Assembly (NCBI GenBank): GCA_016794565.1
Contig: JAEUHQ010000082.1
Coordinates: 1-64,000, forward strand
Length of the DNA: 64,000 nt
Source of the DNA: Planctomycetota bacterium
GTDB taxonomy: Bacteria; Planctomycetota; UBA1135; UBA2386
Direction: 5' to 3'
The translations under genes and the position numbers were made by a program. Shown piece by piece: positions 1 to 64,000 of this stretch (position 1 is the first letter of the stretch; the number at the start of each line of letters is the position of its first letter). The notes beneath the pieces are model-generated. The model worked only from the letters and a program-made list of their open reading frames with translations, made no database searches and was not told the origin of the DNA.

Positions 1-9
1 TCGCGGCGT

Positions 10-1884
10 TCAGGGCCGCACCGTCGGCAGCTCGATCGCGAACACCGTTCGTCCCGCGGCGGACCCGACGAGTCGGATCGAGCCGCCGTGCGCCTCGACG
101 AGGCGGCGGCAGATCGCGAGGCCGAGGCCCGTGCCCGACGACTTGGTCGTGAAGTAGGGTTCGAAGAGTCTGGCTCGAACGGCGTCGGGCACGCCGGGAC
201 CGTCGTCGCGGACCTCGACGACGGCGCGGTCACCGGCGATGGTGGATTCGATTGCCACGACGACGCCCGCTGGAGCGGCCTCGACGGCGTTCTGCACGAG
301 GTTCACGAACACACGCGCCATCGCGTTGCCGTCGATCGCGACGCGCGCGTCGGGCGCGGCACCGATGAACGAGATCGTCACCGGCCTGCCGGCGAAGAGT
401 CCGACGCACTGCTCCCGAAGCTGTGCGAGCCACGGATCGAGCGCGACGACGCTGCGCGCAGCGGCGGCGACACCGGCGAACGCACGGAAGTCGCCGGCGA
501 TGCGATCGAGCGCCTGGGTCTGCTCGAGCACGGTCCGCGCGAGTCGATCGGCGACGGCCTCGGCGCGCGGGTCGTTGTCGGCGCGCGCGCGCTGCAGCAT
601 CTGCGCGGCTAGCCGCATCGGCTGCAGCGGGTTCTTCACTTCATGCGCCACCTGCCGCGCCATCTCGGCCCACGCTTCCGCCCGCTTCAGTGCAACGAGC
701 CGCTCGCGGCCGAGCGCGAGTTCGTTCGCCATCTGGTTGAACGCTCCCGCCAGTTCGCCGAGCTCGGGGCCGCCGCGTGGGGGAACCGATACGGAGAGGT
801 CTCCGCGCGCGACCCGGCGCGTCGCATCCACGAGCGCCCGCACGGGCGACACGATCGTTCGCGACGCGGCGAGTGACCAGAAGACGAGCACGCCGAGCGT
901 CACCAGGATCGCGAGGAGGAGGACACGCTCGAACGCGTCGCTCGCGGCGAACAGTTCGGCCTCGGGGACCATCACACCGACGACGAAGTCGCGGCTGCCG
1001 CGCGTTCCACATGGCGAGTAGCCGACGCGCCACCGAGAACCGTCCGCCGCCGCGAACTCGCCGCGCCCGGTCGCCATGACGTGTTCGAGTTCGACGACGA
1101 GACCCGGCGGCTCGAGGGCACGGCCGTACCACGACCGATCGGTGTGCGCGAGCACGACACCCTGACGCGAGACGAGACAAACGGCGGCCGACGGGAGGTT
1201 CGCGCGGGCCGCGAGCACGTCGCGTGCTTCGTCCAGCACACGCTGCACGCCGGTCCATCGGAGCAGCGCGAACAGGACACCGGGCGGGCCGTCGCGCCGC
1301 GGCACATCGAGCGCGAGCCCGAGGTGATGGCTGGCCGGATCCATCGAGCGGTGGTCCTGCCCGCGGTGCAGGTAGCCCGAGCGTCCCCAGGGCAGGAACA
1401 GGGCACCACGCTCGGACTGTGTGCGCTGGAACCACTCGGTGTCCGCGACATTCGCTGGGATCAACGCCGCGCGCCGCGCGTGCGTGCCGGGATCGAGGCG
1501 CTGGCCGTCGCGCCAGTAGACGACGTCGCCCGCCGGAGCGGCCAGCAGCAGAAGATCGAGGAAGTCGTCGAGCAGTCCCGGCACGAGCTCGATCTGCTCC
1601 CCGAACGCATCGACTTCCTCCGCGAACTCGCGCGAACCAGGAGTCTGCTCGAGCACGCGTCGGGCGATCTCGCGAACGATCGCGCAGGCCTGATCGGTCC
1701 GCTGCAGCAGCGCGTCGATCTGCTGTGCGTGATCGGCGGCGAGCTGCGGCAGGAACACCCGCACGACCTGCTCGTCGATCTGCTCGCGCATGCTGCGCAG
1801 CGAGAACCACCCGTAGCCGAGCAGGGGCAGCACGGCGGACACCACGAGGGTGGCCACGAACCGGCTCGCCAAGGACATTCGCAC
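10..1884 (-). CDS. Membrane sensor histidine kinase (NtrY-like)
   Basis: Inner-membrane sensor kinase of 624 residues that should autophosphorylate on histidine and pass the phosphate to a response regulator, none of which is in the window. A first membrane helix lies at about residues 8-27, followed by a periplasmic sensing region to about 318 (Cache-like, by inference). A second helix is at 320-340 and a HAMP linker at about 341-395. The H-box reads HEVKNPLQP with H414, the N-box is around N528-N532, and the ATP lid motifs are DDGPG (560-564) and GTGLGLA (584-590). The first codon is GTG at 1884; an ATG two codons later (1878) is as likely, because a TAGCAT -10 box sits at 1892-1897. It lies 55 nt downstream of the TPR lipoprotein gene on the same strand. 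Confidence 0.93.
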   Translation of the reverse strand: MRMSLASRFVATLVVSAVLPLLGYGWFSLRSMREQIDEQVVRVFLPQLAADHAQQIDALLQRTDQACAIVREIARRVLEQTPGSREFAEEVDAFGEQIELVPGLLDDFLDLLLLAAPAGDVVYWRDGQRLDPGTHARRAALIPANVADTEWFQRTQSERGALFLPWGRSGYLHRGQDHRSMDPASHHLGLALDVPRRDGPPGVLFALLRWTGVQRVLDEARDVLAARANLPSAAVCLVSRQGVVLAHTDRSWYGRALEPPGLVVELEHVMATGRGEFAAADGSRWRVGYSPCGTRGSRDFVVGVMVPEAELFAASDAFERVLLLAILVTLGVLVFWSLAASRTIVSPVRALVDATRRVARGDLSVSVPPRGGPELGELAGAFNQMANELALGRERLVALKRAEAWAEMARQVAHEVKNPLQPMRLAAQMLQRARADNDPRAEAVADRLARTVLEQTQALDRIAGDFRAFAGVAAAARSVVALDPWLAQLREQCVGLFAGRPVTISFIGAAPDARVAIDGNAMARVFVNLVQNAVEAAPAGVVVAIESTIAGDRAVVEVRDDGPGVPDAVRARLFEPYFTTKSSGTGLGLAICRRLVEAHGGSIRLVGSAAGRTVFAIELPTVRP

Positions 1885-1891
1885 GGCGCGG

Positions 1892-1897
1892 ATGCTA
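1892..1897 (-). promoter_or_regulatory. Putative -10 box TAGCAT before the histidine kinase
   Basis: On the minus strand TAGCAT ends 7 nt before the GTG and 13 nt before the ATG of the kinase, so transcription would begin almost at the start codon. The -35 region is weak. The same hexamer precedes tRNA-Asp and two other genes in this window. Confidence 0.4.
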
Positions 1898-1939
1898 CCT
1901 CTCGCGGCGGAACGTTGACCGCGCGCCGACGGCGCCGCG

Positions 1940-3220
1940 CTACGGCGCCTTGCCTTCGGTTCCGCTCTTCGGGACGACCTTCTCGCGCAGGCGCTTCACC
2001 CGATCCGGCCCGTCCTTCCAGCCGGGATAGAACTGCATCGCGGCTTCGTAGTGCATCAGTGCCGACACCGGGTCGTCGGCCTTCTCCGCGGCTTCTGCCT
2101 TCTCCCATTCCACGGCTGCGCTGTCGACGTCGATGCGAAGGGCCGCGACCCGCCCCTTCTCGTCGACGAGCCCCTCGGGCCACGCCTTCACGATCTCCTC
2201 GAATGCGGCGAGCGCCTCTTCCTTCTTGCCGAGCACCTCGAGATCACGGGCGGCCTGGTATCGCGACTCACCCTCCATGCGGCGCAGCTGCACGATCAGC
2301 TCCGTGATGGCCGTCTTCGCCATCGTCGTGAGCGCGAGAGCCTTGTCGAGGTGATGGCGAGCGACGTCGAACTGCCCCATCCGCATCGCCCGCTGCGCCC
2401 GCTCCGCCAGCGACGAGGCTTCGACCTCGCGTTCCGCGGTCGCGACCAGGTCGTCGACACCGGGAAGCGAAGGGTCGAGCTTGCGCGCGGTGCGGAACTC
2501 GAGCAGCGCCGCGCCGAACTGGTCGCGCGACTGGCAGTCTCGCCCGCGCTCGAGCGCGCGCATCGCGATCTCGCGCTGCGCCTTCTTGCCGATGGTCTCC
2601 GCGTCTTCGCGGCCCGGATCCATCGTCACCGCGAGGTCGGTGTGCCAGCGGACCTCGACGTAGCGGAACTCGGGCAGCTTGCGCACGGCCTCGAGGAACT
2701 GCGCCTGCGCCCGATCCGAGAGCTGCTTCAACGACTCGCGAACCCGCTCGGCACCGTCGATCGCCGGCTCGAATTCGGGGACGACCGAGAGTGCCGCGAG
2801 GTAGGAGCGCATCGCGCCGTGCAGATCCTTGCGCAGCAGCCGTTCGTCGCCTTCCTGCGTCGAACGACCGGCCTTCTTCAGCAGCGCGCGATGCCGCAGG
2901 TCGTCGGCGCCCGGGTAGTCCGGGTCGAGGCCCTTCAGCGTCGCGAGGTCGGTCAGGGCGAGTTCCTCGCGCTCCTCGAAGATGTCCAATCGCGCGCGGC
3001 CGAGAAGAGCCGCCTTGCGGGACGCGGTCCACGCCTGCTCGAACTCCGCCGTCGGAGTGTCGCCGACCGCCATCATCTCCTCGCGCGCACGGTCGAGGAC
3101 CAGGAACGCGCGCTCGGTGTCACCGAGCCGGCTCGCCGTCCGACTCTCTTCGATCGCGGAGTTGTTCGCGCACGCCGAAAGGAACAGCAGTGCGGACAGC
3201 AGGAGGCGCTTGTCGGTCAT
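1940..3220 (-). CDS. TPR-like repeat lipoprotein
   Basis: Putative lipoprotein of 426 residues anchored in a membrane and facing the periplasm. Starting at ATG 3220 gives a textbook lipoprotein signal, MTDKRLLLSALLFLSAC, with C17 as the lipidated cysteine; the upstream open frame looks non-coding. The rest is alpha-helical with several tetratricopeptide-like units, for example around residues 225-260 and 330-365, where A, L and Y recur at TPR spacing. The C-terminus is rich in lysine and glutamate. It is upstream of the sensor kinase in the same direction, so the two may be co-transcribed. The exact function cannot be told; TPR lipoproteins usually act as protein-protein scaffolds in the envelope. 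Confidence 0.85.
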   Translation of the reverse strand: MTDKRLLLSALLFLSACANNSAIEESRTASRLGDTERAFLVLDRAREEMMAVGDTPTAEFEQAWTASRKAALLGRARLDIFEEREELALTDLATLKGLDPDYPGADDLRHRALLKKAGRSTQEGDERLLRKDLHGAMRSYLAALSVVPEFEPAIDGAERVRESLKQLSDRAQAQFLEAVRKLPEFRYVEVRWHTDLAVTMDPGREDAETIGKKAQREIAMRALERGRDCQSRDQFGAALLEFRTARKLDPSLPGVDDLVATAEREVEASSLAERAQRAMRMGQFDVARHHLDKALALTTMAKTAITELIVQLRRMEGESRYQAARDLEVLGKKEEALAAFEEIVKAWPEGLVDEKGRVAALRIDVDSAAVEWEKAEAAEKADDPVSALMHYEAAMQFYPGWKDGPDRVKRLREKVVPKSGTEGKAP

Positions 3221-3503
3221 GGGATCGCGGCGGTGGCCGGGCCAACGGGGGGCGCCGGAATGCCCGGCGCCCTGAGACTGACCTGGGCGGCCCATCTTCC
3301 CGCCGCCGAACACGATGTCCACAGCTTCGGCTCGCGGGTTCGTGGCGTCGGCCCTCGTGTGCATGTCGGGGCCGGCCGACGTCGGTCCGGCAGCTTCGGT
3401 GAAGTGCGCCGGGATCCCGCTGCCGGTCCGATCGACAGTCCGCCGCGATCTGGCTCGAAATGCCTCAACCCGGGACGCATCGCCGTTCGATGTGGGGGCC
3501 GTG

Positions 3504-4220
3504 ATGGAACAGAAAGGCGATATCACGGACGCCTTCGACGACGACTCCTTGCGCGACTCGATCGCGAAGGCGGACCAGACCGGCGTCTGGCGCGAGGCGA
3601 CGGGCACGTTCACCGACCCGAAGCTCGAAGGGATCCGGAAGCAGCTCGCGGAGCCCGAACGCCTGGACTACGCCGAACGCCGACGACGCGACCTGCAGCG
3701 CGCCGCACTCGCGAAGGCGGCGCCCGCGACCCGGGCCGTGTCGCCCGAGCCGGCGTTCGACTGGCGCGAAACGGTCGTCGCGACGCAGACGCCGCCGCCC
3801 CCGACGCCCAACGAAGTGCTCTCGCAACTGCAGGATCGCGTGTCCGGCAACGGGCCGTCGGCCTTGCCGCCCGAGATCGACCACCCGCTGCTGGGCCTCG
3901 TGCGCCCCGTGCTGTCGGGGTTCTCGGTGTTCCTGCCCATCTCCGTGACGACGATGGTCTTCGTCGGCGCACGCTTCGACCTGCCGGTCCGCGGCCTGGT
4001 CGCCAGCATCGGGGCGGGCATCGCGTGGCACGAGTTCCACGCGGGCCGCTTCCGCGCGCCCCTGATCGGCCTCGCGGTCTACCTTCTGGCGTTCCTGACG
4101 ACGCCGGGGCCGTGGGGCAACCGCGAGATCCTCGCGTGCATGGTCGGCTTCGTGATGACCCTGCTCGGTTCGGGCCTCGTCGGCTTTCTCCGCGAGCGGG
4201 ATGCCGGCGGGTCCGCCTGA
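3504..4220 (+). CDS. Hypothetical membrane protein with disordered N-terminus
   Basis: Protein of 238 residues of unknown function. The first 120 or so residues are charged, then Pro/Thr-rich, and look cytoplasmic and partly disordered. The C-terminal half has about four hydrophobic segments: roughly residues 133-155, 165-180, 185-205 and 210-232. ATG 3504 is chosen because coding-like sequence begins there and a G-rich stretch precedes it; GTG 3501 is directly adjacent and equally possible. It is divergent from the TPR lipoprotein and convergent with the Ser/Thr kinase. I do not recognise the family. Confidence 0.75.
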   Translation: MEQKGDITDAFDDDSLRDSIAKADQTGVWREATGTFTDPKLEGIRKQLAEPERLDYAERRRRDLQRAALAKAAPATRAVSPEPAFDWRETVVATQTPPPPTPNEVLSQLQDRVSGNGPSALPPEIDHPLLGLVRPVLSGFSVFLPISVTTMVFVGARFDLPVRGLVASIGAGIAWHEFHAGRFRAPLIGLAVYLLAFLTTPGPWGNREILACMVGFVMTLLGSGLVGFLRERDAGGSA

Positions 4221-4224
4221 AGGA

Positions 4225-4255
4225 ACGAACGCGAGCGCGCTGCCGCGCCGTTCGT
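4225..4255. terminator. Hairpin between convergent genes
   Basis: ACGAACG at 4225-4231 pairs perfectly with CGTTCGT at 4249-4255, with a GC-rich 17-nt loop. It lies in the 39-nt gap between the convergent membrane-protein and kinase genes, where a shared terminator would be expected. There is no T-tract, so this is tentative. Confidence 0.3.
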
Positions 4256-4259
4256 GGCG

Positions 4260-5189
4260 TCAGGCCTTGCTGATGAACGCTTCGAGGTCGCCCTTCAGCT
4301 CCTCGAGTCCGTACGTCGGCACCGTGATGCAGCGGTAGATGATGCGCTCGAGTTCGGGCGGCGTCTTCGGGTTCAGCACGTGCGGCGGGCTGTAGCTGAA
4401 GAAGTAGCTCAGCGAGAGTCGCTGCGTCTCGCCTCCCTTCTGCTGCCCCGCGAACTCCCACGGCACTTCGTCGAACGGCAGCGTGCCCGTCAGGATCTCG
4501 TAGATCATGATGCCGGTCGCCATCACGTCCGCCTTGCTGTCCGTGAGCAGGAGCGGGTTGTAGTGCGGCGTCGCGGTACCCATGCGCCCGTCTGGCAGAC
4601 GCATCGCGGGGTCCAGCAGCACGACCTTGCCGCTCGGCTTCACGATGACGTTCTCGGGCTTCAGGTCGCCGTGGTACTCCATCGTGCCGGCGGCCTTCGT
4701 CGCGATCAGCGCACGCACGATCGCGAGGAACCAGTTGAGGTGGATGCCTTCGAGGCTGCGGATCTTCTCGCGCAGCGTCTTGCCCCGGACGTACTCGAGC
4801 ACGAGCACCGGGTTGCCGTCGATCATGAGGCGATCGATCAGCGTGACGACGTTCTCGTGCTGGCAGTTCGACAGCAGGTCGCCTTCGGCGCGCAGCATGG
4901 CGTGCACTTCCTGTTCGTCGAACAGGTCGATGCGCACGCCCCGCGGCTCGAAGAACACGCCGTCCGCCGGCAGTTCGTCCGGGCTGATGCCCTCCGGCGT
5001 GCGCCGTGACGTGACCTCGAGGAGGCGCGTCACCTGGCGGCCGCCGCCGGCGGAGGCACCGACCTTGAGCGCCACCTTGTTCCCGGACTCCTCGTGTTGC
5101 GCGAGGAACACGGAGGCGAAGCCTCCGCGCCCCAGGAAACGGGTGATCCGGTAGCCCGATACCACCTCACCGACGGCAAGCTTCATCAT
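4260..5189 (-). CDS. Serine/threonine protein kinase (Hanks type)
   Basis: Compact eukaryotic-like kinase of 309 residues with little beyond the catalytic domain and no membrane helix, so probably cytoplasmic. The glycine loop is LGRGGFASV (19-27), the ATP lysine K42 in VALKV, and the catalytic loop HGDLKPEN (173-180) with D175 and N180. The magnesium-binding motif reads DPA (193-195) instead of DFG. The C-lobe follows with ATGIMIYEILTG. ATG 5189 or the adjacent ATG 5186 is the start; upstream reading is non-coding. A GAGGAG-GGT-CTCCTC hairpin at 5214-5228 lies in the leader. HGD in place of HRD and DPA in place of DFG point to an atypical subfamily, but the catalytic aspartates are kept and activity is plausible. 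Confidence 0.9.
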   Translation of the reverse strand: MMKLAVGEVVSGYRITRFLGRGGFASVFLAQHEESGNKVALKVGASAGGGRQVTRLLEVTSRRTPEGISPDELPADGVFFEPRGVRIDLFDEQEVHAMLRAEGDLLSNCQHENVVTLIDRLMIDGNPVLVLEYVRGKTLREKIRSLEGIHLNWFLAIVRALIATKAAGTMEYHGDLKPENVIVKPSGKVVLLDPAMRLPDGRMGTATPHYNPLLLTDSKADVMATGIMIYEILTGTLPFDEVPWEFAGQQKGGETQRLSLSYFFSYSPPHVLNPKTPPELERIIYRCITVPTYGLEELKGDLEAFISKA

Positions 5190-5301
5190 CCGCTGTCTGT
5201 CCCGGTTGCACGCGAGGAGGGTCTCCTCCCCGCGCCACTCTTTTCGGTATCCCCTTTCTGCGAGTTGAGTTAGGACAAACTCCGACGACCTCGGGACGGT
5301 G

Positions 5302-5895
5302 CTAACGGGGGTTCGCGACCAGCGCGACCTCGCAGCTCGCGAACGGTGTCCGCGCGACCCGCTCGCCGCGTCTCTGCTCGACGAACCAGTGGAAGGTCCC
5401 CGCCTCCGCGAGGCGCTCGCGGACCGCCGCGTCGGGGTGCCACTCGGCCGCCGCGATGCCATCGACCCGCAGCAGCTCCGCGTACGACGCGTCGCAGACG
5501 ACCACGGCGAACGGCACGCGATCCGCCGGCGCGCTCCACGAAAATCGGTCGGGAACGGCGGTGATGCAGCCGTCGGGAGAAAGTGGGCCCGCGGGCAAAG
5601 GCCAGGACGCTGGTGGTGCCGATGAAACCCCGCCAACATGCCGTGCTATCGGATGGACCGAACCGAACGGATGCAGCGCCGCTGCCACGGCGATCGCGAT
5701 CATCGAGATCCCGAACAGCCGTGGCCAGAGGGGCCGCGGGCGCATCGCACGCACGCGCATCGCCGTCGCCTTCGCCTCGGCGCTGACGACGCGCCATGGA
5801 CGACGGAGATTGCGTCCGTCGGGTCCGACGAGTCGGCCGGGCCCCGCATCGGGCTCCAGGTAGCGGTGTGCGCCGAACAGACCCCACTTCGCCAT
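5302..5895 (-). CDS. Hypothetical single-pass membrane protein
   Basis: About 197 residues. A basic cytoplasmic N-terminus of some 50 residues is followed by one membrane helix (FGISMIAIAVAAAL, about 61-75). A periplasmic domain follows whose pattern (FSWSAPADRVPFAVVVCDA, then a FHWFVE strand) resembles a fibronectin-type beta-sandwich. It is upstream of the Ser/Thr kinase on the same strand. If ATG 5895 is the start, it is only 6 nt from the divergent ATG 5902, which leaves no promoter; starts at ATG 5760 or 5745 would keep the helix and ease the conflict. Family not recognised; a sensory or anti-sigma-like role would be a guess. Confidence 0.6.
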   Translation of the reverse strand: MAKWGLFGAHRYLEPDAGPGRLVGPDGRNLRRPWRVVSAEAKATAMRVRAMRPRPLWPRLFGISMIAIAVAAALHPFGSVHPIARHVGGVSSAPPASWPLPAGPLSPDGCITAVPDRFSWSAPADRVPFAVVVCDASYAELLRVDGIAAAEWHPDAAVRERLAEAGTFHWFVEQRRGERVARTPFASCEVALVANPR

Positions 5896-5901
5896 GAACC
5901 G

Positions 5902-7677
5902 ATGATCGGAACGACCCGCCGCCGGCAAGAGCCCTTTCCCATCGCGCTTCTGTTCGCCCTGCTGGCTGCCTGCGGCGGCGGCGGCGGCGGTGGCGCCAAC
6001 GTGCCGCCGACCATCGTGAGCGCCGCCTACGTGGGAGCCGGCACACCGGTGGCCGGCGAAGAGCTGCTGCTGTTCTTCTCCGAAGACGTCCAGGTCGCGG
6101 GCCCGATCCTGGACGATCTGGACGTCGCGCTGTCGGCGAGTGCGACACTCGGGGCGGTGGCGACGGCGCCGGTGCAGCTCACGAGCCGAGCGATCGCGGT
6201 GACGTTGGGCGCGGGAGTAGTCCTGACCCCCGACACGACGTCGGTCGCGCTCGCACCGGCCAACGACGCCGTGCGCGACACGGCGGGTGCCCTCGGGACC
6301 GGGGGCGCGGCCGTGGTGATCGGGCGCAGCGACGGCCAGAGCCCGACCCTGACGCGCGTCACGGTGTCCGGGATCGACAGCGAGTTGAACGGCACGGGTC
6401 CGGCCGGCGGTCTCCTGCAGGTGCCGCCGAGCGGCTGGTGGTTCGACCTCGTCTTCTCCGACAACGTCGGCGTGAACGTCGCGCGCACGCGGGTGACCGC
6501 GACCGTCGACGTCGCGACGTCCGCCGGCGTGCAGCCCGCCGGCACCGACCTCGCTCCGTTCCTCACGCTCGTGTCGTCCACCACGACGACCGCACGCTTC
6601 CTCGTCCCGGCGACGACGACCTTCCCGGCTGCACCGGTCACCGTCTCGGGCCAGGTCGTCGACTTCGGCGGCCTCTCGTCCGCGGCCGCGTCGCTGCCGC
6701 TGACGGTGCGCGCGTTCACGAACGACGTGCGCCCGTTCGAGACGGACACGAACCCGCAGCAGGTCTGGTTCCTCGACTTCACGCGCGACATCGAGGCGTT
6801 CACGACCAGCGCGATCGCGGGCGGCGTCGCGGTGAACGTCGTCAACGCGTCGAACGCTCGCAGCGACTTCGAGGACATCCTGCACGTGCTCGGCCTACTG
6901 TCCGCGACGCCCATCGCGAACGTGTCCGGCACCCAGAGCAGCAACGATCTCGCGGCGGCCAACGTGAAGGACCAGATCCTCGCCAATCTCGCGAGCCTCT
7001 ATTCGGGCGCGAACGTCATGTTCACGCTGACGCAGCCGTCGGGAACGTTCGGCGGCTCGTCGAGCGTGGCCTACGCTTCGCTCGGGTTCTCGCGCATCAG
7101 CATCGCCGGCTCGGCGTCGTCCGCGGGAGTGCTCGGCGTCGCGATCTTCGACCCATCGAACGCCACGCAGAACGACGACACCAAGACCGACTTCTCCGGC
7201 GTGCGGCTCGGCGTCTTCCTGCACACGATCGTGAACAGCGGCCTCGGCCCACCCGCGTCGAGCGCGTTCCGGATGACGTTCTCCGCGTTCACGCCTTCGC
7301 TCGGCGGCACGCCGATCGGCAACGACGCGCAGGACGGGCAGCGCCTGCTGCATGCACTCGTGGACTCGCGCACCAACGCGATCGACGCCGCATTCGAAGA
7401 CCTCGGGCGCTTCATCGCGGTCGTGACGGCGCACGAGTGCGGTCACTCCATGGGACTCGTGCGCAACGGCGCGATGCCCACCGGCCTCTACGGCAACGAC
7501 GCCACGAACTTCCCCGGCTCGCAGGACGGCCACATCCGCACGGCGGCGCTCTTCCCCATCGGCGCCACGAACGTGATGAGCCCGTCCCTCTCGTACAGCA
7601 GCGCGATCAACGCATCGACCGCGTTCAACACCCTCAACCTGGCCTACCTGCGCGAGCAGGTGTTCTACGGAAACTGA
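5902..7677 (+). CDS. Secreted lipoprotein zinc metalloprotease (metzincin-like)
   Basis: Lipoprotein of 591 residues. The signal ends in LLAAC followed by seven glycines. The next 290 or so residues are beta-rich and look like two Ig-like domains (Big_5-type SVAL/VTV strands). The C-terminal part is the catalytic domain: HECGH with H511, E512 and H515, followed by SMGL, and a later NVMSPSLSY that can serve as the Met-turn. Metzincins normally have a third ligand at HExxHxxGxxH; here that position is not histidine, so the third ligand must come from elsewhere (an HIR sequence lies about 30 residues on) or the site is altered. ATG 5902 gives the lipoprotein signal. The next gene starts one base after the stop. 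Confidence 0.82.
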   Translation: MIGTTRRRQEPFPIALLFALLAACGGGGGGGANVPPTIVSAAYVGAGTPVAGEELLLFFSEDVQVAGPILDDLDVALSASATLGAVATAPVQLTSRAIAVTLGAGVVLTPDTTSVALAPANDAVRDTAGALGTGGAAVVIGRSDGQSPTLTRVTVSGIDSELNGTGPAGGLLQVPPSGWWFDLVFSDNVGVNVARTRVTATVDVATSAGVQPAGTDLAPFLTLVSSTTTTARFLVPATTTFPAAPVTVSGQVVDFGGLSSAAASLPLTVRAFTNDVRPFETDTNPQQVWFLDFTRDIEAFTTSAIAGGVAVNVVNASNARSDFEDILHVLGLLSATPIANVSGTQSSNDLAAANVKDQILANLASLYSGANVMFTLTQPSGTFGGSSSVAYASLGFSRISIAGSASSAGVLGVAIFDPSNATQNDDTKTDFSGVRLGVFLHTIVNSGLGPPASSAFRMTFSAFTPSLGGTPIGNDAQDGQRLLHALVDSRTNAIDAAFEDLGRFIAVVTAHECGHSMGLVRNGAMPTGLYGNDATNFPGSQDGHIRTAALFPIGATNVMSPSLSYSSAINASTAFNTLNLAYLREQVFYGN

Positions 7678-7678
7678 C

Positions 7679-8647
7679 ATGGTCCTGCTCCGCCTGCTCG
7701 CGACATCGCTCCTCTTCGCCTGCCTCCTCCCCGCCCAGGACCTTCGTCGCGGTCTCGTCGACGCCGACTTCGTCGCCGTCGCGCGGGCGATCGGCAAGAA
7801 AGAACACGACGCGGACCTCGTGCTCCATCGCCTGCAGGTGATCCGCCGGATCCGCGGCGACGAGGCGCAGACGGTGACCGTGCTCGACTGGCCGAACCTC
7901 GCGCTGCACGCGCGACCGATGATCCGGCAGTCGCGCCTCTACTGCCTTCAGGACGCCTCCGCGCAGGCGACGCGGCTCGGTCTGCCCGCGGCCGACGGCC
8001 CGTACTTCAAGATGGTCGGCTGGAGCGGCAGCAACCCTCTCGTCGGCGAGAACGTCGAAGGCGATCCGAACGTGCAGTTCGCCGCCCTGCTCGCCCGCAG
8101 CGAAGCGGGCACCCCGCCGACCGAGACCGCCGCGGACCTGTGTTCGATCGCGCTTCTCGGCGCGCCTGGGCTGCGCACCGAAGCAGCGCGGTTCCTCGCG
8201 GAGCGCCCGACACTGCGCGCCAAGATCACCGAACTGCAGTGGAGCCGCATCCTGACGCGCACCAGCGGCGAGATCGACGACGTGGCGCACAAGATCGCGC
8301 TGGCGGAGCTGTGCGCCGAACAGGGCCTCCCTGGCCTGCTCGACTCGCTCGCAGTGTCGCTGGGCCAGGTGCAGGATGCCGAGTACGCGCGCACCGTGGG
8401 CCGCATCGGCGCTCTTTTGCACGGTGAAGATGCGACGACGAAGCTCGAGGAGCGTCTGCGGCTCGCGGGCCAGGAGAAGGACCGCGCCGCGCTGCTCCTG
8501 GCGATCGGCGCCACCAACACGTCGTCGGCCCTCGAAGCGTTGCTGCGCATCGACTCCGCGAGCGGCGGCAAGGATGCCGCGGTCGAGGCAGCGCTGCGCG
8601 AGCATCGTTCGCCGCGGGCGAAAGAGGCGGTGGCCCGGCGGAAGTGA
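7679..8647 (+). CDS. Secreted hypothetical protein with helical repeats
   Basis: Exported protein of 322 residues with a signal peptide ending near LLPAQ (residue 20). An N-terminal domain of about 110 residues (ADFVAVARAIGKKEHD, VTVLDW) is mixed alpha/beta. The remaining 200 residues are alternating helices with Leu/Ala spacing that suggests HEAT-like or ARM-like repeats. The ATG overlaps the intergenic base after the protease stop (TGA C ATG), so the two are translated together and the protein may assist or restrain that protease. Family not recognised. Confidence 0.78.
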   Translation: MVLLRLLATSLLFACLLPAQDLRRGLVDADFVAVARAIGKKEHDADLVLHRLQVIRRIRGDEAQTVTVLDWPNLALHARPMIRQSRLYCLQDASAQATRLGLPAADGPYFKMVGWSGSNPLVGENVEGDPNVQFAALLARSEAGTPPTETAADLCSIALLGAPGLRTEAARFLAERPTLRAKITELQWSRILTRTSGEIDDVAHKIALAELCAEQGLPGLLDSLAVSLGQVQDAEYARTVGRIGALLHGEDATTKLEERLRLAGQEKDRAALLLAIGATNTSSALEALLRIDSASGGKDAAVEAALREHRSPRAKEAVARRK

Positions 8648-8983
8648 AAACACTGCCTTCCGCGCGGACCACCGACGGGAGTCACTCCCGAAGAGTCACG
8701 CCGACAAGGATGCGTGCGGTCGCGGCGAAGACGAGACGAGGTGGGCTCCGCAGGCAAGCGAGCACGGGACGAGAGGAGCAGGGAGATCCGGAGGAGACTG
8801 CACCTGCCGCAACCGCACGCGCCGATTCGACGCGCGCGACGGGCCGACGGGTTCCGCCCGACAATGCAGAATCGCCGCACGACCAGAACCGAATGCCGGC
8901 GCGCGAGCGATTGACCCCGGATCACTTACGGCGGATCGACAACGTGGCGCCGGCGCGCGCGCAACACGCCTCCCGGGGGCAGA
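8648..8983. other. Gene-free stretch between convergent genes
   Basis: 336 bases between the convergent repeat-protein and lipoprotein-like genes. I see no convincing reading frame or RNA. The only structure is a CGGGAG-TCA-CTCCCG hairpin at 8676-8690, a few tens of bases after the plus-strand stop. Confidence 0.5.
8676..8690 (+). terminator. Possible terminator hairpin
   Basis: Perfect 6-bp stem with a 3-nt loop, 29 nt after the stop of the helical-repeat gene. No T-run follows, so it may only protect the 3' end or be chance. Confidence 0.3.
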
Positions 8984-10087
8984 TCAACGACGCAACGAGT
9001 CGCCCGCGCGGCGAAGGCGACCGAGAATGCGCAGGGCGTAGACCCGCTCCTCGAGTTCGGACCGGGCCTGCAGATCGACCGCGGTGCGGGGTAGGCGCGT
9101 GCCGTTGCCGTGCCAGCGCGCGTCCGGCGCCTCGGGGTCGGGATTCGACAGGAACGCCGCCGCGTCGGCGTTCAGTGTCCACTCGACCATCGGCCGCAGT
9201 GCGTTGCCGGCGAACAACGCCAGCCGCGGCGCGGCCGGCCCCTCGAGATCGAGTTGCAGTTCGAAGCCGCCGCGCAGGAGCCAGCGCAAGCGATCTGCTT
9301 CGGACCGCTGCAGTCCGGCGCCCGCGGGGAAGATGCCGTCGGCGCGATCCGCGACCGCCGCGATCGCCGTGACCGCACGCCGCACGTCCGCGTCCGCCTC
9401 GCGATGCTGCCGCTGCATCGTCGACAGTGACTGACGCAACGGTGCCGTGAGCACGACGAGCCGCTGCGAAGGAACCATCGCCTCGCGCGATCCGGCGACG
9501 AGCACGCGGTCGAGCACGACGAGCGGCCCGAGCGCAATGGCGCGGAACAGGTCCCCGCCGTCGCCGCAGCAGCAGAGGCGCACTCCACCCCAGCCCGCGC
9601 GAGTGACGACTTCGACCGACGGTTTGCCGCGCCGCCAGGGCTGCAGCGCCCGCTCCCCCGAGAGCACCGTGACCTCGCGCAGGCGTTCGCGCGAGCCGGG
9701 TGCGAGCGCGACACGCACGACCGCACCGTCGCCGAGGCGCAGTTCCAGCCCCGAAGCGAACGGCCCGGCGAACTCACCCGAACGCAGGTGCAGGTGACCG
9801 TCGGGCGCGACGAGCAGTTCGCGGCCGGAAGGGAACGTCAGCTTCACGCCGACGGTGCGACACTCGATGCGGACGCCACCGGGCGTCGTGCAGCCGTCGT
9901 CCGACCAGCGCAGATCGCTGCGTTCGTCCGCGATGCCCCCGTCGCCGAGCCCGAACTCCGCGAGCGGCACCGGATCGCCCGACGCCGCCAGCACGACCTC
10001 GGGCTGCATCGCCGGATTCGCCGCCTTGTCGGTCGGCGGCTTCTGCGGGAGCAGCGCCGCCAGGATCACGATCGCCGGGAGTCCCAT
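8984..10087 (-). CDS. Secreted hypothetical protein
   Basis: Protein of 367 residues with an apparent signal peptide (MGLPAIVILAALLPQ) when started at ATG 10087. The middle (about residues 70-175) is beta-rich with a FecR-like flavour: repeated strands such as VGVKLTFPSGRELLV and HLHLRSGEF. A CCC triplet occurs around residue 175. The C-terminal half is helical and then mixed. FecR-like periplasmic sensing is one possibility, but no decisive motif is present. It lies 55 nt downstream of the LOR/SDR enzyme gene in the same direction. Confidence 0.7.
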   Translation of the reverse strand: MGLPAIVILAALLPQKPPTDKAANPAMQPEVVLAASGDPVPLAEFGLGDGGIADERSDLRWSDDGCTTPGGVRIECRTVGVKLTFPSGRELLVAPDGHLHLRSGEFAGPFASGLELRLGDGAVVRVALAPGSRERLREVTVLSGERALQPWRRGKPSVEVVTRAGWGGVRLCCCGDGGDLFRAIALGPLVVLDRVLVAGSREAMVPSQRLVVLTAPLRQSLSTMQRQHREADADVRRAVTAIAAVADRADGIFPAGAGLQRSEADRLRWLLRGGFELQLDLEGPAAPRLALFAGNALRPMVEWTLNADAAAFLSNPDPEAPDARWHGNGTRLPRTAVDLQARSELEERVYALRILGRLRRAGDSLRR

Positions 10088-10142
10088 GGCACCGGGCCTA
10101 TCGGCGCGGGGCCGGCCCGGCCTGAGGCCCAACCTGCGGCGG

Positions 10143-11387
10143 TCAGTCTGCCTTCGTCGGCACGCCGAGCTGCTCGGCGACGACGGCGAGGAATGCGCCG
10201 ACGTCGGTCACGATTCCCTGGCTCTGCGCCGACCCGCGGTCGCTGAGCTTGCTGACCACGGCCGGATGGATGTCGACGCACACCGTCAGCACGTCGGCGG
10301 CGATCATGTTGCCGGTGCCGATACCGTGCAGCATCGAGCTCAGGATGATCACGAGACCCGCGTTCTCGAGGATCTTCGCGTAGCTCTCCTGCGCCTTGAT
10401 GAGGTCCATTTCGGTGTCGGGCAGGGGCCCGTCGTCGCGGATGGAGCCGGCCAGCGAGAACGGCACCTTCGCCTTCACGCACGCGTGCATGACGCCGCTC
10501 TTCAGGATGCCCTTCTGCACCGCGTTCGGGATGCTGCCGGCGCGCCGGATCGTGTTGATCGCGCGCATGTGGTGCATGTGCCCGTGCACGGCCGGCCGCC
10601 CGTTCGCCAGTTCGATGCCGAGGCTCGTGCCGTAGAGCGCGACCTCGATGTCGTGCACCGCCAGCGCGTTGCCGCTCAGAAGGCCGTCGACGAGGCCCGC
10701 GCGCAGGATCGCGGCGAGCGTCGGCGCGGCGCCGACGTGCACGACGACCGGTCCCGCGACGAGCACGACCTTCTTGCCCTCGCTCCGCACACGGCGCCAC
10801 TCGCGCACGACTTCCTCGACCTGGGCGGCGAGGCGACGCTCCGAACTGGCGCCGCCCTGCATGAAGCCGAACTTGCCCTCCTGCAGCTTGCGCGACGTGT
10901 GCGGCGTGACGCGGATGCCGGCGTAGCCGGTGACGAGACGCTGTCCCTTCTTCAGGTCGCGCAACTTCACACAGCGCACGTTCCCGTCCTCGAGGACCAA
11001 GGTGGCGTCCATGCGCTGGCTCGCGACCGGGACCCATTCCCCGCCGATGCGCACTTCGGTCGACAGGTTGGTGGACGAGTAGAACCCGTCCGGGGCCACC
11101 CCGTCCTGCTCCACCGCGGCGAAGACCGCGTCCTGGGTCTCGGTCTCCGACAGCCCGAGCGACATCAGGTCCGCGCGAACACGCTCGAAGCACGTCCCGT
11201 CGGGAGCCGTGACCTCGAGTTCGAGTTCGCTCTCGTCGAGGCGGTGCTTGCCGATGTCGAGCCGCAGGACGCGATAGGTCGCCCCGGCGGCTTGCACGGC
11301 CTCCAGAGCGTCGGACATGAGGCCCGAGTCGATGAGGTGTCCCTTCGCACGGAACGTCGCGGTGATCGGCTTCTTGGACTTTGCCAC
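10143..11387 (-). CDS. LOR/SDR bifunctional-type protein (TIGR00300), probable ornithine cyclodeaminase
   Basis: Cytoplasmic enzyme of 414 residues that matches the TIGR00300 LOR/SDR family over its length. Hallmarks are the LOR-type N-terminus (GHLIDSGLMSDALE), the central VLVAGPVVVHVGAAPTL, HGHMHHMRAINTIRRAGSIP, and the C-terminal SSMLHGIGTGNMIAADV. Members of this family in methanogens, and the C-terminal part of cyanobacterial arginine dihydrolase proteins, convert ornithine to proline and ammonia; by family this is the likely reaction. No arginine-degrading domain is attached here. GTG 11387 is taken as the start because it fits the family length; upstream sequence is the shadow of a plus-strand promoter region. 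Confidence 0.85.
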   Translation of the reverse strand: MAKSKKPITATFRAKGHLIDSGLMSDALEAVQAAGATYRVLRLDIGKHRLDESELELEVTAPDGTCFERVRADLMSLGLSETETQDAVFAAVEQDGVAPDGFYSSTNLSTEVRIGGEWVPVASQRMDATLVLEDGNVRCVKLRDLKKGQRLVTGYAGIRVTPHTSRKLQEGKFGFMQGGASSERRLAAQVEEVVREWRRVRSEGKKVVLVAGPVVVHVGAAPTLAAILRAGLVDGLLSGNALAVHDIEVALYGTSLGIELANGRPAVHGHMHHMRAINTIRRAGSIPNAVQKGILKSGVMHACVKAKVPFSLAGSIRDDGPLPDTEMDLIKAQESYAKILENAGLVIILSSMLHGIGTGNMIAADVLTVCVDIHPAVVSKLSDRGSAQSQGIVTDVGAFLAVVAEQLGVPTKAD

Positions 11388-11522
11388 GCGGCCGAAGGTA
11401 GCCGGGCGGCCGGCACACGGGGAAGGGAGAATGGCGGCCCGGTCGGGCTCCCGCGGCGGTGAACTGGCGACCACTGCGGCACGTTCGACCGCGCACACCG
11501 GGTCGTCACGGCACGACCCTGC

Positions 11523-11548
11523 CGATCGCCGGCACGCGGCACTAGCAT
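11523..11548 (+). promoter_or_regulatory. Promoter-like element before moxR, duplicated at 45.9 kb
   Basis: A 26-nt stretch containing two CGGCAC copies 7 nt apart and ending in CACTAGCAT. It is 24/26 identical to 45903-45928 upstream of the endonuclease I gene. TAGCAT (11543-11548) is a plausible -10 box; transcription from it would favour ATG 11574 as the moxR start. Confidence 0.5.
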
Positions 11549-11573
11549 GCGCACCGCTCCGAGCTCCCGCCCG

Positions 11574-12485
11574 ATGTCCCCTCTCGCAGAGACGCTCCTC
11601 ACGGCCGTCGGTCAGACCCTTCGCGGCAAGGAGGACGCGATCGAACTCGCGATCGTGGCGCTTCTCGCCGGCGGCCACCTCCTGATCGAAGACAACCCGG
11701 GCGTCGGCAAGACGCTGCTCGCGAAGAGCCTCGCCAAGGCGCTCGATCTGCCGTTCCAGCGCGTGCAGTGCACCGCGGATCTGCTGCCGAGCGACGTCAC
11801 GGGCGCGCAGATGTGGCACCCGCGCACGGGAGAGCTCACGTTCCGGCCCGGGCCGATCTTCACCTCGGTGCTGCTCGCCGACGAACTCAACCGCACGCCG
11901 CCGCGCACCCAGTCGGCGCTGCTCGAGTGCATGGCGGAACGCCGCGTGACGATCGATCGCGAGACACACGCGCTTCCCGATCCGTTCTTCGTGATCGCGA
12001 CGCAGAACCCGCTCACCGCCGCGGGTACGTATCCGCTGCCCGAAAACCAGCTCGACCGCTTCCTGCTCGGCATCCGTCTCGGCTACCTGGACGCGGAGCA
12101 GGAGATCGAGGTCGTCGCGCGCGAGGACGGCCACCGGCTCGTGGACGAACTGCACCCGGTCGCGACGAGGGACCAGCTGCTCGCGGCGCGCGCAGCGGTC
12201 CAGAACGTGCGCTGCGCCCGCGAACTGGTGGCGTTCGTCGTCGAACTCGCCCAGCAGACGCGCTCGATGCCGGACGTCGCGCTCGGCGTCAGCACGCGCG
12301 GCGCGCAGGCGCTGCACCGTGCGTGCCGTGCTCGTGCGTTCGTGCACGGCCGCGACTACGTGGTCCCCGACGACGTGCGCGCGCTGCTCGTGCCCGCGTG
12401 GGCCCACCGCATCACGTGCCGATCGGGCGGCGATCCGACCACCGTTCTGCACGGCATCCTCGCCGAGACCGCCCTTCCCGACTGA
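11574..12485 (+). CDS. moxR: MoxR-family AAA+ ATPase
   Basis: Chaperone-type ATPase of 303 residues. Walker A is NPGVGKTLLAKS (41-52), Walker B LLADELNR (100-107), then the family-typical RTQSALLECMAE and ATQNP (sensor 1), and LPENQLDRFLL. MoxR proteins help to assemble or activate partner complexes and are nearly always encoded beside DUF58 and transglutaminase-like membrane proteins, as here. An ATG at 11547 is in frame, but the -10 box would overlap it, so 11574 is preferred. The next gene starts 10 nt after the stop. Confidence 0.93.
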   Translation: MSPLAETLLTAVGQTLRGKEDAIELAIVALLAGGHLLIEDNPGVGKTLLAKSLAKALDLPFQRVQCTADLLPSDVTGAQMWHPRTGELTFRPGPIFTSVLLADELNRTPPRTQSALLECMAERRVTIDRETHALPDPFFVIATQNPLTAAGTYPLPENQLDRFLLGIRLGYLDAEQEIEVVAREDGHRLVDELHPVATRDQLLAARAAVQNVRCARELVAFVVELAQQTRSMPDVALGVSTRGAQALHRACRARAFVHGRDYVVPDDVRALLVPAWAHRITCRSGGDPTTVLHGILAETALPD

Positions 12486-12495
12486 GCGCGACGCG

Positions 12496-13569
12496 ATGGC
12501 GACCTCGACCAGATCGATCGAGTTCACGCTCAGCGGTCGCGTCGTCGCGTGGCTCGCGGGCCTGGCCACGGGCGCGGCATGGATCGGCGACAACGCGAAC
12601 GCGCGACTCGCCGCCGCGATGCTCGTCGCGCCCCTGCTCGTCGACTTCCTCCTGAAGCCGCGGCGCCTCCACGAAACCCGCATCCGGCTGGCGCCGCGAC
12701 GCACGGTCGCCGGCGCCGCCTTCACCGAGCGCCTCGTCGTCGAGCACGCAGGCCGCCTGCCGCTTCGTGAATGCCTCGTGGCGGAGCCGCGCACGATGCG
12801 CACCGAACCGCCGGCGCTCCTGGCCACTCTTCGTGCCGGCACGCCCGGCCACGTGTCGTACCGCGCGCGCAGCCTCCAGCGAAGCCACATCGTCGAACGC
12901 GTCTTCGTGCTGATGTCGATGTGGCCGCTCGGCATGTTCCGCGCGCGGGCCATCGTCGCCGTCGCCGCGGACCTCGTCACCGAACCGCCGCGCATCCCCC
13001 TCTCCGTCGAAGTCGTGCGCGCCATCGCCGAACGCCAGGCGGCGCACGTCGGCAGCGCGCCCCTGCCGGGCGCGGACTTCCATTCGCTGCGCGAACACCT
13101 GCCCGAAGAGGACGCGCGCGCCGTCCACGCCCTTCGCAGCGCATCGCTGGGCACGCTCGTCCGCCGGGTGACCCAGGGCCAGCTGCCGCACACGGCGGGC
13201 CTCGTGCTCGATCTGCGCCGCCCACCCGGCCGCCCGCTGCATCAGGGCGCGCGCCGTTTCGAATGGAGCCTCGCCGCGTGCGCGTCGCTCGTCGCCGAAC
13301 TGCGCCGCCGCGCCGCGCGCGTGATCGTGCTCGTCATCGACGCCGAACCGGTCTCGTTCACCGTGCAGGGCCCCGCGCAAGAGACGGATCTGCTGACGCT
13401 CCTGTCCGAAGCCACGCCGGCAGCGCACCATCCTCTGCGACCCGACGTGTTCGACGCGCTGCGACGGCTCGAGCACTGCTTCTGGATCCCCGCCGGCGCC
13501 TACATGGCGTCGCCCGAGGTCGCGGCGATGCCCGGCGTCGTCACGGTCGTCGGAGGCGACTTCGAATGA
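12496..13569 (+). CDS. DUF58 domain membrane protein
   Basis: 357 residues. Two hydrophobic segments near the N-terminus (about 16-30 and 36-54) anchor the protein. The DUF58 signature region reads REHLPEEDARAVHALRSASLG (about 197-217), a divergent version of the usual REYxPGDDxRxIDW. After it comes a VWA-like fold with strands such as TAGLVLDLRR and ARVIVLVIDAEP. Function is inferred from context: DUF58 proteins work with MoxR ATPases and a transglutaminase-like partner, which follows with an ATGA overlap (start and stop share four bases). Confidence 0.85.
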   Translation: MATSTRSIEFTLSGRVVAWLAGLATGAAWIGDNANARLAAAMLVAPLLVDFLLKPRRLHETRIRLAPRRTVAGAAFTERLVVEHAGRLPLRECLVAEPRTMRTEPPALLATLRAGTPGHVSYRARSLQRSHIVERVFVLMSMWPLGMFRARAIVAVAADLVTEPPRIPLSVEVVRAIAERQAAHVGSAPLPGADFHSLREHLPEEDARAVHALRSASLGTLVRRVTQGQLPHTAGLVLDLRRPPGRPLHQGARRFEWSLAACASLVAELRRRAARVIVLVIDAEPVSFTVQGPAQETDLLTLLSEATPAAHHPLRPDVFDALRRLEHCFWIPAGAYMASPEVAAMPGVVTVVGGDFE

Positions 13570-15584
13570 GCGGCGCCGAAACGCTCGCCTGGCCGCGCCG
13601 CATCGAGTCGATCGCACTGGTCGCCTGCACGCTGCTGGCGCTCGCGAATCTGCCGGCCCCGGAGCTGCCGTCCGCGTGGGTCGTCGCGTTCTCGCTGCCC
13701 GCAGCGATCCTCGGTCGTTTGCCGCGCACTTCGCGAACGTGGATCCGCGTCGCGACGGCGATCGCGCTGCAGACGACCGCCTGCCTGCTCGCGATGCAGA
13801 CGACCGGCGGCCCCACCCGGCCCGCGGCGCTCGCGTGCACGATCCTCCCTCCGCTCGCCTTCGTGACGAGCCGGCAGCGCGACGCGGACCCGGCGCTGGC
13901 CCTGTTCCTCGGCTTCTGCGTCCTGCTGGTCGGCACGATCCTCGACGGCGTCAACGTGCCGCTGACGGTCGCGTACGGCACCGCCGCGTGCCTCGCGCTC
14001 CGCTGCAGCACACACCTCGCCGCCGCGACGCTGACCCGCCGCACCGGCCCGGCGGCTGCACGCACGTCGCGAACCGCGTTGCCCCTTTCGGCGATCGCGC
14101 TGGTGCTCCCGTGCACCGCGGCCGCCGTCCTGGTCGATCGCACGATCGAGATCCTGCCGTCCCCGCGATTGGGCCCGCAATCGTCGCGCGTGCAGGACGG
14201 CGGTCTCGCGCGACGGTCGGTCGGACTCGACGACTCGTTCATCCTCGGCGCGGGCGGGGGCGTCCTGTCGGGGCTGTCCGGCGAACAACTCGTCCGAGTG
14301 CACGCGACCACGGACGCGGCCGTTCCCTCCGACCTCTACCTGCGATCCGGCTTCTTCGCGTCACCGGGCCTCGATCGCTGGGAACTCGGGGCCGTCGACG
14401 CAAAGCCGGCACCGAACGGGGGACGCTGCGTGCTGCGGCCGGCCGACCCGGCGCTGCCGCTGTCGTGGCTCGAGGTCGAACGCTTCTCCGGGGCCAACAA
14501 CTTCGTCTTCGTCCCTCCGGGCACGTCCTTCGTTCGCGGCATCGGCAACCTCGTGATCGATTCGCCGCGGGAGTGGATCCGCCAGACGCACGGCTCGGCG
14601 CTCGACCTCTACGAAGTCGCGTTCCAGCGGCAGCACGATCTGCGCGACGACGCCGCTCCGGTCGCGAACGCACGACGCCTCGGCCTGCTGTCGCTGCCCG
14701 CGGGCCTCGACCGCCCCCGCTTCGAAACGCTGCTCGCGCAATGGAACGTGGGCGACGCGGCCAGCCAGGCGACGGCGGCGGTCGCGGCGGGCCTCGCGTC
14801 GCGCTGTCGCTACGACCGCATCGATCCCGTGGGCCCGTTCGGTCACGCGATCGAGAACTTCCTGTTCGCCGACCACGATCGGCGCGGCTACTGCATGCAC
14901 TTCGCGACGGCGGCCGCACTGATGCTGCGCATGCGCGGCATCCCGTGCCGCATCGGCGTGGGCCTCTACGGCGGAGACCCCGACCGAACGAACGCCCGCG
15001 CACGCCTCTACGGGTCACAGCACGCGCACGCCTGGGTCGAGATCGCCACCGACGACGGCTACGTGGTGTTCGACCCGACACCGCCGCCGGAACGCGGCGC
15101 CCGCATGCCGAGTCGCCAGGACCCCTCGCGTTTCGCCGGCAGGGCCGGCGGGCAGGACGACGGCCCCGGGTTCTTCGCAGCGCTCGCGGCATTCGTCGCG
15201 CAGCCATGGGTGCTCGCCGTCGTCGCCGCGTTCGCGTTCGCAGCGTGGTCGGCGCGGCAGAACCAGCGGGTCGGCGCGGCGCCGCGACCGGCCGCACCGG
15301 CCCGCAGCGCGCGGCGCCTGCTGGGCCGTCTCCTCGCGGCCCTCGACACCGTGGGCCACCGTCGGCGACGCGGCGAAACGCTCGAGTCCTTCCTGCGGTC
15401 GCTCGCGGGCCAGCAGCGGCTCCTGCCCGAAGTGCAGGACGCCGTGATCGCGTACCAGGAGATCCGCTTCGGCGACCGGCCGTTCGACGATGCGCGCGAA
15501 CGCCGACTGCTCCGCGCGGTCGATGCCGCCGCGGCGATGACGCCGCTCGCGCCCGCTTCGCGCTCGGAACCGAACCCAGGCTGA
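13566..15584 (+). CDS. Transglutaminase-like membrane protein (TgpA type)
   Basis: 672 residues. About five or six membrane helices fill residues 15-195. A periplasmic region follows with a transglutaminase-like core: GYCMHFATAAALMLR with catalytic C443, then HAHAWVEI (histidine) and VVFDPTPPPE (aspartate), giving the full Cys-His-Asp triad. A further helix at about residues 532-548 precedes a cytoplasmic DUF4129-like tail. The active site should face the periplasm, where TgpA-type enzymes act on unknown protein substrates. Last gene of the moxR-DUF58-tgpA operon; its ATG overlaps the previous stop. Confidence 0.9.
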   Translation: MSGAETLAWPRRIESIALVACTLLALANLPAPELPSAWVVAFSLPAAILGRLPRTSRTWIRVATAIALQTTACLLAMQTTGGPTRPAALACTILPPLAFVTSRQRDADPALALFLGFCVLLVGTILDGVNVPLTVAYGTAACLALRCSTHLAAATLTRRTGPAAARTSRTALPLSAIALVLPCTAAAVLVDRTIEILPSPRLGPQSSRVQDGGLARRSVGLDDSFILGAGGGVLSGLSGEQLVRVHATTDAAVPSDLYLRSGFFASPGLDRWELGAVDAKPAPNGGRCVLRPADPALPLSWLEVERFSGANNFVFVPPGTSFVRGIGNLVIDSPREWIRQTHGSALDLYEVAFQRQHDLRDDAAPVANARRLGLLSLPAGLDRPRFETLLAQWNVGDAASQATAAVAAGLASRCRYDRIDPVGPFGHAIENFLFADHDRRGYCMHFATAAALMLRMRGIPCRIGVGLYGGDPDRTNARARLYGSQHAHAWVEIATDDGYVVFDPTPPPERGARMPSRQDPSRFAGRAGGQDDGPGFFAALAAFVAQPWVLAVVAAFAFAAWSARQNQRVGAAPRPAAPARSARRLLGRLLAALDTVGHRRRRGETLESFLRSLAGQQRLLPEVQDAVIAYQEIRFGDRPFDDARERRLLRAVDAAAAMTPLAPASRSEPNPG

Positions 15585-15605
15585 CGCGGCCCCGCGGCAG
15601 GGGCC

Positions 15606-15633
15606 TTGCACCGGATCGTCGCGGCAGCATGCT
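15606..15633 (+). promoter_or_regulatory. Putative promoter TTGCAC-N16-CATGCT
   Basis: A -35-like TTGCAC (15606-15611) and a -10-like CATGCT (15628-15633) are 16 nt apart. The transcript would start about 3 nt before ATG 15643, which implies a leaderless or nearly leaderless mRNA for the glycosyltransferase. Confidence 0.35.
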
Positions 15634-15642
15634 CCGGCCCCC

Positions 15643-17907
15643 ATGTCCTCGCCGGCCGCAACCCCGGGCGCCATGCTCGCCAGACGAACGAGCATGGCGC
15701 TCCTGATCGCCGCCGCGGTCGTGTCCCTGCTCCAGGTCGTCGTCTCCGTCACCCAGTCGGACGACTTCGTCGTGAAGCACCTCGTGCTCGACGACGCGAT
15801 CTACTTCTGCAAGCCGGCGCGCAACTTCGTGGAAGGACGCGGCTACTCCTTCGACGGGCTCCATCTCACGAACGGTGTCCAGCCGTTGTGGGCGATCCTC
15901 GTCACGCTGCTCGCGTCGGTCGTGCGCGACGACATGATCCTGATCCGCACGATCGCCGCGTTGTCCGGCATCTGCTGGATCGCGGCAGCCGGTCAGCTCT
16001 ACCGGTGGCTGGCGGGCACGAGCCCGTTCGCGGCGGCGATCGCCGGGATCGGCTGGCTGCTCGCGGGTGTCGAGTTCCACCTCGCCCACACGGGCATGGA
16101 GAACGGGCTCCAGGGACTGCTCGTCACCTCGGCACTCCTGGCCGCGCGGAACGTGGCCTCGACACCGCCCGCGGCGAGAGAGCGCCTCGCGCGCACGACC
16201 GTGTTCGGACTGTGGTGCGCGGCGATGTGCCTGAACCGCGTCGAGTACGGCCTGCTCGCGGCCTTCTGGGCGACGTGGCTGTTCTGTTCGGGCCAGGGGC
16301 CGTTGCGGCCGCGACTCCGCGGCATCGCGCCGTTCGTGCTTCCCGTCGCCATCGCGACCGGGGCCTGGGCGGTGTTCAGCCGTGTCTACTTCGGCGACTG
16401 GACGCCGGTCAGCGGCGCCGTGAAGGCGCACGTGACGAGCCATCTGCTGTCGTCGACGTCGCTGCTCGAGTCGTTCTGGCATCACGCGCTCATCGGCGTC
16501 CGTATCGCGATGCTGCCGGTGCTGCTCGGCTCCAGCGCAGCGTCCGGGTGGCTCGACTTCTTCACGATCGCGCAGGTCTTCGTTCTCGCCGGCGCGGTCG
16601 CGGCGGCGATCGGCGGCATCGTGTGGTTCCGCCGCATCCGCGCAGGCGGTGCACCGCCGAGCGACTGGCCCACCATCGCGTTCTTCCTGTTCGTGCCCGT
16701 GCACGTGCTGCTCGTCGCCCGATTCCTGGCGGCCTTCAGCAACTACTGCAACTGGTGGTTCACGGGCGAGGTGCTCGCCGTGTGGGCAGCCGTCGGGCTG
16801 CTGCTCGGCAAGACGCGATCGCTGCTGCTGCGCCTGGCGATGCTCCCGTTCTGCCTGTGCGTCGTCGTCGCGGCGGCGCAGCGTCCCTCCGTCTATCTGG
16901 CGAGGGATCAGTGGCGCATCCCGGGCACCGAGGACTTCGTCGAACTGGGCCGCTGGATCGAGTCGTGGTTGCCGGCAGGCAGCAGGATCGGCGCATTCAA
17001 CTCCGGCTTCGTCGCGTTCGAAGCGCGCTCGCACACGGTCGTCAATCTCGACGGCCTGATGAACGACGGCGATTTCCTGCGGCGCTACCTCGTGCGTGGT
17101 GCCGTCGACGAGTACCTGGCGGCCGAGAACATCCGCTACGTCACCGACAACATGCCGGTGCACCTGTGGGCCGCCTGCCGCGAGGGAGTCGTCGGCAGCC
17201 GTCTCCCGAAGAACATGCGGCCGCTGCTTTGCCGACGCTCGTCGACCGGGTTCCTGGCGTGCGTGTTCGATGCGTTCCCGGATGCACCGGGTCCGCGCAT
17301 CGCCGCGCACCCGCTGGCCGCGACGCTCTGGCGCGCACTGTCGGGGCAGGAGAAGCTCGTCGAGCACGCGGACCGAGGCGGGATCCCCGCAGATCGCCAG
17401 ATCGTCGCATCGCTGGCGGACCGACTGACGGGTGCGGTCCAGCACGTCGTGCTCACCCGCGCCGAAGCGGCCGTTGCCGTCGACGCGGAGGGCCTGGCCC
17501 GCATGCCCGCGATCGGAGCGTCGTTCGGTGGCTTCGTGGCCCTGATGGCCTGCGATGCACCCGAGAGCATCCGACGCGGCTCGACGGTGTCGTTCACGAC
17601 CTACTGGCGCCGGCAAGCCGATGCAATGCGCGACGACGTGCGCTTCGGCCTCACGATCGGCGAACCGGACCGCCCGGCAGCGCCTTCGCTCACCCGCAGC
17701 GACGAGCCGGCGCACGGCACGCTGCCGCCTCGCTCGTGGCCGACGGGCCAGCTTCTCGCGCACACCGCCTGGTTGACGATCCCCTCTGACCTGACGCCGG
17801 GCACCCATCCGGTCTGGGTGACGGTGCGGACCGGCACAGAACCGGTCGCCCCGATCGGCCGGCCCGGGACCGCCGTGCGCGTGGGGACGCTTCGGATCAC
17901 CGACTGA
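15643..17907 (+). CDS. GT-C-type membrane glycosyltransferase
   Basis: Integral membrane protein of 754 residues with about eleven hydrophobic helices in the first 420 and a soluble C-terminal part. The first extramembrane loop has the GT-C acidic motif LDDAIYF (D50, D51) followed by the well-known NFVEGRGYSFDG and LTNGVQPLW pattern of polyprenyl-phosphate-sugar-dependent mannosyl- or arabinosyltransferase-like proteins. It probably moves a sugar from a lipid-linked donor to an envelope acceptor outside the inner membrane. The last 130 residues are beta-rich and may bind carbohydrate. It stands alone between the transglutaminase operon and the convergent retropepsin gene; the acceptor cannot be told. 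Confidence 0.8.
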   Translation: MSSPAATPGAMLARRTSMALLIAAAVVSLLQVVVSVTQSDDFVVKHLVLDDAIYFCKPARNFVEGRGYSFDGLHLTNGVQPLWAILVTLLASVVRDDMILIRTIAALSGICWIAAAGQLYRWLAGTSPFAAAIAGIGWLLAGVEFHLAHTGMENGLQGLLVTSALLAARNVASTPPAARERLARTTVFGLWCAAMCLNRVEYGLLAAFWATWLFCSGQGPLRPRLRGIAPFVLPVAIATGAWAVFSRVYFGDWTPVSGAVKAHVTSHLLSSTSLLESFWHHALIGVRIAMLPVLLGSSAASGWLDFFTIAQVFVLAGAVAAAIGGIVWFRRIRAGGAPPSDWPTIAFFLFVPVHVLLVARFLAAFSNYCNWWFTGEVLAVWAAVGLLLGKTRSLLLRLAMLPFCLCVVVAAAQRPSVYLARDQWRIPGTEDFVELGRWIESWLPAGSRIGAFNSGFVAFEARSHTVVNLDGLMNDGDFLRRYLVRGAVDEYLAAENIRYVTDNMPVHLWAACREGVVGSRLPKNMRPLLCRRSSTGFLACVFDAFPDAPGPRIAAHPLAATLWRALSGQEKLVEHADRGGIPADRQIVASLADRLTGAVQHVVLTRAEAAVAVDAEGLARMPAIGASFGGFVALMACDAPESIRRGSTVSFTTYWRRQADAMRDDVRFGLTIGEPDRPAAPSLTRSDEPAHGTLPPRSWPTGQLLAHTAWLTIPSDLTPGTHPVWVTVRTGTEPVAPIGRPGTAVRVGTLRITD

Positions 17908-18026
17908 CCGTCATCCCGCGGATTCGGCAGGCACCCGCGGCGAACGCGCGTTGGCTGTCGGGTTCGTGAATCGAATCTTCGCACACCGTAGCGGCCGCGG
18001 ATCGCGCGCCGCCCGCCCGTCGCGAT

Positions 18027-19295
18027 TCAGTGCAGTCCGAGAATGCGCGCTCGACCGCGATCGAGGGTGACGCGGCAGCGGCTCAGCAGATCGACGCCGA
18101 GCACGCCGTGAACGGGGAAGACGGCGCCGGGCGCACGAGGAACGACCGGCAGGGCGACGCCCTGGAAGCGCGCCTCCGAACATCGCAGCACGAGGTCGCG
18201 CACTTCTCGCACCGCGACGAGGCCGCCGCCGACGGTGCGAACACGACGGAACGACGGTGCCGTGCGCGCGTCTCCGCCGGGCAGCGCCGCGACGCCGGCC
18301 GCGGTGAGGCTCGAGTGGCTCGCTCCGGTGTCGAGCACGAACCACAGGCGAACGCCTTCGACGTGCACGGGAACGAGGCAGCGTCCGTCGGCTCGCACAC
18401 ACTGCACCGACTCGCCTTCCGGCAGGCCGCGCGGCAGTTCGAGTGCCACGCTCTGTCGCTCCGGATCGAGCGTCATGCGGAACGCCGCGAGCATGTCGAG
18501 GCCGAGCACACCGTGGGGAACACGATCGGGACCGCCGAACAGATCACGCAGCCGCAACGCCGCGTCCGCGACGACCAGCACCGGCACGGCGCCGAGATCG
18601 ACTTCGCCGACGGAGAACGCATCGAGCACGCCGACCGAGATCGGCAGCGGCTGCCCCGTCCCGTCGAGCGCTTCGCCGGCCGGCAGTTCGTTGCGCACGC
18701 CCAGCTCCTGCGCGAACGAACGCGACACGGTCGTCATCGACGTGCCCGTGTCGATCGCGAACGGCCGCAGCTTGTCGCCCGCACCGCACACGAACTCGGG
18801 CTGATCGCCGGGCAGGAGCGGCTGTTCGGTGAGGAGCGGCCCGGAGGGCTTCCGCAGGTACGCGAGCATCGACGCGATCGTGGCGAACGCGCGCCGGCGC
18901 GATTCGTCGGCTCCGACCGCTCCCACCAGCAGGTGGTGCGAGCACTCGCCCCACCGCCCAGCCTGGAACAGGAGGTCGCCGAGACGACCACTCGGCCCCT
19001 GCAGTTCTTCGATCGAGGCGCCCGCGCCGCGCGCGTTGCGCAAGGCCGCGATCTGTTCGTTCACGGCGCGGCCGTCCTGCCACAGCAGATCGGCGACCAC
19101 GGAACTCCACGCCGCAGCGTCCGCGTGGGCCGGGAAGCGGGCTCGTGCGCGCGCGACGAGGTCGATCGCCTGCTCGAGCTGCCCCGCGTGCAACGCCGAC
19201 GCGACGTTCTCGAGCACGATCTCGACGGGCGGCTCCGACCGCCGGGTCGCACACGCACCGAACGTCGCGACCAGGATCGCGGCAAACGGCTTCAC
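18027..19295 (-). CDS. Lipoprotein with two retropepsin-like aspartic protease domains
   Basis: 422 residues. A lipoprotein-type signal (VATFGAC, C15) is followed by about 140 TPR-like helical residues, then two retroviral-type aspartic protease domains in one chain. Domain 1 has FAIDTGTSMTTVS (DTG at 182-184) and VLGLDML (263-269); domain 2 has FVLDTGASHSSL (DTG at 322-324) and VLGVDLL (398-404). Retropepsins work as dimers, so the tandem could form its own active site, as in pepsin. It would act in the periplasm or at a membrane surface. Its ATG overlaps the stop of the upstream gene by four bases, and it is the last gene of a five-gene operon. Substrate unknown. Confidence 0.85.
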   Translation of the reverse strand: MKPFAAILVATFGACATRRSEPPVEIVLENVASALHAGQLEQAIDLVARARARFPAHADAAAWSSVVADLLWQDGRAVNEQIAALRNARGAGASIEELQGPSGRLGDLLFQAGRWGECSHHLLVGAVGADESRRRAFATIASMLAYLRKPSGPLLTEQPLLPGDQPEFVCGAGDKLRPFAIDTGTSMTTVSRSFAQELGVRNELPAGEALDGTGQPLPISVGVLDAFSVGEVDLGAVPVLVVADAALRLRDLFGGPDRVPHGVLGLDMLAAFRMTLDPERQSVALELPRGLPEGESVQCVRADGRCLVPVHVEGVRLWFVLDTGASHSSLTAAGVAALPGGDARTAPSFRRVRTVGGGLVAVREVRDLVLRCSEARFQGVALPVVPRAPGAVFPVHGVLGVDLLSRCRVTLDRGRARILGLH

Positions 19296-21967
19296 GACGA
19301 CGAGATCGTGATCGTGTGGCTGGAGGCGGAGTCGACGCCACGTTCGACCGCGCCGATCGATTGGTAGAACGCCGACAGGTCACGGTACGAGAACGGCCGG
19401 CCGCTCAGCGGTCCCGTGCTCGCGCGGAACGCCGTCAGGGTCAGCGAGTACGTGCGGCCGGCGACGAGTGGCGTGACCATCTCCGCAGGCAGCTGCAGGA
19501 ACGAGAACTCCGTCACGTCCGGCGGCAGCAGCACCTGCCACAGCATGGTCTCGGTGCCGACGACACTTCGCAGCTCGAGCGTCGCGTAGAGCACGTCGCC
19601 GGGCAGCGAGAACTGCACCGTGAAGCCGTTCGCGGCGACCGTTCCGCCGGCCGCTGGAGCCGTGATCTGCGGCGGCACGAGCAGCGGCGCCGCCGACTCC
19701 GTTCCGACGCCGCGCAGCGACGACAGCGAACGCTGCGTCACCGTTCCGCCGCCTGCTGCGGCACCCGACCCGCTCACCAGCACACGCCAGCGGTGCCCCG
19801 CGAGCTGGCCCGTCAACGCGGGGAGCTGGAGCACGAGATCACTGCCGGAGGCCGCGTGGTTGCCGCCGATGTCGCGCACGACGTCGATCGCGCGACCGGA
19901 AGGCTGCTCGAGTGCCAGCGACAACCTGAGGTCCGCGGCGACGATCGGCGCCTGCAGACCGGCGAGACCCTGCGGCACGATGAACGCGGTCGTCGCTGGA
20001 TGATCGAGCGTGATGTCGCGCGAGATCACGTCACCCTCGACGGGCTCGACGTCCGCCGCGATGCCGATGCTGCGCAGCGTCGCCACGGCGCCCGCGACCG
20101 TGAGCTCGGCGGCCGCCAGGTGACCGCCTGTGCGGTCCACCCCGGCGACGAACGCACCGTGCGTGGACGCCGGGTCCACGTCGATCGGCAGCGAGGACCG
20201 GATCGGAACACCGTCGACGACGTCGTCCCACCACTCCTGCAGGTCGATGCGGCGCGTCGCCCGCAGCCGATGCTGCCGGCTCCCGTCGGCGCCGAGCAGC
20301 GTGCCCTGCACGAGACCGTGGCGATCGAACGCGCCGAGTGTCGGCCGCAGCTGGCGGCGAATCGCCAGTTCGAGGTGTTCGGCGTCCGGGTGTTCGATCG
20401 TCGTGGCACTGACGATCGTGGCGCCGTCGCGCGAAGTGCGCAGCGACGCCGTCGCGCGGCCGTCGAAGTCGCGATCGACGAAGAACGTGCCGGACTGATC
20501 GGTGAGGCCGACGAAGCCGGTGTTCGACACGACGCCACCGACGACGCCCGCGCCGCGGATCGGACCGCCGCCGACCGAGTCCGTGACGATCGCACGCACC
20601 CGGCGAGTGCCGAGGAACCAGGGACGCTGCTCGAAGAACTGTGCCGTGTCGATCCAGCGCCGCCCGTTGTCGAGGAACTGCAGCTGCTGACCGAAGATGA
20701 CATCGCGCGCGTCGACCGCGCGAGCCTCGACGAAGCCGAACCACTGCGCCGGCACGTCCTCGAAGGTCGCCTGCCCATCGACGTCGCTGAACGTGGCGAA
20801 CGCACTCTCCGTGAACTGCGCGCTGATCCGCACGGGACGCAACGACTCCCCGCGGCCGCGCCGGATTTGCTGCACGCGGACGTTGCCTGCGGGCACGGTG
20901 TCGAGCACGAGGTCGCCGACGTTCGCTTCCGCGTTCGCCGTCACCGGCACCGTCGCCGTCGTGCGCACCGGCAACCAGTCGCCGCCCGAGAACACTTCGA
21001 TCTCGGCACTGCGCGTGCCGCCGATTCCCGTCGTCGCGGGCAGTCCGTCGACCAGGAACACACCATCGCGCCCGGTTCGGCCGACACGCCCGTCGACGAG
21101 GATCATCGCGTCGGGCACCGGTGCGGGCGTCGGCGTCGCCGCGTCGAGAACACGCCCGCGCACCGAACACACCGGCACTTCGCACGCGAGCACGTAGAGG
21201 CCGCCGCGAGCGACGGCGCCGTTCGCGGCGACGCGGCCACCGGACGCCGAGAGGCCCGTGGCGACCTCGGTCCATTCGCCCGTGTCGGCAGAGAGATGGA
21301 GCAGCACACCGGTCGCCCCGGCGAGCGATACGTCGTCCGCAACGTCGACGTCGACGGCGGGCGCGAACGTCGCACCGGGCGGGTCGACGCAGACGACACG
21401 CCCGGTGAGGAACGCGCCACCGCCGGCGGGGCGCGGCAGGTCGCCCGGAACGTGCGCAGCCTGCAGATCACCGACGCGCAGCGCCACCGTCGTCGCGGCG
21501 TCGGGCGCACCGACACTCGCACCGGCCGGCACGCGCAGGATCGCTCCGTTCGCCGACGTGGCGGTCACCGTCGCGCCCTGCACTCCGACGTTCAGCGTCG
21601 TCGGCGCGCTGCCGAGGTCGGGCAGGAACACGACGGAGGGCAGGTCCGGCCCGACGACCGTCGTCGCGAAGCGCACACGACCGAGTCCGTCTCCGACGAC
21701 TGCCGCGCCGTTCGTGCCGTCGACGTCGACGAGGACGCGACCCCGCGGACTCGCGAAGAGTTCGCCGCGCCCGTTCGGACCGGACAACGCGACCGCCGAA
21801 CCGACGGTCGCGCGCGCGCCCGTGACGCCGCGCCCCTGGTCGTCGAGCACGACCACCTTCGAGCTGGCGCCGGGCAACTTCGGCAACACCGGCCCGACCT
21901 CGCTGCCGTCGCCGGCGCACGCCGACAGCAGCAGGAGCGGCCACACGGGGCGCATCGAACGCATCAT
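19292..21967 (-). CDS. Large secreted lipoprotein with carboxypeptidase-regulatory-like domains
   Basis: 891 residues. The signal peptide ends in LLLLSAC, so the mature protein is lipidated. The body is almost entirely beta-structure, with repeated units typical of carboxypeptidase regulatory-like (Ig-like) domains, for instance VVVLDDQGRGVTGARATVG, CSVRGRVLDAATPTPAP and VRAIVTDSVGGGPIRGAGV. Three start codons are close together (21967, 21964, 21955); 21967 is given because it makes the 4-nt overlap with the M28 peptidase stop. The role is likely structural or adhesive on the cell surface. It has the downstream retropepsin and the upstream peptidase as operon partners. Confidence 0.8.
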   Translation of the reverse strand: MMRSMRPVWPLLLLSACAGDGSEVGPVLPKLPGASSKVVVLDDQGRGVTGARATVGSAVALSGPNGRGELFASPRGRVLVDVDGTNGAAVVGDGLGRVRFATTVVGPDLPSVVFLPDLGSAPTTLNVGVQGATVTATSANGAILRVPAGASVGAPDAATTVALRVGDLQAAHVPGDLPRPAGGGAFLTGRVVCVDPPGATFAPAVDVDVADDVSLAGATGVLLHLSADTGEWTEVATGLSASGGRVAANGAVARGGLYVLACEVPVCSVRGRVLDAATPTPAPVPDAMILVDGRVGRTGRDGVFLVDGLPATTGIGGTRSAEIEVFSGGDWLPVRTTATVPVTANAEANVGDLVLDTVPAGNVRVQQIRRGRGESLRPVRISAQFTESAFATFSDVDGQATFEDVPAQWFGFVEARAVDARDVIFGQQLQFLDNGRRWIDTAQFFEQRPWFLGTRRVRAIVTDSVGGGPIRGAGVVGGVVSNTGFVGLTDQSGTFFVDRDFDGRATASLRTSRDGATIVSATTIEHPDAEHLELAIRRQLRPTLGAFDRHGLVQGTLLGADGSRQHRLRATRRIDLQEWWDDVVDGVPIRSSLPIDVDPASTHGAFVAGVDRTGGHLAAAELTVAGAVATLRSIGIAADVEPVEGDVISRDITLDHPATTAFIVPQGLAGLQAPIVAADLRLSLALEQPSGRAIDVVRDIGGNHAASGSDLVLQLPALTGQLAGHRWRVLVSGSGAAAGGGTVTQRSLSSLRGVGTESAAPLLVPPQITAPAAGGTVAANGFTVQFSLPGDVLYATLELRSVVGTETMLWQVLLPPDVTEFSFLQLPAEMVTPLVAGRTYSLTLTAFRASTGPLSGRPFSYRDLSAFYQSIGAVERGVDSASSHTITISSS

Positions 21968-23337
21968 CCTCCGCCTCCCTTGTCCTTCTCCGCGGTCGCG
22001 GCGCGACGCCGCTGATCGAATCGTTCCGGCTCCGGCGGCGTCGCGACGCGGCTGCGACTGCCGTCGGCACCGACGCTGCGCACGCCCACGATCGCATCGT
22101 CGAGACAGACGCCGGCGAGTGTCGCCTTCTTGCGGCGGCCGGCGCCCGCAGGCGTCGCCGCCTCCATCGCGATCACGTGCGTCCAGTCCGCATCCGTGGT
22201 CTCGCGCCACGTGAACTCGCAACGTTCGACGCCAGCCGGCAGCTCGTACTCGAGCTCGGTGTCGTAGCGATCGCGGCACAGCGAAGCGGAAACGGCGAGC
22301 GGCGGTGGCGGCGCACTCGCCAGCTCGACGAGCGTCGCGACGACGACGCGGGCGACCTTCGCCGTGTACGCGAAGTCTGCGAACTCGGGCAGGTCGCCGT
22401 ACGGCTTGCCGTCCCGTTCCGTGACGTCCTGGTGCTGGCGCGAGAAGTCCTCGCGCGGTTCGGACAGACGCACCGCCGGGAATCCCTGCTCGAAGAACGA
22501 ACGGTGGTCGCCGCCGCGACCGTACCGGTCGCCCCGAAGAATCAGCTTCACCGCGAAGTCGGGCACGTGCGTTCGCGCGGCGTACGCGACGGCGCGCGCG
22601 AGGCTGCGGCCGCTGCCGTCGTTGCCGCTCGGCGCGTAGCTGAAGCACCGCACGTGGCGATCGTGGCGCTGGCCGTCCATGCCGAGCGTGTTGCCGACGA
22701 TGTCGCACCCGAGCATGCCGTCGACGTCCGCCTTCGCCGCGGCGAGCGCCCTGGCGTGCGCGCCCGAACCGAGCAGTCCCTGCTCTTCGCCGTCGTAGGC
22801 CGCGAAAACGAGGGTCGCCGGGAACGCCGACGACACCAGCGCCCTGCAGGCCGCGAGCGCGACGGCCGTTCCCGATGCGTCGTCCACCGCGCCGGGCGCG
22901 ATCCCGGCGCCGTCCTCGCCCCGCGAGTTGCGCGAGTCGTAGTGGCCGCCGACGACGTAGACGCGATCCGGGTCGCTCGTGCCTCGCAGCGTCGCGATCA
23001 CGTTCACGATCGGCACCTCGCGCGGCAAGCCCGGTCGCGCACACGGCACGGTCTCCTCCTGCAGCGCGACCGACAGGCGCCCCCCGCTGGCGGCAGCGCA
23101 CTCCTCGAACCGAGCGCGCAACCAGCGGCGCGCGGCGCCCGTGCCCTCGGTCTCGCTGTCGGTGCGCGACAGCACGTGGCGCGTGCCGAATCCGACCAGT
23201 GTGCGCACGTCCTTCTCGATCTGCGCCGGGTCGATCGTCGCGAGGGCGGCGCGAACCCGGTCCTCGATCCGCGCCGCCGGCTCCTGAGCGAGCGCCGCAG
23301 CGCCGACGACCATCGCGAGCACGCCGCGCGAGATCAT
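21964..23337 (-). CDS. Secreted M28-family zinc aminopeptidase
   Basis: 457 residues, signal peptide ending in ALAQ (residue 18). All M28 metal-site motifs are visible: GGHYDSR (H132), GAVDDASG (D152), YDGEEQG (E184/E185), CDIVGN (D212) and GGDHRSFFEQGFP with the last histidine. The enzyme should cut N-terminal amino acids from peptides outside the cytoplasm with two zinc ions. After the catalytic domain (ending near residue 370) about 85 residues of beta-structure are followed by a basic tail ending in four glycines. ATG 23337 overlaps the iPGM stop by four bases. Confidence 0.93.
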   Translation of the reverse strand: MISRGVLAMVVGAAALAQEPAARIEDRVRAALATIDPAQIEKDVRTLVGFGTRHVLSRTDSETEGTGAARRWLRARFEECAAASGGRLSVALQEETVPCARPGLPREVPIVNVIATLRGTSDPDRVYVVGGHYDSRNSRGEDGAGIAPGAVDDASGTAVALAACRALVSSAFPATLVFAAYDGEEQGLLGSGAHARALAAAKADVDGMLGCDIVGNTLGMDGQRHDRHVRCFSYAPSGNDGSGRSLARAVAYAARTHVPDFAVKLILRGDRYGRGGDHRSFFEQGFPAVRLSEPREDFSRQHQDVTERDGKPYGDLPEFADFAYTAKVARVVVATLVELASAPPPPLAVSASLCRDRYDTELEYELPAGVERCEFTWRETTDADWTHVIAMEAATPAGAGRRKKATLAGVCLDDAIVGVRSVGADGSRSRVATPPEPERFDQRRRAATAEKDKGGGG

Positions 23338-24878
23338 GCGAACAGGTCGCGGCCGTCCATGCCGGCGCCGCGCGGCAGGCCGAGGATCGGCAGCAGCGTC
23401 GTCGCGATGTCGCACAACCGGCCACCGGCGGCGAGGCGACGGCCCTTCGCTGCCTCGCCGCAGACGACGAACGGCACGGGATTGGTCGTGTGCGCCGTGT
23501 GCGGCTCGCCCGTCACCGGGTCGATCATCATCTCCACGTTGCCGTGGTCTGCCGTGATCGCGACGGTGCCGCCGAGGTTCGAGAACGCCGGCACGATGCG
23601 CGCGAGGCACTGGTCGATCGTCCGCACCGCCTCGATCGCGGCGGGCAGGATGCCGCTGTGCCCGACCATGTCGGCGTTCGCGAAGTTGAGGATCGTGACG
23701 TCGGGTCGTCGGTCCGAAGCGAGTTCGCGTAGCAGCGCGTCGGTGACGGCAACAGCGGACATCTCGGGCTGCAGGTCGTAGGTCGCGACCTTGGGGCTCG
23801 GGATCAGCACGCGGCGCTCACCGGGGCACTCGCGCTCGTTGCCGCCCGAGAAGAAGAACGTCACATGCGCGTACTTCTCGGTCTCGGCGATGCGCAGCTG
23901 TTGCAGCCCGCGCTCGCTCAGCACCTGAGGGAAGATGCCGTCGAGGTTCTGCGGCGCGTACGCCACCGGGCACGCGAAGTCGTCCCGATAGCGCGTCATC
24001 GTGACGAAGTGGACCGCTGGCACCGAGGCGCGCGGGAACCCGGCGAAGTCGCGCACGAGGAACGCCTCGGTGAGCTGACGCGCGCGGTCCGTCCGGAAGT
24101 TGAAGAACAGCACCGCGTCGTCGCTGCGGACGCGCCCACGGTCGGGCGAGCCGATGCACGTCGGGAGCACGAACTCGTCGGATTCGTTGCGCGCATAGCC
24201 GGCCGCGATCGCCGCCTGGGCGGACTCGGCGGCGTGCCCGGCGCCGATCGTCAGCGCGTCGTACGCCTTCTGCACACGATCCCAGCGCTTGTCGCGGTCC
24301 ATCGCGTAGTAGCGACCGACGACCGTCGCGATACGGCCCGTGCGCAGGTCGCCCATCCATCGCTCGACCTTCTCGACGTAGGCCTGGGCGGAGCGCGGCG
24401 GCGTGTCGCGCCCGTCGAGGAACGCGTGCAGGACGACGCGCTCGCCGGTGAGACCGCGATCCCTGCACGTCTCGAGCAGGGTCTTCAGGTGGAGGTCGCT
24501 GCTGTGCACGCCGCCGTCCGAGACGAGACCGAACAGGTGCAGCGCTCCGCCGCCGCGGACCGCGTGGTCGATCGCCGACACGATCGCCGGATTCCTCTGG
24601 AAGCGCCCTTCGCGGATCTCCCGATCGATGCGCGTGATCTCCTGGTAGACGACGCGGCCGGCGCCGATGTTCAGATGGCCGACCTCGGAGTTGCCCATGA
24701 GCCCGCACGGCAGGCCCACGTCCTCGCCGCTCGCCTGCAGCGACGTCGTCGGCCACTGCTCGCGCAGACCGGACCAGAACCGCGGCTCCGCCAGCGAGAT
24801 CGCGTTCGCCGGACCGGCAGGTGCTTCACCGAAGCCGTCCAGCACGATCAGGCAGAGGGGCGGGCGGCGCGGGTTCAT
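23334..24878 (-). CDS. gpmI: 2,3-bisphosphoglycerate-independent phosphoglycerate mutase
   Basis: Glycolytic enzyme that interconverts 3- and 2-phosphoglycerate. At 514 residues it has the normal family length. N-terminal metal site VLDGFG (D14) and the phosphoserine motif MGNSEVGHLN with S64 are present, followed by SDGGVHS, HAFLDGRDTPP, GRYYAMDRD, FFNFRTDRARQ, NFANADMVGHSG and ITADHGN. ATG 24878 overlaps the stop of the cyclodeaminase gene by four bases, and its own stop overlaps the peptidase start, so a central-metabolism gene sits inside an operon of mostly exported proteins. Confidence 0.97.
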   Translation of the reverse strand: MNPRRPPLCLIVLDGFGEAPAGPANAISLAEPRFWSGLREQWPTTSLQASGEDVGLPCGLMGNSEVGHLNIGAGRVVYQEITRIDREIREGRFQRNPAIVSAIDHAVRGGGALHLFGLVSDGGVHSSDLHLKTLLETCRDRGLTGERVVLHAFLDGRDTPPRSAQAYVEKVERWMGDLRTGRIATVVGRYYAMDRDKRWDRVQKAYDALTIGAGHAAESAQAAIAAGYARNESDEFVLPTCIGSPDRGRVRSDDAVLFFNFRTDRARQLTEAFLVRDFAGFPRASVPAVHFVTMTRYRDDFACPVAYAPQNLDGIFPQVLSERGLQQLRIAETEKYAHVTFFFSGGNERECPGERRVLIPSPKVATYDLQPEMSAVAVTDALLRELASDRRPDVTILNFANADMVGHSGILPAAIEAVRTIDQCLARIVPAFSNLGGTVAITADHGNVEMMIDPVTGEPHTAHTTNPVPFVVCGEAAKGRRLAAGGRLCDIATTLLPILGLPRGAGMDGRDLFA

Positions 24879-25498
24879 GCGAGCATCTTGTCGACGGCCG
24901 TCGCAATCGTTGCCTGGTGCTTGCGGATCTCGTTCAGCACGACGGTCGCGCGGTCGCTCGTGCGGTCGGCCAGTTCGCGATTCGTGAGGAAGGCCGCGTT
25001 GATCTTCACGTTCAAGAACGCCCCCTCCGCCGCGGCGAGAAGCAGTGCTCCGCCGGACGCGAGATCGCTGACGATCGCCTTGCCGATGCAACCCGTGACC
25101 GTCTCCATCGCGACGAAGACGTCGCGCACCATGCACAGCGTCTCCTCGGGCACGACCATCGCACCGACCATCGCTTCCTGGATCGCCTTCTCGCGCAGCG
25201 CCTTCTGCGCGTCGCCGTCCTTCGGCATGCCGTAGGCAGCCGACACGAGCTCGAACGAACGGCAGTCGCGCTCCGCCATCGGCTTCATGCGCTTCAGGTG
25301 GTCGGTGAGCTGGTTCTCCACCCGCTCGAGGTCGCCGTCGCGATCGACGTTCGCCTTCTTTCCCCGTGAGAAGCGCACGACCATCAGGAACAACGCGGTC
25401 CCCATGCAGCCGGCCATCGCCGCGGCCGCGCCGCCGCCGGGCGTGGCAGTCTTGGCCGCCAGGGAGTCCAGGAGCGCGGAGAAGGGTTGTTCGATCAT
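24875..25498 (-). CDS. Cyclodeaminase/cyclohydrolase family protein (FTCD C-terminal type)
   Basis: 207 residues, cytoplasmic, all helical. It is the stand-alone form of the C-terminal domain of formiminotransferase-cyclodeaminase, recognised by the N-terminal PFSALLDSLAAKTATPGGGA and AGCMGTALFLMV, and by VKINAAF near the C-terminus. By family it would release ammonia from 5-formimino-tetrahydrofolate or open/close a related folate ring. No formiminotransferase is nearby. It is the first gene of the five-gene overlapping operon, so the operon promoter should lie upstream of 25498. Confidence 0.9.
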   Translation of the reverse strand: MIEQPFSALLDSLAAKTATPGGGAAAAMAGCMGTALFLMVVRFSRGKKANVDRDGDLERVENQLTDHLKRMKPMAERDCRSFELVSAAYGMPKDGDAQKALREKAIQEAMVGAMVVPEETLCMVRDVFVAMETVTGCIGKAIVSDLASGGALLLAAAEGAFLNVKINAAFLTNRELADRTSDRATVVLNEIRKHQATIATAVDKMLA

Positions 25499-25584
25499 GC
25501 GCGGGTGAGTCTCGGCGGCAGCCGAACCGGATCAAGGCCGTTCTGCGTGCTTGCGCCGCGCGCCGGCGTCGCGACAGTGCCGCC

Positions 25585-26175
25585 ATGCCGTTTCGCCGAT
25601 CGCGCCACGCTCTGTTCTGCCTGTCTGCCCTCGCGGCATGCGGGGCGACGTCGCGCCTGCCCACGGACCTCGCGACCCTCGCTGCGGAATCACCGGTCGA
25701 CTCGCCAGCGCGGCTGCGGCTCGTCGGCGATCGCATCGCGGCAGCCACGATCGCGGTCGGACCGGGCGCCATGCCGCCGGAGGTGCGCACCACGCTCGAC
25801 GCCATCGCCCCTGGCGGTGAACTCCTGTTCCAGGGCCGCGAATGGGGCCCGCGCGGTCGCGGCTTCCGCATCGAGAAGCGTTACCGCGGTAACGGCGAGG
25901 AGCATGTGCGCTCCGTCCTGATCGGCGAGGACGGCAGCGTGCTCGAGCGCGCCCATTCCGTACCGCTGACCCAGGTTCCGCCGAACGTGCTCGGCGCGGC
26001 CCTGCGCACCGGCCCCCACGTCGACGAAGCGCGCATCGTGTCGGGGCCCGAGCGCGAGGAGTACTGGTCGTGCACGATCCGCACCCGGATCGGACGCACG
26101 TTCGTCGTCGACGTCGACCTCGACGGCCGGGTCTTGCGCACCACACGACGCATCGACGCACACCTCGACCTGTGA
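25585..26175 (+). CDS. Putative lipoprotein of unknown function
   Basis: 196 residues. The signal peptide ends in LSALAAC, giving a lipidated cysteine at about residue 19. The rest is a single mixed alpha/beta domain with a repeated strand pattern in its second half (ERAHSVPLTQVP, RTFVVDVDLDGRVLRTTR), similar to PepSY-like or beta-lactamase-inhibitor-like folds. ATG 25585 is chosen because it starts the signal peptide. It is divergent from the cyclodeaminase operon and followed by another small lipoprotein gene. Confidence 0.75.
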   Translation: MPFRRSRHALFCLSALAACGATSRLPTDLATLAAESPVDSPARLRLVGDRIAAATIAVGPGAMPPEVRTTLDAIAPGGELLFQGREWGPRGRGFRIEKRYRGNGEEHVRSVLIGEDGSVLERAHSVPLTQVPPNVLGAALRTGPHVDEARIVSGPEREEYWSCTIRTRIGRTFVVDVDLDGRVLRTTRRIDAHLDL

Positions 26176-26224
26176 CGCGACGCACACGATGATGCGCGCG
26201 CCTCACGCAACGCCAGGGAGTCCC

Positions 26225-26581
26225 ATGCTCAGAAGACGTCGCGCATCGCTGCTCGCCCCGCTCCTCCTCGCCGCGACCGTACTCGGTTCGTGCGCCGCCG
26301 GGCCGCACCAGCTGCGGCGGACGATCGACGACTGGGATCGCCAGCTCTACGTGAACAGCCCGTGGTTCAACGCCGCGCTCTGGGTCGTGCCGGTGATCCC
26401 CGTCGCGACGATCGGAGGGTTCACGTTCGACTTCCTGATCGGCGATCCCTACGCGTTCTGGTTCGGCGACGCGTGGGACGGCGAAGGCACCGGATTCGAA
26501 CACGCCCCCGTCGAGGCCGTGGACGGAACCGTCGACAGCCTCCTCCTCGACCGCTCGGGCTGGACCCGCACGGCGAAGTGA
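26225..26581 (+). CDS. Small lipoprotein, DUF3332-like
   Basis: 118 residues. Lipoprotein signal ending in TVLGSC, then RRTIDDWDRQLYVNSPWFNAA and a strongly hydrophobic stretch WVVPVIPVATIGGFTFDFL, as in DUF3332-type proteins with one membrane-inserted helix. ATG 26225 gives the cleanest signal peptide; an in-frame ATG at 26189 would add 12 residues. Convergent with the phosphoesterase gene, 12 nt away. Function unknown. Confidence 0.75.
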   Translation: MLRRRRASLLAPLLLAATVLGSCAAGPHQLRRTIDDWDRQLYVNSPWFNAALWVVPVIPVATIGGFTFDFLIGDPYAFWFGDAWDGEGTGFEHAPVEAVDGTVDSLLLDRSGWTRTAK

Positions 26582-26593
26582 CCGCGAACGCGG

Positions 26594-27307
26594 TCAGGCG
26601 AGCTCGATCGGGATCGGCCTGAAGTCGATCGCGTCGACCGACGCGAGGTGGTAGCGGATGCCGTCGGCAGTGCCCTGGAAGCCGTACTTGTGGTCTTTCC
26701 CGTGCAGGTGTCCGTACACGCAGACCTGCACCTGCGCATCCTTCAGCAACGGCACCGCGCCCGTTTCGCGACCGTCGCTGTAGCGCGGCGGGTAGTGCAC
26801 GAGCGCGATGGTGCGCTTGCCACCGGGAACGCATCCGCCGAGCTTGCGACCGGCCTGGATCGACAGCTTGAGCCGTTCGAGTTCGCGAGCGAACACCGTC
26901 GCCGCCTGCGCATCGGCCCACGGCGCATCGGGCGGATCCCAGAGTCGTGTGCCGACCACGACGGTGCCGTCCGGCAACTCGACGGCGTCGTTCTGCAGCA
27001 GCCGGATCGACGGATGCAGGACCTTCTCGACCTTGCTCCGCGACTGCCACCACGTGCAGTGGTTGCCCTTGATGAGCACCTTGCGGCCGGGACGCGCACC
27101 GAGCCAGTCGAGGTCGGGCTTCGCTTCGGCGAGATCGAGACCCCACGAGGTGTCGCCGCCCACCAGCATCCAGTCGTCGGGACCGACCATCGCGTCCCAC
27201 GCTTCCTGCATGCGCGCCGCGTGGCCGACCCACTGCGGGCCGAAGATGTCCATCGGCTTGTCGACTCCGAAGCTCAGATGCAGGTCGCTGATCGCAAACA
27301 GGCGCAA
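26594..27307 (-). CDS. Predicted metallophosphoesterase (COG1768-like)
   Basis: 237 residues, cytoplasmic, calcineurin-type fold. Metal-ligand motifs in order: SDLHLSFG, GGDTSWG, KGNHCTWW, VHYPPRY and YGHLHGKDHK. In most relatives GNH is followed by D or E; here it is cysteine. The start codon is TTG at 27307, because the protein begins exactly at the first strand (LRLFAISDLHL) and GGAG lies about 9 nt upstream. It is downstream of the hypothetical gene at 27.4-28.5 kb, 89 nt apart. The substrate (phosphodiester or phosphomonoester) cannot be told. Confidence 0.88.
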   Translation of the reverse strand: MRLFAISDLHLSFGVDKPMDIFGPQWVGHAARMQEAWDAMVGPDDWMLVGGDTSWGLDLAEAKPDLDWLGARPGRKVLIKGNHCTWWQSRSKVEKVLHPSIRLLQNDAVELPDGTVVVGTRLWDPPDAPWADAQAATVFARELERLKLSIQAGRKLGGCVPGGKRTIALVHYPPRYSDGRETGAVPLLKDAQVQVCVYGHLHGKDHKYGFQGTADGIRYHLASVDAIDFRPIPIELA

Positions 27308-27396
27308 AGAATGGCTCCGGACGGCGAACGAAAGACCCCTGCTTACTTCACCGAACAGAACGGCTCAAGCAGCACACGAAGGTGCGGCGCGTCGGA

Positions 27397-28548
27397 TCAG
27401 GCGTTCGAGGGGCGACCGGCGGCGATGTCCTCGGCCGGGCTCGGGCCGCCGAGCGGTGCCGACGGCATGCCCAGGTGATGGACGGCTCGCTGCACGAAGT
27501 CCTGCAGCTTCTCGAAGCTCGCGGCCGTGACGACGAGTGGCTTCATGATCTGCGCCGCGGGCCGCAACAGGTTGCGCGACGCGAACAGGTGGTAGGCGAG
27601 CGAGACGTCCTTCGGCGCGAAGGCATCGCCGAGACACTTCGTGAGCACTTCCTGCACGTTCCACGTGTCGGGCGTGCCCGTGAGCGCGAGTTCGGCGCGG
27701 CGCACGATAGCGTGGTCGAGCACGACGGACTCGAGGAGCGACGCGAGCATGACCACGGCGAGCCGGTGGTCCTTCGCGGCGACCGCGCGGTCGAACGTGC
27801 CGAGATCGAGCGACACCAGGGACCGCAGTCGCGGATCGCGCAGGTGCTGCGACGACACGAGCGGCGGAGCAGCCGTTGCTGGCGCTGCCGACTGGAAGCC
27901 GATGCCGGCCTGCGGGCCGGGCATGCCGAACGTGGCGCCCGTCGCGAGCGGTGCCGGGTCCTGCTCGTAGGTCTCGTCCGGCGGCGCAGCGGAGTTCGGG
28001 TCGAGCCCGGGCAGCGTGATGCCGGCGCTGGCGAGCCCGGCGCTCGGCGGGCGGATCTTCTGCCGCTGGCTCACGTCGCCGAACAGCTTGTGCTGGAGAC
28101 GCGAGAGCACTCCGCGCGCGGCTTCGGACACCACGGGCGACATGCGGGGCAACGGCAGTTCGACGAGCGGCTTCTCCGCGAGTTCGACCGCCCAGTCGGC
28201 GAGCACCTGCATCTTCTTCTGCAGCCACTGCCGCTCGTCCGCGGCGACGACTTGTTCGCCCTTCAGGCGGAGATCGATCCACTCGATGCTGCGGCGGCAG
28301 CACGCCACGAGGAGACCCTGGTCCGCGGTGGACAGATCGAGATCGACCTGTTCCTGGTAGGCACTGACACAGCGCTGCAGGTAGTCGCGGAGACGACGCG
28401 CGTCCCCGTAGAGCCGCGTCAGGTCCGACGTGCCCGCGCCGACGCGCTGCGACTGCTCGAGACGGTGCGAAGCGAGATGCTCCAGCGTCAGCTTCGTCGC
28501 TTCCAGGAAGCAGACGGCGACGACCTTCTTCACCTGGAACGCTGGCAT
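27397..28548 (-). CDS. Hypothetical cytoplasmic protein
   Basis: 383 residues without signal peptide or membrane helix. Residues 1-165 are helical and charged, residues 166-225 are a Pro/Ala/Gly linker, and 226-350 are again helical with a well-spaced Leu/Ala pattern (AVVMLASLLESVVLDHAIVRRAELAL). The two helical parts look like separate domains. It precedes the phosphoesterase gene on the same strand and diverges from glcD. Not recognised. Confidence 0.75.
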   Translation of the reverse strand: MPAFQVKKVVAVCFLEATKLTLEHLASHRLEQSQRVGAGTSDLTRLYGDARRLRDYLQRCVSAYQEQVDLDLSTADQGLLVACCRRSIEWIDLRLKGEQVVAADERQWLQKKMQVLADWAVELAEKPLVELPLPRMSPVVSEAARGVLSRLQHKLFGDVSQRQKIRPPSAGLASAGITLPGLDPNSAAPPDETYEQDPAPLATGATFGMPGPQAGIGFQSAAPATAAPPLVSSQHLRDPRLRSLVSLDLGTFDRAVAAKDHRLAVVMLASLLESVVLDHAIVRRAELALTGTPDTWNVQEVLTKCLGDAFAPKDVSLAYHLFASRNLLRPAAQIMKPLVVTAASFEKLQDFVQRAVHHLGMPSAPLGGPSPAEDIAAGRPSNA

Positions 28549-28599
28549 CGGAGTCGGAATCGGCTACCCGGCGAACCGAACTGAAAGCGAGCACCTGGC

Positions 28600-30072
28600 A
28601 TGGCTATGCTCGCGCGCCGAATGCGGCCCCTCGAACGCTCGTTGGTCCGGCTGCTCGGGCGCGAGCGGGTCCTGCACTCGCCGGACGCCCTGTTGGCATG
28701 GGAGTGTGACGGGTTCACCGTGCACCGACGCCGTCCCCGCGCCGTCGTGTTGCCGGAATCGACGGACGAAGTGCAGGCCGTCGTGCGCGCACTGCACGAC
28801 GCCAGCGTGCCGTTCGTCCCGCGCGGCGCCGGCACATGCCTCTCCGGCGGGCCGACCGCGAACGCCGACGCCGTGGTCGTCGATCTCGCCCGCATGCGGA
28901 AGGTGTTGCAGATCTCGACAGAGGATCTGTTCGCAGTCGTGCAGCCGGGGGTCGTCAACCTCGACCTCACCGCCGCAGTCCATCACCTCGGACTCCACTA
29001 CGCGCCCGATCCGAGCAGCCAGTCGGTGTGCACCATCGGCGGCAACTTCGCGGAGAACAGCGGCGGCCCCCACTGCTTCAAGTACGGCATGACGGTCGAC
29101 CACGTCCTCGGCGCTCTGGTCGTCCTGCCCGACGGCTCGCTGGCGCGCCTCGGGGATGCGGCCGGGGCTCGTGCGCCGCACGGCCTCGATCTCACCGGAC
29201 TGTTCTGCGGCAGCGAAGGAACGTTCGCGATCGCGACGGAGATCACGGTCCGCCTGTGCCGCGACCAGGAGGCGGTGCGCACGCTGCTCGCGTCGTTCCC
29301 GACGATGGCCGCCGCGTGTCGCACGGTGAGCGATGTCGTCGCCGCGGGTCTCCTGCCCGCCGCGCTCGAGATCCTCGACCAGGCGACGATCCGCGCCGTC
29401 GAAGCCTCGGTGTACCGCGCTGGCTATCCGGCAGACGCCGCGGCCGTGCTTTTGGTCGAACTCGACGGTCCAACGGAGGTCGTCGCGGAAGAGGCGGCGG
29501 AGGTGATGGCCGTGTTCGCCCGGCACGGCGCACTGCATCGTGAAGAGGCTTCGAGCCCGGCGGATCGGAAGAGGCTCTGGAAGGGCCGCAAGGGCGCTTT
29601 CGGTGCGATGGGCCGACTGAACACCGATCTCTACGTGCTCGACGGCGTCGTGCCGCGGACCCGGCTCGAGGAGGCGCTCGAACGCATCGCGGCGATCGGC
29701 CGGAAGCACGGCGTCGTACTCACCAACGTCTTCCACGCCGGCGACGGCAACCTGCATCCGAACATCAGCTTCGACGGTCGCGACGCGGATCAGACCGCCC
29801 GCACGATCGCGGCGGGCCGCGAGATCCTGCAGCTGTGCGTCGATCTCGGCGGGAGCGTGACCGGTGAACACGGCATCGGCAGCGAGAAACTCGAGCACGT
29901 CGCGATGATGTACGGCCCTGCCGACCTCGACGTGATGGCCCGCGTGCGGCGCGCATGGAACCCGCGCGACCTCTGCAATCCGGGCAAGGTGCTGCCGCAG
30001 CGCTCGTCGTGTGCAGAAGTCGCGAAGTGGCCGCAGATGGTCGCGCGAGTGCTCGACGAGGAACACGGATGA
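28600..30072 (+). CDS. glcD: Glycolate oxidase subunit GlcD (FAD-linked oxidase)
   Basis: 490 residues. FAD-binding PCMH domain with PRGAGTCLSGGPTAN (about 76-90) and a second contact region GGNFAENSGGPHCFKYG (about 148-164); the C-terminal oxidase domain ends with GEHGIGSEKLE. With the two following genes it forms a membrane-associated complex oxidising glycolate (or a similar 2-hydroxy acid) to the 2-oxo acid. An ATG at 28621 is also possible: TATGCT at 28605-28610 looks like a -10 box and the conserved sequence begins after it. Overlaps glcE by four bases. Confidence 0.93.
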   Translation: MAMLARRMRPLERSLVRLLGRERVLHSPDALLAWECDGFTVHRRRPRAVVLPESTDEVQAVVRALHDASVPFVPRGAGTCLSGGPTANADAVVVDLARMRKVLQISTEDLFAVVQPGVVNLDLTAAVHHLGLHYAPDPSSQSVCTIGGNFAENSGGPHCFKYGMTVDHVLGALVVLPDGSLARLGDAAGARAPHGLDLTGLFCGSEGTFAIATEITVRLCRDQEAVRTLLASFPTMAAACRTVSDVVAAGLLPAALEILDQATIRAVEASVYRAGYPADAAAVLLVELDGPTEVVAEEAAEVMAVFARHGALHREEASSPADRKRLWKGRKGAFGAMGRLNTDLYVLDGVVPRTRLEEALERIAAIGRKHGVVLTNVFHAGDGNLHPNISFDGRDADQTARTIAAGREILQLCVDLGGSVTGEHGIGSEKLEHVAMMYGPADLDVMARVRRAWNPRDLCNPGKVLPQRSSCAEVAKWPQMVARVLDEEHG

Positions 30073-31109
30073 ACGGCGTCGCTCGTCCAGCCAACGCCGC
30101 GGAGCTCGCGGAACTGCTGCGCAGCAAGAGCGGCCCGGTGCGCCTTCGCGGCAACGGCAGCCGCGCCGACCGAGTGCCGCCGGCCGCAACAGGCACCATC
30201 GCGATCGAGTTGCGCAACCTCGCGACGATCGACCGCCTCGACGCCGCGGACTTCACGTGCTCGGTCGACGCAGGACTCGATCGATCGACTCTCGACGACG
30301 AGCTCGCGGCACGCGGCGTCGAGCTGCCGTGCGCGGGAGCCGGCACTCTCGGCGGCCTGTTCGCGAGCGACCCGATCGGCGCCACCATGTTCGGCGGTGC
30401 GTCCCCGAGGAGCCTGCTCCTCGGGCTCGAAGGCGTACTCGCGGACGGCACCCGGTTCCGGAGCGGAGCGCGCGTGGTGAAGAGCGTCGCCGGCTTCGAT
30501 GTGCATCGCTTGCTGGTCGGAAGCCATGGGACGCTGTTCGCGGCGACGAGGCTTCACTTGCGACTGCGGGCCCGGCCGCGCGCGGCGGCATGGTTCCGCA
30601 ACGACGCCCTCGACGAAGCGGGCGCGAGAACGCTGTTCGTGGCGCTGCGCGGCCTCGCCGTGCCCCCGGCGGCACTGCATTGGCGCCGCGACGCGCGAGG
30701 CCACACCGTCGCCGGGTGCATCGCGGGGCGCGCGAACCACGTCGCCGCGACGATGCGCGCGCACCATCTTCGCGAAGGCGCTCCGTTCGTCGATCTACAC
30801 CTGCAGCGGACGCCCGGCGGCGAAGTGCTCGGCGGCATCGTGCTGCCGAGCCGGGTGCCGGCGCTGCTCGCGGCCGCGCCGCCGGACGCGCCGTTCCTCG
30901 TCCACGGCGGCGGCCGCTTCGAGATCGGGCTGTCGTCGCCGGCGGAGAGCGACGCCTTCGTGGCCGCCGCGCCGCGTGTGCCCTGCGAAGCCTGCATCCT
31001 GCTCGGCGAGCCGGCGCGCCGCCGACGCGGGACACCGATCGACCCGGGTCAGTCCCGGATCGCCGCCGAACTGAAACGAGCGCTCGACCCCGATGGCATC
31101 CTCGTGTGA
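30069..31109 (+). CDS. glcE: Glycolate oxidase subunit GlcE
   Basis: 346 residues; the smaller FAD-binding subunit. The PCMH-type N-terminal half shows VRLRGNGSRAD, TCSVDAGLDRSTLDDEL and GAGTLGGLFASDP, then the GARVVKSVAGFDVHRL motif typical of GlcE. The C-terminal substrate-domain half is more divergent. ATG 30069 overlaps the glcD stop (ATGA), and the 3' end overlaps glcF by 17 bases, so translation of the three subunits is coupled. Confidence 0.92.
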   Translation: MNGVARPANAAELAELLRSKSGPVRLRGNGSRADRVPPAATGTIAIELRNLATIDRLDAADFTCSVDAGLDRSTLDDELAARGVELPCAGAGTLGGLFASDPIGATMFGGASPRSLLLGLEGVLADGTRFRSGARVVKSVAGFDVHRLLVGSHGTLFAATRLHLRLRARPRAAAWFRNDALDEAGARTLFVALRGLAVPPAALHWRRDARGHTVAGCIAGRANHVAATMRAHHLREGAPFVDLHLQRTPGGEVLGGIVLPSRVPALLAAAPPDAPFLVHGGGRFEIGLSSPAESDAFVAAAPRVPCEACILLGEPARRRRGTPIDPGQSRIAAELKRALDPDGILV

Positions 31110-32337
31110 CCCGCGCGACCCCGCCGCCGCAGCGCTCGCACGCTCCCTCGACTGCGTGCACTGCGGACTGTGCCTGCCGGCGTGCCCGACGCACCGCGTG
31201 CTCGGCGTCGAAGCCGACTCGCCGCGCGGCCGGGTCTACCTGATGCGGGCCCTGTTCGAAGGGCGCGTCGAGGATCCGAACGCGATCCGGCCGTTCCTCG
31301 ACCGATGCCTCGACTGCCGCGCGTGCGAGACGGCGTGTCCGTCCGGCGTCCGCTACGGCGAACTGCTGGAGACGACGCGCGCCGAACTGCGCCGGACCAC
31401 CCGGGACCGCGGAGCCGCACCTCGCATCGCGCGCTTCCTTCTCAGGCACGTGGTTGCGCATCGAAGCCGGCTGCGCGCCGCCTTCTGGCTCGCGGCGCTC
31501 GGCGAACGGCTCGGTGCCCGCTGGCTGCTGCCGAAGTCGATCGCACGACTGGCGCCGCCGGTGCCGCCTCGCCGCGAGCGCGAGCCGTTGCCGCCGGGAC
31601 TGCACCGACCGCCGCCCGGCGTCGCGCGCCGCGACGTGCGTGTGGCGTTGTTCACGGGCTGTGTGATGGAACAGATGTTCGGCCGCGTGAATCGCGCGAC
31701 GCTGCGCCTCCTGCTGGCGAACGGCTTCGACGTCGTCGTGCCCGACCCGCAACGCTGCTGCGGCGCGCTGCTCGTGCACGCCGGTGAACCCGAACCGGCT
31801 CGCACGCTGGCCGAAGCGAACGTGCGCGCGTTCGGCGACGCCGACGTGGTGGTGGTCAACTCGGCCGGCTGCGGGTGCACCCTGCGCGAGTACGGGCACC
31901 TGGTCGGCACCGATGCCGCAGCGACGTTCGCGGCGAAGTGCCGCGACGTGAGCGAGTTCCTCGCGGCGGTCGGTCTGTCCGCGACGCCGGCGCAGCGGAG
32001 CGTGCGCGTGGCCTACGACGACCCGTGCCACCTGTGCCACGGCCAGGGAGTCCGGCAGGCGCCGCGGGATCTTCTCGGGCAGGTCCCGGGGCTCGAACTC
32101 GTTCCGCACTCGGCGCCCGAGGATTGCTGCGGTTCCGCCGGCATCTACAACCTGCTCCAGACCGAACTCGCCGCCGCGATCGGGCGTCGGAAAGCGGAGA
32201 GCCTGCGCGACGCCGGCGTGGATGTCGTCGCGACCGGCAATCCGGGATGCATGCTGCAGATCGACAGCCACCTGCGGGCAATAGGCCACCCTCGGCCCGT
32301 CCTTCACACCGTCGAGCTGCTGCTGCCTCCCGAATGA
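31093..32337 (+). CDS. glcF: Glycolate oxidase iron-sulfur subunit GlcF
   Basis: 414 residues. Two ferredoxin-type 4Fe-4S sets: CVHCGLCLPACP (C21, C24, C27, C31) and CLDCRACETACP (C72, C75, C78, C82). Two cysteine-rich CCG domains follow, with QRCCGALLVHAGE and later EDCCGSAGIYN, as in GlcF and heterodisulfide reductase B. The subunit carries electrons from GlcD/GlcE to the membrane quinone pool. The next gene overlaps by four bases. Confidence 0.95.
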   Translation: MASSCDPRDPAAAALARSLDCVHCGLCLPACPTHRVLGVEADSPRGRVYLMRALFEGRVEDPNAIRPFLDRCLDCRACETACPSGVRYGELLETTRAELRRTTRDRGAAPRIARFLLRHVVAHRSRLRAAFWLAALGERLGARWLLPKSIARLAPPVPPRREREPLPPGLHRPPPGVARRDVRVALFTGCVMEQMFGRVNRATLRLLLANGFDVVVPDPQRCCGALLVHAGEPEPARTLAEANVRAFGDADVVVVNSAGCGCTLREYGHLVGTDAAATFAAKCRDVSEFLAAVGLSATPAQRSVRVAYDDPCHLCHGQGVRQAPRDLLGQVPGLELVPHSAPEDCCGSAGIYNLLQTELAAAIGRRKAESLRDAGVDVVATGNPGCMLQIDSHLRAIGHPRPVLHTVELLLPPE

Positions 32338-33197
32338 ACCGCGCCGTCCCCGCCGCCATCGTCTGCAGTCTCGTCGCGATCGGGGGTACTGCGTGGGCGA
32401 TGCTGGCGCCGGGCACCGAAGACGGCATCGCCGCGTCGCGCACGTCCGCGCCGAACCGCGCCGGCACGGAAGAGCACCCGATTGCCGCGACGTTGCGTGC
32501 CGCGCGCCGCACGTGCACCGTGGCCGCGCTCGACGAAGTCGTGCAGGACCTCCGCGATCGGGCGCGGACGACGAACGAAGCGAGTTCGTGGCAGCTGCTC
32601 GCCGAGGCACTTCTCGAGCGCGCGCAGATGCGTTCGCACCGGCGCGGCATCGTGGTCGGCACGCCGCTGCACGATCGCCTGCCACCGGAACTGCAAGCCG
32701 ACCTCGACTCGGGCCTCGAGGCGGTTGCCATGGCGCGGCAGCTCGGCGACGACGACGGCGATCTCTTCCGGGTGGAAGCAGGCCTTCTCGGCCAGCGCAT
32801 CACCGGCATCGGCACCGCCCTGCAGTGGAACGAACGGATCCAAGAAGCACTGGCGCAGGCTGTCGCGCGCGCGAAGGACGATCCACGCCTCGGCGTCGCA
32901 CTCGGACTGCGCAAGCTGCTGGCCCCGAAGCTGCTCGGCCACGATCCGGCGGGTGCCCTCGTGCACTTCGAGTTCGCCGCGGAGCACCTGCCCGACGACG
33001 AACGTCCGGCGGTCCTGGCGGCGATGGCGAACTGGCTTCAGAAGCGGCGTCAGCAGGCGATCGCGTGGCTCGAACGAGCCGTGGCACGCAACCCGGACAA
33101 CGTGTTCGCGCGCGTCGTGCTCGCGCGCCTGCGCCGCGACGAACCCGATCCGTTCGGTCGCGACGTCACCGACGCGGAGGCCGTCGCCGCGAAGTGA
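32334..33197 (+). CDS. TPR-containing exported or membrane-anchored protein
   Basis: 287 residues. The N-terminal hydrophobic helix (about 5-24) can be a signal peptide or anchor. The rest is helical with TPR-like pairs, most clearly in the last 100 residues (LVHFEFAAEHLPDDERP, AIAWLERAVARNPDNVFA). ATG 32334 overlaps the glcF stop, which ties it to the glycolate oxidase operon; whether it works with that complex is unknown. Confidence 0.8.
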   Translation: MNRAVPAAIVCSLVAIGGTAWAMLAPGTEDGIAASRTSAPNRAGTEEHPIAATLRAARRTCTVAALDEVVQDLRDRARTTNEASSWQLLAEALLERAQMRSHRRGIVVGTPLHDRLPPELQADLDSGLEAVAMARQLGDDDGDLFRVEAGLLGQRITGIGTALQWNERIQEALAQAVARAKDDPRLGVALGLRKLLAPKLLGHDPAGALVHFEFAAEHLPDDERPAVLAAMANWLQKRRQQAIAWLERAVARNPDNVFARVVLARLRRDEPDPFGRDVTDAEAVAAK

Positions 33198-33221
33198 TCG
33201 CCGGGCAGCGGCAGGGCGCGA

Positions 33222-34313
33222 TCAACGGGCGGCGGAAGTGGACCGTGCGCCGCCGAGCAGGTGGTTCAGCGTCGGCGAACCCGCGGATGCCGAGAGGGAA
33301 TCCGCGGGCGCCGCCGGCGCCACCGAGCCGGTGCGCTCCGCACCCGCCTCCGCGGAGCGCTTGCGCAACTCGCGGAGGAGCGCGCGGATCTCACGCATCT
33401 CGGCGCGCATCTCGTCGATCATGGCGCGGACGTCGTCGTCCTCGGCCTGCTCACTCGCCTTCGCGGCACGCTTGCGGACCACGATCGCTTCGCCATCGTC
33501 GTGCATGAGCCGTTCGGCGATCGCCCGACCTTCGACTGCACGACGGTGCGCGTCTTCCTGCGCGCGGTTCACGTGTTCGGCCGCCGCGGTCTCGCGCAGC
33601 GAGACGGCCTTCCGCTCGAGTTCCACCCGCGCCTCTTCCAGCCTGGCGCGATCGACATCGAACTTCGCCTTCGCGAGTTCGAGTTCGCGCATGCGCGCGT
33701 CCGGACCGACCACGAAGGCCCGAGTCCGCGGCGACACCGCCGTCGGGGCCTCCGCCGGCATCGGAGCCTCGAGCGATTCCGGTGCCGCGGGCGCCTTGGC
33801 CCCCATCATCGGCCGGAGCCGCCTCGGCGCAGACGGTGCGATGGGCGTCGGAGGTGCGGGCGCGACCTCGACCACCGCGACTCCACCCGCATCGTCGCTC
33901 TCCATGGTCATCACCCGAGTCCCCTGCTCGCGGGCCTCGTCCGCCGCGCGCACCTTGTAGAGCGACCCGACCGGCGGAAGCGCCGAACCGCCACGAGCGC
34001 CGCCGAGTCCACGCACAACGCCGGGGCGCTGGCCAGCCCTCTCCTGTTGCGCGAGCTGCTCGGCGATCGCGCGCAACTTCGCTTCGGCGTCCGCGCGCTG
34101 CTCCTCCGTGAGGTCGCCCGACGCAAGGATCTCGATGACCTTCTTCAGTCGCGCCGTGGCGCTCGGCGGCTTCGGCGCCGGGGACGGATCCTGCGCGGTC
34201 TCGATCGTGGTCACGGTCGACGGGCCGACGATGGTCGCGCTCTGGGCCGACAACGTGGCTGCCAGGGCGACGGCGCCCACGAAAGGAACGAACTTCGACA
34301 CGATCGCTTTCAT
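33222..34313 (-). CDS. Secreted coiled-coil protein of the BlaI/M56 operon
   Basis: 363 residues, signal peptide ending in LSAQS (about residue 24). A first helical part (55-90) is followed by a Pro/Ala-rich linker (120-190), then a long heptad-patterned coiled coil of about 120 residues (ELELAKAKFDVDRARLEEAR, then ERKAVSLRETAAAEHVNRA). ATG 34313 is chosen for the signal peptide. It starts 17 nt after the stop of the M56 peptidase gene and is probably co-expressed with it. It may be the envelope target or adaptor of that system; this is inference from position only. Confidence 0.8.
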   Translation of the reverse strand: MKAIVSKFVPFVGAVALAATLSAQSATIVGPSTVTTIETAQDPSPAPKPPSATARLKKVIEILASGDLTEEQRADAEAKLRAIAEQLAQQERAGQRPGVVRGLGGARGGSALPPVGSLYKVRAADEAREQGTRVMTMESDDAGGVAVVEVAPAPPTPIAPSAPRRLRPMMGAKAPAAPESLEAPMPAEAPTAVSPRTRAFVVGPDARMRELELAKAKFDVDRARLEEARVELERKAVSLRETAAAEHVNRAQEDAHRRAVEGRAIAERLMHDDGEAIVVRKRAAKASEQAEDDDVRAMIDEMRAEMREIRALLRELRKRSAEAGAERTGSVAPAAPADSLSASAGSPTLNHLLGGARSTSAAR

Positions 34314-34330
34314 CACTGCTTCTCCTCGAT

Positions 34331-35653
34331 TCAACGGGCTTCGGATGGTGAACGCGCGAGTCGCGCATGCAGGCGCGTGCTCGTTCGTTCGAGGTGGTCG
34401 AGGCGGCGCTCCAGCGCTGCCATGAGTTCCCGGACATCGCCGACGGCCCGGGCACCGAGGTCCGCCCGCAAGCGCGCAGCCTCGTCGCGCAACATGGACC
34501 GCTCGATGTCGAGCGCCGCGATCGCCGCCGTGAGGGCCGACGGCGCCGGCGCCGCGGCCTCCGGGAACACGAACAACGGCGACTCCGGGGTGGCTCTCTC
34601 GTGGGTCCCGATGCCGGGGCCGGCGACGGTCAGCGCAACGAACGACGCAGCGCTCCAGGCCGCGGCCACGGCACGGCTCGGCGGTGCACAACGCCCCGCC
34701 TGCAACGCGGAGTGGACCCGTTCGCGCAGCGCCGCCGCGCGCGCCGCCATGCCCGGAGCAAACGCCACTTCGCGACTTCCCGGTCGCAGCCACTCCGCGA
34801 CATCGAGCAGGCAGCGGGCGACCGCCGTCGGACTCGAATGACCGGCGGCGATCGCATCGCACCGCAGTTCGACGAGGCGCGTCCACCGACGCCGCACCGC
34901 GACCGTCAGGATCTGCCACGGAAACGTGGCCTGGACCAGTGCGAGCCCCCAGGTCCACGCCGGGTCGCCGCGACGCAGGTGGGCCACTTCGTGCGCGAGC
35001 ATCGCACGCAGCGACTCGTCGGAGAGTTCGACGGCGCGTTCCGGGAGACAGATCTCCGGACGCATCCAGCCGAACGCGATCGGCGTCGCGATCACGGACG
35101 AAGTGCTGAGATGCGGCGACTGGTGCAGGCCGAGAGCACCAGCGACCTGAGCAGCCGTCGCGAGCACACGTGCGTCGGTCTCGGGCACGCGCGACGCCAG
35201 TGCAGCGCGAAGACGGCGGTGCAGGACGGCGAACCATGCGAGCCCGACGAGCGCAGCGAGCACCGCTGAGCCGACGACGGCAGGCGGCCACCAGTCACCG
35301 ACGAAGATCGACGGCGCAGCATCGGTCTCCGCGATGGAGCCGAGCAGCGCCGGCTGACCAGCAGCACTCGCCGCCGTGTCCCTCTCGACGAGTCCGACCG
35401 AGCCGAGAGCGCGCATCGACGCGGGGATCGGCACGGCAAGGCCGGCGACCCACGTTCCGCCGAGCACGAAGCACTGCAGCACGCTCGTGGGCAGCGCCAG
35501 CCAGAGTGCGAAGCGCGCGATCTGCTCCTGCAGAAGGACGGCGCGCTTTCCGAGCAGACTGCCGATCGCGAGAGCGGCCGCGAGTGCACACGTCGAATGC
35601 AGGGCGAACGTGCAGACCCAGTCGGCAGCCAGGGCCATTGCCGAGGTGCTCAT
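34331..35653 (-). CDS. BlaR1-like M56 family membrane metallopeptidase
   Basis: 440 residues. About four membrane helices: roughly 10-32, 46-75, 122-146 and 315-335. The zinc motif HEVAH (221-225) lies in the large cytoplasmic loop, preceded by ATPIAFGWMRPEICLP, which is typical of M56 proteins, and followed by the LVELRCDAIA segment with the likely third ligand. The C-terminal extracytoplasmic part is a short coiled coil and has no penicillin-binding domain, so the signal sensed is not obviously a beta-lactam. By family the peptidase would cleave or inactivate the BlaI repressor encoded just upstream, with which it overlaps by four bases. Confidence 0.92.
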   Translation of the reverse strand: MSTSAMALAADWVCTFALHSTCALAAALAIGSLLGKRAVLLQEQIARFALWLALPTSVLQCFVLGGTWVAGLAVPIPASMRALGSVGLVERDTAASAAGQPALLGSIAETDAAPSIFVGDWWPPAVVGSAVLAALVGLAWFAVLHRRLRAALASRVPETDARVLATAAQVAGALGLHQSPHLSTSSVIATPIAFGWMRPEICLPERAVELSDESLRAMLAHEVAHLRRGDPAWTWGLALVQATFPWQILTVAVRRRWTRLVELRCDAIAAGHSSPTAVARCLLDVAEWLRPGSREVAFAPGMAARAAALRERVHSALQAGRCAPPSRAVAAAWSAASFVALTVAGPGIGTHERATPESPLFVFPEAAAPAPSALTAAIAALDIERSMLRDEAARLRADLGARAVGDVRELMAALERRLDHLERTSTRLHARLARSPSEAR

Positions 35654-36042
35654 GGCTGCTCCTTCTTCTGGCGACGCTCGGCGTCCGCGACCTGACGCCG
35701 CAGGTCGTCGAGTTCGTCCAGTTCGATCTCACCCGCGCGCAGCAGGTGACTGACGAGGGCGAGCGGGTCGCCGTCGAAGAGGCGCGTGACCAGCTCGCCC
35801 ACCAGGTTCTTCTGGACCAGATCGGGATCGACCTTCGCGCGGTAGAGGAACTGACGGCCGTTCTCGCGGTGCGAGACGAGGCCCTTGTCCTCCATCTTGC
35901 GCAGCATCGTGGCGATCGTCGTCAGTGCGAGACGGCGATCGCGCAGCGCGCCATGAACTTCCGCGACCGACGATTCGCCGGCCTGCCAGAGCGACCGCAA
36001 GATCGCCAACTGCAACTCGCCGAGATTCCGGGGACCCTTCAT
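35650..36042 (-). CDS. BlaI/MecI/CopY-family transcriptional repressor
   Basis: 130 residues: a winged helix (about 5-75: LGELQLAILRSLWQAGESSV, ALTTIATMLRKMEDKGLV) and a C-terminal dimerisation helix pair. Such repressors sit as dimers on TACTAC/GTAGTA-type dyads and are removed when a partner M56 peptidase is activated. Two such dyads lie directly upstream, so the operon is very likely autoregulated. The ATG at 36042 coincides with the predicted transcription start, suggesting a leaderless mRNA. Confidence 0.95.
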   Translation of the reverse strand: MKGPRNLGELQLAILRSLWQAGESSVAEVHGALRDRRLALTTIATMLRKMEDKGLVSHRENGRQFLYRAKVDPDLVQKNLVGELVTRLFDGDPLALVSHLLRAGEIELDELDDLRRQVADAERRQKKEQP

Positions 36043-36048
36043 GGGGAC

Positions 36049-36076
36049 AATCTACTACCAGAGTAGTCGGCATCAA
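36049..36076 (-). promoter_or_regulatory. Promoter of the blaI operon
   Basis: TTGATG (36071-36076) as -35 and TAGATT (36049-36054) as -10, separated by 16 nt. Initiation about 7 nt on would be at or next to ATG 36042. Confidence 0.6.
36052..36066. promoter_or_regulatory. BlaI-type operator dyad 1
   Basis: CTACT-N5-AGTAG, matching the arms of known BlaI/MecI operators. It overlaps the -10 box of the blaI promoter, so binding should block initiation. Confidence 0.7.
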
Positions 36077-36091
36077 CTACTCCGGTAGTAG
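36077..36091. promoter_or_regulatory. BlaI-type operator dyad 2
   Basis: Second CTACT-N5-AGTAG dyad, centred 25 nt from the first and immediately upstream of the -35 box. The two could be occupied cooperatively by two repressor dimers. Confidence 0.7.
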
Positions 36092-36210
36092 AGGCTTCTT
36101 CCCGGAAAGGGGGCGGACAGGAAAAGAACCCGGAGCCCCCCACGGCCTTGCCGCTCGCGACCCGCAAGCCTCGCCGGCCCGGCCTTGCTACGTCGGCCCG
36201 CCTGTCGCGA

Positions 36211-37251
36211 TCAGCCGCCGACCGGCGCGCAGATGTGGTGGATCCCCTGCGTCGTGGTCAGCACCCCGTTGGGCGAGAACGGATCGAACACGATCCACTG
36301 CGTGAAGAACGACACGCCGATGTAGCCGGTGACCGCTGGCAGTTGCCAGGTGAAGGTGGCGAACCCGGTGCCCGGATTGCCACCGACCGTCACGTAGGCG
36401 CCGAGCCACGCCGGGTCGGTGCGCAGCATGCATCCCGACGCCGGGTATCCGAGCAACACCGAGACGTCGGTGGGGAACGGCGACGTGTTCGTCGTGCCCA
36501 TGATCCAGATCGCGAACTGCTGCACTGCGGCGTTCTGCAGTTCGTGCGTCCATGCGATGCCGGGCTCCATGATCTGGACGGTGCGGTTCTTCGGCGCGAT
36601 GCCACCGCCGCCGACGCAGGCGGAGCCGAAGTCGAGCATCACGCCGGGGCGCGCGTAGAACTTGGTCTTCAGGCCGACTCCCTGCTGCCACAGCCCCGTC
36701 GCCGCGCCGACGGAGCCGCTCTGGTGGACGCGCTGGGTGGCGGCGGTCGCCGTGAGCACACCATCGAAGTTGTAGAGAAACGGCTGGTTGTTGAACCCAT
36801 TGCCGTGAACGCGGATCTCGAGCACCAGCGGCCGCACACGATCCCACGTGAACAGCGTGGTGAACGGGATGTTGATGACCGGGCTGCCTTGGGCGCCCGC
36901 GGCGAGATTGATCGTCTGGAGCGGGGCAACGACGACCGGCGGGGTCGCATAGTTGTTGTCGAACGTCGACGTCATGCCCGACCCGAACCCGTGCCCGAGC
37001 AGCACTTCGCAAGTGATGGTCGTGGCGTTCGAGGTGAGACTCGAGCCCGCGAAGAACTCCACGCGCGTGAGTCGCATGGGTTCGGGGATCCACGTCTGCA
37101 GACTCGGGGCCGAGTACCACTGTTGGTAGCGCCCGACGCCGGCGGACCAAGGCAGGTTGACGTTGCCGAGAGAACCGGGAGGCACCATCGCGGTCGTCTG
37201 CGCGAATGCCGAAGCGGCGACGAGGCAGAGGGAGAAGAGGGCTCGCATCAT
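36211..37251 (-). CDS. Secreted hypothetical protein
   Basis: 346 residues with a signal peptide (MMRALFSLCLVAASAFAQ). The mature protein is beta-rich and ends with PVGG; it contains two regions of similar style (VEFFAGSSLTSNATTITCEV and WIMGTTNTSPFPTDVSVLL), as if two jelly-roll-like domains were joined. It resembles other secreted proteins of unknown function in such genomes, including the pseudogene at 41.2-41.9 kb in its C-terminal style (GIHHICAP against GIHVRVTT). Possibly a surface protein; not recognised. Confidence 0.8.
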   Translation of the reverse strand: MMRALFSLCLVAASAFAQTTAMVPPGSLGNVNLPWSAGVGRYQQWYSAPSLQTWIPEPMRLTRVEFFAGSSLTSNATTITCEVLLGHGFGSGMTSTFDNNYATPPVVVAPLQTINLAAGAQGSPVINIPFTTLFTWDRVRPLVLEIRVHGNGFNNQPFLYNFDGVLTATAATQRVHQSGSVGAATGLWQQGVGLKTKFYARPGVMLDFGSACVGGGGIAPKNRTVQIMEPGIAWTHELQNAAVQQFAIWIMGTTNTSPFPTDVSVLLGYPASGCMLRTDPAWLGAYVTVGGNPGTGFATFTWQLPAVTGYIGVSFFTQWIVFDPFSPNGVLTTTQGIHHICAPVGG

Positions 37252-37272
37252 GGGACTTCGCTCGAACGGAAG

Positions 37273-37278
37273 AGTCTA
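37273..37278 (-). promoter_or_regulatory. Putative -10 box TAGACT
   Basis: 21 nt separate this box from the ATG of the secreted protein at 36.2-37.3 kb. Identical hexamers precede the PhyH-fusion and FG-GAP genes. The -35 region is weak. Confidence 0.4.
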
Positions 37279-37387
37279 CCTTCGTCCGGAGCGGCGAGAC
37301 GACCGGGAAGCCGTCCGGGTGTGGCGCTCCTAGCGCCGCACCCGGACCGGGCAACATCCCATGGCGGCAGAGCCCCCGCCCGTGGAG

Positions 37388-38602
37388 TCAGCGGCGGACA
37401 CCGACCGGGGCCGGGGTCCCGACCACCGGACGGGGCCTGGCGACGCCGACCGCGCCGGCACCGGCGAGACCCGCGGCGGGCGCCGAGGCCGATTTGCTCG
37501 ACATGCCCATGGTGGAGAGGCCCGGCTGTGCCTTCACCGGCGTGTCGGCGATTCGCCGGCGCACGTCCTCGGGGCGATTGGCCTTCGTGACCGCGTCCTC
37601 GGCGGAAATCGTGTTCTCCCCGTAGAGACGGAGCAGTTCGTCCTCGAGCGTCGTCATCCCGTACTGCTTGCCCGTCTGCATCAGGTTGAGGATCTGCGCC
37701 GCCTTCGCCTCGCGGATCAACGAGCGCACGGCGTCGGTCGCGACGAGGATCTCGCGCGCCGCGACGCGGCCGCCGCCGACCTTCGGGACGAGCGTCTGGG
37801 ACACGACTCCCTGCAGCGTGCCCGCGAGCTGCACGCGCACTTGCTGCTGGGCGTCGGTCGGGAACACGTCGATGATGCGATCGACGGTCGAGATCGCGCT
37901 GGTCGTGTGAAGGGTTCCGAACACCAGGTGACCGGTCTCCGCGGCGCTGATCGCCATCGAGATGGTCTCGAGATCGCGCATCTCGCCGATCAGGATCACG
38001 TCCGGATCCTGGCGGAGCGCGCGACGCAGACCTTCACGGAACGTCGCGCAGTCGCTGCCGATCTGGCGTTGTGTCACGAAGCACTGCTTGTCCGGGTGGA
38101 TGAACTCGAGCGGATCCTCCATCGTCAGGATGTGGCCGTGCTCGGTCTGGTTGATGTAGTCGATCATCGCCGCGAGCGTCGTCGACTTGCCCGAGCCGGT
38201 CGGACCGGTGACGAGCACGAGCCCGCGCGGCTTCGCGGCGAGATCGAGGCAGATCTGCGGCAGACCAAGGCGCTTCGCGTCGGGAATCTCGTCGGGGATC
38301 TGGCGAACCACGAGGCCGGTCGCGTTCCGCTGGTGCAGGGCGTTCACCCGGAAACGGGCGAGGTCCTTCACCGCGTGCGAGAAGTCGATGTCCTTCTCCT
38401 TCTGGAAGCGTTCCCACTGCTCGGGCGCCATCAACTGCCGCGCGAGGTCGGCGGTCTGATCCGGCGACAGGCGGCCGAACTCGTCCTGGGGCACGACCTC
38501 CCCGTCGATGCGAAAACCCGGCGCGCTGCCGGCCTTGATGTGCAGGTCGGAAGCTCCCTTCCCGACCATGCCACGGAGCAGATCCTCGATCTTCAGCGAC
38601 AC
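37388..38602 (-). CDS. pilT: Type IV pilus retraction ATPase PilT
   Basis: 404 residues. N-terminal PAS-like part with ASDLHIKAGSAPGFRIDG; Walker A GPTGSGKST (133-141), Asp box TMEDPLEFIH, Walker B PDVILIGEMRD and His box GHLVFGTLHT. PilT hexamers power pilus retraction. The last 40 residues are an Ala/Gly/Pro-rich tail absent from standard PilT. No other pilus gene is in the window. It diverges from ppk, with a 217-nt gap. Confidence 0.95.
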   Translation of the reverse strand: MSLKIEDLLRGMVGKGASDLHIKAGSAPGFRIDGEVVPQDEFGRLSPDQTADLARQLMAPEQWERFQKEKDIDFSHAVKDLARFRVNALHQRNATGLVVRQIPDEIPDAKRLGLPQICLDLAAKPRGLVLVTGPTGSGKSTTLAAMIDYINQTEHGHILTMEDPLEFIHPDKQCFVTQRQIGSDCATFREGLRRALRQDPDVILIGEMRDLETISMAISAAETGHLVFGTLHTTSAISTVDRIIDVFPTDAQQQVRVQLAGTLQGVVSQTLVPKVGGGRVAAREILVATDAVRSLIREAKAAQILNLMQTGKQYGMTTLEDELLRLYGENTISAEDAVTKANRPEDVRRRIADTPVKAQPGLSTMGMSSKSASAPAAGLAGAGAVGVARPRPVVGTPAPVGVRR

Positions 38603-38819
38603 GTGTGACTCCCCTTCGAGTGGTGGCGCCGATCCGATCCAAGACCGTGATCGGAAGGGACTTCCATCCAGCTTGACGCAACGGCGTCGTCGCTGACCCA
38701 GCCTGGGACCGCACCGGGCGACCGACCGGTGGGAACCAAGACTCCGTGAAGACGGGCGGCGCCGGTGGCTCGCGGACCGCGGGTGCGGTCGAATCGGCGC
38801 CGATAGAGACGAGGCCCGA

Positions 38820-41168
38820 ATGACCGAACTGCAGAAGCTCGAGCTTGCCCGAATGATCGACGAAAGCCTCGGCCGTCAACACCGCCAGCCCGACCCGGCG
38901 TCGCCCCCTCCTACCGGTGGCGGCGCGGCACCCGATCCAGTCCCGACTCCGACGCCTGCGCCGGCGTCGGCGGCGCCGGTCGGAGCCGCACCGGCGACAC
39001 CGACGGGCCCCACGCCCGCCGCCCCGATCACGGCGCCGATCGCGCAGCTCGACCGAACGACACTCTTCGTGAACCGCGAGCAGTCGTGGCTCGCCTTCAA
39101 CCGGCGCGTCCTCGAGGAAGCCGAAGATCCGACGAATGCCCTCCTCGAACGAGTGAAGTTCCTCGCCATCTCGAGCACGAACCTCGACGAGTTCTTCGAG
39201 ATCCGCGTGGCCGGCGTGATGGAGCTCGTCGACGCAGGTCTGCAGGGCGAGAACCCGGACGGGATCAAGCCTCAAGAGGAACTCGACCGGGTTCGTTCCA
39301 CCGCCCACGCGTTCACGACGGCGATGCACCGCACGTGGCGGGAACTGCTCGTGCCCGAACTCGCGAAGGTCGGCATCGAGTTCCGCCAGGTCCGGATGCT
39401 CGGGGTCGCCCAACAACGGTGGCTCGACTCGTACTTCCAGCGCGAGATCTACCCGATCCTCACACCACTCGCGGTCGACCCGGCGCATCCGTTCCCGGTC
39501 CTCCTCAACAAGTCGCTCAATCTCGCGGTCCTCCTGCTGGATCCGCGCCAGGCGCGCCGCGCGCACCGCATGGCCGTCGTGCAGGTACCACGATCGCTGC
39601 CGCGCATCCTGCGGCTGCCGGAGATCGAGGGGCAACGCGCTTACGTGTTCACCGCGGACATCGTGCAGGAGAACCTGCGCGCGCTGTTCCCCGGCCTGGA
39701 GGTCATCCACGTCAGCACGTTCCGCGTGACGCGCGACAGCAATCTCGATGTCGACGAAGTGCAGGGCACCGACCTGATGAGCTCGATCGAGAAGGAGCTC
39801 GTGAAGCGTCGCCGCGGCGAACCCGTTCGCATCGAGATCGACTCCGGTGCGCATCCCGATGTCATCGAGCGCTTCCTGAAGGCGTTCAACCTCGAGATGG
39901 ACGACGTCTATCTCTGCGACGGCCCGGTGAACCTCGGCCGCATCATGGAGCTGCACCAGATCGTCGAGCAGCCCGAGCTGAAGGACCCGCCGGCGCCGCC
40001 GCGGCGCGTCTGGAACTGGACGTCCGCGGACGAGCTCTTCACGGATCTCCGCGACGGCGACATCCTGCTCCACCATCCCTACGAGTCGTTCTCGACCGTC
40101 GAGGACTTTGTGCGCTTCGCGGCCCGCGACCCGAAGGTGCTCGCGATCAAGCAGACGATCTACCGCGCCGGCGCCAAGAACCCGATGGTCGAGTCGCTGA
40201 TCGAAGCAGCACAGCAGCGCAAGCAAGTGACGGCGATCGTGGAGCTGAAGGCGCGCTTCGACGAAGAAGCCAACATCCAGTGGGCGCGCCGTATGGAGCA
40301 GGCAGGCGTACACGTCGTCTACGGCATCGTCGGCATGAAGACGCACGCGAAGTGCACCCTCGTGGTGCGACGCGACGACGACGGAATCCGCCGCTACTGC
40401 CACCTCGGCACCGGCAACTACAACCCGTCCACCGCGCGCCTCTACACGGACATCGGCCTGCTCACGGCGCGCGCCGACATCGGCGAAGAAGTCGCCGAGA
40501 CGTTCAACATGATCACCGGCTACACGCGCGTGCCCCAGATGGAGCACCTGCTCGTCGCGCCGTTCACGCTGCGCGACAAGGTCCTGCAGCTGATCCGCAA
40601 CGAAGTCGACAACAAGAAGGCCGGCAAGCCGGCAGCGATCCGCGCGAAGCTGAACAACCTCGCCGACCCGCAGGTCATCGCCGCTCTCTACGAGGCGTCG
40701 CGCGCAGGTGTGCGCATCCAGTTGTGCGTGCGGAGTGTCTGCTGCCTCCGGCCGGGCGTGCCCGGTCTGAGCGACAACATCTCGGTCGTCGCGATCGTCG
40801 ACCGGTTCCTCGAGCACAGCCGCGTCTACTACTTCGAGAACGCCGGCAACCCGCTCGTCTACCTCAGCTCGGCGGACTGGATGATGCGCAACCTCGACCG
40901 CCGCGTCGAAGTCGCCGCCCCGATCCTCGACCCGGAGCTGAAGAAGCGCGTGATCGACGAGGTGCTCGGCATGGCCCTCAACGACAACGTGAAGGCGCGG
41001 CGGGTGCTCGCGAACGGACAGAGCGAGCGCATCGTCCGGGCCGACGGCGAACCCGCGCTGCGCGGCCAAGCCGCGCTGCTGGATCTCACGCAGAAGCAGC
41101 CGGAATCGACGCCCGAGGGTGGTGTCTCCGAACCGCAGAAGCGCCGCAAGAAGAAGAAGCGCGTGTGA
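38820..41168 (+). CDS. ppk1: Polyphosphate kinase 1
   Basis: 782 residues. Makes polyphosphate from ATP. The PPK1 N-domain begins at about residue 80 (LFVNREQSWLAFNRRVLEEA), then NLDEFFEIRVAG; the catalytic half holds YRAGAKNPMVESLIEAA, KARFDEEANI, MKTHAKC with the phosphorylated histidine, RRYCHLGTGNYNP, and DRFLEHSRVYYF. Residues 20-78 form a Pro/Ala-rich extension that normal PPK1 lacks, and the C-terminus ends in a basic KRRKKKKRV. ATG 38820 starts a good helix and is kept, though a later start cannot be excluded. No exopolyphosphatase gene is nearby. Confidence 0.96.
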   Translation: MTELQKLELARMIDESLGRQHRQPDPASPPPTGGGAAPDPVPTPTPAPASAAPVGAAPATPTGPTPAAPITAPIAQLDRTTLFVNREQSWLAFNRRVLEEAEDPTNALLERVKFLAISSTNLDEFFEIRVAGVMELVDAGLQGENPDGIKPQEELDRVRSTAHAFTTAMHRTWRELLVPELAKVGIEFRQVRMLGVAQQRWLDSYFQREIYPILTPLAVDPAHPFPVLLNKSLNLAVLLLDPRQARRAHRMAVVQVPRSLPRILRLPEIEGQRAYVFTADIVQENLRALFPGLEVIHVSTFRVTRDSNLDVDEVQGTDLMSSIEKELVKRRRGEPVRIEIDSGAHPDVIERFLKAFNLEMDDVYLCDGPVNLGRIMELHQIVEQPELKDPPAPPRRVWNWTSADELFTDLRDGDILLHHPYESFSTVEDFVRFAARDPKVLAIKQTIYRAGAKNPMVESLIEAAQQRKQVTAIVELKARFDEEANIQWARRMEQAGVHVVYGIVGMKTHAKCTLVVRRDDDGIRRYCHLGTGNYNPSTARLYTDIGLLTARADIGEEVAETFNMITGYTRVPQMEHLLVAPFTLRDKVLQLIRNEVDNKKAGKPAAIRAKLNNLADPQVIAALYEASRAGVRIQLCVRSVCCLRPGVPGLSDNISVVAIVDRFLEHSRVYYFENAGNPLVYLSSADWMMRNLDRRVEVAAPILDPELKKRVIDEVLGMALNDNVKARRVLANGQSERIVRADGEPALRGQAALLDLTQKQPESTPEGGVSEPQKRRKKKKRV

Positions 41169-41191
41169 CGGACGGCGGTTCGCGATCGCGC

Positions 41192-41940
41192 TCAGTTGTG
41201 ACGCGGACGTGGATGCCGTTCGTGACGCAGGGCTGGCTCGTCACGGGCCGAGGGCCGAGGAAAATGCATGAAGAGTTCGAAGCCAGGCACGTTCGGCAGC
41301 ACGAGGTTGCTGGTCACGATGCCGGCCGAATTCGCGGCGGCACCGAACAACGGCTAGTCCGTGGCGATGCCGAGCTCGCAGTTGGTACCCGGCGCCGACG
41401 GTCGGAAACGAGTCGATGGCGGCGCCGGTCACGAGGTTGAACTTCAACGGTCCGCATGGGCGTCCCATCCGTGCCCGTCCGCGTCCTGGGTGACCAGCGC
41501 CTGGATGCCCGAGCGCCGGTCGAGAACCGACGGGTGCCATGGCGCCGGTCGACAGATCGATGCGGAGGAAGCGATCGAAGTTGTTCGTACCGTTCGCGAC
41601 CCCAGCAGTTCGCCGGCGTTCGGGCCGTCCGCGAGACCGCGCACGTCAACGCTGCCGTGCGTCCGGAACGGCGACCCGACGCCCGTGACCGGATCGATCT
41701 TGTCGAGATTCGTCACGTCCCCACTTGGCGGTGGCGCAGCAGGGGAGTCCTTCACGGTCATCCCCTTCGCCAACGGTACGCCGGACGGGCCGAGCACGCA
41801 GGGGGAGCCGGTCGTCGCGTAGATGGCGTGTCCTTGTCCGCTGCGTTTCACTGCGAGCAGCCTGGGCTCGAAGCGGCCGGGACACGGTCGCGATCAAGGC
41901 GACCAACAGGGCAAGAAGGCGGAAGGGCGTCGTCGGGGAT
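41192..41940 (-). pseudogene. Frameshifted remnant of a secreted repeat protein
   Basis: Recognisable protein fragments run on from one frame to another. First a signal peptide, RLLALLVALIATVSRPLRAQ, around 41865-41915. Then, in a second frame, HAIYATTGSPCVLGPSGVP and VTNLDKIDPVTGVGSPF, then DVRGLADGPNAGELLG. Then, in a third frame, TNNFDRFLRIDLSTGAMAPVG and LKFNLVTGAAIDSFPTVGAGY, and last SAGIVTSNLVLPNVPGFELF with a stop inside the GIATD*PLFG segment. The repeating KIDPVTG/RIDLSTG units are those of DUF4394- or NHL-like beta-propellers. At least three frameshifts and one stop make it non-functional, unless the assembly is wrong here. No intact start codon was found. Confidence 0.75.
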
Positions 41941-42094
41941 CCGGTCGCAGGGAGAGTCCAGCCATCGAGGCTCCCGCCTTGCTGACACGGCGCGAGAACG
42001 GCGCGCGCACCGACCCGCAACGCCCACCGGCCCGGCAGCCACCGCGGACCCGCCCGACCGGACTCCGGCCCGACCGGACGGGGCGGCGCCAACG

Positions 42095-42137
42095 AAAAAC
42101 CCCTCAGGACTGCCGTGTTGCGGCCTTCCTGAAGGGT
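42095..42137 (-). terminator. Rho-independent terminator of tRNA-Asp
   Basis: On the minus strand ACCCTTCAGGA pairs with TCCTGAGGGGT around a loop of about 17 nt, followed by five T. It begins 7 nt after the tRNA CCA end. Confidence 0.85.
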
Positions 42138-42143
42138 CTTGAG

Positions 42144-42220
<77 letters not shown>

Positions 42221-42239
42221 ACGCCGTGAGGGGCCGCAG

Positions 42240-42267
42240 ATGCTAGCCACGAGGGCGCCCTTTGCAA
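42240..42267 (-). promoter_or_regulatory. Promoter of tRNA-Asp
   Basis: TTGCAA (42262-42267) and TAGCAT (42240-42245) 16 nt apart; initiation near 42233 would leave a 5' leader of about 13 nt. It supports TAGCAT as a genuine -10 sequence in this genome. Confidence 0.65.
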
Positions 42268-42322
42268 GCACGCATCTGTCCTCTCGCCCTGCGGCCTCCG
42301 GCCTCCGGCTCGCAAAGTAAAT

Positions 42323-42348
42323 CGGCCGCCGGGCCAACCCGGCGGCCG
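42323..42348. repeat. Perfect 11-bp GC hairpin
   Basis: CGGCCGCCGGG, loop CCAA, CCCGGCGGCCG. Very stable on either strand. It lies between tRNA-Asp and the divergent gene at 42.5 kb, where no convergent ends need termination, so its role is unclear. On the minus strand it is followed by ATTTACTTT, which could give weak termination of stray transcripts. Confidence 0.6.
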
Positions 42349-42477
42349 AAGCCACTCTTCGCTCTCTCGTGTCGAACCGGCTGCTGTTCCGCGGGCTCTT
42401 GCGAACCCACCTGCAGCAACCGTCTCGCTTGATACTGTCGTTAGGCCGCGACGTTTCACGACCCAAGCCCCGGCCCC

Positions 42478-43497
42478 ATGTCTGCCTCGCTGTCCGCGCC
42501 ACTCCGACTCGACTTCGCCGGCGCCAAGGGCGGTCGCACACCACACTTGTCGGTGGACGGGATGACGCCCGCGGGACCGAACCTGTCGCATTGGCCCGGC
42601 AACCGTACGCCCGCCAGGTGGAGAGCCGACCTGAGCACCGGGATCGCCCTGAAGTTCGCGCGAGCCGACGAAGCCGAGCGCCGCTCGTTCCTCGGCGACG
42701 CCGCCTGGGTCGTCAACGACCACTACGACACGGACGGCTTCGGCTCGTTGCTCGCGGTGCTGCAGCCCGGGGTCGCGTTCGCCCATGAGGAACTGCTGCT
42801 CGCCGCGGCCGCCGCCGGAGACTTCGGCACCTGGCAGACGCGGCGTGCCTTCGCGATCGATCGGATCGTCGCCCACCTCGCCGCCCCGGCGTCGCCGGTG
42901 GGGCGGGAGTTCGCGCAAGTGACCGATCCGGACGAACTGTCCCTCCGGCGCTACCGCTGGCTGCTCGACCACGCCGACGAAGTGCTCCGCCAGCCGAAGA
43001 CGTTCGACGCACTGTTCCGCGACGAGATGGAGCAGGTGCATCGCGAGATCGACGCCGCGCTCGCCGGCGAGGTCGATCGGCAGCGCCACGACTCCATCGG
43101 CCTCTCGGTCGTCGCGACCCGCGGCGCTCTCCATCGGATGACGCTGAACACGGTTGCCGGGGCGTTCCGAGTTCTGCACGTCGCGCGCGGCTCGGACGGC
43201 ATTCGCTACCGGTACCACGACCGGACCGAGAGCTGGTTCGACCTGCTGACGTTCCATCCGTTGCCGCGCCGCGACCTGCGCCAGCTCGCGGCGCAACTGT
43301 CCGACCTCGAGCCACCGAGCGACGGCGCCAGTTGGAACGCGGATCCGCCGACGGAACCGATCCCCGAACTGTACTTCGGGGTGCCGAGCGCCCAGGAATA
43401 CGGCCGCATCACGCGCGACCTGCGTCCGAGCAGACTGTCCCACGATCGGGTGGCCTCGACGATCGCGGCATTCTTCGCCGCACCACCGGCGCCGTGA
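42478..43497 (+). CDS. Conserved hypothetical protein (possibly DUF6687)
   Basis: 339 residues, cytoplasmic. The N-terminus has LSHWPGNRTPARWRADLSTG and a short acidic motif NDHYDTDGFGS (about 80-90) reminiscent of DHH-type metal-binding hydrolases, which suggested the tentative DUF6687 assignment. The C-terminal half has FRVLHVARGSDGIRYRYHDR and WFDLLTF. A GATACT -10-like hexamer lies at 42431-42436. It stands alone between tRNA-Asp and a lipoprotein gene. The hydrolase idea rests on the motif only. Confidence 0.75.
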   Translation: MSASLSAPLRLDFAGAKGGRTPHLSVDGMTPAGPNLSHWPGNRTPARWRADLSTGIALKFARADEAERRSFLGDAAWVVNDHYDTDGFGSLLAVLQPGVAFAHEELLLAAAAAGDFGTWQTRRAFAIDRIVAHLAAPASPVGREFAQVTDPDELSLRRYRWLLDHADEVLRQPKTFDALFRDEMEQVHREIDAALAGEVDRQRHDSIGLSVVATRGALHRMTLNTVAGAFRVLHVARGSDGIRYRYHDRTESWFDLLTFHPLPRRDLRQLAAQLSDLEPPSDGASWNADPPTEPIPELYFGVPSAQEYGRITRDLRPSRLSHDRVASTIAAFFAAPPAP

Positions 43498-43547
43498 CCG
43501 CGAGAGCGCTGGCACCCGACGCGCGGCGAAGCCATCATCGCGGCCCG

Positions 43548-44510
43548 ATGACCACCCGGCGGATCCTGTCGCTCGCTGCCGTTGCGCTGTTCTCGGCATG
43601 CGGCGGCCACGCACTGCTCGAAGACACGAGCGGTCGCTTCCGCCTCGTCGCACGGGTCCGGGCGACCGACACGGCGGCGACGCGTTCGGCTCTGCGTGAA
43701 GGCATCGCGGCGCACTCGGCGGCGCTCCTGTTCGCCACCGACAGCGAAGCGGGCGCACCGACGGATGGAGTCGGCGTCCCGGTGGTCGCGATCGGGACTT
43801 CGTCGTCGAGCACGACGCAGCCTGCCGTCCTCGTCGTCGAACGCACCGGGGCCGACGTCGCCGTGCAGCTGGCGCTGCTCGCCTGCTCCGGCATCTCGAT
43901 CCCGAAACAGCTCCCGCTCGGCGCCGAGGTCCAAAGGAGCGTCCCGGACGCTCGACCGACGAACCGGCCCGCCCCGGGCGACGTCGTGATCGAACTCCTC
44001 CGCCAGCAGCACGCAGCAGTGCTCGCGATTCCGCCCACGACCGACGTCGTCTTCCGGATCGGGTTCGTCCACCTCGACGCCGACGACCCGTGGCAGCTCC
44101 GTGTACGCGCCGATGTCGAGGAGGCGGCGCATCGCTACCACCAGCTCGAGCTGACGACTCGCTGCGCGAACGGGGATCCTGCGAAGCACGCGGCCATCGT
44201 TCGTGAACTGGCGGGGAACGGCTGCCGCGCGATCCTCGTCGGCGCGAACGACCCGGCGCCGGCGTCCTCGATCGCTGACGAATTGCGCGAGCATTCGGTT
44301 GCCCTGGTCGTGGTCGCACGGCACGTACGCGAGAGCGCAGCGACGAGTTGCGTGGGTCCGGACCAGGTCGTGCTCGGCACCGCGGCGGGCGAAGCCGCCG
44401 CGTCGCTCCTGCCACGCGGAGGTGCGATCATCGAGGTCCACGGCGACCCGGCATCGCCGCTGCTCGTCCCGCGCCGCCAGGGTTTCGCGGCGGCGCTCGG
44501 GCTGAAGTAG
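43548..44510 (+). CDS. Lipoprotein resembling a permuted periplasmic sugar-binding protein
   Basis: 320 residues; signal peptide ending in LFSAC (C18). The second half (about 165-320) reads like the N-terminal lobe of a RbsB-type binding protein: FRIGFVHLDADDPWQ, HRYHQLELTTRCANGDP, GCRAILVGANDP, CVGPDQVVLGTAAGEAAA, ending at the hinge-like RRQGFAAALG. The first half (about 40-140: AATRSALREGIAAHSAALLF, VPVVAIGTS, RTGADVAVQLALLACSGI) resembles the C-terminal lobe of the same fold. The lobes thus appear in swapped order. It could bind a ligand in the periplasm without a transporter; no permease is nearby. Confidence 0.7.
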   Translation: MTTRRILSLAAVALFSACGGHALLEDTSGRFRLVARVRATDTAATRSALREGIAAHSAALLFATDSEAGAPTDGVGVPVVAIGTSSSSTTQPAVLVVERTGADVAVQLALLACSGISIPKQLPLGAEVQRSVPDARPTNRPAPGDVVIELLRQQHAAVLAIPPTTDVVFRIGFVHLDADDPWQLRVRADVEEAAHRYHQLELTTRCANGDPAKHAAIVRELAGNGCRAILVGANDPAPASSIADELREHSVALVVVARHVRESAATSCVGPDQVVLGTAAGEAAASLLPRGGAIIEVHGDPASPLLVPRRQGFAAALGLK

Positions 44511-44530
44511 CCGCGCCACGCTCGGACACG

Positions 44531-45391
44531 ATGTCCAGATCCTCCTTCAAGTACTGGATCGTGCGCTTCGTGCTCGGGATCACCCTCATCGTGGCCGCCG
44601 GGAGCGGCGTGTTCCGCACACTGGCCGCGGACTTCGACCCGATGGGTCTCGCGACGTTCCTGCCCGCCTTCGTCGGATTCGCGCTCGCGATGTCCTCGAT
44701 CACGCCGCTGGTACGCCTCTCCACCGTGCAAGCGCGAGTCCGACGCGAATGGTCGACGGCGGCATCGGCCGAGTTCGCGCGGGCGTCGCTGCCGCGCCGC
44801 GTTTGGTACCTCATGGCATCGATCGCCGAGGCCGACGGCCCGATGACCACGATCGAGCGGGAGACCATCCGTTCGTTCCTGCTGGAACGCTTCCTCGAGC
44901 CCGACGACGCCGATGCGCTCCGCACCTGGGAAGCCCAGCCCCTGCCCGTCACCGACCGCATCGGCCTCGCCGCCCGCATCGCGACAGGGCTCTCCGACCA
45001 GGAGAGCGACTCGTTGTTCTGCTGGTGCTGCCTCGTTGCCTTCGCCGACGACTCGTTCCGTGAACGCGAACATGCGGCGCTGCAGGACGTCGCGAAGGGC
45101 CTGGGCCTCGAATCGGAGCGGGCGCGGTTCCTGTTCCATCTCGCGCGAGCGCAGCACCTCGACGGCCGCGCCGGGCCGGCGCGTCGGACGCCGCCCGACG
45201 CACGCGCGCACGCCCTGTCCGTGCTCGGCTTGCCCGTGGACGCGACGAAGGAGGCGATCCGCAAGCGGCACCGACAGCTCGCGCGCCAGTTCCACCCGGA
45301 CGTCCACACGAATCTCGGTCCCGTGGCCCAGCGCGAGGCGACGGAGCGGTTCCAGGAGATCCAGCGCGCGTACGAGATCCTGAGCGGTTGA
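44531..45391 (+). CDS. TerB-like / DnaJ-domain membrane protein
   Basis: 286 residues. Two N-terminal membrane helices (about 8-28 and 42-62), a TerB-like helical domain (about 85-205: WYLMASIAEADGPMTTIERE, FADDSFREREHAALQDVA), and a C-terminal J domain of about 60 residues with the HPD motif H255-P256-D257. This is the DjlA-like layout, in which a membrane-bound J protein recruits DnaK; there are two helices here instead of one. The J domain is complete enough to stimulate Hsp70. It lies 20 nt after the binding-protein gene and 32 nt before osmC. Confidence 0.88.
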   Translation: MSRSSFKYWIVRFVLGITLIVAAGSGVFRTLAADFDPMGLATFLPAFVGFALAMSSITPLVRLSTVQARVRREWSTAASAEFARASLPRRVWYLMASIAEADGPMTTIERETIRSFLLERFLEPDDADALRTWEAQPLPVTDRIGLAARIATGLSDQESDSLFCWCCLVAFADDSFREREHAALQDVAKGLGLESERARFLFHLARAQHLDGRAGPARRTPPDARAHALSVLGLPVDATKEAIRKRHRQLARQFHPDVHTNLGPVAQREATERFQEIQRAYEILSG

Positions 45392-45423
45392 CCCGCGTTC
45401 GCGTAGGCTGACGGCTCACGACC

Positions 45424-45831
45424 ATGGTCAAGATCCAGGCGAAGTACGAAGGCGATCTCTGCTGCACCGCGATCCACGGCCCCTCGTCCGCCGAACTGCG
45501 GACGGATGCACCGAAGGACAACGAAGGGCTCGGTCGCTACTTCTCTCCCACCGATCTCGTCGCGACCGCCCTCGCGACCTGCGTGCTCACGACGATGGGG
45601 ATCGTCGCGCGGCGACACGGCATCGCCCTCGCTGGCGCCACCGCGCAGGTCGAGAAGCACATGACCGCCGCGCCGCGCCGTATCGGACGGCTGCCGCTTG
45701 TGGTCACCGTCCCCGGCGCGCTGCCGCCGGAGCACAAGAAGCTGCTCGAGGCCGCAGCCCACGGTTGTCCGGTCCACCGCAGCCTGCATGCGGACGTCGA
45801 AGCGCCGATCACGTTCGTCTGGCAGAGCTGA
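45424..45831 (+). CDS. OsmC family peroxidase-like protein
   Basis: 135 residues, normal for the family. Two redox cysteines are in the expected places: C53 in ATALATCVLTT and C115 in HGCPVHRSL. The N-terminus shows GRYFSPTDLVATALATC, the conserved helix of OsmC/Ohr proteins. These enzymes reduce organic hydroperoxides with a thiol donor in the cytoplasm. It closes a run of plus-strand genes. Confidence 0.93.
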   Translation: MVKIQAKYEGDLCCTAIHGPSSAELRTDAPKDNEGLGRYFSPTDLVATALATCVLTTMGIVARRHGIALAGATAQVEKHMTAAPRRIGRLPLVVTVPGALPPEHKKLLEAAAHGCPVHRSLHADVEAPITFVWQS

Positions 45832-45902
45832 ACGCCGGCGCCGGTCCCGATGGCACGGCCGGCGCCGTTCGAGGTCGACGCGAGCCCGGGATTGGAGCTG
45901 GT

Positions 45903-45928
45903 CGATCCCCGGCACCCGGCACTAGCAT
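45903..45928 (+). promoter_or_regulatory. Promoter-like element before endonuclease I, duplicate of 11.5 kb
   Basis: Identical to 11523-11548 at 24 of 26 positions, including the tandem CGGCAC and CACTAGCAT. The -10 box TAGCAT (45923-45928) ends 9 nt before ATG 45938, so the mRNA would have a leader of only a few bases. Confidence 0.5.
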
Positions 45929-45937
45929 CGCCGCGCC

Positions 45938-47293
45938 ATGCGTCTCGCTCTCCTCGCCACCCTGGCCGTCCCGGCGCTCCTGCCGTGCCAGGGTCCGCCC
46001 GGCTACTACGCGTCGGTGAACGCCACCAACCCGACGTCGCTGCGGGCGACGCTGCACGCGGTCATCGACGACCACACGAAGATCACCTACACGGGGAGCG
46101 GCACGGACACGTGGACGGTGCTCGAACTCGCGGACCAGAATCCCGCGAACTCCTCGCAAATCCTCGATCTCTACAAGAACACCGGGTTCGCGAAGCAGGG
46201 CGGCGGCAACTCGTTCTACAACCGCGAGCACTCGTGGCCGAACTCGTACGGGTTCCCGAACGACGGTGCGGCCAACTACCCGTACACGGACTGCCATCAT
46301 CTGTTCCTCTGCGACATCGCCTACAACGCCGACCGCGCGAACCTTCCGTTCAAGAACGGCACGGCGTCGTGGACGGAGCGCACGACCGCGGTGAACGGCG
46401 GCCAGGGCGGCGGCAGCGGAACGTTCCCCGGCAACTCGAACTGGTTCAGCACGTCGTCCGACGGCTGGCAGACCTGGTCGGGCCGCAAGGGCGATGTCGC
46501 GCGCGCGATGTTCTACATGGACATCCGGTACGAGGGCGGCACGCACGGCATCACGGGTGCGGCGGAGCCCGACCTCCGGCTCACCGACAACGCGAGTCTC
46601 ATCCAGACGACGGGCGGCAACGCCTCGATTGCCTACATGGGGCTCCTCGCGACGCTCGTGCAATGGCACCAGCAGGATCCGGTCGACGCGAAGGAGATCG
46701 CGCGCAACGACGTGATCTACGGCTTCCAGGGCAACCGCAACCCGTTCATCGACCATCCCGAGTGGGTCGCGTGCCTGTACTCGAACCAGTGCGTCCGCGT
46801 GCGCGAACCCGAGGTCTGGATCAACGAGCTGCACTACGACAACACGGGCACCGACGTCGGTGAGTTCGTGGAGATCGCGGGCCCTGCCGGCGAACGACTC
46901 AACGACTGGATGCTGGTCGCGTACGACGGCACGACGGGGCTCTGGTACGCGATGGTCCGGCTCGGCGGCACGATCCCGAACCAGCAGGCGGGCTACGGCA
47001 CGTTGTCGTTCTCGTTCGCCAACTTGCAGAACGGTCCCGCCGACGCACTGGCCCTGGTGACCCCGTCCGGCGCCGTCATGCAATTCCTGAGCTGGGAAGG
47101 CGGCACGACCGCATCCGGCGGCGCGGCGAACGGCAAGTCGTCGCTCGACATCGGCGTCAGCGAAGCTGGCACCGAGCCGGTCGGCCGCTCGCTGCAGCTC
47201 GGCGGCTCCGGGAACAGCTACGGCCAGTTCAACTGGCAGAACCCGCTCGTCGCGACTCCTGGCGCGATCAACGCGAACCAGACATTCCTGTAG
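45938..47293 (+). CDS. Secreted endonuclease I family nuclease with a lamin-tail domain
   Basis: 451 residues, signal peptide ending in LLPCQ. The nuclease domain (about 20-285) has the endonuclease I hallmarks YNREHSWPNSYG and YTDCHHLFLCD with the metal-binding histidines and RNPFIDHPEWVA. The C-terminal 150 residues (from PEVWINELHYDNTGTD) form a lamin-tail-like domain, common in exported nucleases. It should degrade extracellular DNA or RNA for nutrients. It has its own promoter-like element and converges on the SGNH hydrolase gene. Confidence 0.92.
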   Translation: MRLALLATLAVPALLPCQGPPGYYASVNATNPTSLRATLHAVIDDHTKITYTGSGTDTWTVLELADQNPANSSQILDLYKNTGFAKQGGGNSFYNREHSWPNSYGFPNDGAANYPYTDCHHLFLCDIAYNADRANLPFKNGTASWTERTTAVNGGQGGGSGTFPGNSNWFSTSSDGWQTWSGRKGDVARAMFYMDIRYEGGTHGITGAAEPDLRLTDNASLIQTTGGNASIAYMGLLATLVQWHQQDPVDAKEIARNDVIYGFQGNRNPFIDHPEWVACLYSNQCVRVREPEVWINELHYDNTGTDVGEFVEIAGPAGERLNDWMLVAYDGTTGLWYAMVRLGGTIPNQQAGYGTLSFSFANLQNGPADALALVTPSGAVMQFLSWEGGTTASGGAANGKSSLDIGVSEAGTEPVGRSLQLGGSGNSYGQFNWQNPLVATPGAINANQTFL

Positions 47294-47312
47294 TCGCGGC
47301 GGCCGCGGCTCG

Positions 47313-48275
47313 TCACTCGACGAGCGCGTGCACCATGGGCAGCAGCTTCGCCGCGATCTCGGCGTGCCCTGCCGCACCGGGATGGAAGTCGTTCTTCGCG
47401 ACCTGATGCGAGTGCACCCACTCCCGTGTGAGGGCCAGGTCGAGCAACGGCACACCGACCTTCGCCATGTGCTCCACCACGGCCAGCGGGAAGCGACGCT
47501 CGGGGCGCCCTTCTTCCTGCACGCGCTCGAACGCGTCGATCACGGCGTAGCGAGCGCCCTTCGCCGCGCAGACCTCGCGGCTGCGATCGACAGCGAGGAT
47601 CACGTGTTCGGGCAACAGCGCGGTCCCCGGCTCGTCCCCGGCCTCGCTGGCGATCCGGCCGACGATCGTCTCGATCAGTCGGAGCGCGCGGATGCGGCGC
47701 AGTCCGTCGGTCAGGAACAGCGGAGGCGCCTTCGGATGTGCCTCGATGTCGTTGTTGATGATCGAGTGCAGCACGAGGTCCGGCTCGAACGTGATGCCGG
47801 TCGATTCGAGCCAGAAGAACTCCTCCGCGAGTCCCCATCCCGGTGAGCCGCCGTTGATCACTTCGTAGGTGCGTCCATCGGCACGCGGCGACTTGCGCAG
47901 TTCGTTCTCGAGCAGGCGCGGATACTCCTCGCCCTCGCCGACGCCCCAGCCGAACGGAACGGAGTCGCCGACGATCAGCACGCGGTAGACACCGGCGGGC
48001 TTCGGCGTGACGACGACGCGGTTACGCAGGCGCTGCGCACTCACGCGAACCTCGTGCCCGAGGTAGGAGCTCGTCGTCCCGGCGCGCAGGCGCAACCACC
48101 CCTTCTCGTCGCGCTCGAGCACCTCCTCGGTGAACCGCTCCTTGTCCTCGAGGACCGCGTAGGACCCGGGGTCGACGATCCGCAGAAACAGCTCGAAGCA
48201 GGCGAACGCAGCGAGGCTCGCGATCGCAGCGAGCGCCAGGCGAACCCGAACGCGACGCGGTTTCTTCGCCACCAT
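47313..48275 (-). CDS. SGNH/GDSL-type hydrolase, membrane-anchored
   Basis: 320 residues. One N-terminal helix (about 11-30) anchors or exports it. Block I is VGDSVPFGWG with catalytic S105, block II lies near NGGSPGWG, block III is IINNDIE and block V DFHPGAAGH with the Asp-His pair. Such enzymes hydrolyse or transfer acyl esters, often on exopolysaccharide. ATG 48275 directly touches one end of the inverted repeat at 48276-48441. Confidence 0.85.
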   Translation of the reverse strand: MVAKKPRRVRVRLALAAIASLAAFACFELFLRIVDPGSYAVLEDKERFTEEVLERDEKGWLRLRAGTTSSYLGHEVRVSAQRLRNRVVVTPKPAGVYRVLIVGDSVPFGWGVGEGEEYPRLLENELRKSPRADGRTYEVINGGSPGWGLAEEFFWLESTGITFEPDLVLHSIINNDIEAHPKAPPLFLTDGLRRIRALRLIETIVGRIASEAGDEPGTALLPEHVILAVDRSREVCAAKGARYAVIDAFERVQEEGRPERRFPLAVVEHMAKVGVPLLDLALTREWVHSHQVAKNDFHPGAAGHAEIAAKLLPMVHALVE

Positions 48276-48441
48276 CTAGTGCCGTGAACTGAAAGCGGCC
48301 TTGTGTTCTCGCGAGGTCATCGTCGGTCCTGGCCAGGCGCGACCCCAGAGGCACATCCAGGAGATCTGTCGAGGAGGCGCAACGCAGCCAGGGACGACGA
48401 GGGGCCGCGAAACGCGAGGGACTTCCGGTTCATGGCACTAG
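48276..48441. repeat. 166-bp interval bounded by an inverted repeat
   Basis: CTAGTGCCGTGAAC (48276-48289) is the reverse complement of GTTCATGGCACTAG (48428-48441) at 13 of 14 positions, with weaker matching further inward. The right end supplies the TAG stop of the PhyH-fusion gene and the left end touches the SGNH start codon. No gene lies inside. It may be a small MITE-like insertion or a paired regulatory site. Confidence 0.45.
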
Positions 48442-49802
48442 TGCATCGCCGTGTGCATCTGGTGGATGTAGGTGCAGCCGGGAGCGTGTTCACGACGGCC
48501 GCTGTGCGGTACCCGGTCCATCCATTCGGGATCGACGTCGACGGGGCAGTAGTGGCTCACGAGGCTCCATCGAGTGATGTCGCGCTTCAGGCGCGGCGAT
48601 CCGCCGTGCACGAGGTCCGCATGCCACACGAGCGCGTCGCCCTTCTTCGGGTGGAAGCGCGTCATCGGGCAGCCCGCCTGCTCCGACTTCTCGCACACCC
48701 ACCGCAGGAACGCGCGGTGGTCGTCCCACTCCGGCGGCCGCGCACGGCCGCGATCGCACCAGAGGAACTCCGGGATCTTGTGGCTGCCCTCGTAGTACTG
48801 CAGCTCGCCGGAGCCCGGCGTGATGTCCTCGAGCGCGACCCAGCAACCGACGAACTCCATCGGCGACCGCACGACGACGTAGGCGGTGTCCTGGTGCATC
48901 TCCTGCTCGGTCCCGTAGCGGAACAACAGGCTCTGGAACGGCATCGGAGGACGCTCGAACAGCTGGCCGAGGAAGCGCCGGATCGCCGGCGCGAACTGGA
49001 TGTCTCGCGCGAGCTTCGACGTCGAGTGGTAGTCGAGCACCTTGTGCGGGATGTCCTTGTACTTCGGCAGCATCCGGGGGAATGCGTTGCTGCCGTCGGC
49101 GAGTTCGATCACGAGACCTTCGTTCCCTCGCTGCCAGTCGCTGGCGATCTCGGCGCGGAACGCGTCGATCACCGCGGGATCGACGGCTCTCTCGAGGAGC
49201 ACGTAGCCCTTCTCCATCCAGTGCTCGAAGCGAGCGACGTCCGTGGCGTCGAGGAGTCCGAGTGCGCGCTTGCCGGCGAGCCGGGCGTGCGCATCGTTGA
49301 GGTCGGGCCAGAAGCCACCGAAGCGCGACCGGAACCGCGGGAACGTGTCGAGTCGCTTGAAGAACTTCTCCTTCGCCTCGTGGCACGCGCCCCAGAGCCG
49401 GGCGAATGCGTGCTTCCAAACACCCTCCATCGCAGCGCGTTCGACCTCGTGCACGCCCTCGTGGCGCAACTTGACGATCGTTGCGTTCCCCTCCGCGACG
49501 AGGTCCACCGTGACGGGCGACGTCGCGCTGCCGCTCTTGTCGCTTCGCGTGAAGTCGAAGGCGAGTCGTTTCGCCGGGACGAGTTCGCGCCAGGCGCCCT
49601 TCAGCGTGATTCGGCCACGCTCACCGCCTTCGAACTCGAGTTCGAAGGCCCGGGCATCGACGTGCGCCCGCAGGGCCCGCCGTCCCGGCGCGATCTCGAA
49701 CCAGTACGCGAGCCGCGGTTCCTCGAAGAACGCCGCATAGACATCGTCCGGCGGGACATGCAGAACGCGTTGGAGGGAGAGCGTCGTGGCGGCCTCGGGC
49801 AT
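48438..49802 (-). CDS. SRPBCC (AHSA1-like) / phytanoyl-CoA dioxygenase fusion
   Basis: 454 residues. Residues 5-150 are an SRPBCC-type ligand-binding domain (YAAFFEEPRLAYWFEIAPG, RITLKGAWRELVPAKRLAFD, HEGVHEVERAAMEGVWKHAF). Residues 190-440 are a PhyH-type Fe(II)/2-oxoglutarate oxygenase: FRYGTEQEMHQDTAYVVV with the HxD pair H303 and D305, the distal histidine in ADLVHGGSP (about H399) and R411 for 2-oxoglutarate. It should hydroxylate a hydrophobic or small organic substrate held by the first domain. The start at 49802 is supported by the TAGACT box at 49812-49817. Confidence 0.9.
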   Translation of the reverse strand: MPEAATTLSLQRVLHVPPDDVYAAFFEEPRLAYWFEIAPGRRALRAHVDARAFELEFEGGERGRITLKGAWRELVPAKRLAFDFTRSDKSGSATSPVTVDLVAEGNATIVKLRHEGVHEVERAAMEGVWKHAFARLWGACHEAKEKFFKRLDTFPRFRSRFGGFWPDLNDAHARLAGKRALGLLDATDVARFEHWMEKGYVLLERAVDPAVIDAFRAEIASDWQRGNEGLVIELADGSNAFPRMLPKYKDIPHKVLDYHSTSKLARDIQFAPAIRRFLGQLFERPPMPFQSLLFRYGTEQEMHQDTAYVVVRSPMEFVGCWVALEDITPGSGELQYYEGSHKIPEFLWCDRGRARPPEWDDHRAFLRWVCEKSEQAGCPMTRFHPKKGDALVWHADLVHGGSPRLKRDITRWSLVSHYCPVDVDPEWMDRVPHSGRREHAPGCTYIHQMHTAMH

Positions 49803-49811
49803 GGTCGCGGA

Positions 49812-49817
49812 AGTCTA
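49812..49817 (-). promoter_or_regulatory. Putative -10 box TAGACT before the PhyH-fusion gene
   Basis: Nine nt separate this box (in CTATAGACT) from ATG 49802, so a leaderless mRNA is likely and the gene is probably transcribed apart from the upstream cytochrome gene. Confidence 0.45.
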
Positions 49818-49855
49818 TAGCGACGTCTCTCGCCGGACACGGACGGCAGAGCCGG

Positions 49856-51838
49856 TCACGAGCCCCGCGGCTGCCACGCGTGACAACTGAGACAGTCCTT
49901 GCTCGCGGGCACCGCCTGGAGCGTGCGCGAAGTGCCTTCGCCCGAGATCGTATGCGACGCGTGGAGGTTCCGGTGCGCCGTGACGCGAATCGTGGTGCTC
50001 GCAGGAGTACGCCCCGGCTCGTCGTACGCGTGGCACTTGCGGCAGTCACCGCCCTTGGCATGGAACTGACGCACGTCCGCAACGAGCAGATGACGCTGCT
50101 CGCGACGGACCTCCTTGCCGAAGTCGGCGCCCGCCTTCTCGACGTGGCAGTCGAAACACACGTTGGTCTGCTTCGTGGTCTCGTAGCCGCCGGTGATCTT
50201 CACCTTCTCCGGGTCCTTGTGTCCGTGGCATCGGGCGCACGCGAACGCCGCACCGGCCTCGACGAGCACACTGCCGCGCAGGTTCGTGACACCGGTCGGT
50301 CCCACGTGGCACGTCGCACACGACTGCGACGCGTGCTGGGCATGGGAGAAGACGGGCACCTTCGCGTCCTCCACCGTCGTGAGCACGTCCATCTTCGGAC
50401 TCTGATGGCACGTCGCGGTGCACGAGCCGGCCTCGTTGGCCGCCGTCTGGTGGAACGCGAACACGAACGCCGCGGACGTCGTGTCCGCGACGTGGGCGTG
50501 GCACACCACACAGACCGATGTCGGCGAGGTCGTCGCGATCTCCGGCACATGGCCTTCGTGTGCGAACGGCCGCGCGGCCGCGGCACGCACCAGCCCTTCC
50601 ACCTCGCGACGATGGCAGTCGCTGCAGGAACGGCCGTCGGCCACCGGGTGCAGCGGCACGGCGCCCGCGGTGATGCCGGGATGGGCCGTGGACGCGAACG
50701 CGAATGTCGACGGTTTCGCGGGGCGGCGCACGGTCGTCGTCGCGAGCGCCTTCGCCTCGTCGTCGGTTCCCGGATGCGCATGCGCGTGGCAGTCGTTGCA
50801 CGACCACGAGCCGTGCCGGGGCACACGCCGTTCGGAGTGGCACGTCTTCGTGCAGTCCGCGTACATGCGCCCGACGACAGGGTCCTCCGCGTCGTTGGCG
50901 AGCGGATGGCACTTGCTGCACTGCTCCTGGTGTCCCTTCGTCGCGTGCGAGAACTTCGTCGGCATTCGCTGGACCTCGAGGTCCGCAGCGAGGCGCGTGG
51001 TCACTCCACCCTGATCACCGAAGTGGCACGTCGCACAGGACCTCGCCTGCACCCCCATGCCGGCCACGGCGTTCGGGTCCGCGGTGTGGCAGGTGCGGCA
51101 CGCGCTCCCCTTCGCGTCGGCGCCGAGTTCGGCCGGCGGCACGTGCGATGCGTGGGTGAACACACGCTCCTTGCCGCGCCGGTGCCGATCGAGCAGGCTC
51201 GGGGCGCCGGCGACGTGGCACTCGGCACACGTCGTGGCCCTGTCCCAGATCGCTCGCCACGCCGCGCCGCCGCCGTCCTTGGACACGGCCTGCTGCGCCT
51301 TCGCACCCGGGTCGTCGGCGCCGTGGTGGTGGCAGTCCGCGCACACCGCCAAGGTCGACGGCCGCGCGAACAGCACATCCGGATGTACGAAGTCGCCGCG
51401 CGGCCCCGCGGTCCACGTGTGGCACTCGGTGCACGCACGTTCGCGATGGCCGTCGAGTGCGTGGTCGTACGTCGACACGTGCCCCGCGGCGCGGACTCCG
51501 CCCGCGAACTCGAGGCGCGCCGCGTCGTGTCCGGCCGCCGTCCCGCTGAAATGGCAGCTCGCGCACTGCGCCGTCACCGGAGCGAGCCCCATCGGTTCAC
51601 CGGCGCGGAAGTCGTGGCAGACCTGGCAGTGCCTGGCGAACTGCTCCTTGCGCGGCGTCGCCTGCCAGTCCGGAGCGAGGTGCGAGCCGTGGCGGAAACT
51701 GCCGTCCGCGGCCGAGCGGACCGATGCTGCAGGCGGCTCCACCCACTCACGGGCGCCCATCGACCACGCGGCGACGGCGGGAAGCGCCAGGGCGAACGCC
51801 GCGCCCGCGACCAGCCACTTCGCCAAGGTTCGATGCAT
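49856..51838 (-). CDS. Secreted multihaem c-type cytochrome, 18 haem motifs
   Basis: 660 residues. Signal peptide or anchor MHRTLAKWLVAGAAFALALP. Sixteen CXXCH motifs run from C71 to C649, plus two with a longer spacing, CTKTCH and CTATCH (CX3CH), so up to 18 haems. Many other histidines sit in patterns such as FSHATKGH and FTHASHVP that can provide the second axial ligand. The protein belongs outside the cytoplasm. It could carry electrons over a long distance, like the large cytochromes of metal-respiring bacteria. It is divergent from the porin and decahaem genes, which makes a shared electron conduit plausible. ATG 51838 begins the signal. Confidence 0.92.
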   Translation of the reverse strand: MHRTLAKWLVAGAAFALALPAVAAWSMGAREWVEPPAASVRSAADGSFRHGSHLAPDWQATPRKEQFARHCQVCHDFRAGEPMGLAPVTAQCASCHFSGTAAGHDAARLEFAGGVRAAGHVSTYDHALDGHRERACTECHTWTAGPRGDFVHPDVLFARPSTLAVCADCHHHGADDPGAKAQQAVSKDGGGAAWRAIWDRATTCAECHVAGAPSLLDRHRRGKERVFTHASHVPPAELGADAKGSACRTCHTADPNAVAGMGVQARSCATCHFGDQGGVTTRLAADLEVQRMPTKFSHATKGHQEQCSKCHPLANDAEDPVVGRMYADCTKTCHSERRVPRHGSWSCNDCHAHAHPGTDDEAKALATTTVRRPAKPSTFAFASTAHPGITAGAVPLHPVADGRSCSDCHRREVEGLVRAAAARPFAHEGHVPEIATTSPTSVCVVCHAHVADTTSAAFVFAFHQTAANEAGSCTATCHQSPKMDVLTTVEDAKVPVFSHAQHASQSCATCHVGPTGVTNLRGSVLVEAGAAFACARCHGHKDPEKVKITGGYETTKQTNVCFDCHVEKAGADFGKEVRREQRHLLVADVRQFHAKGGDCRKCHAYDEPGRTPASTTIRVTAHRNLHASHTISGEGTSRTLQAVPASKDCLSCHAWQPRGS

Positions 51839-51882
51839 CGTGGAGAAAGCCCGCGAGCACGCGGCATTCGCGACTACGTCGT

Positions 51883-51910
51883 TTGACTGACGCGGACGGG
51901 GCCCTACTCT
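51883..51910 (+). promoter_or_regulatory. Promoter of the porin-cytochrome operon
   Basis: TTGACT (51883-51888) and TACTCT (51905-51910) are separated by 16 nt, close to the standard housekeeping pattern. It points to the porin gene, with a leader of about 85 nt. Confidence 0.6.
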
Positions 51911-52000
51911 GCCCGCCGCGATCGCGGGGTCAAGAGCTTGCCACTCCCTCGCACGCCCTCGCCAACTCCGACGAGTCGACGCGCGCGACTCGGCTCTCCG

Positions 52001-53722
52001 ATGCTCGACCCTCGAACCGCATCGCGTCGTATCTCCGTCTCCGCTCTGTTGTCGCCGTTCGTCGTGCTCGGCATCGCGACCGCGCAGGAGGGTGGCGCCA
52101 CCGGGCCGCGCACACGCGGGACCACCCCGCCAGCGACCCAGGAGCCGAAGCCGCAGGAGCCGAAGGCAGGACAGCCCGAAGCGCCGAAGGCCGAGCCGAA
52201 GAAGCCGGATGCGGCGCCGCCCGATCGTGCGCGGCAGAGCCCGGAGCCGACGTTCCACTACGAGCCGGTGCACAGCCGCTACCTGCGCCTCGACCCGTTC
52301 GATCGCTACGGGCGCCGCACGCGCTGGAACCCGCTGACCATGTCCGACGGGACCGGCGAGTACCCGATCATCGGGAGCGCCGGCTTGTTCGACGTCTACA
52401 ACACGAACAAGTGGAAGGGCGACCTGCCGATGTGGGGCGAGAACACGTTCGTCGCCGCGGAACTGGTCTCCGCGAACCTGTTCGAGGGCCGCAACAAGGC
52501 CGGCGCCAACGACGAGACCGAGCTGCGCTCGACGGAGTTCCTGTCCATCGAGGCCTTCCACGGCGACACGGTGTTCCGTCCGCCGACCTGGCGCGTCCGC
52601 AGCACGCTCGCATTCGACTTCCGGTACGTCGACAACGCGGTCGTCGACGGTTTCGACCCCGACGCGGCGGTTCAGGAGCTGTTCGGCGAAGCGCTGCTGT
52701 GGGACTGCGATCCCTACCTCGACTTCGGGTCGGTGCGGGTCGGCCGCCAGGCGTTCGCGAGCGACTTCCGCAACTTCATCTTCACCGACCAGAACGACGG
52801 CGTGCAGCTCTTCGGCTCGCTCAACGAGTCGAAGATCGACTTCCAGCTCGCCTTCTTCGACCTCGTCGCGAAGGACCCGATCAGCAACCTGAACCGCGGC
52901 TTCGAAGACCGCGACCAGACCTTCCTCGCGGCGAACGTCTTCTTCGAGGACCTCGTGGCGACGGGCTACAAGGTCGAGTTCACGTTCCAGTGGGCGCACG
53001 ACACCGCGGTCCAGGACGCGACGGTCGACGCCTACTACCTCGGCTTCAATGGCGAGGGCCGGATCGGCGGATTGGAGGTCGCGCACGCCTTCTATTGGAT
53101 GACGGGCACCGACGACCAGAACATCGTCACGGCCGCGGAGACCGACATCAACGCATTCATGGCGGCTCTGGAAGTCGCGATCCCGGACGACTGGCGCCGC
53201 TACGTGTTCAGCGGCCTCTATGCCTCCGGTGACAGCGACGTCAACGACGACAAGGGCGGCGGTTTCGACTCGGTGTTCGACAACCCCAACTTCGCCGGCG
53301 GCGCGTTCGGCTACTTCGACCGACAGGCCATCGCGGCGCAGGGCGTGCCGATCGTCAACACGAACAGCTTCTATCCCAACCTCCGCACCAAGGCGAACGA
53401 CGCGCCGAACTCGGTCAACCCGGGCCTGATCATCCTCCACGGCGGCGTCGAAGCAGACCTGTCGAACTACTGGAGCGTCGCGTTCAACGCCGCGTACCTG
53501 CACTTCGCCGACACCAACGTCCTCGAGGCCGTGTTCGGTCAGTCGGTCAGCAGCAGCTTCGGCATCGACCTCAGCCTGGCCGCCAAGTACCGGCCGCTCG
53601 GTGTGGACAACTGCATCATCACGCCCGGCGTGCAGGTGCTCTTCTCGACCGGCGGCCTCGAAGATCTCACAGGCGATTCGGCCCTGGCCGCCCTGTTCGT
53701 CAACGCCGTCATCGTGCTCTGA
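52001..53722 (+). CDS. Outer-membrane beta-barrel (porin-like) protein
   Basis: 573 residues. Signal peptide ending near GIATAQ (residue 29), then a Pro/Lys/Glu-rich linker of about 45 residues. The remainder alternates polar and hydrophobic residues in barrel strands (WRVRSTLAFDFRYVDNAV, YLDFGSVRVGRQAFA, YKVEFTFQWAHD, SVAFNAAYLHFAD, FGIDLSLAAKYRPLG). The style resembles alginate-export-type or other 16- to 18-stranded barrels; the exact family is not recognised. ATG 52001 gives the signal peptide; an upstream in-frame ATG (51938) is less likely. It is followed after 26 nt by the decahaem cytochrome gene and could form the sheath through which that protein passes electrons. Confidence 0.82.
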   Translation: MLDPRTASRRISVSALLSPFVVLGIATAQEGGATGPRTRGTTPPATQEPKPQEPKAGQPEAPKAEPKKPDAAPPDRARQSPEPTFHYEPVHSRYLRLDPFDRYGRRTRWNPLTMSDGTGEYPIIGSAGLFDVYNTNKWKGDLPMWGENTFVAAELVSANLFEGRNKAGANDETELRSTEFLSIEAFHGDTVFRPPTWRVRSTLAFDFRYVDNAVVDGFDPDAAVQELFGEALLWDCDPYLDFGSVRVGRQAFASDFRNFIFTDQNDGVQLFGSLNESKIDFQLAFFDLVAKDPISNLNRGFEDRDQTFLAANVFFEDLVATGYKVEFTFQWAHDTAVQDATVDAYYLGFNGEGRIGGLEVAHAFYWMTGTDDQNIVTAAETDINAFMAALEVAIPDDWRRYVFSGLYASGDSDVNDDKGGGFDSVFDNPNFAGGAFGYFDRQAIAAQGVPIVNTNSFYPNLRTKANDAPNSVNPGLIILHGGVEADLSNYWSVAFNAAYLHFADTNVLEAVFGQSVSSSFGIDLSLAAKYRPLGVDNCIITPGVQVLFSTGGLEDLTGDSALAALFVNAVIVL

Positions 53723-53748
53723 CCCGCGGTTCCGTCCGGAGACTCCCC

Positions 53749-56700
53749 ATGCGTTCCGAAGCCACTTTCCGCTCCTCCACGAAGACCGCGGTCGTCTTCA
53801 CCGCCTTCGCTCTGCTCTCCATCGGCTGCGCGACCTGGGCCGCGCGCGACATGTCGACGAACCTCGGTGCCTGGCAACCGCTCGGCAAGTTCGAGGACGC
53901 GACCGCGGCGCGCGAAGCCGAAGCGAGCGCCGGATGCCTCACCTGCCACGAGGGCATCGACAGCAAGAACATGCACGGCCTCAACGTCTGGCAGATCGGT
54001 TGCGCCGACTGCCACGGCGGTGACCCGAAGATCGCGTGGACCGGCGGCTCCGCGCAGCGCCCGTGGTCGAGCGCCTACGTGCAGGCGATGAAGGCCGCGC
54101 ACGTGCAGCCGGCGTTCCCTGCGGAATGGCGGGGCAGCCGCAATCCGGAGCGCACCTATGCACTCCTGAACCGCGAGAAGCTCGAGTACGTGCGCTTCAT
54201 CAACCCCGGCGACCTGCGCGTCGCACCGCAGACCTGCGGCACCACCGGCTGCCATCCGGACATCACGGGTCGCGTGATGACGAGCATGATGACGCACAGC
54301 GCGATGGTGATGGGTTCGGGCACCTACAACAACGGCGTGCTCCCGTACAAGAACTACGTCATCGGCGAGTTCTACATGCCGAACGGCGAGGCGGCGCTCG
54401 CCAAGACGGTGCCCGCGCCGACGCCGGCCGAGAAGGCTCGCGGCGTGGTCGAGCAGCTGATCCCCGTGCCGCGCTACAACGCGAGCCAGCCGGGCAACAT
54501 CTTCCGCGCCGCGGAGCGCGGCGTCGCGAACACGCGCGGGCTCGGCACCGAGAACCGCGTCGACTTCGCGCACTTCGTGCTGCACAAGACGCGCCTCAAC
54601 GATCCGTACGTCTGGTTCCTCGGCACGAACGACTACGGCGCGGAGTTCCGTTCGAGTGGCTGCTCCGCCTGCCACGTGCTCTACGCGAACAGCGAGGACC
54701 CGAAGATGTCCGCGCACATCGCGATGCACGGCTACAAGGGCAAGACGGCCGCGACGAACGGCGACCCGACGATCCCGAAGGACGAGCCCGGTCACCCGAT
54801 CGAGCACAAGTTCACGACGCGCATCCCGACGAGCCAGTGCATGTCGTGCCACAACCACCAGGGCAGCGGCGCGATCGACAACTACGCCGGCATCATGTGG
54901 TGGGACGGCGAGAGCGACGGCAAGCTCCTCTACGACGAGGAAGGCCACGCGAAGAAGGGCGACGCGCTGCACGACGTGCACCTCGAGGCGAACAAGCAGG
55001 CGAAGCACACACAGTTCAGCTCGCAGCACCGCAGCGGCTGGTCGTTCCGCAAGGTCTACAAGGTGAACGTCGAAGGTCAGATGATCGACAAGAAGGGGAA
55101 CCTGATCCCCTGGGACGATCCCGACTGGGCCTCGAAGGCTGTGCACCTCGCCGACCACCACTACGAAGTCGGCATGCAGTGCATCGACTGCCACACGGAG
55201 CAGGACGTGCACGGCGACGGCAAGCTCTACGGCGAGATGATCAACCCCGTGGAGATCTACTGCACCGACTGCCACGGCACGGTCGCGCAGCGCTCGAAGC
55301 TCGTGACCAGCAACCCGGCGGGCGGCAACGACCTGTCGAAGGCCAAGGCCGCCGGGTCGAAGGGCACGCGCCAGTTCCGCTGGGTCGACGCCTCGGGCAA
55401 CGAGGTCACCGGTCGCGCGCCGCAGAAGGGCGACGTACTGAAGCAGCGCAGCAAGGTCGATCCGAACCTCGAGTGGGCGGTGCCGCAGATCGTCGACGCG
55501 ATCGATCCGTCGGCGAAGAACTACAACAGCAAGGCGCGCATCGCGAAGACGCTGCAGAAGGGCAACGACACCTACGGCGACGCGACCGTGTCATCCGATC
55601 ACTTCGCACACAGCGCGGACCGCATGACGTGCTACACGTGCCACACGTCGTGGGCGATCAGCTGCGCGGGATGCCACCTCGCCGGCAAGACGAACCGCAA
55701 CGCGCCGTCGAGCCACTTCTACGGCGAGAAGACCCTCGTCGACGTCGGCTACTACTCGCAGGGCCTGCGCTCCGACTGCCTGATGCTCGGCATCAACGGC
55801 ACAGTGAAGGGCAACAAGATCTCGCCGATCCGCTCCGCCTCGGCGCCGATCGCCACGGCCGAGAACGGGAACCGTGCGATCGTCACGCACCAGCAGCCGA
55901 CGGTGTCGGCCTCCGGCCACAGCGGCCACGCGTTCTCGCCGTACATCCCGCACACGGTGAGCGCCGAGCACGGCCAGCAGTGCACGAGCTGCCACGTCAG
56001 TGAAGCCGACGACAACAACTCGAGCCTCGCGACGCGCTTCAACCTCGGCGTGCACGCATCGGACTTCGTCGGGGCCTACGTGCACCTCGGCACGAGCAAG
56101 AGCGTCACCGCCGTCCGGGTGACCGACGGCTGGGAACCGCAGCCGGTGATCGGCAGCGACTTCCACGCGATGACGTACCCGAAGGAACACGCTGCGCACG
56201 TCGCCGCGAACTCGCAGCTGACGGAAACGCACACTCACGACACGCCGGCCGTGTTCGTGCAGGCGCGCGGCGAGTACTTGTTCACTGCCGCGGGCAAGGG
56301 CGGCTTCCGCGTCCTCGACATCGCGAACATCGCGAACAAGGACGTCGCACAGCGCATCATCAGCGCGCCGTTCAGTCCGATCGGCCACGACGCCCACGTC
56401 GCCACGCGCGACGCCGCCGCAGTGCTGTTGCCGACCACGGTCCCGATGGACCCGGTGCGCAAGGTCGACCCGGCGAACGAGGAGCAGCCGGTGCATCCGC
56501 TGTTCGGCTACGCCTACGTGATCGACCGCCAGGAGGGCCTCGTCGTCGTCGACGTGAACACGTTCGTGGACGGCGACCCGAACAACAACTTCGTGAAGCG
56601 AGCCGCGACGTGGAACCCCGACGGCGTGCTGAAGGGCGGCCACGGTGGCATGGTCGTCGGCAGCTACCTCTACGTCCTCGTGCCGGACGGCATCGTGGTC

Positions 56701-57381
56701 GTCGGCATCGACAAGCCGACGGAGCCGCGCCTCGTCACCGCGCTGAAAGGCCTCGGCGGTCCGCGCAGCATCGACGTGCAGTTCCGCTACGCGGTCGTCA
56801 CCGACGCCGAGGGCATGAAGGTGCTCGACATCACGGACCTCGAGAAGCCGACGGTCGTGCCGGGCGCGATCGTGCCGCTCGCCGACGCGCGCGGCGTCCG
56901 CCTGTGCCGCACCTACGCGTACGTCGCCGCGGGCAAGGACGGTCTCGCGATCGTCGACATGCTGCGATTCACGCAGCCGAAGCTCGTCGAGAAGTTCACG
57001 GCCGACGGCGCCATCGACGACGCCACCGCGGTCACGACCGGCCTCACGAACGCGAGCATGTTCGCCTACGTCGCCGACGGGAAGAACGGCCTGCGCGTGA
57101 TCGAGTTGTGGACACCGTCGCGCAGCCACGGGACCTACGGCTTCTCGCCGAAGCCGACGCCGCGCCTCGTCGCGAGCCGCCGGACCGACGGTCCCGCGGT
57201 CTCCATCTCGACCGGAATGATCCGCGACCGCGGTGTCGACGAGAGCGGCAACCAGATCGGCGTCTTCGGCCGCATCGGCTCGCGCCCGTTCAACAAGAAG
57301 GAGCGCGAGGCCTTCTACCTGCGCGGCGGCAAGGTCTACCGGGTCAACGACGCCGCGACGGGCTACAAGGAAGCGAAGTAG
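53749..57381 (+). CDS. Decahaem cytochrome fused to an LVIVD-repeat propeller
   Basis: 1210 residues. N-terminal signal or anchor (about 12-32; C27 could be lipidated). Nine CXXCH motifs, near residues 63, 85, 305, 364, 478, 504, 628, 639 and 745, plus CGTTGCH (CX4CH) at 163-169. From about residue 840 come six LVIVD-type blades, e.g. GGFRVLDIANIAN, YVIDRQEGLVVVDVN, YAVVTDAEGMKVLDITDLEK and YAYVAAGKDGLAIVDM. GGAGA lies upstream of the ATG. The cytochrome part could pass electrons and the propeller could bind the barrel or an external partner. Co-transcribed with the porin. I know of no characterised protein with this layout. Confidence 0.93.
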   Translation: MRSEATFRSSTKTAVVFTAFALLSIGCATWAARDMSTNLGAWQPLGKFEDATAAREAEASAGCLTCHEGIDSKNMHGLNVWQIGCADCHGGDPKIAWTGGSAQRPWSSAYVQAMKAAHVQPAFPAEWRGSRNPERTYALLNREKLEYVRFINPGDLRVAPQTCGTTGCHPDITGRVMTSMMTHSAMVMGSGTYNNGVLPYKNYVIGEFYMPNGEAALAKTVPAPTPAEKARGVVEQLIPVPRYNASQPGNIFRAAERGVANTRGLGTENRVDFAHFVLHKTRLNDPYVWFLGTNDYGAEFRSSGCSACHVLYANSEDPKMSAHIAMHGYKGKTAATNGDPTIPKDEPGHPIEHKFTTRIPTSQCMSCHNHQGSGAIDNYAGIMWWDGESDGKLLYDEEGHAKKGDALHDVHLEANKQAKHTQFSSQHRSGWSFRKVYKVNVEGQMIDKKGNLIPWDDPDWASKAVHLADHHYEVGMQCIDCHTEQDVHGDGKLYGEMINPVEIYCTDCHGTVAQRSKLVTSNPAGGNDLSKAKAAGSKGTRQFRWVDASGNEVTGRAPQKGDVLKQRSKVDPNLEWAVPQIVDAIDPSAKNYNSKARIAKTLQKGNDTYGDATVSSDHFAHSADRMTCYTCHTSWAISCAGCHLAGKTNRNAPSSHFYGEKTLVDVGYYSQGLRSDCLMLGINGTVKGNKISPIRSASAPIATAENGNRAIVTHQQPTVSASGHSGHAFSPYIPHTVSAEHGQQCTSCHVSEADDNNSSLATRFNLGVHASDFVGAYVHLGTSKSVTAVRVTDGWEPQPVIGSDFHAMTYPKEHAAHVAANSQLTETHTHDTPAVFVQARGEYLFTAAGKGGFRVLDIANIANKDVAQRIISAPFSPIGHDAHVATRDAAAVLLPTTVPMDPVRKVDPANEEQPVHPLFGYAYVIDRQEGLVVVDVNTFVDGDPNNNFVKRAATWNPDGVLKGGHGGMVVGSYLYVLVPDGIVVVGIDKPTEPRLVTALKGLGGPRSIDVQFRYAVVTDAEGMKVLDITDLEKPTVVPGAIVPLADARGVRLCRTYAYVAAGKDGLAIVDMLRFTQPKLVEKFTADGAIDDATAVTTGLTNASMFAYVADGKNGLRVIELWTPSRSHGTYGFSPKPTPRLVASRRTDGPAVSISTGMIRDRGVDESGNQIGVFGRIGSRPFNKKEREAFYLRGGKVYRVNDAATGYKEAK

Positions 57382-57392
57382 CCGCGCGGGTA

Positions 57393-57422
57393 CGGCGGCT
57401 TCACCGGCTGTGCGGGCCGCCG
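57393..57422. terminator. Hairpin between convergent genes
   Basis: CGGCGGC (57393-57399) and GCCGCCG (57416-57422) can pair in the gap between the cytochrome and FG-GAP genes. No T-tract; tentative shared terminator. Confidence 0.3.
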
Positions 57423-57427
57423 GTGAC

Positions 57428-60400
57428 TCACCTGCCGCCGAACAGCACTTTCGCGACGGACGACGCGGGCTCACAGAACACCACGTCGATGTCCCCGTCG
57501 CCGTCGACGTCCGCCACGAGCAGGCGCGTCGCGGTCGCCACGCCGATCGGGCGCGCTGGCCCGAAGACCAGCGGCGCCGCCTGCGGCAGCAGCACGACCT
57601 GCCCGTTGCGCACGCAGGCGAGATCGCGGTCGCCGTCGCCGTCGAAGTCGGCGGCGACCAGTGCCTCGCTGCTCCCGCCCGTCACGACCGCCGCGAGCGC
57701 AAAACTGCCGGGCGCAGCCTGACGGAAGACCGTCACGTCGAGCGTGTTCGCAGTCGCCACGTCGAGCAGCCCGTCGCCGTCGAAGTCCGCGACCGCGACG
57801 GCGCGCGGCGTGTTGCCAATGCCGGGCACGGTCACGGTCATCGCCGCGGCGAACGAACCGAGCGCGAGCTGACGCCAGATCACCACGGTGTTCCCCGCCA
57901 GCGCGACGACGTCGTTGTCACCGTCGGCGTCGATGTCGGCGAGAACGGGCGCGACCTGCGGCGCGAGTGGCGCGCCGGCGAACGCGAGGCGCGTGGGCGT
58001 CGAGAAGGCGCCGTTCGCGAGCTGCAGCGACACCGCGATCGCGTTCGGTTCGACCACCGCGACGTCGTCGTCGCCGTCGCTGTCCAGATCACCGATCGAG
58101 ACGGCGGTCGGCGAGTTCCACGGCCCGGCTCCCGTGCCGACCAGCGGCCCCGTCACGAAACTCCCGGTCCCCGTGCGTCGCACGAGCTGTACGCCATCGG
58201 CAGCGCCGACGACGACCGCGTCCGCGTCGCCGTCGCGATCGAGGTCGCCGACGGCACACGCGTCCCCGCCGGCGAGCGGGACGGCGAGCGACGCGGCGGC
58301 GGGAATCGCGCCGTCGGCGCCGGAAGTGAACACCGCGAGATGCCTCGTCGTGGAGCCGACGAGCGCGACCACGTCGAGGCGGCCGTCACCGTCCATGTCG
58401 CCGACGGCCACGTCGCGCACCGACGGCGTGGCACCGGCCGAACCGACCGGCACCGCCGCGGCGCCGAAGTGGCGGCCGCGCGCGTCGAGCACGACGGCGA
58501 TCGTTCCCGCGGTCTCGTTCGCGCAGGCGACGTCCACGCGTCCGTCCGCGTCGATGTCCGCGGCGACGACGGCCGAAGCGCCGTCCGTGACCCCTGGGCC
58601 GCCGAGCGCGTACGCCATCTCGAACAGGCCCGACGCACCTCGGCGCAGCACGGCGATCCGATTCGCTGCCGGGTCCGCGCACAGGAGCTCGCTGATTCCG
58701 TCTCCGTCGAGATCACTCGCGACGACGTCCGCGGGACCGACCAGCGACCCCGGCGCGGACACCACGGCGCGCGGGGACGGACCGGCACCGAACGACGCGA
58801 GTTCTCCGCCCGCCGCGTCGCTCTCGACCGCGACCAGTTCCGCGGCGCCCCCCTGGGAACCGGGCACCACGCGCAGCGCCGTGACGGCTCGCGGCGAGGT
58901 GATCGTCATCGGCGCACCGAACGTGTGCGCCGCATTCTGCGTGAAGACGAGCACGCCGTTCGCCGCCGCGCCCGCACCGCGATGCGACACGGCGACGTCG
59001 AGCCGGCCGTCGTGGTCGAAGTCGACGACCGCCACGTCCGTGGCGACGGCGCCCGACACGACGCTCGCGGCGGGCAGGGGCACGGGCGCCGCGAACACTC
59101 CGGGGGACGTCTGGCAGAACACCGCCGCGTCGTCCCCCTGCACCGCCACGACATCGACGTCGCCGTCGCCGTCCAGGTCCGCGGCCGCGACGCGCGTCGA
59201 CGCCGGCGCGTTCGACGGATCGATGCGAACGGGAGGCGCAAACGTCGTCGGCGACGTCTGCACGAAGAGCAGGAGGCCGTTCTGGGCGGCGACGATCAGG
59301 TCGACGTCCCCGTCGCCGTCCGCGTCGACGGCCTCGACGTCCTTCGGCGCGACGACGGCGCCGACACCCCCCAGCAGGAGCGGCGGCGCAAACGTCCCTG
59401 GCGCGATCTGACGGAACAGCGACAACGCGTTCGCCGTGGCACTGACCGCGATCAGGTCGAGGTCGCCGTCACCATCGACATCGGCGGCGGTGAGCGCCTT
59501 CGGGCCGAGCGTCGCCAGCGGGATCGGCGACGCGTCCAGCTGCACGGCGGTCACGAACGCTGCGCCCGTCTCCACCGGGGCGCCGACCGCCCCGTCCACC
59601 GGGATCGCCCGCACGCGGATCCCGACGCCGGCGGGAGCATCCCCGCTGTCCCACACGAACTCGCCCGGCGCGCCGCCAGGGCTGCTGGTCACCGGATCGA
59701 GCGCCGGATCGAGTGCGCGAAGGCGCCACGTCTGTCGCACGCCGAGCAACGGAGCAAACGCCGCGTCGACCGTGGCGATCGCGGTCGCGGGATCGAAGGC
59801 CACGATGCGGCGGCGCTGCTCGACACCGAGTCGCGCCTGCAGATTGCGCGACAACTTCTGCGCGACGAGGGCGAGGCGATCCGCGCCAAGACACACCGAC
59901 CCGCTGTCGGCCGGCACGCTGACGTTGCTCTGTGCGCCGCGACCGAGTTCGACGATACCGAGGAACGCCGAAGCCGACACTCCGGGTGTGCGCAACAGGA
60001 CCCCGAGCCGCTGGCCGTCGGGGCTCACCGCGAGCGCGCTCGGCAGGAGGCCGACGGCGTTGCAAGCGCCGAGCGGCTGCATCGTGCGGGTCACGAGGTC
60101 GAGCACACCGACGCGCGAACCGCTGCGTTCCGCGACGAAGGCGCGCCAGGGCGCCGTGGGGTCGAGCGCGATGCCGAACGGCTCGGCGAGACCCGAGCGG
60201 AGGACCGTGGTGCTCGTGACCGCGTCCCATTCGATGCGGACGACGGAGTCGGCGGCGGTCGCGACGAGCGACTTCGAGCCGGCGACCGCGATGCCGCGCA
60301 GCGGGCCCGGCACCGCGGCACCGACGCGTTCGGCGCGCAGCGTGGCGCCGCCCCCGGACAGATCGACTTCGAAGACGCGCCACGTGCCGCCCGCGTCCGT

Positions 60401-61819
60401 CGCGGCGAACGCGGACGCCGAGCCCGGCGCCACGGCCAGCGCCGTCGGGACTCCGCCCATCGACGCCAACGTGCGCAGGACGGCGCCGGTCGACAGATCG
60501 ATCTCGACGAGTTCACTGCCGGCAGCGACCTCTTCGAGGACGAACGCGCTGGTCGCGTCGTCGCCCGCCGCCACCGCGACCGGTGCTCGCAGCGGGTTCG
60601 TCGGCCAGGTCGCCGCGAGCCCGGCGAACGTCGGCCGCGTGCGGAGCACTTCGATCTCGCGACCGACGACGCCGCGCGCCAGCGTGGCCGAGTGTTCGCC
60701 CAGCAACAGCTGCGCCAGCCGCACCCGCATCGGATCGGTCGGCTGCACGGCCCCGACCGCCGGCGACGCATACGGGGTGCACACGTGCGACGAACGCCGG
60801 AACACGGGGTCGCGCAGGAGGGCGATGAGTGCGGTCGGGTCACCGAGGGCGATCGGCGGAAAGGGCTCGCCCTCGTGCCGCCACTGGAACACGACGCGCG
60901 TCGGATCTCCTTCTTCGTCGGCGATCGCGAACGGGATGGAGATGCCGTTCCGTCGGTCACTGCTCGCGAGCAACGCACTCCCGTCGATCGTCGCGACGGG
61001 AGAGGCGTTGTTGTCGACGAGGAACGACCCCGTCTCCCGCACGATTCCGGTCGCCACCGGATCGGTCGCCGTGAAGCGGACCCGCACGCTGCGATCGAGG
61101 TCGGGCAGGTCGAAGTCGGTGTCCCAGAAGAAGACGAAACCTGCTCCTCCCACCGGCGCGGTCACGCCCGGGAACGCGAGTTCCGGCGTGGGATCCGTCG
61201 TTCCGAGGCCGGCGGGACGCGCGAGGCGCCAGGCGGCGGCAGGCTCACCGTCGACGTGGTACTCGACCTTGACCCCGACCGGGTCGGCGGAGCTGTCGCG
61301 CAAGACGAAGGGCAGCGACGTCGTGCCGTGCGTCACGGGCGCGACCGATCCGACCGTCAGCACCGGCGCATCGTTGCCGAGACCGGCGACGACGGTGCGG
61401 ATCGTGTCGGCGCCGACCCGCGCGCTCAGGGTCACGCTGCCGGAGAAGCTCGCGTCGTCGGGCAGAGACGCTTCCGCCGGGAAGTTCCACGGCAGCTCGT
61501 GGACCGTGCCGGCCGGTGACGTCGAGAGCACCACCGGGTTCGCGGCGAGCCCGACGAGGGGAACGGGGCCGCCGGACGCGGCGCCCTCGAACGTGAACTG
61601 CACCGACACCGGATCCGACTCCGCGTCGGCAACGACGATCCGGATCCGCGCCGGCGCGACCTTCGTGTCGAACACCACGAGGCTCTGCGCGGTCGCCGCC
61701 GTGTCCGGCCCGCCGCCGCCACTGCCACCACTGCCGCCGCCACCACCGCCACACGACGCAGCACACACGGACGCGATGCCAACGGCGACAGCGCGAAGGG
61801 AGAACGGGGTGCGGATCAA
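57428..61819 (-). CDS. Giant secreted FG-GAP/VCBS repeat lipoprotein
   Basis: 1463 residues. No ATG is available near the coding start; TTG 61819 gives a lipoprotein signal, LIRTPFSLRAVAVGIASVC, followed by a Gly/Ser run, with GAGAAGG upstream and a TAGACT box at 61864-61869. The N-terminal half is Ig-like and then propeller-like (VFEVDLSGGGATLRAERVG). The C-terminal 700 residues hold 13 calcium-binding DxDGDGxxD loops, such as DVDGDGDLDLIAV and DFDGDGLLDVATAN, the blades of one or two FG-GAP beta-propellers. Likely a surface or adhesion protein stabilised by calcium. Confidence 0.88.
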   Translation of the reverse strand: MIRTPFSLRAVAVGIASVCAASCGGGGGGSGGSGGGGPDTAATAQSLVVFDTKVAPARIRIVVADAESDPVSVQFTFEGAASGGPVPLVGLAANPVVLSTSPAGTVHELPWNFPAEASLPDDASFSGSVTLSARVGADTIRTVVAGLGNDAPVLTVGSVAPVTHGTTSLPFVLRDSSADPVGVKVEYHVDGEPAAAWRLARPAGLGTTDPTPELAFPGVTAPVGGAGFVFFWDTDFDLPDLDRSVRVRFTATDPVATGIVRETGSFLVDNNASPVATIDGSALLASSDRRNGISIPFAIADEEGDPTRVVFQWRHEGEPFPPIALGDPTALIALLRDPVFRRSSHVCTPYASPAVGAVQPTDPMRVRLAQLLLGEHSATLARGVVGREIEVLRTRPTFAGLAATWPTNPLRAPVAVAAGDDATSAFVLEEVAAGSELVEIDLSTGAVLRTLASMGGVPTALAVAPGSASAFAATDAGGTWRVFEVDLSGGGATLRAERVGAAVPGPLRGIAVAGSKSLVATAADSVVRIEWDAVTSTTVLRSGLAEPFGIALDPTAPWRAFVAERSGSRVGVLDLVTRTMQPLGACNAVGLLPSALAVSPDGQRLGVLLRTPGVSASAFLGIVELGRGAQSNVSVPADSGSVCLGADRLALVAQKLSRNLQARLGVEQRRRIVAFDPATAIATVDAAFAPLLGVRQTWRLRALDPALDPVTSSPGGAPGEFVWDSGDAPAGVGIRVRAIPVDGAVGAPVETGAAFVTAVQLDASPIPLATLGPKALTAADVDGDGDLDLIAVSATANALSLFRQIAPGTFAPPLLLGGVGAVVAPKDVEAVDADGDGDVDLIVAAQNGLLLFVQTSPTTFAPPVRIDPSNAPASTRVAAADLDGDGDVDVVAVQGDDAAVFCQTSPGVFAAPVPLPAASVVSGAVATDVAVVDFDHDGRLDVAVSHRGAGAAANGVLVFTQNAAHTFGAPMTITSPRAVTALRVVPGSQGGAAELVAVESDAAGGELASFGAGPSPRAVVSAPGSLVGPADVVASDLDGDGISELLCADPAANRIAVLRRGASGLFEMAYALGGPGVTDGASAVVAADIDADGRVDVACANETAGTIAVVLDARGRHFGAAAVPVGSAGATPSVRDVAVGDMDGDGRLDVVALVGSTTRHLAVFTSGADGAIPAAASLAVPLAGGDACAVGDLDRDGDADAVVVGAADGVQLVRRTGTGSFVTGPLVGTGAGPWNSPTAVSIGDLDSDGDDDVAVVEPNAIAVSLQLANGAFSTPTRLAFAGAPLAPQVAPVLADIDADGDNDVVALAGNTVVIWRQLALGSFAAAMTVTVPGIGNTPRAVAVADFDGDGLLDVATANTLDVTVFRQAAPGSFALAAVVTGGSSEALVAADFDGDGDRDLACVRNGQVVLLPQAAPLVFGPARPIGVATATRLLVADVDGDGDIDVVFCEPASSVAKVLFGGR

Positions 61820-61863
61820 AGGGGCCTTCTCGTCGCAACGCTGACCGGGCGCTGCGGCGCGGG

Positions 61864-61869
61864 AGTCTA
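61864..61869 (-). promoter_or_regulatory. Putative -10 box TAGACT before the FG-GAP gene
   Basis: 44 nt upstream of TTG 61819, consistent with that unusual start codon. A TTGACC lies upstream but at too great a distance to be a -35 box. Confidence 0.4.
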
Positions 61870-61901
61870 CCGGCCGTTCGCCGCGGCGGCACCGCCGCAG
61901 G

Positions 61902-62255
61902 TCAACGGCGCGGACGCTTCGTTGCCTTGGGCTTCCTCGCCCCCGGCCGCGTCGTCGCGGCCTGCCAGGCGCTCGCCAGCGCATCACGCACGACGTCGAC
62001 CGGAGCGGCGCCGAGCGTGACCATCGTGCACCCGGCTCGACCCCACGCACCGTTCGCCGGAACGAACGCGTCGCCGTGTTCGCGCACGAGGCGGCGCTGC
62101 TCGTCGACCGGCACTTTCACCATCGCGCGTTCGCCGTCCGGATGCAGGCTCGCGAAGACGCGGCCGCCGGCGCGGAAGTCCGGGTGGTCGTGGTGCGAGC
62201 CCTCGACGACGTCGGGCAGCGCACACGCGAGTGCTCGAAACCGCGACGGCGTCAC
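61902..62255 (-). CDS. MmcQ/YjbR family protein
   Basis: 117 residues, the usual size for the family. Recognised by ALPDVVEGSHHDHPDFRAGG, VFASLHPDGERAMVKVP and WGRAGCTMVTLG. Members have a double-wing DNA-binding-like fold, but their role is unknown. The C-terminus is a basic tail (RKPKATKRPRR). It begins 7 nt after the stop of the peptidase gene and is probably co-transcribed with it. Confidence 0.88.
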   Translation of the reverse strand: MTPSRFRALACALPDVVEGSHHDHPDFRAGGRVFASLHPDGERAMVKVPVDEQRRLVREHGDAFVPANGAWGRAGCTMVTLGAAPVDVVRDALASAWQAATTRPGARKPKATKRPRR

Positions 62256-62262
62256 CGGCGCC

Positions 62263-64000
62263 TCACTTCGCCGCGCTCGTCGCCTTCGCGAACGCGTCCG
62301 CGCCGCCGACGATCGGCAGTTCGAGCGACGTACCGGCGAGATCGACGGTGAGTTCGGTGCCCGCCGCGGGCCACAGGGTGAAGTCGTGGTCGCTGGCGAA
62401 GATCATCAGGCCGATGCGTTCGCCGGCCGCGATCACCTGGTCGTCGGGCACGAGGTCGAACGTCACGTCGACGAACTCGCCGGGCACGAGCGGCTTGCCC
62501 TTCACCGCGCCGCCGTGGTTCTGCGGATCGGCCCAGCCGCGCGTGATGACGTTGTCCGTGATGCGCGCCTTGGTCGTCCACGGCAGCGACACGAGCCAGA
62601 TGGAGAGGTTCGTCGCCGGCTTGCTGCACGCCATGCGCACCGTGATGCGCGGAGTGCCTGAGAGGTGCAGTGGCGCCGCGAGCGGCGCGCTCGAGTAGAG
62701 CAGGCGGTTCGGCGACGTCTCCGCCATGGCCATCGTGGCGCCTTTCACGTCGGCGTCGTCGACGAGCTTCTCCTTCGCGTCGGCGCCCTTCGCGATTCCG
62801 AGGCCGCCGACCGCGCTGCCGCCGGCGGTCGGGTACAGCGTCACCGGCTTCGCCTCCGGGTTCGGATAGTCCGCGTACGGCGTCGGCCGGCTCGGCGGAT
62901 CGCCTTCGCGCACGATCCACGCCTTCGGGTCCTTCTCGATGCCGTTGTCGACGCCGTAGAGCCAGTGCGTGAGCCAGCGGTTCAGCAGCTCCTTCGGCGG
63001 CTGGCCGCCGTGGCCGGCCTGGTGGAAGTAGGCCATGCACGGCAGGCCCTTGGCCTTCACCGCCGCATAGATCCGCACGCTGTGCTCGGGCATCACGTTC
63101 CAGTCGTTCCAGCCGTGCGCCATCAGCATCGAGCACTTCATCGGGCCGAGGTCGAGCAGGTAGTCGCGCTGCGCCCAGAAGTCGTTCCAGTCACCCGTGA
63201 GGCGGTCGGCCTTCGCCTTCAGTTCGTCGTCGCGCACGTGCTGCTTGCACCAGTCGCGCTTCTTCGGATCGCCGCTGTCGATGAAGTCGAACAGCACGTC
63301 GACGTCTTCGCCCATGTAGCCACCCGGATGCCGGACCAGCCCGTTGCTGCGGTAGTAGTGGTAGTACGACGTGTTGGGCGCGATCGGCACGATCGTCACG
63401 AGACCATCGACGCCGGTCGTCGCCGCGGCGAGCGGCAGCGTGCCGTTGTACGAGGTGCCCATCATCGCGACCTTGCCGCTGCACCACGTCGCCTTGACCT
63501 CCTCGCCGCCCTGCGCCGCGGTGAAGGCCTTCGCGCGGCCGCAGAGCCAGTCGATGACCGCCTTCGGCGCGAGGGACTCGTTGTCGCCGCCGAGCGACGG
63601 GCAACCCTGCGAGAACCCGGTGCCGGGCGACGAAGACTGCACGACGGCGAATCCGCGCGGCACCCAGGCCTGCGCCTTCACTTCGGCCATCGGCGACTCT
63701 TCGAGCACTCCGGGCGGCCCCTGCACGACGATCGGCGGCATCTCGGGGCGCGGCTTCGGCTCGGCGCCGAGCTCCTGGTGCGGGTCCCAGAAGTACTGCT
63801 TCTCGTCGGAGCCGACGCCGAGGAAGTACGGGCTCGTCTCGTAGATCACCGGCACCTTCAGGCCCTCGGTGTCCGTCTGCTTCGGCCGCACGACACTCGT
63901 GTGCATGCGGTCCTTCTCGCCGTCGCCGTCGGAGTCGAACTCGGTCTCGACCCACAGCACCTCGCGGACCCACTCCCGCGACTTGCGGAACGCGGGAACG
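62263..64000 (-). CDS. Xaa-Pro dipeptidyl-peptidase (CocE/NonD, S15 family), 5' end outside window
   Basis: The last 578 residues of the gene are present; the frame is open to the window edge (FRKSREWVREVLWVETEFDSDG). The alpha/beta-hydrolase core shows nucleophile GTSYNG, acid in AHGWNDWN and histidine in HQAGHGG. A C-terminal beta-sandwich (about the last 170 residues, ending in ELPIVGGADAF) is the domain typical of S15 peptidases. The enzyme removes Xaa-Pro dipeptides. GTG 63960 should not be taken as the start, because conserved sequence continues upstream. Confidence 0.92.
   Translation of the reverse strand, partial: VPAFRKSREWVREVLWVETEFDSDGDGEKDRMHTSVVRPKQTDTEGLKVPVIYETSPYFLGVGSDEKQYFWDPHQELGAEPKPRPEMPPIVVQGPPGVLEESPMAEVKAQAWVPRGFAVVQSSSPGTGFSQGCPSLGGDNESLAPKAVIDWLCGRAKAFTAAQGGEEVKATWCSGKVAMMGTSYNGTLPLAAATTGVDGLVTIVPIAPNTSYYHYYRSNGLVRHPGGYMGEDVDVLFDFIDSGDPKKRDWCKQHVRDDELKAKADRLTGDWNDFWAQRDYLLDLGPMKCSMLMAHGWNDWNVMPEHSVRIYAAVKAKGLPCMAYFHQAGHGGQPPKELLNRWLTHWLYGVDNGIEKDPKAWIVREGDPPSRPTPYADYPNPEAKPVTLYPTAGGSAVGGLGIAKGADAKEKLVDDADVKGATMAMAETSPNRLLYSSAPLAAPLHLSGTPRITVRMACSKPATNLSIWLVSLPWTTKARITDNVITRGWADPQNHGGAVKGKPLVPGEFVDVTFDLVPDDQVIAAGERIGLMIFASDHDFTLWPAAGTELTVDLAGTSLELPIVGGADAFAKATSAAK

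Follow-up and report, generated by a model that had tools for sequence, protein, structure and literature searches.

The outer-membrane β-barrel protein B and the decahaem cytochrome C form a near-obligate gene pair in several bacterial phyla, and together they probably form the core, at the outer membrane, of a porin-cytochrome conduit for electrons. This reading draws on gene content, haem sites, conservation, linkage, signal sequences, and the signature of an associated inner-membrane protein (IMP), all of which are read from the sequences themselves. The pair was studied in a 64,000-nucleotide stretch of DNA from a Planctomycetota bacterium (hereafter, the window), in which it lies beside the divergent gene of a second cytochrome, A. 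The features of the locus are as follows:

49856..51838, minus strand: cytochrome A, 660 aa, 18 haem c sites, Sec-type signal sequence MHRTLAKWLVAGAAFALALPAVAA
51839..52000, no strand: divergent A-B intergenic region of 162 bp, holding the best sigma-70-like match
52001..53722, plus strand: barrel B, 573 aa, with a signal sequence, a Pro-rich linker, and an outer-membrane β-barrel of about 18 strands
approx. 52445-53716, plus strand: strands of barrel B in the AlphaFold2 model
53749..57381, plus strand: cytochrome C, 1210 aa, with a lipobox-like signal (LLSIGC), a decahaem region, and a C-terminal β-propeller
53926..56028, plus strand: decahaem region of C (residues ~60-760), distantly similar to ExtM
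56071..57207, plus strand: LVIVD β-propeller of C (residues ~775-1153; PF08309)

By motif count, A contains 16 CxxCH and two CX3CH sites (18 in total), C contains nine CxxCH and one CX4CH site (ten in total), and no haem motif occurs in the 573 aa of B. Only 0.14 and 0.02 CxxCH motifs are expected in shuffled versions of A and C, respectively, so the observed counts are not due to chance; they agree with the earlier note, which had described a divergent cytochrome with 18 motifs and a co-directional one with ten. The start codon of B is the ATG at 52001. A longer minus-strand frame (49856-53503) was rejected as gene A because its 5′ extension is spurious; this frame and other long frames are artefacts of GC-rich DNA. 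The near-consensus promoter that had been ascribed to B was not recovered, since a scan of 49700-57600 found no sigma-70-like promoter and the closest match within the A-B gap (TTGACT-16 nt-TACTCT, 51883-51910) agrees with the consensus at 8 of 12 positions overall and at just 3 of 6 within the -10 box. Directly downstream of C, a FG-GAP repeat protein of ~1490 aa is encoded on the opposite strand (57428-61900) and shows no sign of conduit membership.

Among 392 Planctomycetota genomes, a strong C was detected in 37, each of which also contains B; a strong C without B was found in none, and one additional genome has a weak B only. The co-occurrence gives a Fisher p of 3e-51, a test that ignores shared ancestry. 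In 398 Pseudomonadota genomes, B was present in 12, of which 11 also have C, and the contig of the twelfth stops just past B. The pair thus occurs in ~9% and ~3% of the sampled genomes of the two phyla, and is also found on Sphingobium plasmids. With regard to linkage, B immediately precedes C in the same orientation in 39 of the 41 loci holding both genes, a count that includes two duplicates (L005/L036 and L007/L037); the exceptions are L038, with the genes on opposite strands, and L035, with the order C-A-B. At the genome level, one exception has B without C (G006) and another has both genes unlinked (G021). A scan of a genome collection with C revealed relatives in metagenome-assembled genomes (MAGs) labelled Planctomycetota, Gammaproteobacteria, Deltaproteobacteria, Acidobacteria, and others, and B was just upstream in all ten loci with enough upstream DNA; this arrangement was also seen in MAGs of Acidobacteria and Deltaproteobacteria. 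In all, the B-C pair spans at least three phyla.

Cytochrome A was seen in only some Planctomycetota (L005, L007, L035, a fragment in L026, and the window). The complete A-B-C trio is present in L005, L007, and L035, in the last of these rearranged to C-A-B. Given this recurrence and the cross-phylum occurrence of B-C, the objection that the trio might not be conserved does not hold. The general partner of B is C, and the 18-haem A is lineage-specific. A scores above the Pfam cut-offs for PF22113, PF02085, and PF14522. In an alignment of four homologues, all 18 haem sites and 15 further His residues are conserved; both CX3CH sites are kept in all four sequences and are therefore regarded as genuine. 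A is predicted to be a soluble periplasmic multihaem cytochrome and a partner of the pair in this lineage. Membership of the MtrA/DmsE family was rejected for A (20.6 bits against a cut-off of 192.2).

Cytochrome C carries PF08309 (LVIVD, E=9.6e-18) and PF14537. Its CX4CH site (CGTTGCH) is genuine, because most homologues have an ordinary CxxCH at that place. The ten haem-binding His residues are invariant in 44 sequences, and at least 11 further His residues are conserved in at least 86% of them; these would be enough for bis-His ligation of all ten haems, which fits electron-transfer haems. A lipobox Cys ends the hydrophobic segment in 19 of the 22 homologues from planctomycetes for which N-terminal sequence is available, and homologues of Proteobacteria and Acidobacteria have an ordinary signal sequence without a lipobox. 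C is thus a predicted surface lipoprotein in Planctomycetota. The propeller was recovered both as strands in the model and by Foldseek, whose many propeller matches include the surface lipoproteins BtuG2/BT2095. AlphaFold confidence is low in the haem region, so that this part of the model is too uncertain for use. The nearest named family is Geobacter ExtM, whose match is weak in all 13 aligned members of C; the score of 82.3 bits against a cut-off of 800 led to rejection of C as an ExtM equivalog.

Barrel B has no significant match in Pfam, NCBIfam, or PDB sequences, and sequence-based homology to solved structures yielded nothing meaningful. An AlphaFold2 model built from an alignment of 11 homologues (pLDDT 75, pTM 0.74) shows 18 membrane strands, which supports the assignment of B as a β-barrel in the earlier note. 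The nearest solved structure to this model in a Foldseek search is the alginate exporter AlgE (TM-score ~0.57-0.67, identity 13-14%, sharing the 18-strand barrel fold), followed by OprD-type solute channels. The earlier note had named likeness to a solute channel as a point that would count against a conduit, and for the barrel modelled alone this is partly what was found. Membership of the Alginate_exp family (PF13372) was rejected, as B scores 10.8 bits against a gathering cut-off of 25.2; sub-threshold similarity at E<=1 occurs in 3 of 11 B homologues, the best at 5e-5. Under idealised geometry, the free lumen would be ~23 Å wide at 18 strands, compared with ~37 Å at 26 strands, which may be too narrow for an MtrA-like decahaem buried deep inside B. 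Conservation is somewhat higher at lumen-facing than at outward positions (0.46 vs 0.38), with facing assigned by an alternation rule. The modest width of the modelled barrel and its likeness to solute channels form the main doubt about the conduit reading.

Several gene families recur near B-C. One is a dihaem-b-type IMP in which SGxxG and a pair of WX3HX13H motifs are invariant across 10 aligned sequences. The others are a cytochrome with 10 haems, which in L016 also has an FHA domain and a TM segment; a protein of the FAD/cNMP/4Fe-4S or cNMP/4Fe-4S type; a c554-like cytochrome with five (sometimes four) haems; and an HbpS-like protein (PF03928). The full set accompanies B-C on plasmid pMSHV of Sphingobium herbicidovorans, where two ShlB/FhaC-type two-partner secretion genes (L057, 419-8572 and 28032-29711) flank the conduit genes. 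In the genome of the window, the inner genes lie away from B-C: a linked cNMP/4Fe-4S query located the IMP, the cNMP/4Fe-4S protein, and an FHA-15-haem cytochrome in a row on contig C113. A query with the FHA cytochrome of L007 gave no match in this genome, and HbpS was not detected there. Single ORFs of 1120-1125 aa in which the FAD/cNMP/4Fe-4S protein is fused to the IMP were observed in L069 (7344-10703) and L070 (3046-6420), each followed by a 10-haem cytochrome, and neither stretch contains B or C; such fusions support functional coupling of the two proteins.

Other multihaem loci were noted in the same genome. On contig C25 (L032, 1034-10575), a FAD protein and ORFs with 23 and 7 haems accompany a distant 11-haem relative of C (24% identity), and B is absent. 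On C204 (L030, 7299-14912), 19-haem and 23-haem ORFs adjoin an ORF that joins FAD/4Fe-4S-type domains to IMP-type WX3HX13H helices, and C178 (L031, 2199-9169) contains 6-, 13-, and 10-haem ORFs unrelated to A, B, and C at the thresholds used.

The locations of the proteins, a physical complex among them, and the order, direction, and substrate of electron flow are inferred, and a route of the following kind may be proposed. The quinone pool, a cNMP-binding/4Fe-4S protein in the cytoplasm, or both would exchange electrons with the dihaem-b-type IMP, from which they would pass to the FHA-anchored multihaem cytochrome on the periplasmic side. A periplasmic multihaem cytochrome, the 18-haem A in this lineage and probably the c554-like pentahaem elsewhere, would bridge the gap to the outer membrane, where the 18-strand barrel B would provide passage for the haem chain or the end of a cytochrome. 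Finally, the lipid-anchored C at the surface would give electrons to, or take them from, an extracellular redox partner via its ten putative bis-His haems, with the propeller serving in docking or binding.

The linkage of a modelled barrel to multihaem cytochromes in 41 loci is as in porin-cytochrome conduits, and the conduit put forward in the earlier note is, with recurrence of the pair across phyla, the best-supported reading, against which stands the nearness of the barrel to AlgE/OprD-type channels. A different and rather unlikely explanation is built on that very nearness: B would be an AlgE/OprD-like channel for small solutes or oxyanions and C a surface or periplasmic reductase, the two acting in extracellular detoxification or assimilation with no electron wire through the barrel. 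In addition to the order of the Foldseek matches and the weak Alginate_exp matches in 3 of 11 B members, it can point to ExtM, the nearest named family of C, which belongs to a selenite/tellurite operon; a role in selenite and tellurite was proposed for ExtI of Geobacter, whose mutant reduces less of both (PMC5877670). However, the conserved His residues of C suffice for bis-His ligation at every haem, leaving no obvious catalytic haem, and even a reductase, if located at the surface, would have to be supplied with electrons through the outer membrane. No NCBIfam family matches B, its conserved neighbours are electron-transfer proteins, and no transporter was identified among the recurring families.

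Haem or iron handling is less probable again. Here, the propeller and the HbpS-like protein would bind haem or Fe at the surface, C would reduce Fe(III), and B would import the product, in a manner comparable to the BtuG propeller lipoprotein that caps a transport barrel; the recurrence of HbpS-like genes (PF03928) beside B and the BtuG2/BT2095 matches, among those to many propellers, agree with it. The B-C pair is nevertheless intact in the genome of the window, in which HbpS was not detected, neither a TonB-dependent receptor nor an ABC transporter occurs among the recurring neighbour families examined, and ten haems exceed what assimilation needs. A merely coincidental juxtaposition of three unrelated genes, A, B, and C, is very improbable: A lies divergently on the opposite strand and most B-C loci lack it, but co-occurrence and adjacency across phyla already contradict coincidence for B-C, and A-B-C is found in several genomes, including one with a different gene order (L035).

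The recurrence of B-C beside inner-membrane electron-transfer genes suggests that the conduit is a common, undescribed electron route through the cell envelope. A more specific and only tentative proposal is that B-C may belong, as its outer half, to a conduit class that is widespread but has no name, in which an AlgE-like 18-strand barrel, much narrower than MtrB, and a propeller-bearing decahaem surface cytochrome would be connected via the dihaem-b protein to a FAD/cNMP/4Fe-4S protein, giving a cyclic-nucleotide-gated route from the cytoplasm to the surface. In the literature searched, of which coverage was incomplete and did not extend to supplements, no description was found of LVIVD with cytochromes, of HbpS or alginate-export barrels with multihaem cytochromes, or of porin-cytochrome systems in these phyla; the 118 new MHCscan families (PMC11475568) may include C or B. 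Conduits of such a kind determine which microbes can have minerals, electrodes, or other cells for redox partners, and gene profiles of B and C could serve as a practical marker. Electron passage through an 18-strand barrel, if it occurs, would also change ideas of the required conduit width.

Among known systems, MtrCAB of Shewanella and MtoAB/PioAB share the logic of a periplasmic multihaem cytochrome, a barrel, and a surface decahaem lipoprotein. As the earlier note had proposed, the parts are unlike MtrA/B/C: besides the low profile score of A, MtrB is a 26-strand barrel whereas B has 18 modelled strands and is nearest to AlgE, and C has an LVIVD propeller and no MtrC domain match. The ExtHIJKL-MNOPQS system of Geobacter sulfurreducens (PMC5877670, PMC6148476) likewise combines a porin-like barrel, several multihaem cytochromes, and inner-membrane cytochrome b/Fe-S genes, and ExtM is distantly similar to the haem region of C; it differs in that B has no NCBIfam match and C adds a propeller. 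AlgE of Pseudomonas shares the 18-strand fold of B, whose neighbours, in contrast, are cytochromes and no polysaccharide genes. The methanotroph extracellular electron transfer cluster, considered since L016 comes from a Methylococcaceae MAG, is a different system, comprising an MtrA/MtrB-family porin with monohaem cytochromes (PMC13322032). PCC3 (He et al. 2017) also contains a porin, extracellular and periplasmic multihaem cytochromes (MHCs) rich in haems, and an IMP with the same His motifs; judged by description, the median haem count is 34 for its surface MHC and 21 for its periplasmic one, compared with 10 at the surface and at most 18 in the periplasm here.

The closest likeness is to PCC4, which was predicted by He et al. 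2017, in Planctomycetes among others, to comprise a porin, an IMP with two WX3HX13H motifs and SGxxG, an Fe-S gene, and periplasmic cytochromes of 4, 5, and 10 haems, with no extracellular MHC (PMC5566968). Shared with B-C loci are the IMP motifs, an Fe-S (pfam13247) redox gene adjoining the IMP, a decahaem cytochrome, and a porin; the full IMP signature was found in 10 IMPs, that of the window's genome being on another contig. The differences lie in the decahaem LVIVD protein, which is nearly always paired with the barrel and, as a predicted surface lipoprotein in Planctomycetota, would be an extracellular MHC, and in the cytochrome set, which consists of a 10-haem FHA-type, a 5- (sometimes 4-) haem c554-like, and the 10-haem C instead of periplasmic cytochromes of 4, 5, and 10 haems. 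A search with the IMP in Pseudomonadota retrieved genomes with IMP, cNMP/4Fe-4S, 10-haem, usually 4-haem, and sometimes 5-haem cytochrome genes that fit the description of PCC4. No homologue of B or C was found in the stretches read of these PCC4-like loci (L072-L078), and B did not align with two of their candidate porins (hhalign probability 0.1%, from profiles of few sequences). The arrangement is not the one-off that "separate solution" in the earlier note might suggest, but a widespread variant with a PCC4-like inner-membrane half. Compared with published PCC4 by description, the inner module of B-C resembles it, and since the PCC4-like loci have the same IMP motifs without B and C, the inner half appears to be shared in kind with PCC4 and the outer half to be different.
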